Shown: in pieces, positions 1 to 50,097 of the stretch
Numbering within the stretch: the stretch's first letter is position 1
Layout of the letters: every line of letters begins with the position of its first letter
The notes under the pieces: generated by a model
The model's input: the letters and a program-made list of their open reading frames with translations, nothing else
Database searches by the model: none
Told to the model about the DNA's origin: nothing
Origin: Verrucomicrobiales bacterium
GTDB taxonomy: Bacteria > Verrucomicrobiota > Verrucomicrobiia > Verrucomicrobiales > DEV007
Reading direction: 5' to 3'
DNA: 50,097 nt
NCBI GenBank assembly: GCA_016795505.1
Contig: JAEUHH010000119.1
Span: 1-50,097, forward strand
Program-made: the position numbers and the translations under genes

Positions 1-52
1 GGCTGGCACCCGTCCTGAGGGCTGAGCGGCTGGCGGGTGAGTCGGCGGTCGA

Positions 53-71
53 TCAAGCGGCCGCCGCTTGA
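53..71. repeat. short perfect hairpin downstream of the first operon
   Basis: A 9-bp perfect inverted repeat (TCAAGCGGC / GCCGCTTGA) with a one-base centre lies just past the last minus-strand ORF. It could stop transcription or protect the mRNA end of the 99-7851 operon. No T-run follows on the minus strand, so a classical intrinsic terminator is not supported. Nothing else was recognised in bases 1-98. Confidence 0.4.
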
Positions 72-98
72 CCGGCTGGTGCGTCGCTTGCGCCCACG

Positions 99-431
99 TC
101 ACCGGACGGCGGAGCCGGGGATGGATTTACGACGGTTACGATTGATTTCCGGACTCAGCAACCCCTCGGGCACCTGGCCATCCGGGTAGCGCGCGCGGAT
201 GATCCGTTCGATGGCTCCGGCATCCCCCCGCCAGGCGGCAAATGTCAGTGCATTGATCCAAGCCTGCTCGAGATCTTCCAAGTCGCCACGCAAGCCAAGC
301 TTTTCGAAGGCTTCAGCGGCCTCGGTGAAAAGACCGTGCGTGGCCAGCACCAAAAAATTCTGGACTGGGCCTTTCTCAGGGCGTTTCCTCGTCTTTGAGT
401 CGATTAGAAATGGGGGGAATATCTTCTGCAA
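99..431 (-). CDS. small uncharacterised protein, possibly a broken 3' part of the upstream TPR gene
   Basis: The 110-residue frame opens with TTG and has no internal Met, so the start is unsupported. The middle (about residues 25-85) looks like a helical repeat of TPR or ankyrin type, with alternating Ala/Leu and charged positions such as FTEAAEAFEKLGLRGDLEDL. The frame is the same as that of the 344-aa TPR gene ending at 489 and stays open all the way back to that TGA. It may therefore be a separate small gene starting at a non-ATG codon, or the tail of the upstream gene cut off by a nonsense change. No function is assigned. It would be the last gene of the ExbB/ExbD operon. Confidence 0.4.
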   Translation of the reverse strand: MQKIFPPFLIDSKTRKRPEKGPVQNFLVLATHGLFTEAAEAFEKLGLRGDLEDLEQAWINALTFAAWRGDAGAIERIIRARYPDGQVPEGLLSPEINRNRRKSIPGSAVR

Positions 432-488
432 ACTTGAAAGAGCGCCGTAAAGAATAGAGTTTACCTGATGCTTCTTAGCCAGAGAGCT

Positions 489-1523
489 TCAAGGCGGTGT
501 TCCCCCAGTTGCTTCGGCCGAATTTCCCTCCTTCACCGCCTTCATGTGGTCCGCCGTCACCTGTTCGGCGCCTTTCAGTCCTGATGTTTGCTTGGAGATA
601 TCCCCCTTCCGACCGGATCGCCCGCTTTGGCCGAGGGCGGCTTCGCCAAGTTCCAGCGGCTCTTTCGCTGCGGCCTGAGCCATCGGCGGAGCGCCTTCCC
701 AAAGCACCCCCTTCCCGAACATCGCGGCATACTGGTGCGCCAGTGCCCTGCGTTCCCGAATCCGGGTGGGGCGCTCGTCGCCCTCCAGGGTGCAAAGCGC
801 CTCTATAATGGCCATGCGGAGAATCCGTGGATCGGTCCCGGCGCCTAGGGCATAGGCCTGTCCAAAGGCTATCAAAGCATCGTCTGGTCGACCCTCGGAG
901 CGATAGGCCACCCCGGAAAGATAAGCCAACTCAACCCCCTCTTCGGAGGTTGCTGATAGACCGCCGGCGAAGGCCTTCTCGGCAATCTCGATGACCCGGC
1001 TCCACTCGCCCCTCCCCAGTGCGGCCCACGCGTGTAGGACGGGGGAAATCTCGCGCTCTGCGGGCGGCAGACGATCCGCTTCAATTGCAGGCAGCAAATT
1101 TGCCACTGCGGTGGCATCACCCCGGTACCGGTGGCACTCGACCAGCCGACGCTGCGCGAGGGTTGCAATATTGCCCGGCGACGGATAGCCGAGTCGTGGA
1201 TCAGACTTGGCAGTTGCGAGCTTCTCATAGACAAGGGCGGCTTCCTCAAATCGTCCAGCATTAAAAAACTGCCTGGCCTGGATCCACTCCGAAGGCTCAG
1301 GCCACACGATCGCAGAGATCTGGTCGTACGGAAGCTCCACCGCCTGAGCGGACTCACCGGCCCGGAAGGTCAACGCCCCCTCGCCAACTTTGACCACCTC
1401 GGCATCCAGTATTGCTCCGTTTGTAATGTGGATCGAGACATGCTGCTGCGCCAGCGCGCCTCTTGCAACGAAAAAGCAAAACCCGAGGGCGCCAAAAGTA
1501 CAGATGGAGCGGAAGGTCAACAT
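489..1523 (-). CDS. exported TPR-like protein
   Basis: A 344-aa protein with an N-terminal signal peptide (hydrophobic residues about 8-24, likely cut after ALAQ). Residues about 28-75 look like a small beta domain. Residues about 78-250 form helical TPR-like repeats, for example RQFFNAGRFEEAALVYEKL. The C-terminal about 60 residues are Gly/Ala/Lys-rich and probably disordered. It follows the 964-aa TPR gene with a 42-nt gap on the same strand and is probably in the same operon. A periplasmic scaffold or adaptor role with the ExbB/ExbD/toroid proteins is inferred from context only. The ATG start at 1523 is chosen because it gives a complete signal peptide; no strong ribosome-binding site is visible. 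Confidence 0.8.
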   Translation of the reverse strand: MLTFRSICTFGALGFCFFVARGALAQQHVSIHITNGAILDAEVVKVGEGALTFRAGESAQAVELPYDQISAIVWPEPSEWIQARQFFNAGRFEEAALVYEKLATAKSDPRLGYPSPGNIATLAQRRLVECHRYRGDATAVANLLPAIEADRLPPAEREISPVLHAWAALGRGEWSRVIEIAEKAFAGGLSATSEEGVELAYLSGVAYRSEGRPDDALIAFGQAYALGAGTDPRILRMAIIEALCTLEGDERPTRIRERRALAHQYAAMFGKGVLWEGAPPMAQAAAKEPLELGEAALGQSGRSGRKGDISKQTSGLKGAEQVTADHMKAVKEGNSAEATGGTPP

Positions 1524-1565
1524 GGCGATGCAAGTGGAGTGGAGCAGCGAATCAACTGGTTCAAA

Positions 1566-4460
1566 TCAGGAGCCTGAGGGATTACGGGCAACCCATTCGG
1601 CTTTCCATCTGGCGAATTGCTCCCGGGCAATCCTGACGTTCGGATGGTCGAAGCTGCCGAGGCGCTTGAGCATGTCCACCATCACCAACAGAGCGTCAGC
1701 GTCCTTGCGATCACGCTTGAGGATGTCGGCAGTACGCAAGTAGGCCTGAGTGGACCAGTCGAGGTGACCGGGGAAGTTGACGTAAACGCTCACGTAAAGC
1801 TTGAGGGCCTCGTTGGGCTTGCCGGTCTCCTCAAGACAACGGCCGAATTGGAAATTCGCCTCTGGCCGGCTGGACACCCATTCCTCGCGACGAAGATACG
1901 TCCCCCACCAATTGAGCGCCTCCTTGTGTCTTCCTTGCCTCATGAGCAAACGCCCCCCTCCCAAAGTGGCGGCCTCCTGTAACAATGGCATGTCGAAACG
2001 CTCCCGAACCTCTGCATAGTATGCCAGGGCTCGATTCCGATCAGTTTCGGACTCTGATGTCGCAAGCAATCCGGCCAAATCGGACATTACCATCTCAATG
2101 TGCTCGCCCAAAGGGCGTGTCTTGATGATGAATTCCAGAATCTCCCGTGCTTTTACCGTGTCGGAGCGCGCTACATTCCATCGGGCCAGTTTCACCAGTG
2201 GGTAGTTCGAAACACTTTCGCGAGGCAGATCAAGTTGAATCTTGAAGTAAAGATTGTCGATCGTGTCGCGATGCGTCTCGTCCCCCAGTCCCTCCATCAA
2301 CTCGATCTCTGAAATCGTCAGCCAAGCCCGGAGCGGCGCGGGGTCGTCGGTTGGAGCGGGAAAATGTCTCACCAGACTCAGCACAGCGCCGACATCATTC
2401 CTGTCCTTCAGGAACGCCAGCCAGGTGCCGAAGATCTCTCCAAGCGAAGAGCCCGGGTCGTTGGCGAATCTCAGTATCTGCTCTTGAAGTGCGGCGACGG
2501 CGTCCGCATGTCTTCCCTTTTCTGCAAGCGACCTCACCGCACCAGCGATGGCGTCAATCTCGTGCCCGCTACCTGGAAAACTGGTTCTGAAATCGTCATA
2601 TAGGGCGATCACGGCATCGTGATTTCTGGCACCGGACTGGAGAGCAATTTGCTTCCAAACCGAATAAGCTGCGGTCTCAATCAAGGCGGGATCGGCGCTT
2701 GCCAGTTCACGGCCCTTCTCATACGTGCCGAGGATCGCCTCCAACGGCACCTCGCCCTGGGCCAAAAGTATGTCAGCGGTCAGGTTCCAGGAAGCAGCGA
2801 CCTCTTTGGCCGAGGGCCAGTCATTGCGGAGTCGCTCAGCCTTGGCGGAAGCTTCGTCGAGTTCACCGAGAGCGAATCGCCCCAATGCGGCTTGAAGCAA
2901 GGCGCTGGGTCGAAGGGAAGAATCCGGGAAATCCTCCTCAAACTTTTCCAGGACCTCGACGCCTTCCTTCCACTTGAACAAGTGCATCTTGGAAGCGCCA
3001 AGATAGTAAGTGGCGGGCTCGGCGCGGCGAGGTTTGGCATAGCGCTTGAGGTATGTATCCAGTTCGCTAGCGGCATCCTCGTGATTTCCGAGGTGAAAGA
3101 GAGACGCCGCTGCGACGTAGTCCGGCACGTCGGCGGCGACATCGCGGCGCGGAAAGCGATCTCTGAGGGCGACGCCCGTCTGACGGGCCTCTCCCCACTC
3201 GCCCAGCAGATAGATTGACTCGGCCATGAGCCTGGCCACCTCGGCAACTAGGGAATGCTCGGGATAGCGCTCGAGAAATTCATTGCCGTACCCGCGAATC
3301 TCTCCCCACCGGGCGAGATACGCGCAGCTCGCAATGAGGTTGTAGACGGCGTCGGGCCATTGTGGATGATCCGGGTGATGATCAGAGACCTCGCGAAAGG
3401 CGGCATAGGCAGCGCTGACATTGCCCAACTGAAAATGCCCGGATCCAACGCCAAGGAGCAGCGCAGCCTGCCCGTCGCGCGCTCGGGCCAGTTCTGTCTC
3501 CGCCTCTCTTTTGCCGGCACTCAGCCGCTCGCGGGCAGCAGCATCATCCGGCACGACCTTTCCCAACTCGGCGATTCGGATTTCCCAATGAGAAATCCGT
3601 TCTTGGGGATTGAGGAGAAATCCGTACCATGTCAAGGCGCGGAGGGGCTCCTCATTTTTTAACGCCTCACGAGCGAGGTGCGCGAAAACCGGGTTCCGTT
3701 CCCATTGAGCGTTCGGAGTATCATTCCTAAGCAGCTCTCCATAATCCCAAAGGAAGGGCAGCACCTGCTCGAAGGGTACGCCAGGGGTCCAATCCTCGAC
3801 GAGTATCATGAACGCCTTGCGCTTCATCTCGGCCGGGAGAGTCGTGCTGGCGAGGGCTTTCAGAATGAGTTCCTTTCCTTCCGCAAGCTCCCCATTTCTA
3901 AGCAGCGAACGGGCTAGGTTCAGTGCGATGGCATCTGTACGAATGCGGGTGGCGGACGATTTTTCAAGGGCTAACTTGAGCTTCTCGATTGCCTCGGGAT
4001 AGTTTCCCGTAATCATGAGGCAAGCGCCCCACTGGGCCAGAGCGTGAACAAGAAAGCGGTTGGCAAGCTTGGGTCTTTCGCGCAAACCCTCACTATTAAT
4101 GAGCTCGTTGGGAAACTCCTCGTAGCAGGTTCGAAAAGAATTAGCCGCCTCACCGTAGGATTCACTGGCCATTAGCAACACTCCCCGCAAGTAGTGAAAA
4201 TGACCGAACCCGGGGCCGAACTCCTCCTTTCCCCTCGCGCCCCAGTGGTGGATCAGGCCATCAGTAAGAGCAAGTCCCTTTTCGTAGGAGCCCGAGTTTA
4301 GGAAGGCTACAATTTGATTATATACAGCGGTTGGATTGGAGAGAAAATCGGGATCTTCCGCATTTTGCCCAGCGGCGGGCCCAACCGCCATCATCAGCAA
4401 GGCGAGCGAACATGGAAGCCAAGCGAGCGAGCTTAATTTCATACGGCCGACATCATTCAA
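1566..4460 (-). CDS. large exported TPR-repeat protein
   Basis: A 964-aa protein with a signal peptide (hydrophobic run about residues 10-30, likely cut near AAGQ). Nearly all of the rest is tetratricopeptide or half-TPR repeats, with typical phrases such as SGSYEKGLALTDGL, GNYPEAIEKLKLALEKS and GRHADAVAALQEQILRF. Such arrays bind peptides or build periplasmic assemblies; some resemble the YbgF/CpoB partners of Tol-Pal. Its start ATG overlaps the stop of the toroid gene by 4 nt (ATGA), so translation is probably coupled. A second Met at residue 7 is a possible alternative start. The ligand is unknown. Confidence 0.88.
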   Translation of the reverse strand: MNDVGRMKLSSLAWLPCSLALLMMAVGPAAGQNAEDPDFLSNPTAVYNQIVAFLNSGSYEKGLALTDGLIHHWGARGKEEFGPGFGHFHYLRGVLLMASESYGEAANSFRTCYEEFPNELINSEGLRERPKLANRFLVHALAQWGACLMITGNYPEAIEKLKLALEKSSATRIRTDAIALNLARSLLRNGELAEGKELILKALASTTLPAEMKRKAFMILVEDWTPGVPFEQVLPFLWDYGELLRNDTPNAQWERNPVFAHLAREALKNEEPLRALTWYGFLLNPQERISHWEIRIAELGKVVPDDAAARERLSAGKREAETELARARDGQAALLLGVGSGHFQLGNVSAAYAAFREVSDHHPDHPQWPDAVYNLIASCAYLARWGEIRGYGNEFLERYPEHSLVAEVARLMAESIYLLGEWGEARQTGVALRDRFPRRDVAADVPDYVAAASLFHLGNHEDAASELDTYLKRYAKPRRAEPATYYLGASKMHLFKWKEGVEVLEKFEEDFPDSSLRPSALLQAALGRFALGELDEASAKAERLRNDWPSAKEVAASWNLTADILLAQGEVPLEAILGTYEKGRELASADPALIETAAYSVWKQIALQSGARNHDAVIALYDDFRTSFPGSGHEIDAIAGAVRSLAEKGRHADAVAALQEQILRFANDPGSSLGEIFGTWLAFLKDRNDVGAVLSLVRHFPAPTDDPAPLRAWLTISEIELMEGLGDETHRDTIDNLYFKIQLDLPRESVSNYPLVKLARWNVARSDTVKAREILEFIIKTRPLGEHIEMVMSDLAGLLATSESETDRNRALAYYAEVRERFDMPLLQEAATLGGGRLLMRQGRHKEALNWWGTYLRREEWVSSRPEANFQFGRCLEETGKPNEALKLYVSVYVNFPGHLDWSTQAYLRTADILKRDRKDADALLVMVDMLKRLGSFDHPNVRIAREQFARWKAEWVARNPSGS

Positions 4461-6010
4461 TTGATCCGGCCTGTCGCTGGCAGGTAGCGGTAATAGACTT
4501 CCAACATCAGTGTGGAAAGGCAGGATCGGTAGATCTCCGAGTCTTCCCCGGCTTGGTCCGATTTTCCGCTGCCTTCAGGCGCCCAAGAGCCATCGCGATC
4601 CTGCCCGAGCAGAATCTCATCGCGGAAGGCAGCATTCCAAGTTTCCCAAGGTTTACCCCCTTGGTTGAAGGCTGCCTGGGTCATGTAATACCACGCATAC
4701 AGGTCGCAGGATTCGGTATTGTAGGAGAATGGCCCTCCCTGGAAGAAATAGTCGAAACCACGCTGCAACTCTCCCTTTCCAGGATTGCCCAGCAATTGCA
4801 GTCCGAGGATGCCCACTCCAGTGAGGCTGTATTTGTCCTCTGTTTGACGATAGCCGAATCCACCCAGTGGTCCTTGCCGCCCTGCTATAAGAGATCGGGT
4901 CTTTCTCATGGCCGCATCAAGGCCTGGCACATCGACCTGGGCATGAGCCGCCGCCCTAAGCGCCTGCACCTGCCATCCTGTCACCGACAGATCGCCGGAA
5001 CCCTTTCCGGTATATCCATAGACCCAGCCTCCGTCCGGATTCTGGCCTCGAATAATGACCTGCACTGCTCGTTTGTGGACTTCCTCCAAATCGGGAATCT
5101 CAGTGCCTTCTGCGCGCGAGATCACCAGCGCCTCGCCGAGCGCGTAGGTGGCGATGGCGTGCTCGTAGGTCCAATGTTGATTTCCAATATTGCCGATCCG
5201 CCCCTGATTTCTCTTTGCCGTCTCGATCAAGTGAACCAGCCCCTTGGCGACCGTCTCGCCGTAAGTGGGAGACTTTGTTGTTTCACAGTGACCTAGATAG
5301 CATAACAAGGCCAATCCGGTCATGGCAGCTCGATATTGACTACCCCAGTGACCGAGTTTGACATTCTGTCGGTCTTTCAACCAGACCAGCGATTTCACCA
5401 CCGCTGCTTCCACCTCTGGAGTGCCTCCATTCTCATGGAGCAGGCGGGCGCGCTCGCCCGGAATACAACGGCCCCGCATTGTCGCGGGAATTTTTCCGAC
5501 CGTCATGCCCCCACCTCCCGCGCCACTGCCCAGGCCGAATCCCAAGCCCACCTCCCCCAACCCGATGCCCACCGGGGTGATGCCATCGGTGGTCACTTCC
5601 GGCGCTGCCATCACCGCTTCCGTTTCCGCCCGAATCACGCTTGCTGCTGCGGCGGAAGCGTCGGGCCTCGCTTGGCTGAGCTGCTTTACAGCGCTGAGTC
5701 GGGTCATCTCCAGATCGACAGAAACCGGGGTCGTCACTACCTCCGCAATGATTTCCGGTAGATCACTCTCTCCCGGCAGAGCCACGATGAACGCGCCGAT
5801 AATCAGGACGATCACATGAATTACCAACGCCCACAATAATGCCCGCTTGCCTCGCCCTCCACCCGGTATTCGCTCAATCAGCGCACCGGTAATCCAGCGC
5901 ACACCGTCCCACAGCATTCCCATCGACAGCCGAAACAAGCCGCCTCGGCGATGGCGCCCCGGCTTCTTGAGGCGCTCCAGCATTTCTAAATCGTCGTCGG
6001 TAAAGAGCAT
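4457..6010 (-). CDS. TonB-like anchored alpha/alpha-toroid (prenyltransferase/squalene-cyclase-repeat) protein
   Basis: A 517-aa protein in three parts. Residues 1-56 are cytoplasmic and basic. Residues about 57-79 form one membrane helix with a histidine inside it (WALVIHVIVL, His65), as in the TM helix of TonB/TolA-type energy transducers. Residues about 80-190 are an Ala/Gly-rich linker. Residues about 195-515 are an alpha/alpha-toroid with QW-like turns: QNPDGGWVYG, RQGPLGGFGY, GQDRDGSWAP. The DxDD acid motif of squalene-hopene cyclases is not seen and no clear zinc-ligand set of protein prenyltransferases was recognised, so the toroid probably binds rather than catalyses. The gene is 10 nt downstream of exbD and overlaps the TPR gene by 4 nt. 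Role as the moving arm of the ExbB/ExbD motor is inferred. Confidence 0.82.
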   Translation of the reverse strand: MLFTDDDLEMLERLKKPGRHRRGGLFRLSMGMLWDGVRWITGALIERIPGGGRGKRALLWALVIHVIVLIIGAFIVALPGESDLPEIIAEVVTTPVSVDLEMTRLSAVKQLSQARPDASAAAASVIRAETEAVMAAPEVTTDGITPVGIGLGEVGLGFGLGSGAGGGGMTVGKIPATMRGRCIPGERARLLHENGGTPEVEAAVVKSLVWLKDRQNVKLGHWGSQYRAAMTGLALLCYLGHCETTKSPTYGETVAKGLVHLIETAKRNQGRIGNIGNQHWTYEHAIATYALGEALVISRAEGTEIPDLEEVHKRAVQVIIRGQNPDGGWVYGYTGKGSGDLSVTGWQVQALRAAAHAQVDVPGLDAAMRKTRSLIAGRQGPLGGFGYRQTEDKYSLTGVGILGLQLLGNPGKGELQRGFDYFFQGGPFSYNTESCDLYAWYYMTQAAFNQGGKPWETWNAAFRDEILLGQDRDGSWAPEGSGKSDQAGEDSEIYRSCLSTLMLEVYYRYLPATGRIN

Positions 6011-6020
6011 GAACGTTTCC

Positions 6021-6533
6021 TCAGGGAGAAAGGCTCACATGTTCGATTCCCGCCTTGGCACAGGCGTTCAGCACATCCACAAAGCGCTGCTCCGGCACTT
6101 CATCGTTACAATCGATCGTCACCCGCGGAGGCATCTGGGCAATCCTCGCTGCCGCCGCATATCGGATCAGCCTGTCAGTCAGATTCGGCACCGCGTGATC
6201 ATTCCCTTCCGTATCGACTGGCTCGCGGTTCACCATTACTGCGCCCGATGCCGCTATTTCGATCCGCATCTGGTCCATCGGCACCGGACTGCTTTCCACC
6301 CTCGTCACTCCCGGCAGTGCCATCGAAAGGTCCGCCTCCTGCTTGATCAGCGTGGTGGTCACCAGGAAGTAGATCAGCAGCAGGAACGCCACATCTATCA
6401 GCGGGGAGATGTTTAACTCCGGGCTGTCGCCATGGGCAAAAAGGCTGCGGGATTTGATGTGGCGCATAGAGTGGGTGTATTTAGTTCTAGGTTGTGGGCT
6501 TTCTGAAGCTTCCGCTTTTTGCTTGGGCATCAC
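6021..6533 (-). CDS. exbD: ExbD/TolR-family proton-channel subunit (second copy)
   Basis: A 170-aa ExbD/TolR protein. After a 45-residue cytoplasmic segment comes the family membrane helix with its essential aspartate (NISPLIDVAFLLLIYFLV); this Asp carries protons in ExbD/TolR/MotB. A periplasmic domain of about 95 residues follows, ending in the usual fold (RFVDVLNACAKAGIEHVSL). The ATG overlaps the stop of the upstream exbD by 4 nt, which supports this start, although an internal Met at residue 23 would give a more typical short N-terminus. Two unlike ExbD subunits beside one ExbB suggests a heteromeric stator, a common arrangement in this phylum. Confidence 0.92.
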   Translation of the reverse strand: MMPKQKAEASESPQPRTKYTHSMRHIKSRSLFAHGDSPELNISPLIDVAFLLLIYFLVTTTLIKQEADLSMALPGVTRVESSPVPMDQMRIEIAASGAVMVNREPVDTEGNDHAVPNLTDRLIRYAAAARIAQMPPRVTIDCNDEVPEQRFVDVLNACAKAGIEHVSLSP

Positions 6534-6958
6534 TTGTCTGTGACGTGCGTCGAGAAAATGACATTAGCCACTCCGCCTTTCGCAGAGGCTTCGACAACCC
6601 CTTTGACAAAGCGATGGGCCGCCATCCTATCCGCCCGAACATGGAGCCGCACCGCCGGATCAGCCTGTTTTGCTCCCCGCATAAGGGTCTCGACTCCCAC
6701 CGTATCAATCACCATTCCCGCCTCATCCTTAATTGTTCCATCCTCGTAGACGTTCAACACCACCCTTCCTTGGATCAAACCTGGCACCTTCCCCGCCGAG
6801 GCCACCGGGATCTTCACGTTCGGATCTTGCCTGTAAGTGATCATCGTCGAACTCACCATGAAGAAGATCAGCAACAGGAAGACCAAATCGATCATCGGTG
6901 ACAGGTCCACCTGCAGCGACCGGCCACGAAACAGCGATTTCCGGGAAACTGCACTCAT
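6530..6958 (-). CDS. exbD: ExbD/TolR-family proton-channel subunit (first copy)
   Basis: A 142-aa ExbD/TolR protein with a short basic N-terminus and the signature helix VDLSPMIDLVFLLLIFFMV containing the proton-binding Asp. The periplasmic domain has the typical peptide-binding layout, ending FVKGVVEASAKGGVANVIF. It overlaps both neighbours by 4 nt (exbB stop/exbD start and exbD stop/exbD start), so the three are surely co-translated. Sequence differs clearly from the second exbD, so this is an old duplication rather than a recent one. Confidence 0.93.
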   Translation of the reverse strand: MSAVSRKSLFRGRSLQVDLSPMIDLVFLLLIFFMVSSTMITYRQDPNVKIPVASAGKVPGLIQGRVVLNVYEDGTIKDEAGMVIDTVGVETLMRGAKQADPAVRLHVRADRMAAHRFVKGVVEASAKGGVANVIFSTHVTDK

Positions 6959-7851
6959 GCATCTGGAACGGTTTCAGCTTCACTTGCATGCTTCGCCGCC
7001 GAGGCGTAAACGACCCGCCTCAGTGCGCCCAGCAATTCAAGGCCAAACTCTTCGCAGTTTGACACCAGTTCCTCCAAGCGGTCTCGGAAGAAGAAATACA
7101 GGAAGATCGCCGGCAATGCGATGATCAGCCCCGCTGCCGTGGTCACCAGCGCCTCCGAGATGTTGCCCGCCAACTCGGAGGGATTTCCCATTCCCTTCCG
7201 CTGCAGCGTGCCGAATGCCTTGATCATTCCTGACACAGTCCCCAGTAGGCCCATCATCGGCGCAGCCTGGGCGAGTACCGAGAAGTAATTGATCACACGC
7301 GCTCGCATCCGGTTCGCCTTGACGCCAGCCTCCGCCATCAGGTCGCGAAGCATGTCGTTGTCCTCCGTGCTATAGCCAGTTTCCTCGATCTGGTCTCCAA
7401 CCTTAGCCACCATTCGGCCCAGTGTCGTCTCATCCGTCCGCGCCAGTTCAAAAGCCGACTCCAGATTTCCGATCTGCAAATTTGCGTGGAGCGAATCCCG
7501 CAATACGCCCGGACTGAAATTGACAACCCTCAGGTCCATCGCGCAATAGACCGTCAGCCCAACGAGAGCCAACGAAAAGGCCCCCAGCACCCACATCGAC
7601 CACCCCCCCGCCGCGATCAAGCCGAGGAGCGACGTGTCAACCTCCGCCGCCATCGTGTCATCCGCCGGAGCCGGTACGGCCACCAGCAGTCCATCGGTAA
7701 GTCCCGGAATATTCAGATCATCAGCCCCGGGCGCCTGTCCCAGAGCTAGAATCTGAAATACCGCGAAGCAAGCGAAAAGACAGCCTGCTATGAGCATTGT
7801 CCTAGACCACCGCCCAGAGGAAACTCCAGAGTCAACATCAGATCGCGTCAT
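6955..7851 (-). CDS. exbB: MotA/TolQ/ExbB proton-channel protein
   Basis: A 298-aa protein counted from the ATG at 7851. A purine-rich ribosome-binding site (AAGAAAGGAAA) sits just upstream of this ATG; a longer open frame to 8034 lacks such support and encodes unlikely residues. Residues about 18-38 form a signal peptide or first helix, followed by a periplasmic stretch and a helix at about 83-104. The conserved MotA/TolQ/ExbB core is at about 185-258, with APMMGLLGTVSGMIKAF (197-213) and ALVTTAAGLIIALPAIFLYF. It would form the pentameric channel around the ExbD helices. It is the first gene of the minus-strand operon. Confidence 0.93.
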   Translation of the reverse strand: MTRSDVDSGVSSGRWSRTMLIAGCLFACFAVFQILALGQAPGADDLNIPGLTDGLLVAVPAPADDTMAAEVDTSLLGLIAAGGWSMWVLGAFSLALVGLTVYCAMDLRVVNFSPGVLRDSLHANLQIGNLESAFELARTDETTLGRMVAKVGDQIEETGYSTEDNDMLRDLMAEAGVKANRMRARVINYFSVLAQAAPMMGLLGTVSGMIKAFGTLQRKGMGNPSELAGNISEALVTTAAGLIIALPAIFLYFFFRDRLEELVSNCEEFGLELLGALRRVVYASAAKHASEAETVPDA

Positions 7852-8025
7852 TTTAATTTCCTTTCTTCCCGTATAGCGAAATCCGCCGTAAATGGAAACC
7901 CGAAAATTCGGTCCATTACGGGCGGCGGTCCATTCCCTGAAGCGACTGACGTTTGTCCACCATCGGAACGTGATGGAGCATAGCCTGGAAGAGGCGTCGC
8001 GCGATGGCGGAGAAGTAGTGAAGAT

Positions 8026-8070
8026 GCGATGCAAGAGGGTTGGATCGGAGAGGTCACAGGGTTTGATTGG
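8026..8070 (+). repeat. dispersed 45-nt repeat, degenerate copy
   Basis: Two AGGGT-centred half-units start exactly 22 nt apart, as in the other copies. The second half ends in TTTGATTGGG, close to the TCTGATCGG of the best copies. Read in frame on the plus strand it gives RVGSERSQGLIG, matching RVSSPIKQGLIG of the copy at 17302. It lies upstream of exbB. Confidence 0.6.
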
Positions 8071-8151
8071 GAAGCGAAACCAATTAGTCCGTTCAATTAC
8101 TGTGGGAAATCTACACGTCCCCCCTATCGGAGCGCCCCATTCTCCCTCAAA

Positions 8152-8322
8152 TCACACGAATCCGCGCCAGATCGCTCCAGGCGCCCATCCCCCCTTCAGG
8201 TCGATGGTGCGCACGCGCACCCAGATCTGGGCGCCCGGAGGCAGACCGGTCATTTCCGCCCGCCCGCCTTGGGAAAACGCCGTGCTGCCGCCAGCCCGAT
8301 ACCTCGTTCGGATCAGCCGCCC
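8152..8322 (-). pseudogene. remnant of a fibronectin type III-like C-terminus
   Basis: On the minus strand an open stretch of about 56 codons ends at TGA (8154-8152) and encodes MTGLPPGAQIWVRVRTIDL preceded by RTRYRAGGSTAFSQGGRAE. The 'GLPPGAQIWVRVR' phrase is the F-strand/turn signature of FN3 domains, usually near the end of long adhesin- or phage-like proteins. An in-frame TGA lies directly upstream (8325-8323), and no start or rest of the gene is present. I read it as the 3' end of a decayed gene, or a mobile 3' fragment. The family call rests on motif resemblance only. Confidence 0.5.
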
Positions 8323-8336
8323 TCACCTGTATCTCT

Positions 8337-8353
8337 CCCGCCGTGGTGGCGGG
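8337..8353. repeat. small GC-rich hairpin
   Basis: CCCGCC and GGCGGG are separated by 5 nt, just upstream of the FN3-like remnant. It could act in transcription stop after the remnant's former upstream part, but no T-run is present. Confidence 0.3.
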
Positions 8354-8412
8354 TGGGACGGTAGGGGGCCAGAATCGAGCCCGACAGATTCATATGACGC
8401 AGCCGGAGGAGC

Positions 8413-9330
8413 CTACCTCCGAGATGCCTTAATGTCCGCGGGCGCCAAGAGCTTGCGCAAACTCGCGGCGGGAATGCAGGATTTCACCACCATTTGCAGA
8501 TTCCTCTGCTCGCCCTCCTCGACGGTGTAGTAGATGGAATTGGTGGACGCCACGACGCCGGTGAGTTCCCCGCGCTCGTTGAACACGCCGCAGCCGCTCG
8601 ATCCTTTGGCGTAATCGGCCGTAATCTGGAGCCGCGGCGCCTTGGCTTGGGCCTCGAAGTAGTAGCGGGCCACGATGCCCTCGGAATAGGTGAAAAAGCG
8701 CCCGTCGGGATGGCTGATCACCCGCACCTCGGAGCCGACCGGATCGTCGATCCGCGCCACCGGCACGGCGTCGAGCGATTTTCCATCGGTCTTCAGCCGG
8801 ACCACGGCCAAATCGTCCGCCTTGGAGGCGGCGAGCACGGCGACGATCGGAAAGACCTCGCCCGCAGCGGTCATGGCTCCGAAGGTCTCGGCTTTGGCGG
8901 CTTCCATGACGTGGTAGTTGGTCACCACGATGCCGGAGGGATCGATGACGACGCCGCCGGCGATGGACGGATGCCATTTGTCGCATTTGCCGCACTGATA
9001 CAGGTGCCCCACCATCACCGTGGCCCGGCTGGCGCGTTCGTAGATCTGCGGCGAGGTGAGCGGCGCCGGCTTGGGAGCAGATTCCGTCGCCGCGGGCCAG
9101 GCGATCGCCACGGGCGCAGCCGGACCGCCCTCGCGTCTGGCTTTCTCCCAATCGGGCAGCAACTGCGCGCCCTTCGGCGTTCCGGGCGTGCCCAACCAGC
9201 TCTCCATCTCCTGCTGGAAGCGCCCGCGCAGCGCGGCATCGTCCACCGTCAGAACGGGCATGGCCGTCTCGCCGGCGGCGGAGACCAGCGTGGCGATGAG
9301 AACGGCCGGGAGCGGGAAAAGGTGCCTCAT
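8413..9330 (-). CDS. secreted trypsin-like (DegP/S1C-type) serine protease
   Basis: A 305-aa protein with a signal peptide (about residues 1-20). The trypsin-fold domain spans about 98-300 and has the full catalytic triad: His140 in VVTNYHVME, Asp173 in ADDLAVVRL and Ser245 in KGSSGCGVF. A CGKC pair at 113-116 next to the first beta strand may bind a metal or form a disulfide. No PDZ domain follows, so it is shorter than DegP/HtrA. It overlaps the upstream cytochrome/LRR gene by 4 nt and is probably co-translated with it. The protein substrate is unknown; action in the periplasm or outside is inferred from the signal peptide. Confidence 0.88.
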   Translation of the reverse strand: MRHLFPLPAVLIATLVSAAGETAMPVLTVDDAALRGRFQQEMESWLGTPGTPKGAQLLPDWEKARREGGPAAPVAIAWPAATESAPKPAPLTSPQIYERASRATVMVGHLYQCGKCDKWHPSIAGGVVIDPSGIVVTNYHVMEAAKAETFGAMTAAGEVFPIVAVLAASKADDLAVVRLKTDGKSLDAVPVARIDDPVGSEVRVISHPDGRFFTYSEGIVARYYFEAQAKAPRLQITADYAKGSSGCGVFNERGELTGVVASTNSIYYTVEEGEQRNLQMVVKSCIPAASLRKLLAPADIKASRR

Positions 9331-10301
9331 TTGAAGCTGATCTTGGTGTCGGGCAGGGCCGCCTGGAGCTTTTTCACACCGGCTTCGGTCACTTTCGACT
9401 GCCAGAGGTAGAGGCTGTCGAGGCCTTTCAGGCCACGCAGGTGATCGAGGCCGGCATCGGTCACCTGGGTGCCGTAGAGATTCAGGTAATGCAAGTGCTC
9501 GAGGCCTTTCAGCTCCGCCAGACCGGCGTCGCCGATCTGGGTCTGGTTCAGGTCGAGCCGGACGAGGCGTTTGAGCCCCGCGATCGGTTTCAGACCCGCA
9601 TCTGACACGGCGGTTTTCGACAGGTCGAGCTGGGCGATGTGATCGCCGACGGCGGTGATGGATCCGATCTTGGCATCATCGGCCGCCTCGCGGACGAGTC
9701 GGAAATCGACGGACAGCAGCGGACTGCCATTGGCGAGCGGCATGACGCGGCCACCGGCGGCGGTGACGCCTTTCCAGGCGTCCTCCTTGGGCGCGGTGAG
9801 TCCATCGCTGAGCTTCTTGTAGAGCTCCTGCACCTCCGAGACGGGAGCTTTTTCGGGGGCGGGCGCAGCCTCCTTCGGCTTGCCCTCGGTATTGCCCTCC
9901 CATCCGCCGAAATCGGCGCCCTGATCGATCCATTTCTTGAGCAATTCCTTCTGCTCGGCAGTCAGGGGATCGGCCTTGCCGGTCGGCGGCATGAAGTCGT
10001 CGTCGTCCTCGGGCAGGGTGGTCCGGGTGTAGAGATCGCTCTCGCCGGATTTGCCGGCTTTCACCACGGCGCCGTTTTCACTGCCCGCCAGGATCGCCCA
10101 CGCGCCGTCGAGCCGCAGGCCGGCCTTGGGCTTCACGGTCTTGCCATCCTCCTCGTAGGGGGCCTTGTGGCATTTCACGCAGCTCTTTTCGAGAAAGGGC
10201 CAGATCTGCTTTTCGAAATTCACCTTGTCCCCCTGGGCGGAGGCGGCGACGGGGACGGCGAGGGCCGCGAGGGCGAGAAATGAGCGGAGCGGGGATTTCA
10301 T
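9327..10301 (-). CDS. secreted c-type cytochrome (PSCyt1-like) fused to leucine-rich repeats
   Basis: A 324-aa protein with a signal peptide (about 1-22). A PSCyt1-type domain with one haem site, CVKCH (41-45), runs to about residue 130; a Met in DDDFMPPTG may be the distal ligand. A Pro/Glu/Ala linker follows. Residues about 190-324 hold leucine-rich repeats of about 24 residues (LKRLVRLDLNQTQIGDAGL and similar). The combination is typical of Planctomycetes and Verrucomicrobia. The LRRs probably bind a partner protein while the haem carries electrons or senses redox state. The 3' end overlaps the serine protease gene by 4 nt, which suggests a functional pair. Confidence 0.88.
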   Translation of the reverse strand: MKSPLRSFLALAALAVPVAASAQGDKVNFEKQIWPFLEKSCVKCHKAPYEEDGKTVKPKAGLRLDGAWAILAGSENGAVVKAGKSGESDLYTRTTLPEDDDDFMPPTGKADPLTAEQKELLKKWIDQGADFGGWEGNTEGKPKEAAPAPEKAPVSEVQELYKKLSDGLTAPKEDAWKGVTAAGGRVMPLANGSPLLSVDFRLVREAADDAKIGSITAVGDHIAQLDLSKTAVSDAGLKPIAGLKRLVRLDLNQTQIGDAGLAELKGLEHLHYLNLYGTQVTDAGLDHLRGLKGLDSLYLWQSKVTEAGVKKLQAALPDTKISFK

Positions 10302-10401
10302 GGTCTTGGGGGAATACTAGGAGCTTCGGCACCGCGCGCAAAGAGAAAGCCGGACCGATTTCGCGCCAGATGGCTGGATTTGAATCGTCCAGACGGCGGC
10401 A

Positions 10402-10440
10402 CGAAAAAACCGAACCCCGTCGCCAGGGTTCGGTTTTTCG
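10402..10440. terminator. intrinsic terminator, works on both strands
   Basis: A long stem (CGAAAAAACCGAACCC against GGGTTCGGTTTTTCG) with an 8-nt loop ends in T-runs on both strands. On the minus strand it lies 44 nt after the stop of the small cytochrome gene (10484-10909), which it should terminate. Confidence 0.85.
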
Positions 10441-10483
10441 AAATTTGACTCCGGTCACCCGAAATGGCGACCGGCCGGCTGAC

Positions 10484-10909
10484 TTACTTCTTGTCCACCG
10501 AGGGATCGCTGGTCCAGGCACCGAAATTGGCGCCGGCCTTGACCCAGGCTTCGAAAAGGGCCTTCTGGGCATCGGTCCACTGATCGGCCTTGCCTTCCGG
10601 CGGCATGTGATCGTCGTGGTCGAGCGGGAGCTTGGTGCGGGAAAGGAACGGGCTGTCCTCGGGCTTGCCGGGAACGATGACCGCGCCACCTTCGCCGCCC
10701 TTCATGAAGGCTTCCTTGTTGGTGATGACCAGATCGCCCTTCGGACGACGGGTGCGGCCGCGCTCATCCTTGTGCTCGGGCGTGTGGCACTCGACGCAGC
10801 TGTTTTTCACAAAGGGCCAGATTTCCTTTTCGAAATCGGGACCCTCGGCATTCGCGGCAGAGGCGACACCGAGACCGGCAAGGGCAAGCAGAGAGGTTTT
10901 GATACGCAT
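10484..10909 (-). CDS. small secreted c-type cytochrome (PSCyt1-like)
   Basis: A 141-aa protein with a signal peptide (about 1-21, cut after ANA). One CxxCH haem site is at 38-42 (CVECH), followed by the family phrases FLSRTKLPLDHDDHMPPEGKA and ALFEAWVKAGANFGAW. It has the same N-terminal domain as the cytochrome/LRR protein encoded next to it but without the repeats. It likely carries electrons or senses redox state in the periplasm; partners are unknown. A strong terminator follows, so it is probably transcribed alone. Confidence 0.88.
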   Translation of the reverse strand: MRIKTSLLALAGLGVASAANAEGPDFEKEIWPFVKNSCVECHTPEHKDERGRTRRPKGDLVITNKEAFMKGGEGGAVIVPGKPEDSPFLSRTKLPLDHDDHMPPEGKADQWTDAQKALFEAWVKAGANFGAWTSDPSVDKK

Positions 10910-11209
10910 GTTTGGACTTTGGTTTGGGTGAGAGTCGGGATACTAGCCGGTCAGACGACCGGCCGCAACCGCCAATGCAGACCGAATTTGCGCCCCGCGC
11001 AAACCGGCCGGATCGCGCGATCGCGCCAGCACGAGCGCGCCAGCAGTTATCCGCCGAAACGGGCGGTTGCCGGGCCACCCCCTGCTGGGCGATGCTACAC
11101 CCGTTCCGTGACAGGCTGCATGGAACCGGTCCGGGGGCCTAAATTCCCTTTGCGACCGCCTCACCTCGAAACTATCCTCAAAATCGTGAACTACAACTCT
11201 ACCATCGCT
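10910..11209. other. divergent intergenic region
   Basis: About 300 nt between the small cytochrome gene (minus) and tatA (plus). It should contain both promoters. I saw no clear promoter boxes, RNA gene or repeat in it. Confidence 0.4.
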
Positions 11210-11485
11210 ATGTTCGGACCACTCGGAATGCAGGAAATGATGCTCATCTTCTTGATCATCCTCCTACTCTTTGGAGCCAAGAAGATCCCCGAACTCGCCC
11301 GCGGCATCGGCAAGGGCATGGGCGAGTTCAAGAAAGCCAAGGAAGATTTCGAAAAGGAAATCAAGACCGGCGAGATCGAAGGCAAAGCCAATTGGGAAAA
11401 GCCCTCCACTCCGGCCGCCTCCTCCACCCCGGCTTCCGCTCCGGCGCAAAAGGCCCCGGAGAGCGCCTCCGAAACACAAGATTGA
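11210..11485 (+). CDS. tatA: twin-arginine translocase subunit TatA
   Basis: A 91-aa protein with the TatA/E layout: a short N-terminus, one membrane helix (about residues 8-21, EMMLIFLIILLLFGAKKIPEL), the FGxxKxPEL hinge, an amphipathic helix (about 26-55) and a Pro/Ala/Ser-rich tail. TatA polymerises to form the pore for folded proteins with RR signal peptides. No tatB or tatC is next to it, so these lie elsewhere. Several proteins in this window carry RR signals (at 19623, 20557 and 42336). The ATG at 11210 is chosen because the protein then starts just before the helix; the ribosome-binding site is weak. Confidence 0.93.
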   Translation: MFGPLGMQEMMLIFLIILLLFGAKKIPELARGIGKGMGEFKKAKEDFEKEIKTGEIEGKANWEKPSTPAASSTPASAPAQKAPESASETQD

Positions 11486-11504
11486 GACGGGTCCCGTCAC
11501 CGTC

Positions 11505-12488
11505 GTGACAGATCGACCCCCATTTTCCGGCAAACGCCGACACCGGTCCCGGCTCTCCAGCCGTCTGGTGGCGGCGTTTTTGCTGTGCTTCGGCGCAGTT
11601 GGCGGCCTTTCCCAAGAAGCCGCCCCTGCCCCGTTGCGTTTCGTGGCGTGGAACTTGAAGAACTACCTCGCCATGGAGCGCCGGGTGGACGGCGAGACCG
11701 TGCCGGATGCCGGCAAGCCGGAGGAGGAAATCGAGGCCGTCATCGCCACCCTCGCCGGGATGCGCCCCGACATCCTGGGAGTCTGCGAACTCGGCGACGC
11801 CACCTACCTCGCTGATTTACAAAAGCGGCTGAAAGCCGTGGGCATCGACCTGCCCCACACCGAACTGGTGCCCTCGGCAGACGGTCGCAACCGCAATCTC
11901 GCCCTCCTCTCCCGCCATCCCATCGTCGCCCGCGCCAGCCGCACGGATCTCACCTACACCATCGGCGACACCCGGCTGCCAGTGCAACGAGGCATCCTCG
12001 ATGTCACCGTGGCACCGAATCCCGGCTATCGCCTGCGCTGCGTCGGCCTGCATCTCAAGTCGAAACGCGAAGTCCCCGAGGCCGACGAGACCGAGATGCG
12101 CCGCAATGAAGCCCACCTCGTCCGGGAGCACTTGGACGCCCTCTTCGAAGCCGAACCCGGCGCCAACGTGATCGTTTACGGCGACTTCAACGACACGCCC
12201 GATCAACAGCCCCCGCGCACCATCCGGGGACGCTTCCGCACCCCCGGCTACCTCGACGATCTCCGTCCGGAGGATGACCGCGGCGAGCGATGGACGCACT
12301 ATTGGAGCTTCGCCGACACCTACGCCCGTCTCGACTACCTGCTGGTCAGTCAGGGGTTGGCCCGCGATGTCGTGAAGGACAGCGAGCGCATTCCCTTCCA
12401 TCCCGATTGGGAAAAAGCCAGCGATCACCGACCGCTCCAAGTCGACCTCTCGGGCGCCGACGCGGCCCCGGCTCCGACGAAAAAGTAG
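11505..12488 (+). CDS. exported endonuclease/exonuclease/phosphatase-family hydrolase
   Basis: About 327 aa from a GTG at 11505; the start is uncertain because the frame stays open upstream across tatA. A signal peptide follows (SRLVAAFLLCFGAVGGLSQ). The catalytic EEP-fold motifs are in order: the Asn in FVAWNLKNY, Glu in ILGVCELGD, GDFNDTP, LDYLLVS and ASDHRPL. Family members cut phosphodiesters in nucleic acids, phospholipids or inositol phosphates with a divalent metal. Export suggests scavenging of nucleic acid or phosphate, an inference. It begins only 19 nt after tatA, so they may share a transcript. Confidence 0.85.
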   Translation: MTDRPPFSGKRRHRSRLSSRLVAAFLLCFGAVGGLSQEAAPAPLRFVAWNLKNYLAMERRVDGETVPDAGKPEEEIEAVIATLAGMRPDILGVCELGDATYLADLQKRLKAVGIDLPHTELVPSADGRNRNLALLSRHPIVARASRTDLTYTIGDTRLPVQRGILDVTVAPNPGYRLRCVGLHLKSKREVPEADETEMRRNEAHLVREHLDALFEAEPGANVIVYGDFNDTPDQQPPRTIRGRFRTPGYLDDLRPEDDRGERWTHYWSFADTYARLDYLLVSQGLARDVVKDSERIPFHPDWEKASDHRPLQVDLSGADAAPAPTKK

Positions 12489-12607
12489 CCCCCCGGTAGC
12501 CTGTTCCTGCCGCCGACACTTTTTTCGTGTCAAACGCGCGCCGTTCGTGTCTATTCGGTTTTGAGCCGGAACCGTGCCCAGCCTGCCGACTCGAGCCAAC
12601 CCGATGG

Positions 12608-13516
12608 ATGATCATCCCCTACCAGAAAGATCAGGAACTCCTCGCCGACATTGAGAGCGCCGACTCCGTGTCGGGAGCCATCCACGTCTGGTGGCTCGGG
12701 CAGAGTGGCTTCCTCATCAAATGGGCCGGACACGGGCTGCTGTTCGACCCCTACCTCTCCGACTCGCTGACCCGCAAATACGACGGCACTGACCGGCCCC
12801 ACGTTCGCATGACCGAGCGCGCCCTCGATCCCAGGCGCCTGCGGGGCGTCGATGTGGTCACCTCCAGCCACAACCACACGGATCACCTCGACGCCGAGAC
12901 GCTGCTGGCGCTGAAGGCGGCCAATCCCCGCCTCCAACTGGTCCTGCCCGCCGCGAACGTGGACTTCGCCCGCAAGCGCCTCGGCCCCTCCGGTCCGGAG
13001 TTGATCCCGGTCAACGACGGCACCTGGGCACAAGCCGGGCCTTTCACCTTCCACGGCATCGCCGCCGCACACAATGAGATCGAACGCGACGAAGCGGGTC
13101 ACTGCCGCTGCCTCGGGTTCGTCGTCACCTTTGGCAAATTCGCCCTTTACCACTCCGGCGACACGCTCTGGCACGATTCACTGGTGAAAGACCTGCGTCG
13201 GTGGGAAATCAATCTCGCCTTCCTCCCCATCAACGGCCACGATCCCGCCCGCGGGGTGGCGGGCAATCTCGACGGCTTCCAGGCGGCCGTGCTGGCCAAG
13301 GCCATCAGCGCGACCATGGTCGTGCCTTGTCACTACCACCTGTTCGAGTTCAACACCGCCGAGCCCGACGAGTTCGTCGATACATGCGAGCGCCTCGGCC
13401 AGCGCTACCGCGTCCTTCAATGCGGTGAACGCTTCGTCATGGGCACGCTGACGGACAAGTCAGCCGGTCTGGCCAAACCGACCGAAGCCCAGGTCGAAGA
13501 CGGCTGGTGGGTGTGA
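12608..13516 (+). CDS. UlaG-like metallo-beta-lactamase-fold hydrolase
   Basis: A 302-aa protein from the ATG at 12608; a longer frame opens at 12527 but its first 27 codons look unlike the family. Metal-binding motif HxHxDH is intact (SSHNHTDHLD). Later ligands are plausible in YHSGDTLWHDSL and in PCHYHLFEFN. The layout and length resemble L-ascorbate-6-phosphate lactonase UlaG and related cytosolic MBL hydrolases. There is no signal peptide and no ascorbate pathway nearby, so the substrate is left open. It converges on the lipoprotein cytochrome gene with a 23-nt gap. Confidence 0.85.
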   Translation: MIIPYQKDQELLADIESADSVSGAIHVWWLGQSGFLIKWAGHGLLFDPYLSDSLTRKYDGTDRPHVRMTERALDPRRLRGVDVVTSSHNHTDHLDAETLLALKAANPRLQLVLPAANVDFARKRLGPSGPELIPVNDGTWAQAGPFTFHGIAAAHNEIERDEAGHCRCLGFVVTFGKFALYHSGDTLWHDSLVKDLRRWEINLAFLPINGHDPARGVAGNLDGFQAAVLAKAISATMVVPCHYHLFEFNTAEPDEFVDTCERLGQRYRVLQCGERFVMGTLTDKSAGLAKPTEAQVEDGWWV

Positions 13517-13539
13517 TCTTTCCACCCGAATCCCCAGGC

Positions 13540-13977
13540 TCACACCTTCGTCGGCTCGATCGATACCGGCTCCAGCGTGCCCTCGGGACCCTCGGGCCAT
13601 TCGGCGCCTTCGTCGATCCACTGCCGCAGAATCGCCTTTTCCCCGTCGGTGAGTTTCGCCCCCGTCGCCGGCATGGCGTGGTCCTGCTCCGCGGGCAGCA
13701 GCGTCACCCGGTAGAGCGGGCTCTTTTCCGCATCGCCGGGAATCACCACCGGGCCGCGTTTCGAGCCGCGCATCGCCAGTTCGCGGTTCATCAGGTTCAG
13801 CCCGCCCATCAGGCTCTGGTCATTGTGGCAACGCACACACTGGGTCTGCAGGATGGGCTTCACATCGTTGACGAAATCGACCTTGCTATCCCCTTTGCCA
13901 CCACTCTCCCCGGAGGGCTGGCAGGCAGCGACGGACAGGACGATGGCGGACAGGGCGGAGAGCGGGACGGCTTTCAT
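13540..13977 (-). CDS. c-type cytochrome lipoprotein
   Basis: A 145-aa protein from the ATG at 13977. The N-terminus has a lipobox ending SVAAC, with Cys19 as the lipid site. The haem site CVRCH is at 47-51 (ILQTQCVRCHND), followed by PVVIPGDAEKSPLYR, DHAMPATGAKLT and ILRQWIDEGAEWPEG, the standard PSCyt1 pattern. It is the third protein of this type in 5 kb but the only lipoprotein. It probably sits on the outer face of a membrane and takes part in electron transfer or redox sensing. Confidence 0.88.
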   Translation of the reverse strand: MKAVPLSALSAIVLSVAACQPSGESGGKGDSKVDFVNDVKPILQTQCVRCHNDQSLMGGLNLMNRELAMRGSKRGPVVIPGDAEKSPLYRVTLLPAEQDHAMPATGAKLTDGEKAILRQWIDEGAEWPEGPEGTLEPVSIEPTKV

Positions 13978-14135
13978 GACACGGTTGAACGCCCCCTTTT
14001 TACACTCATTCCACCTCCTGCGCCTAGCAGATCCTGCGAAAATGTCGCCGGATATGCGCGCCATCGCCGCCGGTGACGGTCCACGTGGCGACACCTTCGC
14101 TTGACGCGCCCCACGCGAATGGGAAACTGCCCGAT

Positions 14136-15929
14136 ATGAAGGGCATGGGCATCGCCGACAAACTGGTCGCCGCCGCGGAGGCGGCGGGATGCCCCGATTT
14201 GGGCACATTGAGGAACACCATCGACGACGCCCTCGCCGGCAATGCCGAGATCATCGACCGCCTGCTCGATCTGGAATTGGTGGAGGAAGAGCCCTTTTTC
14301 CGCGCCCTCAGCGAGCGCCTCGGCATGTCCTGGGAGTCCGATCCCGAGCCCGATACCGACGACGCCCGCGAGTTGAAGCGCCTCTGCGGTGCCCAGGTCA
14401 GCATCCGCCACCGCATCCTGCCCCTGCGCCTGCTCGACGAAGCCGGCGACGAGGAACCCGGTGCCGACACTCCCGCCGGCGCCCGGCCTCCCGTGGTCAT
14501 TGCGACGTATGACCCCTTTGCCCTCGCCCGTCGGCGCGCCGCCCACCGGTCCATCGACGCCCCGGTGCGATGGGTCCTTTCCAGCCGGCGCAAGGTCGTG
14601 GCCGGCTTGAAAAATTTCTACGGCGTCGGCGGCGACACCTTCGAGGAAGTGCTCGCCAGCCGCGATTTCGACGGCTCCGACGCGGAAATCAAAGAGGAGA
14701 TCAACGAGATCGACAGCGACGACGCGGAGGCGTCCGTCGTGAAGTTCGTCAACCAGATCCTCAAAGAAGCCCTCGCCCGGCGCGCCACCGACATCCACGT
14801 CGAGCCCCTCGCCTCCGACCTGCGCGTCCGCTACCGCATCGACGGCGTGCTGCAGAAAGTCCCCGTCCCCGAAAACATCAAGGCCCTCCAGCCCTCCGTC
14901 ATCGCCCGGCTCAAGGTCATGTCCGGCCTCGACATCGCCGAGAAACGCCTGCCCCAGGACGGCCGCATCCACCTGCGCCTCGACGGCCTGCCCATCGACG
15001 TCCGCGTCGCCACCATCCCCGGGATCGAGGGCGAGAGCGTCAGCCTCCGTCTCCTCGGGCAGGAGCGATTCAATCTCGAGCGCCTCGACATGCTGCCCCA
15101 TATCCGCAAGTCGGTCGATGAGATCCTGAAAAAGCCCAACGGCGTCCTCCTCGTCACCGGCCCCACCGGCAGCGGCAAATCGACCTCGCTCTACTGCTTC
15201 CTCTCCGTCCTCAACAACGAGTCGCGCCGCATCGTCACCATCGAGGATCCGGTCGAAAACAAGCTCGAGGGCGTCGTCCAGATCGCCGTCAAGCCGGAGA
15301 TCCAGCTCACCTTCGCCACCGGCCTCCGCAGCATCCTCCGCGGCGATCCCAACGTCATCATGGTCGGGGAAATCCGCGACCTGGAGACCGCCGAGATCGC
15401 CATCCGCGCCTCCCTGACCGGCCACCTCGTCTTCAGCACCCTGCACACCAATGACGCCCTCGGTGGCGTCTCCCGGCTCATCGACATGGGCGTGGAGCCC
15501 TTTCTCGTCACCGCCGCGGTGCGGGGTTTCCTCGCCCAGCGACTCGTCCGCCGGCTCTGCACCCAGTGCCGCGTGCCTGCCCACTACAGCGAGGACTACC
15601 TCCAGTCCTGCGGCTTTCCTTCCGAACGACTTCTCACACCCATCTACCAGGCCAATCCCGCCGGCTGCGACGCCTGCGGCCACACCGGCTACCGCGGCCG
15701 CGTCGCCATCTACGAGCTGTGCCAGCTCACCCCGCGGCTCCAGGATCTCATCGTCCGAGGCGCCACCCGGCAGGAAATGGTGAAACAGACCATCCTCGAC
15801 GGCTTCCGCAGTCTCCGCGACTACGGCTGGGAAAAAGTGCTCGGCGGCGTCACCACCATCGAGGAAGTCGTCTCCGCCACCGACGACATTTTCGACGAAG
15901 CCGCCGCGCCCGTGGCCGCGCTGACCTGA
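14136..15929 (+). CDS. GspE/PilB-type secretion or pilus ATPase
   Basis: About 597 aa from the ATG at 14136 (a GTG at 14073 would add 21 residues). The N-terminal MshEN-like region is at about 15-80. The ATPase core has Walker A GPTGSGKS (342-349), the Asp box around TIEDPVENK, Walker B NVIMVGEIRDLETAE and the His box LTGHLVFSTLHTND. A tetracysteine zinc site lies at about 475-516 (CTQC and CDAC). All are intact. The hexamer powers pilin or pseudopilin assembly in type IV pili or type II secretion. gspF follows 45 nt later, but no pilin, GspD or PilT is in the window, so the exact system is undecided. Confidence 0.93.
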   Translation: MKGMGIADKLVAAAEAAGCPDLGTLRNTIDDALAGNAEIIDRLLDLELVEEEPFFRALSERLGMSWESDPEPDTDDARELKRLCGAQVSIRHRILPLRLLDEAGDEEPGADTPAGARPPVVIATYDPFALARRRAAHRSIDAPVRWVLSSRRKVVAGLKNFYGVGGDTFEEVLASRDFDGSDAEIKEEINEIDSDDAEASVVKFVNQILKEALARRATDIHVEPLASDLRVRYRIDGVLQKVPVPENIKALQPSVIARLKVMSGLDIAEKRLPQDGRIHLRLDGLPIDVRVATIPGIEGESVSLRLLGQERFNLERLDMLPHIRKSVDEILKKPNGVLLVTGPTGSGKSTSLYCFLSVLNNESRRIVTIEDPVENKLEGVVQIAVKPEIQLTFATGLRSILRGDPNVIMVGEIRDLETAEIAIRASLTGHLVFSTLHTNDALGGVSRLIDMGVEPFLVTAAVRGFLAQRLVRRLCTQCRVPAHYSEDYLQSCGFPSERLLTPIYQANPAGCDACGHTGYRGRVAIYELCQLTPRLQDLIVRGATRQEMVKQTILDGFRSLRDYGWEKVLGGVTTIEEVVSATDDIFDEAAAPVAALT

Positions 15930-15974
15930 GCCGCGTCTCCCTGAGTCCGTCACTCTCTCCACCGCCGCCCCGTC

Positions 15975-17285
15975 ATGCCCGAGTTTACCTACCGCGGCCT
16001 CAAACCAGACGGCAGCACCGTCAACGGTCAGGTCTCAGCCCGCGACCGTAGCGACGCGGTGCGCCGACTCGCCCAGTCCGGCGTCCAGGCCTTCGAAGTC
16101 AACGAAAGCGGCTCCAAACAGGCCGAAGCCGCCGCCCAGGCCGAGAAAAAAGCCGCTGAAAAAGCCTCCCGGAGTGCCTCCGCCTCCCAGGCCAAAGCCG
16201 GCACTGCCTCAGACACGGCCAAGGGCGGCAGCGGCGGCCGCGTCCGCCTCACCTCCTCCCAGGTGATCTTTTTCACCGAGGAACTCAGCGACCTCCTCGC
16301 CGCCGGCGTGCAACTCGAGCCCGCCCTGCGACTCATGGAAAGCCGCGGCGAGTCCGGCCCCTTGCGCGAGGTCACCACCCGCATCCGCTCCCTCGTCCGC
16401 GAAGGCGTGCCGCTTTCCCGCGCCCTCGGCCAAGCCTCTCCCAGCTTCGGTCCCCTTTATTGCAATCTCGTCGCCGCCGGAGAGGCCGGCGGCGCCCTCG
16501 AGGACATCCTCCGCCGTCAGGTCACCTATCTCCAGACCCTGTCCGAGCTGCGTGGAAAGGTCCTCACCGCCATGATTTACCCCGCCTTCCTGTTCCTCGC
16601 CGGCGTGGGTGTCACCATCCTGTTCATCAGCTTCCTTGTTCCCCGGCTCACCACCATGATCGAGAGCAGCGGTCGCCCCGTGCCGCCCGGAGCCAAGGTC
16701 CTCATCGCCGCCACCGCCTTCCTCCGCGACTGGTGGTGGCTGCTCGGCATCCTCGTCGCCCTCGTCGTCGCCGGCTTTTTCATCGCCATCCGCCACCCCG
16801 CCATCCGGCCGTCGTGGGACCGGGTCAAATTGCGGCTCCCCCTGTTCGGCAACCTCCAGCTCCGCCGCTTCCACGTCCAGTTCCTCGAGACATTGTCCAA
16901 CCTCCTCGCCAATGGACTGTCCCTCATCAAGGGGCTCGAACTCTCCCGCGGCAGCACGGACAATCTCCACCTCCAGCAACAACTCATCCAGGTCACCGCC
17001 CAGGTCGCCGACGGCGGCTCCCTGTGCCGTGCCCTCGAGAAAGCCGGCGTCTTTCCCCAGTCGCTCATCGACATGGTCCGCATCGGCGAGCAGACCGGAC
17101 GCCTCGGCGAATCTCTCGCCAAAGCCGGCGAACGCCTCGACCGCGACCTGAACCGCGCCGTCGAGCGCCTCAGCGCCTTCGTCCAGCCTGTCATCATGGT
17201 GCTCATGGCCATCGTCGTCGGCTCCATGGCCTACCTGATGATCACCGTCATCTACGACACCATTTCCCTGCTCCGCCAGCAGTGA
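15975..17285 (+). CDS. GspF/PilC-type inner-membrane platform protein
   Basis: A 436-aa protein. It starts with the family phrase MPEFTYRGLKPDGSTVNGQV, then an Ala/Lys-rich spacer (about 45-85) that is longer than usual. Two T2SSF domains follow at about 95-220 and 300-425, each a helical bundle with ELSDLLAAGVQLEPAL and TLSNLLANGLSLIKGL. Membrane helices are at about 200-222, 250-272 and near the end. It would form the platform that the GspE-type ATPase turns. It is co-directional with that gene and surely in its operon. Confidence 0.92.
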   Translation: MPEFTYRGLKPDGSTVNGQVSARDRSDAVRRLAQSGVQAFEVNESGSKQAEAAAQAEKKAAEKASRSASASQAKAGTASDTAKGGSGGRVRLTSSQVIFFTEELSDLLAAGVQLEPALRLMESRGESGPLREVTTRIRSLVREGVPLSRALGQASPSFGPLYCNLVAAGEAGGALEDILRRQVTYLQTLSELRGKVLTAMIYPAFLFLAGVGVTILFISFLVPRLTTMIESSGRPVPPGAKVLIAATAFLRDWWWLLGILVALVVAGFFIAIRHPAIRPSWDRVKLRLPLFGNLQLRRFHVQFLETLSNLLANGLSLIKGLELSRGSTDNLHLQQQLIQVTAQVADGGSLCRALEKAGVFPQSLIDMVRIGEQTGRLGESLAKAGERLDRDLNRAVERLSAFVQPVIMVLMAIVVGSMAYLMITVIYDTISLLRQQ

Positions 17286-17301
17286 CGGGGCCCCGCGATT
17301 T

Positions 17302-17346
17302 CCGATCAAACAGGGTCTCTTCTCCGATCAAACAGGGTCTGATCGG
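17302..17346 (+). repeat. dispersed 45-nt repeat, near-perfect copy
   Basis: Two nearly identical half-units starting CCGATCAAACAGGGTCT begin 22 nt apart. The second half ends in TCTGATCGG, so CCGATC and GATCGG can pair around an 11-nt loop. It lies between the convergent gspF-like and sensor kinase genes and may act as a transcription end or processing site. Four other copies lie at 8026, 29398, 39892 and 45804. Confidence 0.85.
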
Positions 17347-17384
17347 ATGGGCACACGTTCGCCAGGCCCCTCTTCCGGAGACGC

Positions 17385-19427
17385 TCAGGCGGCGGTGTTG
17401 ACGAGTTTGCCGTAGTTCCGGCTCACGACATCCTTAAGCGTGCCGACCTCGATCGGCTTGGTCATGAAATCGTCCATGCCGACGCTGAGGCAGGACTCCT
17501 TCACCCCCGTGAGGGCGTGGCCGGTGATGGCGATGATGATGGGCTGGCGGCGCAGTTCGCGGTTGGCGCGGATGATTTCGGCAGCCTCGACGCCGCCCAT
17601 CTCGGGCATCTGGAGGTCCATCAGGATGACATCGGGCTTCACCTGCTTCACCGCCTCGACCGCCTCGGCGCCGTTGCATGCCATGGCGATCTCGGCATAG
17701 CCGAGATTCTTGAGAATCTTGGAGCAAATGGTGCGGTTCATCTCCACATCGTCCACCACCATGACGCGGGCGGGATGCTGCTTGGCGAAGGTGCGCGCGC
17801 CCTCGATGGAAAGCGGGTCGTCCTTGGCATCGTAGCCCTCGTCCTTGCCCAGCATGTTGCAGAGGGTATCCATGAGGACCTCCTCGGTGATGGGCTTGAA
17901 GCAAAAGTCGACCTTCATCTCGGCGAAGGTGGCCTCGTCCGGCTTGCGATCGACGGCGGTGAGCAGTCCGACCCACGGGATGCCGTGACGGTTGAGCTGG
18001 CCGCAGAATCGGCCGATCTGCTGCTGCGGCTGGCCGGCAGGATCGACGATGAGGGCATCGGGACGCATCTGGATCACCTCATCCATCTGGTGCGGGGTCA
18101 GCTCCTGCGTGACGATGGCTTCGATGCCGTAGCGGAGGCACAGGTGATTGATCAGGGAAGCCAGGGTGGGCTGGCGGCAGAGCACCACGATCTTTTTCTC
18201 GGCGAGGATTTTCTTCCGCCGAGCGCGGGCTTTGACGGTCTCGGGATCGGCTTCGGCAAAGCCGCCAAAGGGCAGTTCGAAGTGGAAATGGGAGCCTTTC
18301 CACACCTCGGACTCGAGCCCGATGTCCCCGCCCATCAGGCGGCACAGCTCGCGGCTGATGGCGAGGCCGAGCCCGGTGCCGCCATGCTTGCGGGTGGTGG
18401 TCTCGTCGACCTGGGTGAAGGCGTCGAAGATGCGCTTCTGGTTCTCCGGGGCAATGCAGATGCCGGTATCCCGCACGGAGCAGTGCAGGATGAGTTCGCG
18501 GGCGCCTTTCTCGGTGATGACTTCGCGGCCGGAGAAGGAGACGAATGCCTCGCCTTCGTAGGTGAATTTCACGGCATTGCCGATGAGGTTGCTGAGCACC
18601 TGCTGCACTCGCTGCCGGTCGGCAAAAATCGTCGCCGGGGTGCTGTCGTCGATGTAGTGACACAGCTCGATGCCCTTTTCTGCGGCCTGATAGGAAAAGA
18701 GATTGATGGTCTCGTTGATGAGGTCGCGGACGGTGATGGGCTCCTTTTCCAGAGTGACCATGCCGGACACGAGCTTCGAGAAGTCGAGGATGTCGTTGAT
18801 CAGGTGCAGCAGGGAGTAGCTGCTGTTGCGCATGATCTCGACGAGGCTCTTCTGGTCGTCGTTGAGGCCGGTGTCGTTGAGCAGGTTCAGCGTGCCGATG
18901 ATGCCATTCATCGGGGTGCGGATTTCATGGCTCATGTTGGCGAGGAAGTCGCCCTTGGCTTCCTGGGCGCTGACCAACTCGGCCTGGACGTGTTTGATGT
19001 GCCGGGAGATCTCGGCCATTTTGCTGCGGACCTCGCCCACGAGGTTGTCCGTGTCCACGGGAGCGGGTGACGTCTGGCTCTCCGGGCTGCCCTCCGCCAG
19101 CGCCTTTTCAAAATCGATCTCTTCGCCGGCGGCAAAGCGCCGCATCAGCTCGGAGGTCAGGGAAAATTCGTCGCGGAGTTTTTGGATCTCGGCGCTTTGG
19201 CGACGGACCTTCCGCTTTTCCAGCAGGAGCAGCCCCCAGAGCACCAGGCTACCGAGGAGGAAGAGGCCGCTGACCGTCAGTCCGATGATGCTGCCGGCGC
19301 TCATTCCCAGCGTCACCGGGGCCGGCTCGGCGGCACCAGCCCACGGGGTCAGGCTCAGGTGGATGGCGAATGAAGCCATCCACCCGCGCCAACCCATGAA
19401 GGGAAGACTGTGGGATTTTTGGGACAC
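17385..19427 (-). CDS. membrane hybrid sensor histidine kinase/response regulator
   Basis: A 680-aa protein starting at GTG 19427 (an ATG 30 nt further in is possible). Signal or first helix at about 12-32, membrane helix at about 47-70, then a coiled linker with no recognised sensor domain. HisKA with phosphoacceptor His167 (MSHEIRTPMNGIIG), HATPase with NAVKFT and GTGLGLAIS. Next comes a receiver-like region (about 435-545, KKIVVLCRQPTLASL to DFCFKPITEE) in which the usual phospho-acceptor pattern is not clear. Finally a full receiver with Asp about 604 (ILMDLQMPEMGG) and Lys in TKPIE. The stimulus and output are unknown; no response regulator gene is adjacent. Confidence 0.9.
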   Translation of the reverse strand: MSQKSHSLPFMGWRGWMASFAIHLSLTPWAGAAEPAPVTLGMSAGSIIGLTVSGLFLLGSLVLWGLLLLEKRKVRRQSAEIQKLRDEFSLTSELMRRFAAGEEIDFEKALAEGSPESQTSPAPVDTDNLVGEVRSKMAEISRHIKHVQAELVSAQEAKGDFLANMSHEIRTPMNGIIGTLNLLNDTGLNDDQKSLVEIMRNSSYSLLHLINDILDFSKLVSGMVTLEKEPITVRDLINETINLFSYQAAEKGIELCHYIDDSTPATIFADRQRVQQVLSNLIGNAVKFTYEGEAFVSFSGREVITEKGARELILHCSVRDTGICIAPENQKRIFDAFTQVDETTTRKHGGTGLGLAISRELCRLMGGDIGLESEVWKGSHFHFELPFGGFAEADPETVKARARRKKILAEKKIVVLCRQPTLASLINHLCLRYGIEAIVTQELTPHQMDEVIQMRPDALIVDPAGQPQQQIGRFCGQLNRHGIPWVGLLTAVDRKPDEATFAEMKVDFCFKPITEEVLMDTLCNMLGKDEGYDAKDDPLSIEGARTFAKQHPARVMVVDDVEMNRTICSKILKNLGYAEIAMACNGAEAVEAVKQVKPDVILMDLQMPEMGGVEAAEIIRANRELRRQPIIIAITGHALTGVKESCLSVGMDDFMTKPIEVGTLKDVVSRNYGKLVNTAA

Positions 19428-19622
19428 CGGAATGCGGCAAATTCCTTAAAATTTATGGTTTTTAATAAATTTTACATGCCGTATCTTTGTTTCTTCATCG
19501 ATTCGGGTTATTCTTGGAATGACGGTTTTTCCGCTTTATCGTCGGGATTGCGCGGGCTGCGAAGGGCTTGAAATGGCTGTTTAGTTCATCATCAACCGCA
19601 TCCGCACCCCATTCCTGCTGAC

Positions 19623-20528
19623 ATGAATGCCACCCCTCCCCTGACTTCCGCTGCTCAAACCCGCCGCGACTGGCTCGCCCTCGGCGTGATGACCCTCGCC
19701 GGAGCGGCCCTGCCGTCCAGCCTGCGGGCCGATGCGCGGCCGATCCGGTTCGGCCTGGTCACCTATCAGTGGGCGAAAGACTGGGACCTGCCCACCCTGC
19801 TGAAAAATTGCGGCCCAGCCGGTGTCGAGGGCGTGGAATTGCGCACCACCCACCGCCACGGCGTGGAGCCCGAACTGACGGCCGCCCAGCGGGCCGAGGT
19901 GAAAAAGCGCTTCGCCGACAGCGGCGTGGTGTGCCTGGGACCGGGCAGCGACGAGCGCTTCGACTCGCCGGACCCGGCCACGCTGAAAAAGGCGATCGAA
20001 CGCACCAAGGCATTCCTCCAACTCAGCCACGACATTGGCTCCAGCGGCGTGAAAGTGAAGCCCGACCGCTTCCACGAGGGCGTGCCGCAGGAAAAAACCA
20101 TCGCCCAGGTCGCGGCCGCGCTGCGCGAGGTAGCGGAATTTGCCAAAAACCTCGGCCAAGAGGTTCGGCTGGAGATTCACGGCCAACTCGCCGCTCCGGA
20201 GACGATCGTGAAGGTGATGCAGGCCTGCGATCATCCCCAGGCCCGGCTTTGCTGGAATTGCAACGACCCCGACGTGGACAGCGGCGGCGGTTTCGATGCC
20301 AATTTCGCCCTCGCCAGGCCGTGGTTCGGCCAGACGGTGCATGTCCACGACCTCGACGGCGCCTTCCGACCCTATCCCTACGACCGGCTCGTCGACCTGC
20401 TGAAAAAGACGGGATATCAAGGCTGGTGCCTGTTGGAAAGCTCGACCAATCAGACCGACCCGGTAGCGGCCTACCGCCGGCAGCGGGAGCTGTTCGATGC
20501 CCTGCTGGCCCGGCCGGCGGCAGCCTGA
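19623..20528 (+). CDS. exported sugar phosphate isomerase/epimerase-like TIM-barrel protein
   Basis: A 301-aa protein with a twin-arginine type signal (RRDWL at 14-18, then a hydrophobic run to about residue 37). The rest is an AP-endonuclease-2/xylose-isomerase-like TIM barrel, with EGVELRTTHRHGV, EVRLEIHGQLA, CWNCNDPDVDSG and TVHVHDLDG supplying the likely metal-binding Glu, His and Asp residues. Such proteins commonly act on sugars outside the cytoplasm in this phylum. The next gene, a Gfo/Idh/MocA oxidoreductase with its own RR signal, starts 28 nt later, which suggests a two-step sugar or polyol conversion. The substrate is unknown. Confidence 0.88.
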   Translation: MNATPPLTSAAQTRRDWLALGVMTLAGAALPSSLRADARPIRFGLVTYQWAKDWDLPTLLKNCGPAGVEGVELRTTHRHGVEPELTAAQRAEVKKRFADSGVVCLGPGSDERFDSPDPATLKKAIERTKAFLQLSHDIGSSGVKVKPDRFHEGVPQEKTIAQVAAALREVAEFAKNLGQEVRLEIHGQLAAPETIVKVMQACDHPQARLCWNCNDPDVDSGGGFDANFALARPWFGQTVHVHDLDGAFRPYPYDRLVDLLKKTGYQGWCLLESSTNQTDPVAAYRRQRELFDALLARPAAA

Positions 20529-20556
20529 CGAAAACCGCCAACCTTTTCTCCCCTCC

Positions 20557-21660
20557 ATGCCGAACCGCCGCCATTTTCTCACCTCCGCCGCCGCAGCCGG
20601 TGCCGGATTGGCTATGCCGGCCGCCCGGGGCCGTGAAGGCGCACCGATCAAGTATCTCCAGATCGGCACCGCCCACGCCCACGCCAGCAAGATCACGGTG
20701 TATCGCGACAGCCCCGAGTGGGAGGTCGTCGGCGTGGTCGAGCCGGATGAGGAACGCCGCCGTGCCGCCGAAACCTCGGCGACTTATCGCGGGCTGCCGT
20801 TTCTGTCGCTCGAACAAGGCCTGAATATCTCCGGACTGAAAGCCGTGGGGATCGAGACCGAGGTCCGCGACCTGCTGATCCATGCGGAGCGGGCCATCGA
20901 CGCCGGTTGCCACGTCCATCTCGACAAGCCGGCCGGGGAATCGCTCGCCCATTACCGCCGCATCCTGGATAAGGCCGACCGGGCCGGCCTGACCGTGCAG
21001 ATGGGATACATGTACCGGTTCAATCCCGCGGTCCAGTTCCTCCGGGAATGCCTGGCGAAGGGCTGGCTCGGGGAGATCTTTGAGGTGCATACCGTGATGT
21101 CGAAGGTCGTGCCTGCCGGCGGTCCCCGGCGCGAATTGGCAGCCTATCCGGGCGGAACGATGTTCGAACTGGGCTGCCACATCATCGACCTGACCGTCGC
21201 CGTGCTCGGCAAACCCGACCGCATCCACGCCCACCCACGGCGGGTGGTCACGGATGCCGGGGACAACCTCGTGGACAACATGCTGGCGGTCTTTGAGTAT
21301 CCCAAAGCCACCGCCACGGTGCGCTCCACCGCCGTCGAGGTCGAGGGCGGCGCCCGGCGGCATTTCGTCGCCTGCGGCACCGAGGGCACCTGCCACATCG
21401 AGCCACTCGATCGTCCCCGCGTGCGCCTCGCCCTCTCGCGGGATCGCGAGGGGTATCGGAAAGGCTATCAGGAGATTCCCTTCGAGCCCCCCTACCAGCG
21501 CTACGTGGGCGACGCGGCCGATCTCGCCGCCATTATCCGTGGGGAAAAGACACACGCCTGGAACAGCGCCCACGATCTCGCCGTGCAGGAAGCCGTGCTG
21601 CTGGCTTCAGCCCTCGATCCCGCTGCCTTTCCCGCTCCGCCCAGCCCTGCGCCCCTCTGA
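20557..21660 (+). CDS. exported Gfo/Idh/MocA-family oxidoreductase
   Basis: A 367-aa protein from the ATG at 20557, chosen because it gives a compact RR signal (RRHFLTSAAAAGAGLAMP). The Rossmann domain begins at about residue 28; the nucleotide-binding start IGTAHAH is unusual compared with the common GxGxxG. The DKPAGE motif with its catalytic Lys is present (HLDKPAGESLAHY), followed by the alpha/beta C-terminal domain (EIFEVHTVMSK, FELGCHIIDL). It most likely oxidises or reduces a sugar using a nicotinamide cofactor taken through Tat already bound. It is paired with the upstream TIM-barrel isomerase. Confidence 0.88.
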   Translation: MPNRRHFLTSAAAAGAGLAMPAARGREGAPIKYLQIGTAHAHASKITVYRDSPEWEVVGVVEPDEERRRAAETSATYRGLPFLSLEQGLNISGLKAVGIETEVRDLLIHAERAIDAGCHVHLDKPAGESLAHYRRILDKADRAGLTVQMGYMYRFNPAVQFLRECLAKGWLGEIFEVHTVMSKVVPAGGPRRELAAYPGGTMFELGCHIIDLTVAVLGKPDRIHAHPRRVVTDAGDNLVDNMLAVFEYPKATATVRSTAVEVEGGARRHFVACGTEGTCHIEPLDRPRVRLALSRDREGYRKGYQEIPFEPPYQRYVGDAADLAAIIRGEKTHAWNSAHDLAVQEAVLLASALDPAAFPAPPSPAPL

Positions 21661-21666
21661 CCGATC

Positions 21667-23214
21667 ATGATAGCCGATGCCACCCTGTCCCCATCGCCGG
21701 CGTCCCCGGTCATCGATGCCCGCAAGGCCCGCCGCCGACAGTGGCTGATGGTGCTGGCCATCATCCTGTCCTCCGTGCCCACCGCCTTCGTGGTGCTGGC
21801 TTTTCCGGTGGCCAACTGGCTGGTCAACGCCGACTGGCGGGAGTTCCGCGCCGAATGGGAGGCAAAAGGCGAAGTCTTCACCGTTGAAGCCCTGGCCGAC
21901 ACCGAAGTCGCCGATCCGGCAGCGAACTTTGCCAAAGCCCCCATCATCGAGGAAATCTACCTCCACGATGCCTCCCGGCGCGAGGCATCCCTGTCTGCGG
22001 ATCATGAAGGCCATGCCCACCCTGGCGAGCCGGACTCCCCCGCCACTGCTTCAAAACCGTTGCGACTGGAAACGCTGGACCTTTTTGCCGCCGACACCCT
22101 GCGCCAGCCATCGCCCAAGCCCCCGCTGGCATACCTTTCCGGCCAGCCGGTTCCCCTGGCAGCCTACCTGGCCTCTTCGGACGCCAGCGCCAGCGCCGGA
22201 GCCGCGCAGCGCATCGTCGAGACATTCGTCCCGCACGAAGCCACCGTGGATGAATTGCTCAGCGCCGCGGAACGCCCCGAGGCCTGGTTTGCGGCGCTGC
22301 GCTCCATTCCCCACGCCCGACCCCAGGCTCACATGACGGCTCTGGTCAACGCCCTGCACGCCCTGCGGCTGCGGAATCTCGCCCTGATCGAAGCAGAGGC
22401 CGAGCCCGCCGCCATCGGCCGCAGCCTCGCCTCCACCTTGCGACTGATCCGGCATGGCACCGATTGTCCCGGCATGCCCGCCCTGACCATCCGCACTCTC
22501 GCACTGGAATCCGCCGGTCTGGAGCCGGTCTGGCAGGCCCTATACCGCCGCCGCCTCGACGATGCGGCCTGGCAGCAAATCGATGCCGAGCTGGCTTCGG
22601 ATGCCTTTGGCTCCCGCCTCCTGCCGACGCTCCGCTACGAGCGGGCCGTGCTCGTCGGACAGGTGGAGAAACTCTATCAGTCGCGCCGCGCGCAGCCGTT
22701 TTCCGCCCCGCCGGCCTGGGTGCAGCTCGCCGACTTGCGGGAATACGCCGCCCTGACCCAGCGCTACTGGTTTACCAGCCCGGGCGGCTCGGGCGCTTTG
22801 GCCGAGCGGCCCCGCATCGATCAGTTGGAACTCGTCGAGGGCCTCGTGGCCGATCTCCCCGCCAACCAGACCAACTCCATCGTCGCCGCCGGCCTGCTGC
22901 CGGTTGCGGAATTTGCCCGTCACGCCCAACGGATCGAAATCAGCCGCGACCATGCCCGCGTCGCCATCGCCTTGGAGCGTCACCGCCTCGCCGAGGGGCG
23001 CTACCCCGACACCCTTTCGGCCCTCGTGCCGCGCTGGCTGCCGGAGTTGCCGGCCAATGCCGAGACCGGCCATCCGCCCCGCTACGAGGCCCATCCAGAG
23101 GGAAATGGCTATCGCCTCCGCGACCTCGGCACCGAGGGAGCCGGCGACGGCCCCGAGTGGCTCATGCCCCCGCCGGTCGTCACCGCCCCGCCCCCGGTCG
23201 GCCAGCCGTCTTGA
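21667..23214 (+). CDS. single-pass membrane protein of unknown function
   Basis: A 515-aa protein. One strong membrane helix at about 25-48 (LMVLAIILSSVPTAFVVLAF) is followed by a large outer domain, mostly helical and Ala/Leu/Arg-rich. The C-terminal part has ALERHRLAEGRYPDTLSALVP and then PPRYEAHPEGNGYRLRD, a phrase also seen near the end of many pseudopilin-like and verrucomicrobial membrane proteins. I do not recognise an enzyme motif. It starts 6 nt after the oxidoreductase gene, so it is probably in that operon. Role unknown. Confidence 0.78.
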   Translation: MIADATLSPSPASPVIDARKARRRQWLMVLAIILSSVPTAFVVLAFPVANWLVNADWREFRAEWEAKGEVFTVEALADTEVADPAANFAKAPIIEEIYLHDASRREASLSADHEGHAHPGEPDSPATASKPLRLETLDLFAADTLRQPSPKPPLAYLSGQPVPLAAYLASSDASASAGAAQRIVETFVPHEATVDELLSAAERPEAWFAALRSIPHARPQAHMTALVNALHALRLRNLALIEAEAEPAAIGRSLASTLRLIRHGTDCPGMPALTIRTLALESAGLEPVWQALYRRRLDDAAWQQIDAELASDAFGSRLLPTLRYERAVLVGQVEKLYQSRRAQPFSAPPAWVQLADLREYAALTQRYWFTSPGGSGALAERPRIDQLELVEGLVADLPANQTNSIVAAGLLPVAEFARHAQRIEISRDHARVAIALERHRLAEGRYPDTLSALVPRWLPELPANAETGHPPRYEAHPEGNGYRLRDLGTEGAGDGPEWLMPPPVVTAPPPVGQPS

Positions 23215-23269
23215 TGACGCCAGAGCTTTTCCGTTTCCAAGGCCCGACAGCTCCGGCATCATCCGGGGC

Positions 23270-24703
23270 ATGACACCGCCCCCTTCTGTTTCTCCCCTGC
23301 TCTGTCTGACCGCCGCGCTCGCCCTGATCGGCGGCCTGTTGCCAAGACCGGTCCACGCCCAGCAGGATCTCGCCGCGCAAATCCCCGGACTTGCCTCATT
23401 GCCCGATGCCACCGACCGGCTTCAGGCGGAACTGGAGGCGAAAAAGGGCGAACTACTCCTCCCCGCCGGCCAGCACCGCATCACCCGGCCCCTCGTCGTC
23501 GATCTGGCCCAGTTTCCCGATGCTGCCATCCGCGGAGTCGGCGGCAAAGCCACCCTGATCATGGACGGCGCCGGTCCGGCCATCCGGCTCAGCGGTTCGC
23601 ACCAGGGGTCGGCCGATCCCAAAGCCTTCCAGCCCGCCACCTGGAACGAGGCGACGCCGCTCATCGCCGATCTCACCATCCTGGGCAACCACGCCGAAGC
23701 CGATGGCATCGAGCTGTTCCAGACCGTGCAGCCCATCGTCAGCCGCGTCGCCGTGCGGGGCTGCCGCCACGGCATCCATCTCGTCACCCGCAACCGCAAC
23801 GTCCTCATCTCCGATTGCCACGTCTATGAGAACGAGGGTGTCGGCATCTACCTCGACGATGTGAATCTGCACCAGATCAACATCACCGGCTGCCACGTCA
23901 GCTACAATCGCGCCGGCGGCATCGTGGTCCGCGACGGCAATGTGCGGAACCTCCAGATCACCGGCTGCGACATCGAGTCGAACATGCCCGGCGATCCCGA
24001 CACCACTGGCGAGGGCATCGCCAATGTCCTGCTCGATGTCTCTGGCAGCCCCGGCGATGCCTCCAAGTCCATCGCCGAAGTCGCCATCACCGGTTGCACC
24101 ATCCAACACAGCGCCAATTACGGCGCCGACAAGGAAAAGACCATCGCCCCCGGCGGCGCCAACATCCGCCTGCTCGGCAAGGAAGTCTACCCGATCGACA
24201 CCGTCACCATCACCGGCAATGTCATGTCCGACACCACCCTCAATGTCCACCTCGACTGGGTCGCCGACATCACCCTCGCCGGGAACACCTTTTTCGCCCC
24301 GAAACCCGACCATCTCGTCGTTTCCCACTCCCGCCGGGTCACCCTGACCGGCAACAGCTTCAATCCCCGCGAGTTTGAGCGCCCCGGCGCCCTGCGCTTC
24401 ACCGACTGCGCCGATGTCATCCTCGCCTCCTCCTCCATCCACCGGTCCCGCTCGGCCGATGGTGCCGTCATCCTCGAGCGCTGCGAGGGCTTCGTCATTC
24501 AGGGGCTCAATCTCACCGACTGCGACCGCGGACTCGTGCTGAAAGACACCCGCGACACCCTCATCACCGGCTGCCGGGTCGCCCGCACCGCCGCCGGCGC
24601 CCCCGACCTCGAGGTCGATGCCGCCAGCCGGGGCATTCAGATCGAAGCCAATCGCTTTGCCGGCACCGTCACCGTGCCCGACACCGCCACCGCGGCTCCC
24701 TGA
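23270..24703 (+). CDS. secreted right-handed parallel beta-helix protein
   Basis: A 477-aa protein from the ATG at 23270, with a signal peptide (about 8-28, cut after VHA). From about residue 60 it is made of beta-helix coils with the pattern 'ITGCxV': LISDCHVYENEGVGIYLDD, INITGCHVSYNRAGGIVVRD, VTITGNVMSDTTL, LTGNSFNPREF. Such folds occur in pectate lyases, epimerases and adhesins. No catalytic Asp/Arg set of a known lyase was identified. Polysaccharide binding or cleavage is an inference from the fold; an adhesin-like role is also possible. It is on the same strand as the isomerase/oxidoreductase genes upstream. Confidence 0.85.
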   Translation: MTPPPSVSPLLCLTAALALIGGLLPRPVHAQQDLAAQIPGLASLPDATDRLQAELEAKKGELLLPAGQHRITRPLVVDLAQFPDAAIRGVGGKATLIMDGAGPAIRLSGSHQGSADPKAFQPATWNEATPLIADLTILGNHAEADGIELFQTVQPIVSRVAVRGCRHGIHLVTRNRNVLISDCHVYENEGVGIYLDDVNLHQINITGCHVSYNRAGGIVVRDGNVRNLQITGCDIESNMPGDPDTTGEGIANVLLDVSGSPGDASKSIAEVAITGCTIQHSANYGADKEKTIAPGGANIRLLGKEVYPIDTVTITGNVMSDTTLNVHLDWVADITLAGNTFFAPKPDHLVVSHSRRVTLTGNSFNPREFERPGALRFTDCADVILASSSIHRSRSADGAVILERCEGFVIQGLNLTDCDRGLVLKDTRDTLITGCRVARTAAGAPDLEVDAASRGIQIEANRFAGTVTVPDTATAAP

Positions 24704-24857
24704 GCGGACAAAAAAGACTCGACTTTCGCCAGGAAAATTCATTTTCTCCCGCAACCACCCTGAAAGCCGGGGGTTTTTGACAGCGTGGTCGGCACCCGTG
24801 GTGTACGGCCCATTTTTTGAGCCAACCTAAACAACCCACCTCAGACACCCACATCCC

Positions 24858-25232
24858 ATGAAACTCACTCTTCTCACCGTGACCTTCGCCCTCATCGCCG
24901 GTCTCTCCATCGCCGCCGAAGGCGAAAAGAAAGGCAAAGGCGGCGGAGCCCCCGCCGATCCCGCCGCCCGCGCGGAAGGCATGATGAAAAAGCTCGACAC
25001 CAACAAGGACGGCAAGATCTCCAAGGAAGAATTCGCCGCCGGTCCCCAGGCCACCGCGATGAAGGCCAAAGGCGGCGATGAAGCCGTCGGCAAGGCCTTC
25101 GGCCGCATCGACAAGAACTCCGATGGCAACCTCGACATGGACGAGCTGAAGGCCATGCCCGCCGGCAAAGGCAAGGGCGGCAAAGGCGGTCCTGACGGTG
25201 GCGCCAAGAAGGGCAACAAGGGCGGCAACTGA
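24858..25232 (+). CDS. secreted EF-hand calcium-binding protein
   Basis: A 124-aa protein with a signal peptide (about 1-20). Two EF-hand loops are seen: DTNKDGKISKEE at 47-58 and DKNSDGNLDMDE at 85-96, both with the Asp/Asn/Gly/Glu pattern needed for calcium. The tail and the stretch after the signal are Gly/Lys-rich. Small proteins like this are common in this phylum; the partner is unknown. A strong terminator follows. Confidence 0.88.
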   Translation: MKLTLLTVTFALIAGLSIAAEGEKKGKGGGAPADPAARAEGMMKKLDTNKDGKISKEEFAAGPQATAMKAKGGDEAVGKAFGRIDKNSDGNLDMDELKAMPAGKGKGGKGGPDGGAKKGNKGGN

Positions 25233-25291
25233 TTCGCCCCTTTTGCCTGGTTCCGTGGAGTCATCGCTTCACGGCTGAAACCACTCTGATC

Positions 25292-25328
25292 ACAGCCCGT
25301 CGGACTCGCGTCCGGTGGGCTGTTTTTT
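25292..25328 (+). terminator. intrinsic terminator after the EF-hand gene
   Basis: A stem of CAGCCC with TCGGAC paired to GTCCGG and GGGCTG around a TCGC loop is followed by a run of six T. It lies 60 nt after the EF-hand gene stop. Confidence 0.88.
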
Positions 25329-25339
25329 GGGGGGCCGAG

Positions 25340-25419
25340 GAAAGCCTCCGATTTCCACCAACCTCAACCACGAGCCGGAGGCTCCGTCGGAAATAAGCCG
25401 GAGACGCCAGCAGCCAGCC
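25340..25419 (+). repeat. GAGCCGGAGGCTC repeat, copy 1
   Basis: The core GAGCCGGAGGCTCC followed by CGGAAATAAGCCGG is shared with the copies at 25539 (minus) and 26011 (plus). The part upstream, with GCCTCCG and CAACCACGAGCC, also aligns to copy 3. The core is itself a palindrome-like hairpin (GAGCC GGAG GGCTC-type pairing). Confidence 0.7.
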
Positions 25420-25538
25420 GTATCCGCGCCAAAACCAACGAGCCCCCCGGAGGGTGTCTCAACCTGATGACACCGGGCTTGGAGAGCTGAACCGGACTCC
25501 CTTCCGCCGCCCCTGCCGGGGCGGTCTCGTAAGAGTGG

Positions 25539-25600
25539 ACCGGAACCCGGTGGCTGTCGCCACCGGCTTATTTCCGTGGAGCCTCCGGCTCCAATTCCGG
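25539..25600 (-). repeat. GAGCCGGAGGCTC repeat, copy 2
   Basis: On the minus strand it reads GGAGCCGGAGGCTCCACGG, then AAATAAGCCGGTGGCGACAG, then CCACCGGGTTCCGG. The last part forms its own hairpin (CCGGTGGC/GCCACCGG). It is inverted relative to copies 1 and 3. Confidence 0.7.
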
Positions 25601-25748
25601 AGAATCGACCTCTCTGAAGGAGCAATTTCCCCGAAATGCCGGCCACAACGAAAAGCCGACCGCAGCAGAAAATCGCGAACGACCGCATCCCGGAGGGATG
25701 CTCCATGAATAGCCCGGAGTGAAACTCCGGGTCATCCCCGTCTCAAAA

Positions 25749-25832
25749 CGGCAACCCCGGATGGGGTTGTCCAATGGGGAAACCGATCTCCGCCGCCTCT
25801 GCCCCATGGGACAACCCCATCCGGGGTTGCCG
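25749..25832. repeat. 31-nt inverted repeat forming a long hairpin
   Basis: The left arm (25749-25779, starting CGGCAACCCCGGATGGGG) and right arm (25802-25832, ending CCATCCGGGGTTGCCG) are reverse complements with one mismatch, separated by 22 nt. Each arm has inner symmetry (CCCCGGATGGGG). It could be a transcription block or a small mobile repeat; no T-run follows. Confidence 0.8.
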
Positions 25833-26010
25833 AAGACTTATCAGATTACCAAGGGTCGTGCGACCCCTGGCTATTCATGGAGAACCGCTCCGCGGTTCGG
25901 CACGAAGCGCGCGGGTGCGGAAGCGATGCCTGAGGAACGCCTGCAGTTCCGAAGAGTTTCCCCTTTTTTAAAAAATTTCCTTTATCACCGTGGCTTGCGG
26001 GTCTGCTGCG

Positions 26011-26076
26011 CGAAGCCTCCGCCTCACTCCAACAGCGAGCCGGAGGCTCGACGGAAATGAGCCGGTGGCGACAGCT
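26011..26076 (+). repeat. GAGCCGGAGGCTC repeat, copy 3
   Basis: GAAGCCTCCGCC, then GCGAGCCGGAGGCTCGACGG, then AAATGAGCCGGTGGCGACAG. Same order as copy 1 but more diverged in the upstream part. It ends about 110 nt before the DUF4259 gene. Confidence 0.65.
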
Positions 26077-26184
26077 GCTGATTGACCATCCGGGAATCAT
26101 TCTTTACCCTGCACGCCAGGCAGCACATTTGGATCGTTTCATACCTCAATTGATTTGGCTGAACTCTTCACCACTGCACACAAC

Positions 26185-26619
26185 ATGGGAGCATGGGGCA
26201 TAAATACCTTCGAGAACGATGGAGCGTTGGATTGGCTTGGCGATTTTCTCGACGATCCAACTGAGGCAAAAATTCTCGAGGCTTTTTCAGCGTCGCCCAC
26301 GGTGATTCAACCAAGCCTGATCGGAAGACTGATGGGCAAAAAGGCCCAAGTGTGTCCAGCAGAATTGGATGGCGAGGTGGTTTTGGCAGCTGCGGAAGTC
26401 ATTGCCCTGATGTCAGGACGGCCAGCACATTCGATTCCTGATGAATTAAGAAACCTACCTCGACTCTCCCTCCGCCCCGAGACTCCGACCAGGGCGTTGG
26501 CAGCAATCGACGCGATATTGGGCAACTCGAATCTGAAGGATTGCTGGGAGGAAACCGCTGACTTCGACAACTGGAAGGAATCCGTTCAGGATCTTCGCAA
26601 GCGCTTATCAAATCAATGA
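26185..26619 (+). CDS. DUF4259 domain protein
   Basis: A 144-aa protein from the ATG at 26185, which gives the family start MGAWGINTFENDGALDWLGD; an in-frame TTG 30 nt upstream is less likely. The body matches the DUF4259 pattern of a small soluble cytosolic protein with VLAAAEVIALMSGRP. No catalytic residues are known for this family, which is often found near toxin, immunity or mobile genes. Base composition is clearly less GC-rich than the flanking genes and it follows a repeat island, so recent arrival is plausible. Function unknown. Confidence 0.85.
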   Translation: MGAWGINTFENDGALDWLGDFLDDPTEAKILEAFSASPTVIQPSLIGRLMGKKAQVCPAELDGEVVLAAAEVIALMSGRPAHSIPDELRNLPRLSLRPETPTRALAAIDAILGNSNLKDCWEETADFDNWKESVQDLRKRLSNQ

Positions 26620-26679
26620 TAATACCTTAAAAGAGTGCCCCCGCTTCCCTCTTGCGGCCCTCCGTGAGCAGCCCCCACC

Positions 26680-29313
26680 TCAAGCCGCCCGGCGCTTGGC
26701 GGGGCGAAACGGTGCCGAGACCTGATCCCACAGGCCCATCACGTTCTCCCAGCGGCGGATCGCTACGTCGATGAGGAACAGGGCGAGGAAAATCTGGAGC
26801 AGCAGCGGCCACAGTTCGACGTAGCGCGACACGTCGGAGCCGGTCAGTTCCAGCGGCTCGGCCGGATCGGCTAGATAAGTGCCTCCGGTGATACCGGCTG
26901 CCTCACGCAGGGCGGCTTCGGCGATCTGACCGGTGGCGACTTCACCCGAGGGATTGTGAACATGCCCCGCGGAGACCGTCTGCGCGCCCGAGCCGGCCCG
27001 CACGAGATAGACGCCGGCATCGGTCGGTGTGAAACGAGCGCCATAGAGGCCGGAACCCTCCTGCTCCAGCACCTCGGAGCCGATCTGCCGCATCGCCGAG
27101 CCGAGCGAGTGGGCGGGCACGAAAAAGATGTCGGCCCGGACTTCGGCGTCGTTCCACCGGGTACCGGAGTCCTTCAGCAAATCGACCTGCACCCGCACCT
27201 GCTCGCCTTCCTCGGCGAGGTTCAGGTCCATGTTCTGCCCCTGTGGCGCGCGAGCCGTCTCGCGCAGGATCTGCGCCCACATCTGGCTGTAGCCGGGCCA
27301 TTGTTGGATCCAGAGGGCCGCCCAGCGGCTTTTGCAATCAGAGGTAAAGGCCGTCACCTTGCCCAGTCCGTATCGCCAGTGGGCCAGCAACGGATCGCCC
27401 GCGTCGGTCACCAGCGGCACCTGGGAGGTTGCCTTGCGGTTCGTTTTCACGTAACCGAGCAGTGGCGGCGCGGTGCCCTGCTCCCAATTCCGCAGCATGG
27501 GATGCGCCTCGACGAGTTGCGGCTCGAACGCCTCTTCGCGGATCATCCGACCGCTGTGAACCATGGTGTCCTGGGTGAAAATGCGGGTGATGGCGGTGGG
27601 ATCCATCGTGATGTAGCTCTGGCCGCCGCCCGCCGCCGCGATGGCCTGGAGCAGCCCGACCTGCGAGCCGGACCCGACGGCCACCGTCGAGATGGTCATC
27701 CCCTCGGCGTGGCACTGCGAGGCGAGCGCCTGATAGCCGGAGCCGCTGGTCTGGCCATCGGTCAGGACGATCATGTGCTTGATCTTGGCCTTCACCGAGG
27801 CCAGCGCCTCGCGGGCGGCCATCATGCCGACCGAGGCATCGGTCCCGCCCCCGGCGCTGAGGGTGGCGACCTGGGCGGCGATCGCCGAGACCGAGCTGAC
27901 GCGGGTGATGGGCACCACCTCGTGCACCTGGGAGTCGAAGGCATAGACGCCGATGTAGTCCTTGCTGGTGAGCAGTTCGGTGACGGCGAGCGAGGCGGCC
28001 TTGACCATCTCGATCTTTTGTCCCGCCATGGAGCCGGACCGGTCGATGACCAGGGCGATGGCCGAGGACTGGGACTCCTCCTGATCGGGCGATTTCAGCT
28101 TCACGGGCAGGATCTCTTCGATCGGCGTCCGGTAATAGCCTCCCACGCCGAAGGAATTCATCCCCCCGATCATGACAAAGCCGCCGCCCAGTTCATCCAC
28201 GTAGTCGCGGATGGCGGTCATCTGCGCGTCCTCGATCTCCCGGGCGGGCACGTCGGAGAGGATGATGCCGTCGTAGCCGGCCAGCTCGCGCAGGTTCTTG
28301 GGCAGGCCCTCGGCGGTCCGCACGTCGAGGCGGATGCCCTCGCGATCCATCGCGTTGACGAGGTGAGTCGCCTCGCCGGGCTCGCCCTCAATGTAAAGCA
28401 GCAGCGGCTTGCCCCGCACATCGACGATGGTGAGGGCCTCGTTGTTCTCCGGGATGGCATCGCGCCCTTCGAAGCCCTCCACGGCGACGCGGTAGTTGTA
28501 AATGTTCCGCTTCTCCGGGCTGCGGCGGAAGGAAAGGGTCTGCGCCTGTCCGGGAGCCACGGTGAGATCGCGGCTGTCCACCTCCAAGCCATTCTCAAAA
28601 AGCCGCACCCGACCCTGGCCTTCCAACGAGCTCTCGATCGTCGCCGTGAGATCGAGGCTGGCGCCTTCACTCAGCCGCGATTGCGAACTGTTCACCCGGG
28701 TGACCCGCACATCGGGCCGGGGATCGCCCGACACGCCGACGGCATGGAGCCGGATGCCCGACACCGCCGCCTCGCGGGCCGTCTCGGTGAGGCTGCCCGA
28801 GGTCTCCTGCCCATCGGTGACGAGGATGACATGGCGGGAGGAGCCACTGGGGAAAATGCCCTTCGACAGCCGCACGGCACGCGAGAGATTGGTGCGGGAG
28901 CCGAGCTTTTCCAGCAGATCGAGCCGGATCTCCGCCGGCGGGAGTCGGCGGCCGGTGTCGCCGGGATAGCTGAGCACCTCGGCGTCGCTCCCTGCCGCCA
29001 CATAGCCGACCGAGACATCGCCGGGCAAGTCGGATGCCACCTGCCGGGCGGCTTCGTAGACGCGCTTCAGGCCCTCCTCGCCCTCGCTGCGGGAATGGTC
29101 GAGCACAAAGATGGCCGACTGCTGCCGGCTCTCCAGCACCCGCGCCGGCGACGCCAGGCAGAGCAGGGCGATCAGCACCAGCAGGGTGCGCACGATCAAC
29201 AACCACCGCCGCCGCCGCATCGACATCGGATGGGTGGACATCGCATCGAACCAAAACAGCAACGCCAGAGCCGGGATGGCGAGGAGGAGGAGTTTGGGGT
29301 AGAGCCAGTCCAT
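26680..29313 (-). CDS. membrane protein with two VWA domains and a glutamine-amidotransferase-like fold
   Basis: An 877-aa protein. Two membrane helices near the N-terminus (about 6-22 and 37-54) and one near the C-terminus (about 833-855). VWA-like domain 1 at about 66-230 has an incomplete metal site (VLDHSRSE). A class I glutamine-amidotransferase-like region is at about 310-415 (YDGIILSDVPAREI, GGGFVMIGGMNSFGVGG), without an obvious catalytic Cys. VWA domain 2 at about 415-590 has a full MIDAS site (VIDRSGSMAG and VLTDGQTSG). This layout is typical of Planctomycetes and Verrucomicrobia, beside MoxR/DUF58 genes. It is the last gene of that operon; the role is probably assembly or checking of envelope proteins, an inference. 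Confidence 0.88.
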   Translation of the reverse strand: MDWLYPKLLLLAIPALALLFWFDAMSTHPMSMRRRRWLLIVRTLLVLIALLCLASPARVLESRQQSAIFVLDHSRSEGEEGLKRVYEAARQVASDLPGDVSVGYVAAGSDAEVLSYPGDTGRRLPPAEIRLDLLEKLGSRTNLSRAVRLSKGIFPSGSSRHVILVTDGQETSGSLTETAREAAVSGIRLHAVGVSGDPRPDVRVTRVNSSQSRLSEGASLDLTATIESSLEGQGRVRLFENGLEVDSRDLTVAPGQAQTLSFRRSPEKRNIYNYRVAVEGFEGRDAIPENNEALTIVDVRGKPLLLYIEGEPGEATHLVNAMDREGIRLDVRTAEGLPKNLRELAGYDGIILSDVPAREIEDAQMTAIRDYVDELGGGFVMIGGMNSFGVGGYYRTPIEEILPVKLKSPDQEESQSSAIALVIDRSGSMAGQKIEMVKAASLAVTELLTSKDYIGVYAFDSQVHEVVPITRVSSVSAIAAQVATLSAGGGTDASVGMMAAREALASVKAKIKHMIVLTDGQTSGSGYQALASQCHAEGMTISTVAVGSGSQVGLLQAIAAAGGGQSYITMDPTAITRIFTQDTMVHSGRMIREEAFEPQLVEAHPMLRNWEQGTAPPLLGYVKTNRKATSQVPLVTDAGDPLLAHWRYGLGKVTAFTSDCKSRWAALWIQQWPGYSQMWAQILRETARAPQGQNMDLNLAEEGEQVRVQVDLLKDSGTRWNDAEVRADIFFVPAHSLGSAMRQIGSEVLEQEGSGLYGARFTPTDAGVYLVRAGSGAQTVSAGHVHNPSGEVATGQIAEAALREAAGITGGTYLADPAEPLELTGSDVSRYVELWPLLLQIFLALFLIDVAIRRWENVMGLWDQVSAPFRPAKRRAA

Positions 29314-29329
29314 TTGAGGGGAAAGTGAG

Positions 29330-29542
29330 GAGTAAAAAGTAAAGAGTGAAAAAGTGAGTGTTTAGCTTTCCGTTTTCAGGATCTTTCAGGAGCTTTTCCG
29401 ATCAAACCCTGTTGGATCGGAGATGGGACCCTGTTTGATCGGAAAGGAGCGATGTATCAAAATGGGGAAAGCCGGACTGTTTGCATTCGGGTGATTTTCT
29501 TAATCCCGGGTTATCTCACCGGCGTCTTTTTACTTTTTACTC
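29330..29542. repeat. 14-nt inverted repeat bracketing an intergenic region
   Basis: GAGTAAAAAGTAAA at 29330-29343 and its exact reverse complement at 29529-29542 enclose 185 nt that include one copy of the 45-nt repeat. The right arm overlaps the stop of the upstream BatA-type gene. It could be a long-range stem in the mRNA or the ends of a small inserted element. Confidence 0.5.
29398..29442 (-). repeat. dispersed 45-nt repeat, well-conserved copy
   Basis: On the minus strand it starts CCGATCAAACAGGGTC and the second half is CCGATCCAACAGGGTT followed by TGATCGG. Half-units are 22 nt apart, as in the copy at 17302, with only a few changes. It lies between two genes of the MoxR/VWA operon. 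Confidence 0.85.
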
Positions 29543-31526
29543 AATAAACCGCGTGACGGTGGAAGAGATAACTTTCCACCAACAGAACGAGGGCGACGAG
29601 GACGAGGAAAAGCCAGGTGGCATTGCCGGAGAGAAGGCCGGTGCGCATCTCAGTCGCGGCCTGCTCGGCGGCGGCGGGGTCGCGGGGATGGAGGTCGGTC
29701 TCGGCGCGGGACAGGAGATGGGCGGCGCCGCGCTGGCCGGTATCGGTCTCCCACACGCCGGCCCGGTCGAGTTCGAGCAGGCCGCCGGTGAGATTGGCAG
29801 TGCTGGTTTTCAGGCCGCCATCCGCCCACTGAGTCCAGGTGACCTGGGTACCGAGGGCGGGCACGACGCGGCCGGTCGGCGATTCGGTGACCTTTTCCAT
29901 CACGCCGGGCGCGGTCTCGGCGCACCAGAGCAGGGCATTCCCGATCAACAGCGGAAAGGAAGCCGTCAGCGGCAGGCGGTCGGAGCGGCCGGGCGAGAAG
30001 GCCATGACGACGAGGCGCTGGCCTTTCACCTCGCCGGCGGCAAGCAGGGGCTCGTCGTTACCAATCCAGAGCGGCTCCAGGGAGCCGGCGGCATCGAACA
30101 CGGAAGTCTGGGTGACGGAGACGCGGCCGCTGCTGACGCGGAACAGCACCGGGTGCTGGTCGTTGCCGACACGGACGGCCTCGTGGGGCACAGGCGCCGG
30201 GGTCGGCACGACGCGGACGGGTCCGGCGCTGCCGGGGGGATTCAGCAGGATGACCGGCAGATCCTCGGGCCAGGTCTCGGGCACGCAGTCGTCGAAAATG
30301 ACCACGTCGACCCCCTCGCGGGAGCCGGCCCACTGGTCGGGCTTCACGGCCAGAATCTCGAACTCGTAATCGTCGATGAAGGCCCGCAGGGCGACTTCGG
30401 TGTAGGGATCGGGGCGGAACCCGTGCGCGGGCTCCTCGGGTCGCACCCAGGCGGCGACGATGGGGCGGCTGTGAGGCAGCGGCTCCAGCACTTCGTTGTC
30501 GGTGGCGAGACTGTCGCCGGGCACGGTGAGGCGGAGGCGGAGCAGTTGATCCTCGGCCCCTTCCAACTTCAGGACCAAGCCAAAGCGCTCGCCGGGATCG
30601 AGTTCCACCTCGCGTGGCTGCACGAGCAGGCCGCCGAGAAAGACGTCGAGTTTGCCTTTCACCGTCTCGGGAGCGGCGGCGTTCAGGCCGACTTGGACGA
30701 AGGCCTCGAAGCGCCCGTGCTCCAGCGGCACGGGGCGGATCTGAAAGGCGGTGATGCCGGCATTGATTGGGGCGGGCAGGGCGACGTCGAGGGTCTCCAG
30801 CGACACGCCCTCGGGCAGTTCCAAGCCGGCTTTCTCGGCCGAGGCGAGGGCGTCGGCTTCGGCTTCGGGATCTGAATCGGGGGCTGCCGCGGGCTCGGCG
30901 GGGGCTTGGGGAGCAGGTTCGGCTATTGCCTCGACCAATCCGGCATCGGTGACGTGCCAGATCAGGGCGGGCGTCTCAAGGCGGGCCAACACGACGGCGG
31001 CATCGAGGGCAGCGCGGGTTTGGCCGGCCACGGGACGCACGGAGATCTCTCCGAGCCGGGACAGCAGTTCGCGGCGTTTCAAGGTCCGCGGCTGGATGAC
31101 CTCCGGGCGCACGTCGTAGCCGATCAGGGCGACGCCGACATCCTCTGGCACGGCCTCCAGCCGGGTGCGGATGCGCTCGCGGGCCTCATCGAGGCGGGTG
31201 CGCCCCTCGGCATCGGTCGCGCCCATCGAAGCGGAACGGTCGAGCAGGACTACGATGGTGCGGTAGCTTTTCTCGCTAAGCGGCGACAAAATCAGACGGC
31301 TGAGGGCGAAAATGACGCCGAGCAGCATGATCAGCGTGAGGATCAGTGAGACGATCTTTTTCAGACGCCGCAGCCAAGCCGATTCCTGGTGCTCGCGGGC
31401 CAGAGTCTTGAAGAAAACGAGGGTGCTGACATCGACGACCTTGGATTTCCGCCGAAAGAGATAGAGCGCGATCGGAATGATCGCGAGAAGCGAGAGCCAG
31501 AGGACGCCGGGATTCAGAAACTGCAT
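29541..31526 (-). CDS. BatA-type membrane protein with VWA domain
   Basis: A 661-aa protein with the BatA N-terminus (MQFLNPGVLWLSLLAIIPI), helices at about 8-24 and 58-80, and a VWA domain from about residue 88 with MIDAS DRSASM (96-101). A long outer region of beta type follows, then an amidotransferase-like part and a C-terminal helix (about 637-655). BatA proteins work with MoxR ATPases in envelope or stress functions. It is 45 nt downstream of the DUF58 gene on the same strand and belongs to that operon. Confidence 0.88.
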   Translation of the reverse strand: MQFLNPGVLWLSLLAIIPIALYLFRRKSKVVDVSTLVFFKTLAREHQESAWLRRLKKIVSLILTLIMLLGVIFALSRLILSPLSEKSYRTIVVLLDRSASMGATDAEGRTRLDEARERIRTRLEAVPEDVGVALIGYDVRPEVIQPRTLKRRELLSRLGEISVRPVAGQTRAALDAAVVLARLETPALIWHVTDAGLVEAIAEPAPQAPAEPAAAPDSDPEAEADALASAEKAGLELPEGVSLETLDVALPAPINAGITAFQIRPVPLEHGRFEAFVQVGLNAAAPETVKGKLDVFLGGLLVQPREVELDPGERFGLVLKLEGAEDQLLRLRLTVPGDSLATDNEVLEPLPHSRPIVAAWVRPEEPAHGFRPDPYTEVALRAFIDDYEFEILAVKPDQWAGSREGVDVVIFDDCVPETWPEDLPVILLNPPGSAGPVRVVPTPAPVPHEAVRVGNDQHPVLFRVSSGRVSVTQTSVFDAAGSLEPLWIGNDEPLLAAGEVKGQRLVVMAFSPGRSDRLPLTASFPLLIGNALLWCAETAPGVMEKVTESPTGRVVPALGTQVTWTQWADGGLKTSTANLTGGLLELDRAGVWETDTGQRGAAHLLSRAETDLHPRDPAAAEQAATEMRTGLLSGNATWLFLVLVALVLLVESYLFHRHAVY

Positions 31527-31571
31527 GGAACGGAGGAAAAAACGCCGAAAAAGAGGGTTCGAGGGGTGGTG

Positions 31572-32486
31572 TCAGGAGCCGGAAGCCAGCGCCGAGCCGC
31601 GCGAGAGCAACTCCAGGAACAATTCCTCAAAGGGCAGATCGGTGCGCCAGCGCTGGTAGTCGATCTGGCGGGACTTGCAGGTGTGCTCGATGTCCTTGAG
31701 GAACAATTCGAAACGCTCCTCATACTTGCGCCGGTCGCGACGGGTGAACCACATGCGGCGATGCTCCTGGGTTTCGACATCGACCAGTTCGATCTCGCCG
31801 TCGAGGTCGGGATGCTGCTCCCACGGGTGGAAAATGTGGATGAAATGGGTCTCGCCCGGCCAGGTGGCGGCATGGCGGATGGCCTCACGGGCCTCGTCAA
31901 CACCGCGGCCGTAAAGGTCGGACAGGACGAACAGGATGCCGTAACGGCGGCGGGACGGCTGGAACTCGCCGAAGCATTTCTCCAGATTCGTCATGCCACC
32001 AAATTGCATGCGCCGGGCGTGGTCGATGATGCGCTGGATATTCCCCTGCCCTTTCTGGGGCGCCAACCCTTCGTGGACCCGCTCGCCCATCTGATACAGG
32101 CTCACGCGGTGCTGGCCGACGAGACCGAGGTAAGACAGCGCCACGCCGACCTTGAGCGCGGTGAGACGCTTTTCCGGAAACGGCCGCTCCATCGAGGCGC
32201 TGGTGTCGACGAGCACATGAATATGGAACTCCTGAATCTCCTCGTAGAGCCGGATGAAGAGCCGCTCGAGTCGTGCGTAGAGCTTCCAGTCAATCGCCCG
32301 GTAATCGTCATCCGGGGTGTAGTGGCGGAAGTCTTTGAATTCGCGCGTAAACCCCGTGGATGGCGTGTGTTGAATACCCTTTTTCCGCAATTGGCGTCTT
32401 TTCCTCAGGCGGAGGAAAAGCGCCCGCAGCCGATCGAGGAAATCGGCATCGAACAGTTCTTCGGGAGCGCGGGACGGAGCAGACAT
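31572..32486 (-). CDS. DUF58 domain protein
   Basis: A 304-aa soluble protein. The DUF58 signature is clear: FRHYTPDDDYRAIDWKLYAR at 53-72. A VWA-like core follows with DTSASM (94-99) and LFVLSDLYG. DUF58 proteins nearly always sit with MoxR ATPases and VWA proteins, and are thought to be their adaptor. Here it lies between the giant TPR protein (21-nt gap) and the BatA-type gene (45-nt gap). Confidence 0.92.
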   Translation of the reverse strand: MSAPSRAPEELFDADFLDRLRALFLRLRKRRQLRKKGIQHTPSTGFTREFKDFRHYTPDDDYRAIDWKLYARLERLFIRLYEEIQEFHIHVLVDTSASMERPFPEKRLTALKVGVALSYLGLVGQHRVSLYQMGERVHEGLAPQKGQGNIQRIIDHARRMQFGGMTNLEKCFGEFQPSRRRYGILFVLSDLYGRGVDEAREAIRHAATWPGETHFIHIFHPWEQHPDLDGEIELVDVETQEHRRMWFTRRDRRKYEERFELFLKDIEHTCKSRQIDYQRWRTDLPFEELFLELLSRGSALASGS

Positions 32487-32507
32487 GAGGAAAAAGGCGG
32501 TCGGGAC

Positions 32508-35500
32508 TCAGGGCTGGGGACGGAGGGCGACGACGGTGGTTTCCCCAAGGATGGCAAACAGGGTGTCGCCGCTGACGCGGTCGCGCACAGGCAGGCAGTA
32601 GGCCGGCATGGCGGCGGCGGAATCGACATGGCCCTGCCACGCGCGGATGGGCGGGAATTCGGCGTCGGTCGGGACGGCCGCGACGAGTTCAGGATGCTGA
32701 CCGCGGTAAGCGGCCACCGCCTTGGGCCAGTCCCAGCCACCCATCCGGTTGCCCTGATGGGCGTGATAGATCCGCACGCCGGCCGCGCCAATCACGTAGA
32801 GCCGTCCACCGCTGAGTAGCGCCCGGGCCGTCTGGTCGCCGGCGAAATCCGCATCAAGGCGAACGACAGTCGACTTTTCCTGCCGCAAATCGACCTGTTG
32901 AAGCTGTCCCGCTCCGAAAAACCACGCCTGAGACCCCGCCGTGCCCAGAAACACGCCCTCGGCCGGATGAAAGGTCGATGCCAGCGGCAGTCGGAGCGAG
33001 ATGGAGCGAAAACCCCGCTCGCCAAAGAGCAACAACCGGTCGCCAGACGCGATTTCGGCGCTCGCTGCCGTCTTCAGGGACAGGCGCGCCGCCGACCAGT
33101 GCGTGGCGGGAGCGACGAGGGCCCCCTGATACTGGAGGAAGGACCGCACCGCCTCGGCCCGACCCGCCGGCGGGGTGAGATGATCGAGATAGCCGGGTCG
33201 CGTGGCAGCGGCGGCAGTCAGCGCTGCTACCGTGGCATCCGGTTCTTCCGATCTGGCCACGGAGGCATCGAGCAGTTCGATCGGGAAGGTCCGCACCGAT
33301 CCGCCATCAAAACGCCACAGCGCGTCTCCGGTCGCCGTATCGAGGATCATGGCCTCGCGGCCAAAAACGAACAACCGGCCATCGCGAATGGAGGCGCCGC
33401 TGTTCAAACTGAAAACGGGAGCACCGGCATCGGCCGGACTGCCACCGGAAACCGGGGCATCGGCGCGCTTCGGATCGCCGAGTTGCCGCATCCAGACCAG
33501 TTTGCCCGTGGTCCGGTCCAGCCCCGCGACGACCGATGTCTCGGGAACGAACGCCAGCACCCGGTCGCCCTCGATCCGGATCTGCATTTCCGGCCGAGCC
33601 GTGCCGGAGGCGCCGGCTTCGGTCAATTCCTCACCCGGCAGGCTGAGGTCAGCGCTCCACGCCAGCGCTCCATTTTCGACCGAGCGGGCCTCAATCTGGC
33701 GACCGGCGGGCAGATAGAAACGCCCCCCGTCATCGACGACAAGCCGACGGGGCAGCTTGATGGCCGGCAGCCGGAATCCGCTTCGCCCCGCCATCGGGGA
33801 ACCGAGGGCGGCAAACTGATAGGGCGCGATCAGTTGCTGGACGGAAATGGACCCGCCCTGCTGCGGCACCACATGATAGGCTCCTGTCCCCACCAAGCCG
33901 CTGTCTGCCGGTCCGGCCGCATCGGCCATGCTTTCGGCGCCGAATCGCTCGCTCCAGAGCAGCTTTCCGGTCGCCCGGTCCACCCGATGAATCTGTCCGA
34001 GACTGTCGAGGATCAGCAGATCAGCCGCCGTCGTTTGATCCACAAAATCAACCTGCAAAATCCGGGCGCGGGGATCGATCTCATAGGCCCAGGCCAGTTC
34101 GGGAGCCGTGAGAGGCCCGGCCGGAGCCGTCACCTCGGCCGCCGGCGTTCCTGCCGCGGGAGCCTCGCGGAGCAGTTCGGTGGCGGCGATCAGGGAAATG
34201 GTCAGGCCGTCGGGAAAGGCGATCGCCAGTTCCTCCACCGGACGTCCATCGCGCGCCGCCAGGGCGGTCAGTTCCTGAATCACCGCATCGCGCGCCGCGG
34301 TCTGGCCTTGGGCATTGAGAATGTAAGCCCGCGCCCACAAGCTCCACAGCCGGTCACCGGGTCCGGGCGCCTCGCGGTCAACCGTATCGAGCAACGCCGG
34401 CACCTCCGCCAGCGCCTCGGCCTGGCCGCGACCGAGCCGTTTGGACACCGATCGCCACAGGGAATCGACGAAATGCAGCTTCAGAGAGTCAATCGAGGCG
34501 GCGCCCAGTTTCACGCGATCGCCCCCGGCGAGCAGTTGGCGGATGGCGCGCCGGAGTTCCTCCTCCTCCCCCATCGCCGCGAGCAGACTGAGTCGTTTTT
34601 CCCAGGTAATCAGGTCATCCGGCTCAGCTTCGGTGACTTTTTCGAGGCAGCGTCGAGCTTCGGCAGGCAGTCCATACTCGATAAAGACCGGATAAGCCGC
34701 CTTCAGCACCGGCACTTCGGAAACGGAGGCGGCCTTGACCCGCTCCAAGGTGGCGCGGGCGAGGTCGCTGCGTTGCAGGCTGTGATACAGGAGCCCACGA
34801 CGCAGGTCGTAGTCGTGGGAGCGGGTCGGGTCCTCTTTGGCGAGTTGTTGGAGTTGTTGTTCCGCCTCACCGGCGCGCTCGGGGAAACGTTCCAAAGCCT
34901 TCACCAGCAGGCGTCGGAGCCGGAGCTTCAAATCGGGCGGCAGGGTGGCATCGGCCAGTTGGTTCCGCAGCGCCTGAGTCACACGGGCCTCCAACTGCTT
35001 TTCCTCGCCGAGTTCACAATAAATGAGAAACCGTTCCGCCCGCTCAGGCGTCCACGTCGTGGCACCGGCGCCTCCGGCATCGGCGAGGAGGCGCTGTTGC
35101 TCGGCATCGTAGAACAGATCGAGATCGCCGAAGGCCTCATGCACCTCCAGCGCGGCCTCCAGCCACGCCCGATAGCGTGCCGGGGTGTCGGCGGCAGCGC
35201 GCGACTCCAGCACGATGGCATCGGCACGGGCTTGATCACCGGACTGGGCCAGCACCGTGGCCAGCGGCAGGCTGAGGTCGAGGTTTCCCGGAGCGCTCTC
35301 CAGCCGGGCTTCCAACGCCGCGCGGGCCTCGTCGAGAAACTCAGAAGCCACCATGAAATCGACCAGATCGAGGAAATTCTCGATCGCCGCGTCATTCACC
35401 GGCAGGTCGCGGAGCACTGCCCGCGCCGCGGCACGATCCTCGGCTGCCAGATGCACCTCGGCCAGTTCCCGGCGCACGTCGAAGCGATCGGGCTGGGCAT

Positions 35501-36842
35501 CGATGATCCGCTGGAACAGGGCCGCCGCGTCGTCGAAGCGTTTCGTCTCCCGCAAATGCCGCGCCAGTTCCACCAGCCGGCGGTCCAGCTCGTCGGCGGG
35601 CAGGGCGCCGGCCACTTGGTCGAGTTGGGTCATCGCCTCGTCCCGCTGGCCGAGCCCGAAAAGCCCTTTCACGAGACGAAATCGCAGATCGGCGCGATCG
35701 GGAAACCGCTCCAGCCGGCTCGATAGATAAGTCCGCTCGGCTTTCAGGTCATTGAGCCGATCAAACAAGGCCAGCAACTGCCGCTCGACGCGTTCTGAGG
35801 CAGGCAGCGATTCGGTCGCCGCCAGCAACACGGCCAGGGCCTCGGCCCGGCGTTCGCTGACGGCGAGCAACTCGGCGTATTCGAGCGCGGCCGATTCCAG
35901 TGCGGGATTCGCCTCGTGACGTTTACGCGCTTCGTCGATGAGCCGCGCGCGGTCGGCTTCGTTGGTCAGCAGGCCCACCCGCAGGCTCACGATCTCCACC
36001 CGCCGCCAGTGATCACCCGCCAGCCGGGCCAGCAGGGCATCGAGCCGGGCTCCCGCCGCCACGCGGTCCCCCAGGGCAGCCTGCACCCGCGCAGTGAGCA
36101 GTTCGATCGCCACGCCCGTCTCGGCGGCGGGACTTTTCTTTGCCGCATCCTGCAGGGTCGCGAGGGCGACTTCGTGAAATCCATGCCGGTGCATCCGTTC
36201 GGCCAAGGCCAGGGATTGCTCGGCCGTGGCCCCCTCGATTTGCCGCTGCTTTTCGAGATAAGCCTGCGCCAGCGCCCGGCCGGGGCCCTCTTCACCGGCG
36301 GCTTCCAACAACCGATCCGCCCACGCATCGCGGAGGCTGGCTTTGGTCTCCAGATCGATGGCCCTCGCCAGCGATTCCAGCGCCCGGGGATCGTTGCGGC
36401 GGGCGCGGGACTCGTAGTGCAGGTAGTTGAGCAGCGGATTGTCCGGATGCTGCTGGATCGCGCTCTGCACCAGTTCATCGGCCTCGGCGCGGTTCAACTC
36501 GCGCAGCAGACGGATCAGCACAGCCTTGGCCCCGGCATCCTCGGCATACTGGGCAATGTGGCCGCGGTAGAGACCGATCAATTCCTCGAGCCGGTCCGCC
36601 TCGCGATACAGCGAGATCAGGCTCTTCAGCGGCGTGTCGAGCGAGGCATCGTAGTGCAGCGCCGTGCGCACCGCCAGACTCTGCCGGTCGAAGTCACTCG
36701 GCGCCGCCGCGGCGGGAGCGGCCGACTGGGCCTGTGCCTGGCCATTCGCCGCTGGAGCTTCCTGGGCAAGGCCGGTCGCTGCCGCTCCCAAACAGGAAAC
36801 GGCACCGATGCAGAGACAAAAGCTGACAACGGACGATCGCAC
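32508..36842 (-). CDS. giant exported TPR and PQQ-like beta-propeller protein
   Basis: A 1444-aa protein with a signal peptide (about 1-26, cut after GLAQ). Residues about 60-880 are TPR or similar helical repeats (FDDAAALFQRIIDAQPD and many like it). Residues about 915-1444 form a PQQ-like beta-propeller, with blades such as DRATGKLLWSERFG, DRTTGKLVWMRQLG and DTATGDALWRFDGG. No PQQ-dehydrogenase active site was seen, so the propeller is probably for binding, as in BamB. It lies inside the MoxR operon, 51 nt after moxR and 21 nt before DUF58, so it is likely the periplasmic scaffold or substrate of that system. Confidence 0.88.
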   Translation of the reverse strand: MRSSVVSFCLCIGAVSCLGAAATGLAQEAPAANGQAQAQSAAPAAAAPSDFDRQSLAVRTALHYDASLDTPLKSLISLYREADRLEELIGLYRGHIAQYAEDAGAKAVLIRLLRELNRAEADELVQSAIQQHPDNPLLNYLHYESRARRNDPRALESLARAIDLETKASLRDAWADRLLEAAGEEGPGRALAQAYLEKQRQIEGATAEQSLALAERMHRHGFHEVALATLQDAAKKSPAAETGVAIELLTARVQAALGDRVAAGARLDALLARLAGDHWRRVEIVSLRVGLLTNEADRARLIDEARKRHEANPALESAALEYAELLAVSERRAEALAVLLAATESLPASERVERQLLALFDRLNDLKAERTYLSSRLERFPDRADLRFRLVKGLFGLGQRDEAMTQLDQVAGALPADELDRRLVELARHLRETKRFDDAAALFQRIIDAQPDRFDVRRELAEVHLAAEDRAAARAVLRDLPVNDAAIENFLDLVDFMVASEFLDEARAALEARLESAPGNLDLSLPLATVLAQSGDQARADAIVLESRAAADTPARYRAWLEAALEVHEAFGDLDLFYDAEQQRLLADAGGAGATTWTPERAERFLIYCELGEEKQLEARVTQALRNQLADATLPPDLKLRLRRLLVKALERFPERAGEAEQQLQQLAKEDPTRSHDYDLRRGLLYHSLQRSDLARATLERVKAASVSEVPVLKAAYPVFIEYGLPAEARRCLEKVTEAEPDDLITWEKRLSLLAAMGEEEELRRAIRQLLAGGDRVKLGAASIDSLKLHFVDSLWRSVSKRLGRGQAEALAEVPALLDTVDREAPGPGDRLWSLWARAYILNAQGQTAARDAVIQELTALAARDGRPVEELAIAFPDGLTISLIAATELLREAPAAGTPAAEVTAPAGPLTAPELAWAYEIDPRARILQVDFVDQTTAADLLILDSLGQIHRVDRATGKLLWSERFGAESMADAAGPADSGLVGTGAYHVVPQQGGSISVQQLIAPYQFAALGSPMAGRSGFRLPAIKLPRRLVVDDGGRFYLPAGRQIEARSVENGALAWSADLSLPGEELTEAGASGTARPEMQIRIEGDRVLAFVPETSVVAGLDRTTGKLVWMRQLGDPKRADAPVSGGSPADAGAPVFSLNSGASIRDGRLFVFGREAMILDTATGDALWRFDGGSVRTFPIELLDASVARSEEPDATVAALTAAAATRPGYLDHLTPPAGRAEAVRSFLQYQGALVAPATHWSAARLSLKTAASAEIASGDRLLLFGERGFRSISLRLPLASTFHPAEGVFLGTAGSQAWFFGAGQLQQVDLRQEKSTVVRLDADFAGDQTARALLSGGRLYVIGAAGVRIYHAHQGNRMGGWDWPKAVAAYRGQHPELVAAVPTDAEFPPIRAWQGHVDSAAAMPAYCLPVRDRVSGDTLFAILGETTVVALRPQP

Positions 36843-36893
36843 GGAAAACGCAGCGGAGACTCGACTGGCGCGCTTCGATTCGGCCCCGATGGC

Positions 36894-37904
36894 TCACGCC
36901 GCCGCCTTCGCGGGAGTCGGGACGGCATCGATCAGATCGCGGACCAGGCCATCCACATCGACCGATTCAGCTTCGCCTTCGAAATTCAGGATCACCCGGT
37001 GCCGCAGCGCCGGCAGTGCCGCCCGGCGCAGGTCGTCGGTGGAGACCGCGGTCCGTCCGTCGAGGACGGCGTGGACTCTCGCCCCCCGGACCAGCGCCTG
37101 GAGGCCGCGCGGGCTCGATCCGTAGCTCACGTAGCGCTTCACCCGATCGGAAGCCTCGGCGTCCTCGGGATGGGTGGCCAAAATCAACTGTGCCGCGTAG
37201 GAAGTGACATGATCGGCTACCGGCACGTGGGTGAGCGTCTCTTGAAAGCGCATCAGTTCGTCCCCCGACATCACCGTCTCCATCTGCGGCTCCTTGAAGC
37301 CCGTGGTCCGCTTCGAGATCTCCACCAGCGCCTCCTTGCCCGGGAACGGCACCTTCAGCTTGAACATGAAGCGGTCCAACTGCGCCTCGGGCAGCGGATA
37401 GGTGCCCTCCATCTCCATCGGATTCTGCGTCGCCATCACGAAAAACGGCTGCGGCATGGCGTGGCGCTCGCCGCCGGCAGTCACCGCACCTTCCTGCATC
37501 ACTTCGAGCAGAGCGGCCTGTGTCTTGGGCGTTGCGCGGTTGATTTCGTCGACCAGGATGAGATTCGCGAAGACCGGCCCCTTCTCAAAATGCAGCACCC
37601 GGCGACCTTCTTCGTTCTCGTTCACGATGTGGGTGCCCAGAATGTCGGCCGGCATCAGGTCCGGCGTGCACTGGACGCGCCCGGGCTCTAGACCGAGCAC
37701 ATTCGACAGCGTCCGCACCAGATAGGTCTTGCCCAGGCCCGGCACACCCTCCAGCAGCACATGACCCTGGGAAAAGATCGCCACCAGGATGTCCGTCAGC
37801 AGGTCGTCATAGCCGACGATGCCCTTTTGGATCTCGGCTTTGAGCTGCCCGAAGCGGGTCGTGAATTCTTTCAGTTCGGATTCGAGTTGTTCGCTGGTTT
37901 TCAT
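36894..37904 (-). CDS. MoxR-family AAA+ ATPase
   Basis: A 336-aa protein with all AAA+ motifs: Walker A GVPGLGKT (53-60), Walker B LILVDEIN (115-122), the sensor stretch ATQNPMEMEGTYPLPEAQLDRF-type region and the arginine-finger zone. The C-terminal lid has RRAALPALRHRVILNFEGE, as is usual for MoxR. It uses ATP to remodel or activate client proteins, together with DUF58 and VWA proteins encoded downstream. It lies 78 nt after the DUF4175-like gene and is the second gene of the operon. Confidence 0.94.
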   Translation of the reverse strand: MKTSEQLESELKEFTTRFGQLKAEIQKGIVGYDDLLTDILVAIFSQGHVLLEGVPGLGKTYLVRTLSNVLGLEPGRVQCTPDLMPADILGTHIVNENEEGRRVLHFEKGPVFANLILVDEINRATPKTQAALLEVMQEGAVTAGGERHAMPQPFFVMATQNPMEMEGTYPLPEAQLDRFMFKLKVPFPGKEALVEISKRTTGFKEPQMETVMSGDELMRFQETLTHVPVADHVTSYAAQLILATHPEDAEASDRVKRYVSYGSSPRGLQALVRGARVHAVLDGRTAVSTDDLRRAALPALRHRVILNFEGEAESVDVDGLVRDLIDAVPTPAKAAA

Positions 37905-37982
37905 GAAGAGACATCAAAAAATACATTCGCCCGTTCGCGGATGGCCGCCCCGGGGCACCCGCCGGCCGCGCACAGTCGCCGG

Positions 37983-39914
37983 TCATTCCTTCTTTTCAAA
38001 GCTTTCCCGTATCGCCGTGAAATAGCGCAGCACATGATCGCGCCGGGAGGCTGGGAGCGCCTGCTCGTCGATGGCCTCCTCCTCCACGGCGATGAATTCC
38101 TTCACGATCTCCTGCCCCTGCCGCTGGACCTGCTCGGTCCGCTCCTGCCCCTGGATCGCCTTCACCGTCGATTCGCCATCGGCATTCGTCTGCGCGACCA
38201 CCTGGGCCGACTTCGTGGCCTTCATGGCCTCCGTCGCCTGATTGCCCAAAGCCGCCGTGCCAGTGCCGGCCTGATCACCGCCGGCCGAAGCCGCGCCCGC
38301 GCCCGGCATCGCCCCAAGTCCGGCTCCGGGAGCGCCGCTGCCCGGCGTCATGCCCGGGATCGGCGCCATCAGCCCCTGACCCTGGCCGGGCTTTTGCCCC
38401 TGACCCTGGCCCATCGCCATCCCCTGCTGAGTCTGGCCCTGCTGGCCCGTGCCCGGCACCGGCATGGCCACGCTGCCTTGACCATTGCCCTGCTGCTGGC
38501 CCTGACCCTGAGGATTCTGCACACCGGGAATGGGCATGTTCTGCCCGGTGCCGATGCTGAGTCCCTGCCCCTGCTGATTCTGCGCGCCGGGCGTCGGCGT
38601 CATCGGCGTCATGGCCGGTTGGCCCGATTGCCCCGCCTGGGACAGGCCTTTCAGCGACTCACCCTTGGCACCTTCCTGCCCCTTCTGGCCTGACGAAGCC
38701 AGCTTCTCCACTTTCTCCAGTTTGCTGCCACTGATTGATCCGCCCGCTTCGCGAAGTTGATCGGCCAAATCCCGCAGTTTTTCCTCCGCCGCCTCACGCT
38801 GCTCGACGAGGCGGAAATGCTTCGCCAGCTCCTCGAATTCTCCTGCCGCAGGCTTCGGCTGCTTGTCCTCCATCTTGCGCGACGCGTTGCCGACGCGCTC
38901 GCCGACCGGCTTCTTCACGTCGTCCGGCGTCGCCACCGAGATGGTCCGCTCCAGCGCGGTGGTCACCCGGTCCTGGGTCTCGATCTTCAAATCATCGGCC
39001 TTCAGCGTGCCGGCCACCTTGTCACTCTCGATCGCCGCAACCTTGGCATTCTTGTCCTTGATCGCCGCCGCCAGATCCGCCGTGTCGGCATGCTGGCTCA
39101 TCTCGCGCAGCATCTCCTCCGAGGCCCACTCGTCCGAGCCGGCGCCGAGCTTTTCAGCCAGCCGCTCCGCCGCCCGCGCCCGGCCTTCCAGCCCCTCCAG
39201 CACTTCGCGGGCCGTTTTTCCGTCGCTGTTGGCCAGGTCTTCGGACAAACCCTCCACATCGGTGCCCAGTTCCGCCATTTCCCGCTTCTCCTCCTCCGTC
39301 AGGCCCGCGATCTTCTCGATCTCCGCCTTCTGCTTGGCCAGTTCCTCCGCCTGGCGCTCGGCTTCAGCTGCCATTTCCTCCGTGATCACCGTGTCGCTCG
39401 GATCCACCGCCGGACGCAGCCACGGGGTGAAGGCAAAGGCCATCACCAGCGCCGTCGTCAGCCAGCCGAAACGCACGCGCGGAGCCGGCAGATCGGTGCT
39501 CAGGCGAGCCACGGCGTCCGGCAAGGCCGACAGCGCTCGCTGGACATGCAGTTTCCGCCCCTCGGGCATTGTCCCCGCATCGGAGTCCTCCGCCAGAAAG
39601 CCGAAAGCCGACGAAAACAGATCCTTGTGCCCCCCGCGCTCGTCCCACAGAGCCAGCGCCGACAACGGACGCGGCCGGACCAGCAACGCGCGGATGCCAC
39701 CCACGACGAGGAACAGGACCACCAGTGCCGCCACCGCGATCCACTCCCCGCTTCGGAGGCCCAGACCGAGTCGCATCACCAGTATGGCCGCCAGCGCCAG
39801 GATCGGCACCCACCAGCGGCCCGCCGCCAGCCAACTCCGGAACGCATTGCCCGCCACCCGGCCGCGGACTTGGTCCGCCGCCCGCGAGAGATCGATCATA
39901 CCCTGTTTGCTCAT
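37983..39914 (-). CDS. DUF4175-like membrane protein with a Gln/Gly-rich repeat region
   Basis: About 643 aa from the ATG at 39914; a second ATG at 39899 would give 638 aa. Membrane helices at about 34-50, 58-76 and 147-165. A long charged coiled coil runs from about 180 to 430 (EEKREMAELGTDVEGLSEDL and similar). Residues about 440-580 are low-complexity Gly/Gln/Pro/Met with repeats of GQGQ and PIPG. The end (about 605-643) has ASRRDHVLRYFTAIRE, as in related proteins of MoxR clusters. It resembles DUF4175 proteins, but this call is by layout. Both start codons fall inside a copy of the dispersed 45-nt repeat (39892-39936), so the first residues MSKQG come from that repeat. Confidence 0.8.
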   Translation of the reverse strand: MSKQGMIDLSRAADQVRGRVAGNAFRSWLAAGRWWVPILALAAILVMRLGLGLRSGEWIAVAALVVLFLVVGGIRALLVRPRPLSALALWDERGGHKDLFSSAFGFLAEDSDAGTMPEGRKLHVQRALSALPDAVARLSTDLPAPRVRFGWLTTALVMAFAFTPWLRPAVDPSDTVITEEMAAEAERQAEELAKQKAEIEKIAGLTEEEKREMAELGTDVEGLSEDLANSDGKTAREVLEGLEGRARAAERLAEKLGAGSDEWASEEMLREMSQHADTADLAAAIKDKNAKVAAIESDKVAGTLKADDLKIETQDRVTTALERTISVATPDDVKKPVGERVGNASRKMEDKQPKPAAGEFEELAKHFRLVEQREAAEEKLRDLADQLREAGGSISGSKLEKVEKLASSGQKGQEGAKGESLKGLSQAGQSGQPAMTPMTPTPGAQNQQGQGLSIGTGQNMPIPGVQNPQGQGQQQGNGQGSVAMPVPGTGQQGQTQQGMAMGQGQGQKPGQGQGLMAPIPGMTPGSGAPGAGLGAMPGAGAASAGGDQAGTGTAALGNQATEAMKATKSAQVVAQTNADGESTVKAIQGQERTEQVQRQGQEIVKEFIAVEEEAIDEQALPASRRDHVLRYFTAIRESFEKKE

Positions 39915-39936
39915 CGATGGAACCCTGTTCGTCCGC
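39892..39936 (-). repeat. dispersed 45-nt repeat, copy over the start of the DUF4175-like gene
   Basis: On the minus strand the two half-units GACGAACAGGGTT and GAGCAAACAGGGT are 22 nt apart, then ATGATCGATC. It is diverged in the first half but has the fixed spacing. In frame it reads RTNRVPSMSKQGMID, matching RSNRVSSPIKQGLIG of the copy at 17302. It supplies both candidate ATG codons of the gene. Confidence 0.7.
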
Positions 39937-40200
39937 CGCACCGACCCGGTTGCCTCATCCAGCCCCGGCCGATCACAACGACTCGCCACCGTCCGGCGGC
40001 CCGGTGGCGGTGTCAATGGCCCGGATCAAGGGAGACGGCCCCGGCGATGTGGAGCCAATCGAGAGGCTGGCGGGATCGGGTGGCGAGCAAGTGGAGCCCG
40101 AGGACACTTGCGCACAGGTCGCTTTTGCAAATCTCGAAACCGAGGAGATCCACGCTTTCCCGGATTGACGGGAAGGAGGGCAAATCCTATTTTTTAGGAA

Positions 40201-40389
40201 ATGAGCTTCGCACAGGTACTCGCCGAACTCCCCATGTTCACTCGTTCCCAACGCCGTGAGATCTCCCTGCGGCTGCTCGAAATCGAGTCCACAGAAGCTG
40301 AGATGGTCGATATCGCTGTCTGTGAGCTCTCAGCCGCTGCGGGCTTCGCGATGCTTGACGCGATGGAGGCGGAAGATAACGACTCATGA
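40201..40389 (+). CDS. small antitoxin of a MazF-type pair
   Basis: A 62-aa acidic protein whose ATG is 4 nt before... the stop overlap with the toxin gene below (its stop overlaps the toxin start by 4 nt). The N-terminal half (ELPMFTRSQRREISLRLLEI) resembles small addiction-module proteins with a helix that pairs with the toxin. No separate DNA-binding domain is evident in this short chain. It is called an antitoxin mainly by position and size. Base composition is lower in GC than nearby genes. Confidence 0.72.
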   Translation: MSFAQVLAELPMFTRSQRREISLRLLEIESTEAEMVDIAVCELSAAAGFAMLDAMEAEDNDS

Positions 40390-40691
40390 ACGCAGGGGAA
40401 ATCTGGCAAGTGGATCTTGGACTCGCCGGCAAGGTTAGGCCCTGTCTGCTGCTGACAGGGTATCCTGACGATAACGAATTGGCATTAATTACCCTTATCC
40501 CACACACAACGGCTCTCAGAGGAAATCAATGGGAGGTTGATATCGCGAAGCCTTTTTTGAAGCCAGGAGCTTTTCATCTTCAGCAAATTCAATCGGTGCC
40601 ATCGACACGCCTGATGCGTCGGATGGGGGCGCTCCAACCTGCTGAAATGAAAGTCATCCAAAACTGCCTTCGCGAGCGCTTCAACCTCTAA
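40386..40691 (+). CDS. MazF/PemK-type mRNA interferase toxin
   Basis: A 101-aa protein with the MazF/PemK start MNAGEIWQVDLGLAGKVRPC, in which the Arg of KVRPC lies in the active-site strand region. Later come LITLIPHTTALRGNQWEVD and LQQIQSVPSTRLMRRMGALQ, matching the Thr/Ser and RNA-binding parts of the family. It would cut single-stranded RNA when freed from the antitoxin. The ATG overlaps the stop of the upstream small gene by 4 nt, as is normal for such pairs. Confidence 0.88.
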   Translation: MNAGEIWQVDLGLAGKVRPCLLLTGYPDDNELALITLIPHTTALRGNQWEVDIAKPFLKPGAFHLQQIQSVPSTRLMRRMGALQPAEMKVIQNCLRERFNL

Positions 40692-40875
40692 TCCGCCCGC
40701 CCCCCACCCCTTGAGATTATCGGCATCCCTGCCTGCGATTTTGGAAGGAAGCCGAGGGAAAAGTGACGGGCGAAAATGGGCGTAGTAAGAAATTGTTTTG
40801 GGAGACACCCCGCGCTCAGTCCAGCCGATCCCGATCACGACTCCCTTCCACCCAGCCACACCCAAACCCCACCCC

Positions 40876-42336
40876 TCACGCGAACAACTCCCGCACCGCC
40901 TGTCCCTTCCCGTCCACGGTGGTGTAGAACGGTCGCTTCTCAATATCGAAGGCCAGTTTGGGACTGATGCCCATGGCGGTGTAGATGGTGGCGTGGAGGT
41001 CGGAGATGCTGACCGGATTTTCGACGGCGATGAGAGGCCGTTCGTCGGCGGTACGGCCGTAAACGAAGCCCTTCTTCATGCCGCCGCCGAACATAACGAC
41101 GCTGGTGCCGCCGGTGAAGTGGCGGTGGAGGCCGTAATGCTTCATCTCCTGGAGGGTATCGGTCTTGGCGCGGCTCTGGTCGCGGGCGGTCGAGCCGGGG
41201 ACGCCTTCGATCATCATGTCGCGGCTAAACTCGCTGGCAATTATGACCAGAGTGCGGTCGAGCAGGCCGCGCTCCTCCAGATCGAGGATCAACTGGGCGA
41301 TGGGCCGGTCGATCTCGCTCTTCAGCCGGGCGACGGTGTCGTGGCCATTCTCGTGGGTGTCCCAGTGGAGGAAGGGCACGTATTCGGTGGTGACTTCGAT
41401 GAACCGGGCACCGGATTCGACGAGCCGACGGGCCAGCAGGCAACCGCGGCCGAAGCGGCTGGTGTCGTATTTGTCGCGGTTTTCCTTGGGTTCGAGCTCG
41501 AGGTCGAAGGCGTCCTTTTCCTTCGATTCGAGGAGCCGGTGGGCGTTGTCGAAGCTGCGGAGCATCGACTCCTGCTGGTAGTCGGAAAGGAATTCGCGGT
41601 GCGGATTCTGGTCGATGAGCTTGCGGTAGGCCCGGTAGCGGTTGGCGAAGCGCCCGGGGTCCATGCCCTGGGGCGGCCGCACGGCGCGGACGGCATCCTC
41701 GGGAAAAGGCAGATTGAACGGCCCATACTCGGAGCCGAAAAAGCCGGCGGTGGTGAACGCCTTCAGTTCCTCCTGCTCGCCGACGCCCTCGATGCGCTGG
41801 CCGATGTTGATGAAAGCCGGCATCACGGGATTCCGCGGGCCGAGCACTTTGGCCATCCAGGCGCCGAGATGGGGCGCGGCCACGGTGATCGGCGGCACGT
41901 AGCCGGTGTGCCAGTGATACTGGTGACGGGAGTGGAGGATGTTCCCGAGATCGGCCTGGACATGCGACCGGATCAAAGTGGCGCGGTCCATGACCTTGGC
42001 GACCTGCTCCAAGCCGGCGGAAATTTTGAGCCCGTCGACGCTCGTGTCGATGGCCGGGAAGGTGCTGAGGATCTTGTCGACGGCGAGGCCTTTCTCAAAC
42101 GGCAGATAGCGCTTCGGATCAAAGGTTTCCGGCGCCGCCATGCCGCCGCCCATCCAAAGGAGGATGCAGGCGTCGGCGGTCGGCTCGGGATTCTTGACGG
42201 CATGACCACTGGTCTCGGCTGCGGCAAAAAGCCTTGGCTGACCGGTCATCAGGGCGGCCGTGGCGGCGGCGCCAAAGCGCTGGAGCAGGTCTCGCCGGGC
42301 GATCCGTTCTTCGAGGGACAGATGGCGTCTTTTCAT
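40876..42336 (-). CDS. DUF1501 protein with Tat-type signal
   Basis: A 486-aa protein with a twin-arginine like signal (RRDLLQRFGAAATAAL, 14-29). The rest is a sulfatase/alkaline-phosphatase-like fold of the DUF1501 family: ACILLWMGGGMAAPETFDP, TRSHV-like LIRSHVQADLGN, HRQYHWHTG-like HQYHWHTGYVP, VTTEYVPFLHWDTHENG, FGGGMKKGFVYGRT. The enzyme activity of DUF1501 is unknown. It nearly always pairs with a DUF1549/DUF1553 cytochrome-like protein; here that partner is upstream (43059-45482), but a toxin-antitoxin pair lies between them. Confidence 0.92.
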   Translation of the reverse strand: MKRRHLSLEERIARRDLLQRFGAAATAALMTGQPRLFAAAETSGHAVKNPEPTADACILLWMGGGMAAPETFDPKRYLPFEKGLAVDKILSTFPAIDTSVDGLKISAGLEQVAKVMDRATLIRSHVQADLGNILHSRHQYHWHTGYVPPITVAAPHLGAWMAKVLGPRNPVMPAFINIGQRIEGVGEQEELKAFTTAGFFGSEYGPFNLPFPEDAVRAVRPPQGMDPGRFANRYRAYRKLIDQNPHREFLSDYQQESMLRSFDNAHRLLESKEKDAFDLELEPKENRDKYDTSRFGRGCLLARRLVESGARFIEVTTEYVPFLHWDTHENGHDTVARLKSEIDRPIAQLILDLEERGLLDRTLVIIASEFSRDMMIEGVPGSTARDQSRAKTDTLQEMKHYGLHRHFTGGTSVVMFGGGMKKGFVYGRTADERPLIAVENPVSISDLHATIYTAMGISPKLAFDIEKRPFYTTVDGKGQAVRELFA

Positions 42337-42377
42337 GAGTCACGAATAACACGTCGGCACAGCCTTTCCAGTTTGGG

Positions 42378-42782
42378 CTATGGCGCATCCGCGATGGGGC
42401 GGACATGGTCACGCAGCCAGTCTGCAAACGACTCCTCCGAATGTTCGCCAGCGGCCAGATGCCACATGGCCAGATAGCGATCCTCCTGACTTGCCGTCAG
42501 ATCCAGCCCGTTGCGCTTCAGAAACAACCGGTAAGTCACATGGGCGGTCCGTTTGTTCCCATCCAGAAACGGGTGGTTCTTCGCCAATCCGACTGCGTAG
42601 CTCGCCGCCAGGGCGCAAAGGTCCGGAGAGGGCGTGCCGTAGGACCACAACTGCAAGGGCTTTGCCAAAGCCGACTCCAGCAAGCCCTCATCCCGAAGGC
42701 CGTCGCACCCTCCATGCTCCGCCAATTGCCGGGAGTGCAAGGCCAGCACCACCTCCTTCGGTATCCAAATCGGCTCGTCCAT
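42378..42782 (-). CDS. doc: Doc/Fic-family toxin
   Basis: A 134-aa protein with the Fic-fold signature HPFLDGNKR (70-78). The Lys in place of the second Gly of classical Fic proteins is the Doc variant, which phosphorylates EF-Tu rather than adding AMP. Length and the end region fit Doc. It follows the AbrB-type gene by 7 nt and is the toxin of that pair. The biochemistry is from known family members, not shown here. Confidence 0.9.
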   Translation of the reverse strand: MDEPIWIPKEVVLALHSRQLAEHGGCDGLRDEGLLESALAKPLQLWSYGTPSPDLCALAASYAVGLAKNHPFLDGNKRTAHVTYRLFLKRNGLDLTASQEDRYLAMWHLAAGEHSEESFADWLRDHVRPIADAP

Positions 42783-42789
42783 ACTTCCT

Positions 42790-43014
42790 TCACTGGGCGA
42801 GCTTCCTCAACACATCCCGGTCTTCCCGCATGATCTCCTCCGCCAGATCCATCTGCCGCTCGAACTCCGGATCATACGCCGTCAACTCGACGCCCCGGGT
42901 CGTTTCGATCACGGTCAATGTGTCACCCTTGGCTATCCTCAACCGAGTCAGAACCTCTTTCGGCAACACAATTCCCACCGAGTTGCCCACGCTCGTCACT
43001 TTCACCTTCGTCAT
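42790..43014 (-). CDS. AbrB/MazE-type antitoxin
   Basis: A 74-aa protein from the ATG at 43014. The N-terminal half is an AbrB/SpoVT swapped-hairpin DNA-binding domain (MTKVKVTSVGNSVGIVLPKE, LRIAKGDTLTVIET). The C-terminal half (YDPEFERQMDLAEEIMRED) is an acidic tail that would wrap the toxin. It partners Doc rather than the classical Phd; such mixed pairs are known from surveys. It probably represses its own operon. Confidence 0.88.
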   Translation of the reverse strand: MTKVKVTSVGNSVGIVLPKEVLTRLRIAKGDTLTVIETTRGVELTAYDPEFERQMDLAEEIMREDRDVLRKLAQ

Positions 43015-43058
43015 GACGGAATTATAACGTTTGTTCGAATGAGAGCAACACCGATTTG

Positions 43059-45482
43059 TCACCGCACCAATTGAAACTCAGGCAGCATCAATATTGCCCA
43101 CAACACGTCCTCCAGCCCCTGCGCCGACAGCGGCGATCCCGCCATTGCCGACAGCAACGCCTGCTCCTCTGTCGTTGGCGGCCGGCTCAGCATGCGGAGA
43201 AACAGATCGTCCACCACTTCCCTGGCCGTTTTTCCGCCATTCGCGGCCAGTTGATGGGCCCCTCCCCGGCTCAGCAACCCAGCCAAGATCTCTCCGTTGG
43301 CGAGGTCGATCGCCTGGAGCGTGGACAGCTCTGCGGGCCTCACGGTGACGACCTGCTCGCGATTCGGCCGCCCGAGCGAGCGCATCAGGAGGTCGCTCCT
43401 CATCAGCGATGCCCGGACCAGCCGGTCGCCGTTGTTCGCGGCCCGGGCCAGGGTGGCGCGGGTCTGGCTATCGGCCGTCTGGCCCCACGGGCCGGCGACT
43501 TCGCGGGCGGGCGCCCAGTCGGTGACAGGTTGGGCAAACTTGCCCCGCACATCCGGCAGCGTCGCGCTCCATTGCCAATCGGGACCGGTGGCAAATCGCT
43601 GATCGGCACCGCCGGGAGCCGCGGGCGGAACCCGGACCTCGAGAAAGGCCCCGGCGAGATTCGGCCCCTGCCCGCCGTTCTTGGCGATGAGGAGGAATTC
43701 ATTCTTCCCCTTCCGCAGCACGGCACTCAGGTCGATGGGATCGACGGTTTCCCAATTCTGATCCTCCTTCACCTTCCGGCCGTTCACGTAGAGCGTGTAT
43801 TCATTGTCCACCGAGGCGGCAGCGAAGGCCTTGGCCGGCTTTTCGGCCAACACCCACTCGCCCCGGAGCGAAATCGTCTCTCCGGCGGCCGGCGTGCCGT
43901 CGCGACCGGCCCAGATCCACCGACCCGTGATGGCAATGTCCTCGTGCGCCGCGGGATCGATCTTCAGACGCAGCACCTCGGCCTGGGGCGCGGCAGGGGC
44001 AGTGCCGGTGAGCGACCAGACCGCGTCGATGAATTGCTCCGCCGTCATTCGCCGACCGATCGGACCGCGATAGACGTATGGGCCGGCATCGGCCTCATCG
44101 GGAGTCGGCGCCATGGGCGACTGGTAGGCCCGCGAGGTCGCGATGCGCCGGAGCAATTTCCGAAAATCGTAGCCGTTTTCGGCAAAATCCACCGCCAGCC
44201 AGTCGAGCAGATCCTCGCTCCACGGCTCCGTGTGCATGGCATCGACCGGATGCACGATGCCCCGACCCATCATCCGATGCCAGACGCGGTTCACCAGCGT
44301 CCGGGTGAAGCGACCGTTCTCCGGATGCGTCATCAGCCGGGCCAGTTGGGCGAGGCGCTCGGGTTGCGGCGCCTCGGCGATGACATCGCCCAATTCCGGG
44401 AAAATCCAGGCCGGTTTCGCCTTCTCACCCGTGGCCATGTCGCAGCGGTGGATCTCCACCGGCTCAGTGGCGAAGATGGCGGCCAACCCGTAGGCGTCCT
44501 TGAGCTTCCAACGGTCGATGAAGCTGTCGTGGCAGCTCGCGCACTTCATGTTGATGCCCAGAAAGACCTGGGAAAGATTCTCGGCGAACTGGATCTCGCG
44601 CGTCTGGCTGGCATTGACCCGCCCGCGCCACTGGATGCCGCGAATGAAGCCCTCGGCATCCCCCGCTGGAGAGATCAGCTCGCGGACGAACTGGTCGTAG
44701 GGCTTGTTGTTCACCAGCGAGCGGTAGAGCCAGTCGGTGATCTGCTTGCGCCCGCCGTCGATGTAGCCGGTGCCGGCGTAATCGTTGCGCAGCAGGTCAT
44801 TCCAGAACGTCAACCAGTGCTCCGCATAGTCGATGTCGCGGGCCAGCACGGCGTCGATGGCTTTCTCGCGCTTGTCGGCGGCCGGATCGGCTAGAAAGGC
44901 CTCCAATTCCCCGGGCGTGGGCAGCAATCCGATTGTGTCGAGGTGCAGCCGGCGCAGAAAGACGGCATCCGCGACCGGATCGGCCGGTCTCCCACCCGTC
45001 TGGGCCAGATAGGCATCGAGGATGCGGTCGACCGGATGATCCCGCCCGCTTACAGCCGGCGGCAACTCAACCCGGCGGGGCTTCAGCGGCGGCTCCCAAC
45101 CCGCCTTGCCGAAGGAAAAGCCGGCTTCCCACTTCAGCCCGCTATCGATCCACCGGCGGATCAAATCGACCTGCTCCTTCGTCAGGCGAGCGCCCTTGGG
45201 TGGCATCTGGATATCCGTGTCCGTGGTCGCGAGCACCTCGACGAGCAGGCTCTCGGCTCCCTTGCCCAGTTCCAGCACCGGACCGTTCTCACTGCCGGCA
45301 AGCAGGTCCTCGCGGGTGTTCATGGAAAAGCCGCCCTTTTTCTTGTCGCCGAGATGGCAATCGGCACACTGCTGCCGCAGCAGCGGGACAATCTCGTGGG
45401 AAAAATCGACCGCACCAGCCTCCGCCGCGCGCAGGGAGCCGGATGCCGCGAGGGTGGCGGCGAGAATGAGAAAACGTTGCAT
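43059..45482 (-). CDS. PSCyt1/DUF1549/DUF1553 protein with an inserted beta-sandwich domain
   Basis: An 807-aa protein with a signal peptide (about 1-20). Haem site CADCH at 39-43 in a PSCyt1-type domain (to about 130). DUF1549 at about 145-350 (DRILDAYLAQTGGRPADPVAD, NMKCASCHDSFIDRWKLKDA, with a second CxxCH). DUF1553 starts at about 385 (FTRTLVNRVWHRMMGRGIVHP). It is interrupted at about 510-640 by a beta-rich insert (DNEYTLYVNGRKVKEDQNW, GKNEFLLIAKNGG) that looks like a galactose-binding-type jelly roll. Function is unknown; it is thought to act with DUF1501 proteins on surface glycans. The first gene of the set on this strand. Confidence 0.9.
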   Translation of the reverse strand: MQRFLILAATLAASGSLRAAEAGAVDFSHEIVPLLRQQCADCHLGDKKKGGFSMNTREDLLAGSENGPVLELGKGAESLLVEVLATTDTDIQMPPKGARLTKEQVDLIRRWIDSGLKWEAGFSFGKAGWEPPLKPRRVELPPAVSGRDHPVDRILDAYLAQTGGRPADPVADAVFLRRLHLDTIGLLPTPGELEAFLADPAADKREKAIDAVLARDIDYAEHWLTFWNDLLRNDYAGTGYIDGGRKQITDWLYRSLVNNKPYDQFVRELISPAGDAEGFIRGIQWRGRVNASQTREIQFAENLSQVFLGINMKCASCHDSFIDRWKLKDAYGLAAIFATEPVEIHRCDMATGEKAKPAWIFPELGDVIAEAPQPERLAQLARLMTHPENGRFTRTLVNRVWHRMMGRGIVHPVDAMHTEPWSEDLLDWLAVDFAENGYDFRKLLRRIATSRAYQSPMAPTPDEADAGPYVYRGPIGRRMTAEQFIDAVWSLTGTAPAAPQAEVLRLKIDPAAHEDIAITGRWIWAGRDGTPAAGETISLRGEWVLAEKPAKAFAAASVDNEYTLYVNGRKVKEDQNWETVDPIDLSAVLRKGKNEFLLIAKNGGQGPNLAGAFLEVRVPPAAPGGADQRFATGPDWQWSATLPDVRGKFAQPVTDWAPAREVAGPWGQTADSQTRATLARAANNGDRLVRASLMRSDLLMRSLGRPNREQVVTVRPAELSTLQAIDLANGEILAGLLSRGGAHQLAANGGKTAREVVDDLFLRMLSRPPTTEEQALLSAMAGSPLSAQGLEDVLWAILMLPEFQLVR

Positions 45483-45581
45483 CTTGTCAGCCTATCCGGG
45501 CAGGCAGGGAAATTCAACACCCGTGAAAAGGCGGGCCGGATACCGGCTTTTCCGCGTAAGAATCTCCCGTCCCCCACCCTT

Positions 45582-47021
45582 TCACACCTCGCGCCGCAGG
45601 ATCTCCGCCACCCGCGGCTCGCAGCGCCGGGCCGCCGCCTCATCGAGGAAGGCGACCCGGGTGCGGCGGGCCAGCACGTCATCCACCGTGGCCGCCATCT
45701 CGTCCCGCACCGCCGCCACGGCATCGGCGACGGTCCAGGGCAATTCCGGATCGAGCCGCTCGCGCCAGTCGGGATTTTCAGCCGCCAGGGCCTCGCCGGG
45801 ATTCCGATCCAACAGGGTTAGATCTCCGGTCAGACAGGGTTGCATCGGAAGCCCGCCCACCGCCGCAGCCCGATCCACGGTGTCTTCGGCCATTTTCCGA
45901 TAGGTGGTCCATTTCCCGCCCGTGATCGTCACCAGGCCGGAATCGCTGACGAAAAGACTGTGATCCCGGGAAATCGATTTCGTCGCCGCGGCCGCTGATT
46001 TGGGCCTCACCAGCGGGCGCAGGCCGGCGAAGGTGGCTTTCACGTCGGCGCGGGTGGGCACCCGCTCCAAATAGCGGCCCACGTGGGCGATGAGGTAGTC
46101 GATCTCGGCCTCCAGCGGGCGCGGATCGGTCGAAACCGGCACACCATCGGTGTCCGTGGTGCCCACCACGAGGCGACCATGCCAGGGAATGGCGAACAGG
46201 ACGCGTCCGTCGTCGGTTTTCGGGATCATGACCGCCGTGTCTCCACCGAGAAAGCCGGCATCGAGCACGAGGTGGATGCCCTGGCTCGGCTCGATCACCG
46301 ATTCGCTGGCCGGATCGTCCAGTCGGCGCACGCCATCGGCAAAGACGCCGGTGGCATTGACGACGACGCGCCCGCGGGCCCGGATTTCCACCCCGCCGAG
46401 CCGGTCGCGGGCCAGCACGCCGGTGACGCGACCGGATTCCTTGATCAGTTCGACCACCGGGGCGTGGTTCAGCACCGTGGCCCCGCGGGCGGCGGCGGTT
46501 TTGGCGAGGGCAATGGCGAGCCGGGCATCATCGAACTGCCCGTCCCAGTAAAGCGTGCCACCGCGCAGCCCGGCGCGGCGGAGATTCGGGATGCGCTCGA
46601 CAACTCCTCCGTGGGACAGCGGCCGGGTGCGACCGATGCCCAGCCGGCCGGACAGCCAATCGTAGGCGGTGAGACCGGCACCATAATAAAAGGGCTCATA
46701 CCAGCGATAGCCCGGAACCACAAAAGCCAGCGGGCGCACCAGATGCGGAGCATTGCGCAACAGCCGGCCGCGCTCGCGCAGGGAGTCGCGGACCAGCCCG
46801 AGTTCGCCATTGCGGAGGTAGCGGACGCCGCCATGGATGAGCTTGGTGCTGCGACTGGAGGTGCCTTCGGCAAAATCTCCCTGCTCCAGCAGCAGCGTGC
46901 GGTAGCCCCGCGCCGCGGCATCGAGAGCCACGCCCAGCCCGGTGGCCCCGCCACCGATCACGATCATATCCCATTGAATCGCGGCATCGCCGGCGGCTTG
47001 GAGCATCGCGGATCGTTTCAT
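45582..47021 (-). CDS. glpD: glycerol-3-phosphate dehydrogenase, FAD-dependent
   Basis: A 479-aa protein from the ATG at 47021 (an open frame extends further upstream but has no support). The FAD-binding start is DMIVIGGGATGLGVALDAA, followed by GTSSRSTKLIHGGVRYL, the family's substrate/FAD loop, and later GGKWTTYRKMAEDTVD. The C-terminal domain is present (about 415-479). It oxidises glycerol-3-phosphate to dihydroxyacetone phosphate and passes electrons to the quinone pool at the membrane. A copy of the dispersed repeat encodes the residues PMQPCLTGDLTLLDRNPG, between the FAD domain and the C-terminal domain, without breaking the frame. The gene is divergent from the OB-fold gene. Confidence 0.92.
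   Translation of the reverse strand: MKRSAMLQAAGDAAIQWDMIVIGGGATGLGVALDAAARGYRTLLLEQGDFAEGTSSRSTKLIHGGVRYLRNGELGLVRDSLRERGRLLRNAPHLVRPLAFVVPGYRWYEPFYYGAGLTAYDWLSGRLGIGRTRPLSHGGVVERIPNLRRAGLRGGTLYWDGQFDDARLAIALAKTAAARGATVLNHAPVVELIKESGRVTGVLARDRLGGVEIRARGRVVVNATGVFADGVRRLDDPASESVIEPSQGIHLVLDAGFLGGDTAVMIPKTDDGRVLFAIPWHGRLVVGTTDTDGVPVSTDPRPLEAEIDYLIAHVGRYLERVPTRADVKATFAGLRPLVRPKSAAAATKSISRDHSLFVSDSGLVTITGGKWTTYRKMAEDTVDRAAAVGGLPMQPCLTGDLTLLDRNPGEALAAENPDWRERLDPELPWTVADAVAAVRDEMAATVDDVLARRTRVAFLDEAAARRCEPRVAEILRREV
45804..45848 (+). repeat. dispersed 45-nt repeat, copy inside glpD
   Basis: On the plus strand CCGATCCAACAGGGTT and CCGGTCAGACAGGGTT are 22 nt apart and followed by GCATCGG. It gives FRSNRVRSPVRQGCIG in the frame that reads FRSNRVSSPIKQGLIG in the copy at 17302. 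It lies within the glpD coding region on the opposite strand and keeps that frame open. Confidence 0.82.
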
Positions 47022-47120
47022 GGGCTTCCCCCACCCTACGCCACCCGCCGCGAATTGGCATCGGGATTGCGGCGGAAAAATCGGTTGGCACCCGGAGTCG
47101 CTGCCGGGATGATTGCGGCG

Positions 47121-47858
47121 ATGAAAACCGCCCTTTCCGGCCTCACCGGTCTCCGCAGCCTGCCCCTGCTCATTGTCGCGACGCTTTGCCTGTCTCCGGG
47201 CCAGGCTCCCGCCCAATCCGGCGGCGGCTCCTCGCTGGGCGACCTGCTCGACAAGGTGAAGGACATCAAGGTGCCGGAGTCGGTGAGCAGCCTGCCCAAG
47301 CAACTCGCCGAGCTGAAGGAATCCTACCTGAAGACCGCTGAAACGGTCGAAGCCCTCCGCACCGAGGTCGCCGGTCTGCGGGAGGAGGTCGCGGTGCTGA
47401 AAGCCGACAATGCCCAACTCCGCGAAGCCGTGGGAATGAAGTCCGCCGCCACCGAACGCGCCGATCTGCTGAAACCGGTCGAAATCGCCGCACCCCAACT
47501 CGCTCAAGCGTGGCTGAGCGATCGCGACGCCGCCGCCCAAGCCTACAGTGGAAAATTCCTCCGCGTCGTCGGCTCGGTCGAGTCGCTGGAATCAGTGGCG
47601 CAGGAGGTCATCGTCATCCTGAAGACCGATGCCAACGCCCGCATCCGCTGCCACATCCGCCGGGACGCCAGCTTTCACGCCGAGGTGCTGGCCAGTCAGG
47701 GCCGGGTGGTGGATCGCAATGATCGGCGCACCATTCTGGCCGTGGGACAGCCGGTCGCCGTGCTGGGCACCTGCGATGGCTTCGAGCTGGATGTGCGCCT
47801 GTCGAACTGCCGGATCGAGGGGCTGGAGGTTCGAAAACAGGAAGAGCCGAAGAACTGA
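47121..47858 (+). CDS. exported coiled-coil protein with an OB-fold (tRNA_anti-like) domain
   Basis: A 245-aa protein from the ATG at 47121 (another in-frame ATG lies 12 nt upstream). Signal peptide about 1-31, cut after PAQ. A coiled coil at about 58-105 (LKESYLKTAETVEALRTEV, LREEVAVLKADNAQL). An OB-fold of the tRNA_anti-like type at about 143-235 (YSGKFLRVVGSVESLES, GQPVAVLGTCDG). Exported OB-folds of this kind are of unknown role in bacteria. It is divergent from glpD with about 100 nt between. Confidence 0.82.
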   Translation: MKTALSGLTGLRSLPLLIVATLCLSPGQAPAQSGGGSSLGDLLDKVKDIKVPESVSSLPKQLAELKESYLKTAETVEALRTEVAGLREEVAVLKADNAQLREAVGMKSAATERADLLKPVEIAAPQLAQAWLSDRDAAAQAYSGKFLRVVGSVESLESVAQEVIVILKTDANARIRCHIRRDASFHAEVLASQGRVVDRNDRRTILAVGQPVAVLGTCDGFELDVRLSNCRIEGLEVRKQEEPKN

Positions 47859-47944
47859 GCCCGCCCTGAGTCGGGGGAGCAAGCCAGAGAAGCGCCACCG
47901 CTCCTGCGATTCATTGCATTTGAGCGGCGAAATTGAGAAAATTA

Positions 47945-47972
47945 TTGAATTTTTAGCATTTTCCGCTAGAAT
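47945..47972 (+). promoter_or_regulatory. candidate promoter of the pseudokinase gene
   Basis: In an AT-rich stretch unlike its surroundings, TTGAAT and TAGAAT are separated by 16 nt, fair matches to sigma-70 boxes. It lies about 80 nt before the start of the gene at 48053. Verrucomicrobial promoters are poorly known, so this is tentative. Confidence 0.35.
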
Positions 47973-48052
47973 TTCCAAAATTTCCCCAACTTTCGGCATT
48001 CATCTGTTGTTTCCACGGCCGTTGTCGGTCATTTCCCTGCCTTCTGTCGTTC

Positions 48053-49861
48053 ATGGTTTTACCCGATACCAGTTCGCTCGTTCTGGCGCTGACTGAGGAC
48101 GGCGCGCCCCAGCTCTTGCGGCAACCGGGCGAGGCTCATGCCGTCTTTCTCGGCTATGACCCGGTCGCCGGACGGCTCGTGGAGATCCACCGGCACGGTC
48201 CGGAGCCGGCGCTGGGCATCCTGCATGCGCGAACGCTGCGAGAGCGTCTGGCATTGGCCCAGCGGCTGTATCACCCGGGCGTCACGCTGATTTTGGAATG
48301 TGGCCCGGCCCCGGAAAGCGGTCTCTACGTGGCCACGGAGTACGCGGACGGCGAGTGCCTGCTCGATTACCTGCGACGCAACGACAGCCTGCCGAGAAAC
48401 CTGGGCATCCACCTGGCGATCCAACTCGCCGAGGTGGCCGGTTACCTGGCGGACTTTCCCCGACTGCTCGCGACGTTGCGGCCGGGCGATTTTTCCGTCT
48501 GTCTCGATCGCGGACACCGGCTGCGCCTCCGGCTGACGAATCTCGGCCTGGAACGGGATGACCAGCCGGTGTCGGACGCGGAACTGGGCGCCTATTGGAT
48601 CGAGGCGGTCGGCGTGGTGCTGGAAACGGTGCTGGAAAAGCGCCCCTGGCCCGATGCCGCGGATTTTGCCGAGATCGCGCCGGGGAAATTCCAGCTTTCC
48701 GGTCCGCTCCGCGACCTGATCGAGCGGTTGCAGCACGAGCCCGGCCCCACCGCCATTCACGAGCTGCGCCAGTTGCGGACCGCGATCCTGCTGGCGGCGG
48801 GTTTTTCCCCGATCGGAGGCGAGCACCTCGAGCCGACATTTTCGAGCATCGTCGATCCAGAGCACCGACCGATCGGACCGTTGACGCGGCTGATCACGGA
48901 CTCGGTGGAGTGGGAGACGCTGGCCCGGACCCGCTGGCGGCTCCGCGATGAACACTACCGATCCGACGGCTGGTCCCCTTTCCTTCAGCAAGCCCGCACC
49001 CACCGCGAGTCCTCTGCCACGCTCCAGGATCGCGGAGACCGGCAGGACCTGATGCTGCTGCCGCCGGAACGCTTCGTGGGAAATGCCCAAGCCGCCCGGC
49101 TGAACTACCAGATGGGGCACAGCTACCTGCGGGAGCATCCCTCGCTGGTCCGGGCGCGGTCGATTCACTGCGACGCCGACTTCACGCTGGTCGCCTCGCC
49201 CGGTGGGAATGGGTTCACGCTCTGCGAGTGGGTCGCCCGACGCGGCGCGATCCGGCCGACCGATGCCATCAGCCTGGCCGGGCAGTTGTGCCGCCTGCTC
49301 GCGCACCTCGACGGGGCCGAGTTGGGGCTCGACCGGATCGATCCCTGGCGGGTGCTGTTCCAATTCGACGAAGCCGTCACCGTCGGGCAGTTGCTCGATC
49401 TTGCAACCGAGTGCCCTTTCAGCGAATGGCCTCGCCCGACGCTGCGGCTGCGCCCCGTCTCCCCGACCGACGCCCTGCTTGCTCCGGAAGCCGGCAGTTG
49501 GCGACACGTGCTGGGCCGGATGCGGGACAAATGCCTGCCCGCCCTGATCCTCTGGAGTCTGGAGGCCGATCGCTTCGATGAATTGCTCGCCGCCGGTCGG
49601 GCGGCCGATGCCCCGCTGTCCGAGTCGCCGGAGATCGCCGATCTGTTCGCCAAAGCCGCCGCCCATCTCGATGCGAGCCACGCCGGGCATCGGCAGAAAT
49701 TCCTCGAACTGCTCCAAATGGCCATCGAGGCGGCTCCTGCCTCGGAAAGACCGCGCCCGTCATCCGACGAGCCCGTGGCCCACGAAGCCGAAGTCATCCC
49801 GCCCACCGAGACACCCCGCCGCCGCCCCTGGCGCTTCGGACGGACCGTGCCGGCGGAGTGA
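48053..49861 (+). CDS. large protein with two degenerate kinase-like regions
   Basis: A 602-aa soluble protein. Residues about 25-210 follow the order of a protein kinase: a strand where the ATP-binding Lys would be (RLVEIHRH), a hinge-like LYVATEYADGECLLDYL (91-107), a helix (NLGIHLAIQLAEVAGYL) and LRPGDFSVCLD followed by LRLTNLGL in place of HRD and DFG. These key residues are missing. A second similar region is at about 360-470 (DADFTLVASPGGNGFTLCEW, AISLAGQLCRLLAHLDGAEL, DRIDPWRVLFQFDEAV). The end is Pro/Arg-rich. I read it as a tandem pseudokinase, but this rests on pattern reading; a function is not assigned. No kinase target or phosphatase is nearby. Confidence 0.68.
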   Translation: MVLPDTSSLVLALTEDGAPQLLRQPGEAHAVFLGYDPVAGRLVEIHRHGPEPALGILHARTLRERLALAQRLYHPGVTLILECGPAPESGLYVATEYADGECLLDYLRRNDSLPRNLGIHLAIQLAEVAGYLADFPRLLATLRPGDFSVCLDRGHRLRLRLTNLGLERDDQPVSDAELGAYWIEAVGVVLETVLEKRPWPDAADFAEIAPGKFQLSGPLRDLIERLQHEPGPTAIHELRQLRTAILLAAGFSPIGGEHLEPTFSSIVDPEHRPIGPLTRLITDSVEWETLARTRWRLRDEHYRSDGWSPFLQQARTHRESSATLQDRGDRQDLMLLPPERFVGNAQAARLNYQMGHSYLREHPSLVRARSIHCDADFTLVASPGGNGFTLCEWVARRGAIRPTDAISLAGQLCRLLAHLDGAELGLDRIDPWRVLFQFDEAVTVGQLLDLATECPFSEWPRPTLRLRPVSPTDALLAPEAGSWRHVLGRMRDKCLPALILWSLEADRFDELLAAGRAADAPLSESPEIADLFAKAAAHLDASHAGHRQKFLELLQMAIEAAPASERPRPSSDEPVAHEAEVIPPTETPRRRPWRFGRTVPAE

Positions 49862-49970
49862 CGACGCCTACGGGATGGGCGCCGCGGTGGAAGCGGTGCG
49901 CCAGGCACGGGTTTTCTATGTTGGTCCTTCAGCCTGGGCTATTACCCATCAATCCCTCCCGCCCCGATTC

Positions 49971-50097
49971 GCGTCCATTCGCGTCCATTCGCGTCCATTC
50001 GCGTCCATTCGCGTCCATTCGCGTCCATTCGCGTCCATTCGCGTCCATTCGCGTCCATTCGCGTCCATTCGCGTCCATTCGCGTCCATTCGCGTCCA
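49971..50097. repeat. tandem repeat of a 10-nt unit, running off the window
   Basis: GCGTCCATTC repeats without a visible change about 12.7 times up to the window end. The bases just before (CGATTC) look like a degenerate unit. The full length cannot be seen. It lies about 110 nt past the pseudokinase gene; no gene lies between. Confidence 0.97.

Follow-up and report, generated by a model that had tools for sequence, protein, structure and literature searches.

A candidate force transducer with an alpha/alpha-toroid head encoded in an ExbB/ExbD operon of Verrucomicrobiota

Introduction

The ExbB-ExbD-TonB and TolQ-TolR-TolA systems share with the locus described here their motor families (PF01618 and PF02472), a single transmembrane (TM) helix with an A/S-x3-H motif and a long linker, the spacing in the TM helix of E. 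coli TonB and TolA being S(A)-x3-H. The present operon differs from both in having no TonB_C match, two unlike ExbD proteins and TPR partners. A second related system is the MUL1 locus of Akkermansia muciniphila, which was reportedly studied by Davey et al. in 2023. MUL1 has been likened to Sus and is non-syntenic in aquatic Akkermansiaceae (PMC13174399), and the part of a review available to us describes the A. muciniphila MUL genes as needed for accumulating mucin products (PMC12418764).

Non-TonB transducers have been described in PVC bacteria by Williams-Jones et al. 2025 (PMC12204202). In the sections of that paper at our disposal, these proteins have a TM helix with a motor-binding His (an SHLS motif is named), a disordered linker and a globular von Willebrand factor A (vWA) head in place of TonB, and their genes adjoin those for TPR, TolQ and two unlike TolR proteins. 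TonB, TolA and vWA are the heads named there for this motor family; the main text contains none of the terms "toroid", "squalene", "prenyl" or "terpen". A comparable gene set occurs in Fibrobacter succinogenes, where the adjacent locus numbers FSU_2396-2403, raised on cellulose, cover OmpA, TPR, TPR, ExbB, ExbD, ExbD and a TonB-family protein (PMC6851124, in the portion seen); ExbB, two ExbD and TPR proteins are found as in our locus, from which it differs in the annotation of the last protein as TonB family. Among the records listed by our searches of open-licence PMC, none showed a toroid-headed transducer in its title or abstract opening, nor did the available portions of PMC10886448, PMC13274419 and PMC5087111.

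Results

The window is the whole 50,097-nt stretch of contig JAEUHH010000119.1 of a Verrucomicrobiales bacterium that was analysed here. On its minus strand, the genes for ExbB, ExbD1, ExbD2 and a 517-aa toroid protein lie consecutively head to tail, with 4-nt overlaps at ExbB/ExbD1 and at ExbD1/ExbD2 and a gap of 10 nt between ExbD2 and the toroid gene. The ExbB/TolQ-like motor subunit (6955..7851; 298 aa from the ATG at 7851, in an open frame of 6955-8034 with its upstream limit at a TTG at 8034) matches PF01618 at E 9e-27 and 93.7 bits (gathering score 22.9) and stays below the cut-offs of the tolQ/exbB models. ExbD1 (6530..6958, minus strand) and the unlike ExbD2 (6021..6533, minus strand) match PF02472 at E 3e-14 and 2e-23, respectively, with 53.5 and 83.2 bits (gathering score 25.4). 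Both carry the motif SPxIDxxFLLL, and its membrane Asp, residue 24 of ExbD1 (SPMIDLVFLLLIFF) and residue 47 of ExbD2 (SPLIDVAFLLLIYF), is what we take to be the proton-binding position.

The operon extends past the toroid gene into a 964-aa TPR protein (1566..4460, minus strand; 4-nt overlap), which matches TPR families and, by reading, has a signal-like N-terminus, and then, after 42 nt, into a 344-aa Mul1B-like protein (489..1523, minus strand). The latter matches the NCBIfam model NF052542 (mucin_mul1B_fam) at E 7e-11, its 42 bits lying below the cut-off of 75; the best score for this model anywhere in the same genome is 53 bits. Both genes are kept in the operons of relatives. A preliminary description of this locus had listed one ExbB, two different ExbD subunits and a protein with a TM helix, His65, a linker and a toroid, all tightly linked. 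The genes, motif models and spacing bear this out, but the operon is longer than was described, since the TPR and Mul1B-like genes also belong to it.

The toroid protein (4457..6010, minus strand; open reading frame with profile matches) begins with an arm. Its single TM helix (residues 53-77; 5780..5854) is helical in a low-confidence structure model and aligns as a hydrophobic block across 64 rows, of which one is a fragment. Residue 65 (codon 5816..5818) is a His within RALLWALVIHVIVLIIGAFIVALPG, here as A61-x3-H65. It is a His in 56/64 rows, and the His residues of the TM alignment are confined to this column, columns −9 to +10 being otherwise free of them. After the helix comes PEIIAEVV (residues 85-92; 5735..5758), positioned where TonB and TolA have their motor box; it has a similar segment in the alignment, and for it the low-confidence model gives a low-confidence helix and no beta strand. 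The linker (residues 93-175; 5486..5734) is Gly/Ala-rich by reading, and its boundary with the head was set at residue 176 by the toroid profile.

Across the close and distant sets of relatives, 31/34 motor-linked toroid ORFs keep the His. In the close set it is present in every motor-linked row (toroid 10/10, vWA 5/5, other head 1/1), and in the distant set in 21/24 motor-linked toroid ORFs, mostly as S-x3-H, the exceptions being L152, L154 and L156. Seven unlinked close rows are without it: L090, L096, L097 and four rows of G032 and G036, which are Akkermansia-like genomes. The eighth close row lacking it is the fragment L074_1-1167, counted among the 64. Five complete unlinked distant toroid ORFs have none either. 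The difference between linked and unlinked toroids gave p = 0.08 (Fisher test; L074_1, a fragment, was excluded, as were the L161 and L162 ORFs that run to contig ends). The preliminary description had staked its coupling of the toroid to an ExbB/ExbD motor on conservation of His65, and the counts for motor-linked relatives support it.

It is by motif and context that the arm is likened to TonB. None of the TonB or TolA chains in the PDB was matched by the arm profile at E up to 10, and the TolA model gave matches at E 0.1 and 0.058 only. In the same genome, a TolA-like protein (L054) also has A-x3-H in its TM helix; the TM helix of TonB (C51) has no His, and the residue is therefore not universal even among TonBs.

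We further asked how the operon stands to TonB itself, since the toroid had been proposed to act "instead of TonB". For the operon this holds, the toroid protein giving no listed match to TonB_C (PF03544) at E up to 1. For the cell it does not: TonB_C matches (E up to 0.001) were found in 38/38 genomes searched, and were above the cut-off in 36, the genome of the window being among them in both cases, and the TonB-dependent receptor plug domain was found in 35/38. We therefore rejected replacement of TonB in the cell. The genome studied here retains both TonB and TonB-dependent receptors, and elsewhere holds a separate TolA-like protein with ExbB/ExbD (C82).

Linkage of the toroid to a motor was scored in two samples. 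For the phylum-wide sample, 28 toroid-bearing genomes were chosen for low E and spread while linkage was still blind, with one locus taken per genome and up to 5 candidates scored per genome. The toroid lies beside ExbD and ExbB in 19/28 of these, among the matches listed; a motor may have been cut off in L161 and L162, where the toroid reaches the contig end, and in L166, where 619 nt separate the start of the toroid from a contig end. The chance of falling within 3.5 kb of an ExbD has a mean of 1.3% and a maximum of 2.5%. Among close relatives, 10/46 rows of toroid with arm adjoin a motor and 36/46 lie away from any ExbB/ExbD, with the His present in 28 of these 36. The suggestion that most homologues might lack ExbB/ExbD neighbours therefore holds among close relatives and fails in the phylum sample. 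A TM His and motor linkage of toroids recur in many families, and a toroid head on a predicted ExbB/ExbD-linked arm is widespread in Verrucomicrobiota.

The head itself (residues 176-517; 4460..5485, minus strand) resembles the squalene-hopene cyclase superfamily, both having an alpha/alpha toroid with QW-like turns. Searched with a 25-row toroid profile, the PDB gave a match to squalene-hopene cyclase at 1e-12. The window protein scored below the cut-offs of Pfam SQHop_cyclase_C (19.6 bits, cut-off 26.1) and TIGR01507 (17.9 bits, cut-off 431), and some distant relatives exceed that of PF13243. In the one structure model, built from a 3-row alignment with a mean pLDDT of 51.5 so that fold matches are indicative only, residues 197-512 gave a Z of 20.9 to cyclases and GH76. 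It differs from that superfamily in being one toroid of ~330 aa on a TM arm and in the cyclase motif DxDD, which is absent from the window protein, as the preliminary description had noted, and from 43/44 toroid rows. No vWA domain was matched in it at E up to 1 (Pfam).

The same arm recurs in sister operons of close relatives, where it bears a vWA head or, in one case, a further head type (L043). Pfam vWA models are above the cut-off in L052, L048 and L050 and below it in L043, L047 and the C20 protein; L044 and L045 were called vWA by likeness, and L043, L044, L045, L046-L048 and L050-L052 seeded the vWA profile, so that their matches to it are by construction. The impression from reading that the further head (L043:3392-4516) was a PA14 domain found no support in Pfam and was dropped. 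In a motor+TPR tree, which includes operons missing a gene (L047, L070, L072, L130 and L136), 7 toroid operons (SH-aLRT 99) and 5 vWA operons (100) are joined at 100. The arm tree gathers 14 arms into one set (97): the 7 of the toroid-operon clade, the 5 of motor-linked vWA proteins, that of the other head, and that of a vWA protein counted as unlinked. The unlinked toroids lie outside this set. Fragment L074_1-1167 was left out of the arm tree, and duplicates were removed (L011 from one further data set; L011/L054 from the arm tree; L071 = L011); the L054 vWA row among the 64 repeats that of L053 in truncated form. Since the arm trees follow the operon, the heads have been swapped within a single motor lineage. 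The window protein thus shares with the vWA force transducers of Verrucomicrobiales a His arm beside ExbB (TolQ-like), two unlike ExbD (TolR-like) and a TPR gene, the linked arms forming one set in the trees, and differs in its head, an alpha/alpha toroid.

The sister group in the motor+TPR tree consists of 17 operons without a linked transducer (99), three of which have Mul1B scores of 278-288 bits (cut-off 75). The window operon is therefore paralogous to the MUL1 locus of the Akkermansia type, in which no arm is linked. In the Mul1B-bearing genomes G025, G032 and G036 the order is ExbB-ExbD-ExbD-TPR-Mul1B, with no arm gene found between ExbD2 and TPR; the window matches this order except that the toroid gene stands ahead of TPR, and its Mul1B-like protein, unlike that of MUL1, is under the model cut-off. 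We also considered whether MUL1 motors are generally served in trans by the unlinked toroids, and did not uphold this: a MUL1-type operon is present in G004 and in G025 (L137 and L123), and no arm-bearing toroid was seen there (the toroid search gave one weak match, to residues 199-514, in G004 and none in G025), and the toroids of G032 and G036 are without the His.

Discussion

These results are best explained by a proton-driven trans-envelope machine with a toroid-headed arm, to which we assign a probability of about 0.72. An ExbB pentamer around an ExbD1/ExbD2 pair would form the proton-powered motor and drive the TonB/TolA-like arm, which may dock on it by the TM helix via His65. The flexible linker would span the periplasm, and the toroid head, standing where TonB_C or vWA would be, may grip a partner (the TPR or Mul1B-like proteins, an outer-membrane protein, or cargo), so that force would pass from motor to arm to head. 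That the toroid protein is a motor-driven force transducer of ExbB/ExbD is very likely in our view, because of the gene order, the conserved His, the 19/28 linkage among the matches listed, the arm common to the vWA versions and the MUL1-type paralogy. Something is probably pulled across the envelope by this machine. Import of macromolecules is a narrower claim, which we hold at slightly under even odds. The preliminary description had spoken of a third kind of proton-driven envelope machine, which is not borne out: TonB, TolA and vWA transducers were known before it, the His-bearing vWA type with its TPR-TolQ-TolR-TolR genes having been published (PMC12204202, sections seen), and the operon also belongs among the MUL1-type motor loci.

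One alternative, which is compatible with a transducer mechanism, is a Tol-Pal-like envelope job such as outer-membrane tethering or division in place of uptake. It draws on the TPR protein, which matches tol_pal_ybgF (103 bits, cut-off 90), and on both ExbD proteins, for which TolR is the best of the ExbD-type models, yet under its cut-off. The genome has a separate TolA-like protein with its own ExbB/ExbD, however, and the two or three Mul1B-like copies of some genomes fit an accessory, substrate-specific role better than a housekeeping one, and we consider a Tol-Pal-like job rather unlikely.

Alternatively, the toroid could be a membrane-anchored enzyme, active on terpenoids or glycans and merely co-transcribed with the motor. 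The low-confidence model gives near-equal Z (about 21) to cyclases, GH76 mannanases and cellobiose epimerases, the toroid ring holds 27 positions at which a polar or aromatic residue is invariant across 44 rows (C182, C242, E243, H284, D340 and many Tyr/Trp are invariant in 44/44), and the toroid of L159 is without a His-bearing TM helix. We keep an enzyme as a rival because of these invariant polar residues, and the earlier statement that the protein is "not a terpene enzyme" is favoured by the missing DxDD but left unproven by them. A terpene enzyme as the main reading is out, given the DxDD count and the recurrent arm and motor linkage; since non-toroid heads also sit on the same arm in sister operons, a merely co-transcribed enzyme seems improbable to us.

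A motor powering surface motility or adhesion, again compatible with a transducer mechanism, was suggested for vWA heads in the available part of PMC12204202, and the vWA protein of C20 has a weak GltJ match (E 0.019) and a TPR protein of a relative a GltE-type match (E 6e-7, below cut-off); the MUL1 kinship points instead to glycan uptake, leaving this with a small chance. Finally, the His-bearing arm could be ancestral baggage on a static scaffold that keeps TPR proteins at the inner membrane, as the loss of the His from the unlinked toroids of G032 and G036 while MUL1-type motor operons persist might suggest, but the retention of the His in nearly all motor-linked toroid ORFs makes this improbable.

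If the machine is indeed an importer, one tentative and somewhat doubtful scheme would be a single motor chassis with interchangeable heads, in which the toroid, TPR and Mul1B-like proteins pull mucin- or polysaccharide-type polymers across the outer membrane and into the periplasm, in parallel to TonB-dependent receptors. The MUL1 uptake step could form part of it, with unlinked arms of the toroid or vWA kind acting in trans in some genomes.

That a toroid head adjoins the motor in many families of a single phylum lengthens the list of heads (TonB, TolA and vWA in the portion of PMC12204202 seen). Head exchange on one motor lineage shows the arm with its His to be the likely engine interface and the head to be what sets the task. 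The operon thereby offers a testable candidate for large-polymer transfer across the outer membrane in relatives of the gut mucin feeder Akkermansia, and a polymer-pulling toroid would, if true, add a proton-driven way in beside that of the TonB-dependent receptors.

Operon structure and the toroid head

On the minus strand of the window, genes for ExbB (6955-7851, from ATG), ExbD1 (6530-6958) and ExbD2 (6021-6533), all above their Pfam cut-offs, are followed by a gene for a 517-aa protein (4457-6010) with one TM helix containing His65, a Gly/Ala-rich linker and a toroid, and then by genes for a 964-aa TPR protein (1566-4460) and a 344-aa Mul1B-like protein (489-1523). Spacing is tight: neighbouring genes overlap by 4 nt at three junctions and are 10 nt and 42 nt apart at the other two. 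The preliminary description had correctly joined the ExbB, ExbD1, ExbD2 and toroid genes, but the operon extends beyond it to the TPR and Mul1B-like genes. The 344-aa protein matched the NCBIfam model 'mucin_mul1B_fam' at E 7e-11, its 42 bits falling short of the cut-off (75). A trypsin-like serine protease gene (8413-9330; PF13365, E 1e-20) lies just upstream on the same strand.

A toroid fold for the C-terminal domain (the "head") of the 517-aa protein is supported by profile comparison: Pfam matched it below cut-off only, and a profile of 25 relatives matched squalene-hopene cyclase in the PDB at 1e-12. The structure model was weak (pLDDT 51.5); with this model, cyclases and GH76 mannanases were alike in fold comparison (Z ~20), and the best Foldseek E was 7e-4. 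In an alignment of 44 toroids, one residue occupies at least 90% of rows at 64 columns, and R181, C182, C242, E243, T244, H284, E293, D340, S342 and W346 are shared by 44/44; DxDD is present in 1/44. A partial Lentisphaerae sequence (L012), outside the 44, has Gly at the C242 position.

Spread in the phylum and linkage to the motor

Toroid relatives were found at E up to 1e-30 in 144 of 288 phylum genomes. For linkage we examined one toroid locus in each of 28 of these (5 from the same order, 23 from outside it), picked by low E and spread with linkage still unseen. The toroid adjoins ExbD and ExbB ("linked") in 19/28, including 16 of the 23 outside the order; a long TPR protein accompanies 18 of the 19, and a second, short TPR/Mul1B-like protein 14, giving the order TPR(~950)-TPR2-ExbB-ExbD-ExbD-toroid. 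Five loci (L141, L149, L150, L157, L165) have two toroids each. The chance of a gene lying within 3.5 kb of ExbD averages 1.3% (highest 2.5%), and at 2.5% the observed linkage has P ~2e-24, a value that assumes independent genomes, which these are not. The toroid was unlinked in 9/28, among which linkage could be cut off in L161 and L162, where the toroid reaches a contig end, and in L166, where it starts 619 nt from one; in L167 a motor is ~8 kb away. Among the genomes listed, the 11 of the same class but other orders have no toroid match, while more distant families of the phylum have one, which suggests a possible gap in the distribution.

The TM histidine

Among 64 rows of the "arm" (TM helix plus linker) from close relatives, His is present in all linked copies (10/10 toroids, 5/5 vWA, 1/1 other head), in 28/36 unlinked toroids and in 12/12 unlinked vWA rows. 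A fragment accounts for one of the eight toroids lacking it, and one of the unlinked vWA rows is a shortened copy of another. No His was found at other TM columns from -9 to +10. In the phylum-wide sample His occurs in 21/24 linked and 6/13 unlinked ORFs, the latter 13 including two at contig ends. Comparison of linked with unlinked arms gave Fisher p 0.08, so there is no clear connection between losing the His and losing linkage.

Families outside the order share the motif GPxxS(V/I)xxH, whose S-x3-H is the spacing of TonB/TolA. The TolA model matched the arm at E 0.1 and 0.058, and the arm profile retrieved no TonB/TolA chain from the PDB; the likeness to TonB/TolA is thus no more than suggestive at the level of sequence. 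An SHLS motif is named in PMC12204202.

The same operon with other heads

The toroid query matched 36/38 genomes, some matches being limited to residues 41-170, that is, to the arm carried on other heads. vWA-like heads occur in L043, L044, L045, L047, L048 and L052; a Pfam scan of four of these scored vWA above cut-off in L048 and L052 and below it in L043 and L047. At L043:3392-4516 the same arm bears another head, in which no Pfam domain was found; this gene and a vWA copy form a tandem within an ExbB-ExbD-ExbD-TPR-Mul1B operon. L043-L045 and L052 have the gene set of the window, ExbB-ExbD1-ExbD2-arm-TPR-Mul1B.

In a tree of ExbB, ExbD1, ExbD2 and TPR from 33 operons (some with one gene absent), seven toroid operons (SH-aLRT 99) and five vWA operons (100) each grouped together and were joined (100), with 17 operons without a linked arm as their sister (99); three toroid operons of family f4 fell elsewhere, on a long branch. 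The arm tree placed the 7 clade toroid arms, the 5 linked vWA arms, the L043 other-head arm and the L048 vWA arm, classed as unlinked, in one set of 14 (97), separate from unlinked and f4 toroids. These groupings indicate that the arm travelled together with the motor, and that the head was exchanged.

The closest described system is the vWA transducer class of PMC12204202; toroid, squalene, prenyl and terpen are absent from the main text of that paper, and no toroid-headed transducer was found in the literature searched.

Other motor systems in the same genome

The genome (G000) has ten MotA/ExbB matches. Among them, TonB occurs with ExbB/ExbD on contig C51, and a TolA-like protein whose helix has A-x3-H occurs with ExbB/ExbD on C82. 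On C20, where a 961-aa TPR protein is encoded upstream, ExbB-ExbD-ExbD precedes an S-x3-H protein weakly matching vWA (PF00092, E 0.03). The genome also holds four TonB-dependent receptor plugs, so the toroid machine comes on top of these systems. The C51 TonB (L059:10249-11115), next to two ExbB-like genes, has a TM helix without His.

A paralogue of the window operon on C86 (L062:6338-13558) encodes ExbB, ExbD1, two ExbD2-like proteins, TPR and Mul1B-like proteins; no arm gene was found in this MUL1-type operon, and a third ExbD stands at the place of the arm in sister operons. Elsewhere, an Hsp70 gene (PF00012, E ~1e-162) precedes a pair of genes whose long products are built as TPR-TM-toroid and TPR-TM-vWA and each have the arm His, at L053:6555-13031 (G000 contig C82) and also at L087:6697-12887, with no ExbB/ExbD near them within the stretches examined. 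L080, L081, L085 and L088 have the toroid/vWA pair as well.

Proposed function and relation to MUL1

Mul1B scored 278-288 bits (cut-off 75) in three genomes of one genus, presumably Akkermansia (G025, G032, G036), in the order ExbB-ExbD1-ExbD2-TPR-Mul1B. ExbD2 and TPR are separated by ~0.3 kb (G032) or ~1.1 kb (G036); nothing there matches the profiles used, and the G036 ORFs are only 104-120 aa. At the position of the TM His, toroids of G036 (L065:9434-10936) and G032 (L066:6091-11030) show Val, and L066 holds several toroid copies or pieces in tandem. Enzymes with Mul1A association are marked in a figure legend of PMC11790493.

We propose that protons passing through ExbB and the two ExbD subunits would move the docked arm, and that the toroid head would hand the pulling force on to a partner in the periplasm or outer membrane. 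The TPR and Mul1B-like proteins would be the best candidates, because operons with exchanged heads retain them. The most likely job of the machine would be uptake of large molecules, given its kinship with MUL1 and its resemblance to a cluster of Fibrobacter that is raised on cellulose (PMC6851124).

MUL1 has been reported without synteny in aquatic Akkermansiaceae (PMC13174399). The arrangement TPR-Mul1B-like-ExbB-ExbD-ExbD-toroid was seen in two genomes that belong to the family of the Akkermansia-like genus but to other genera (L158:1680-12655 and L165:1743-11080), and it bears on that published absence.
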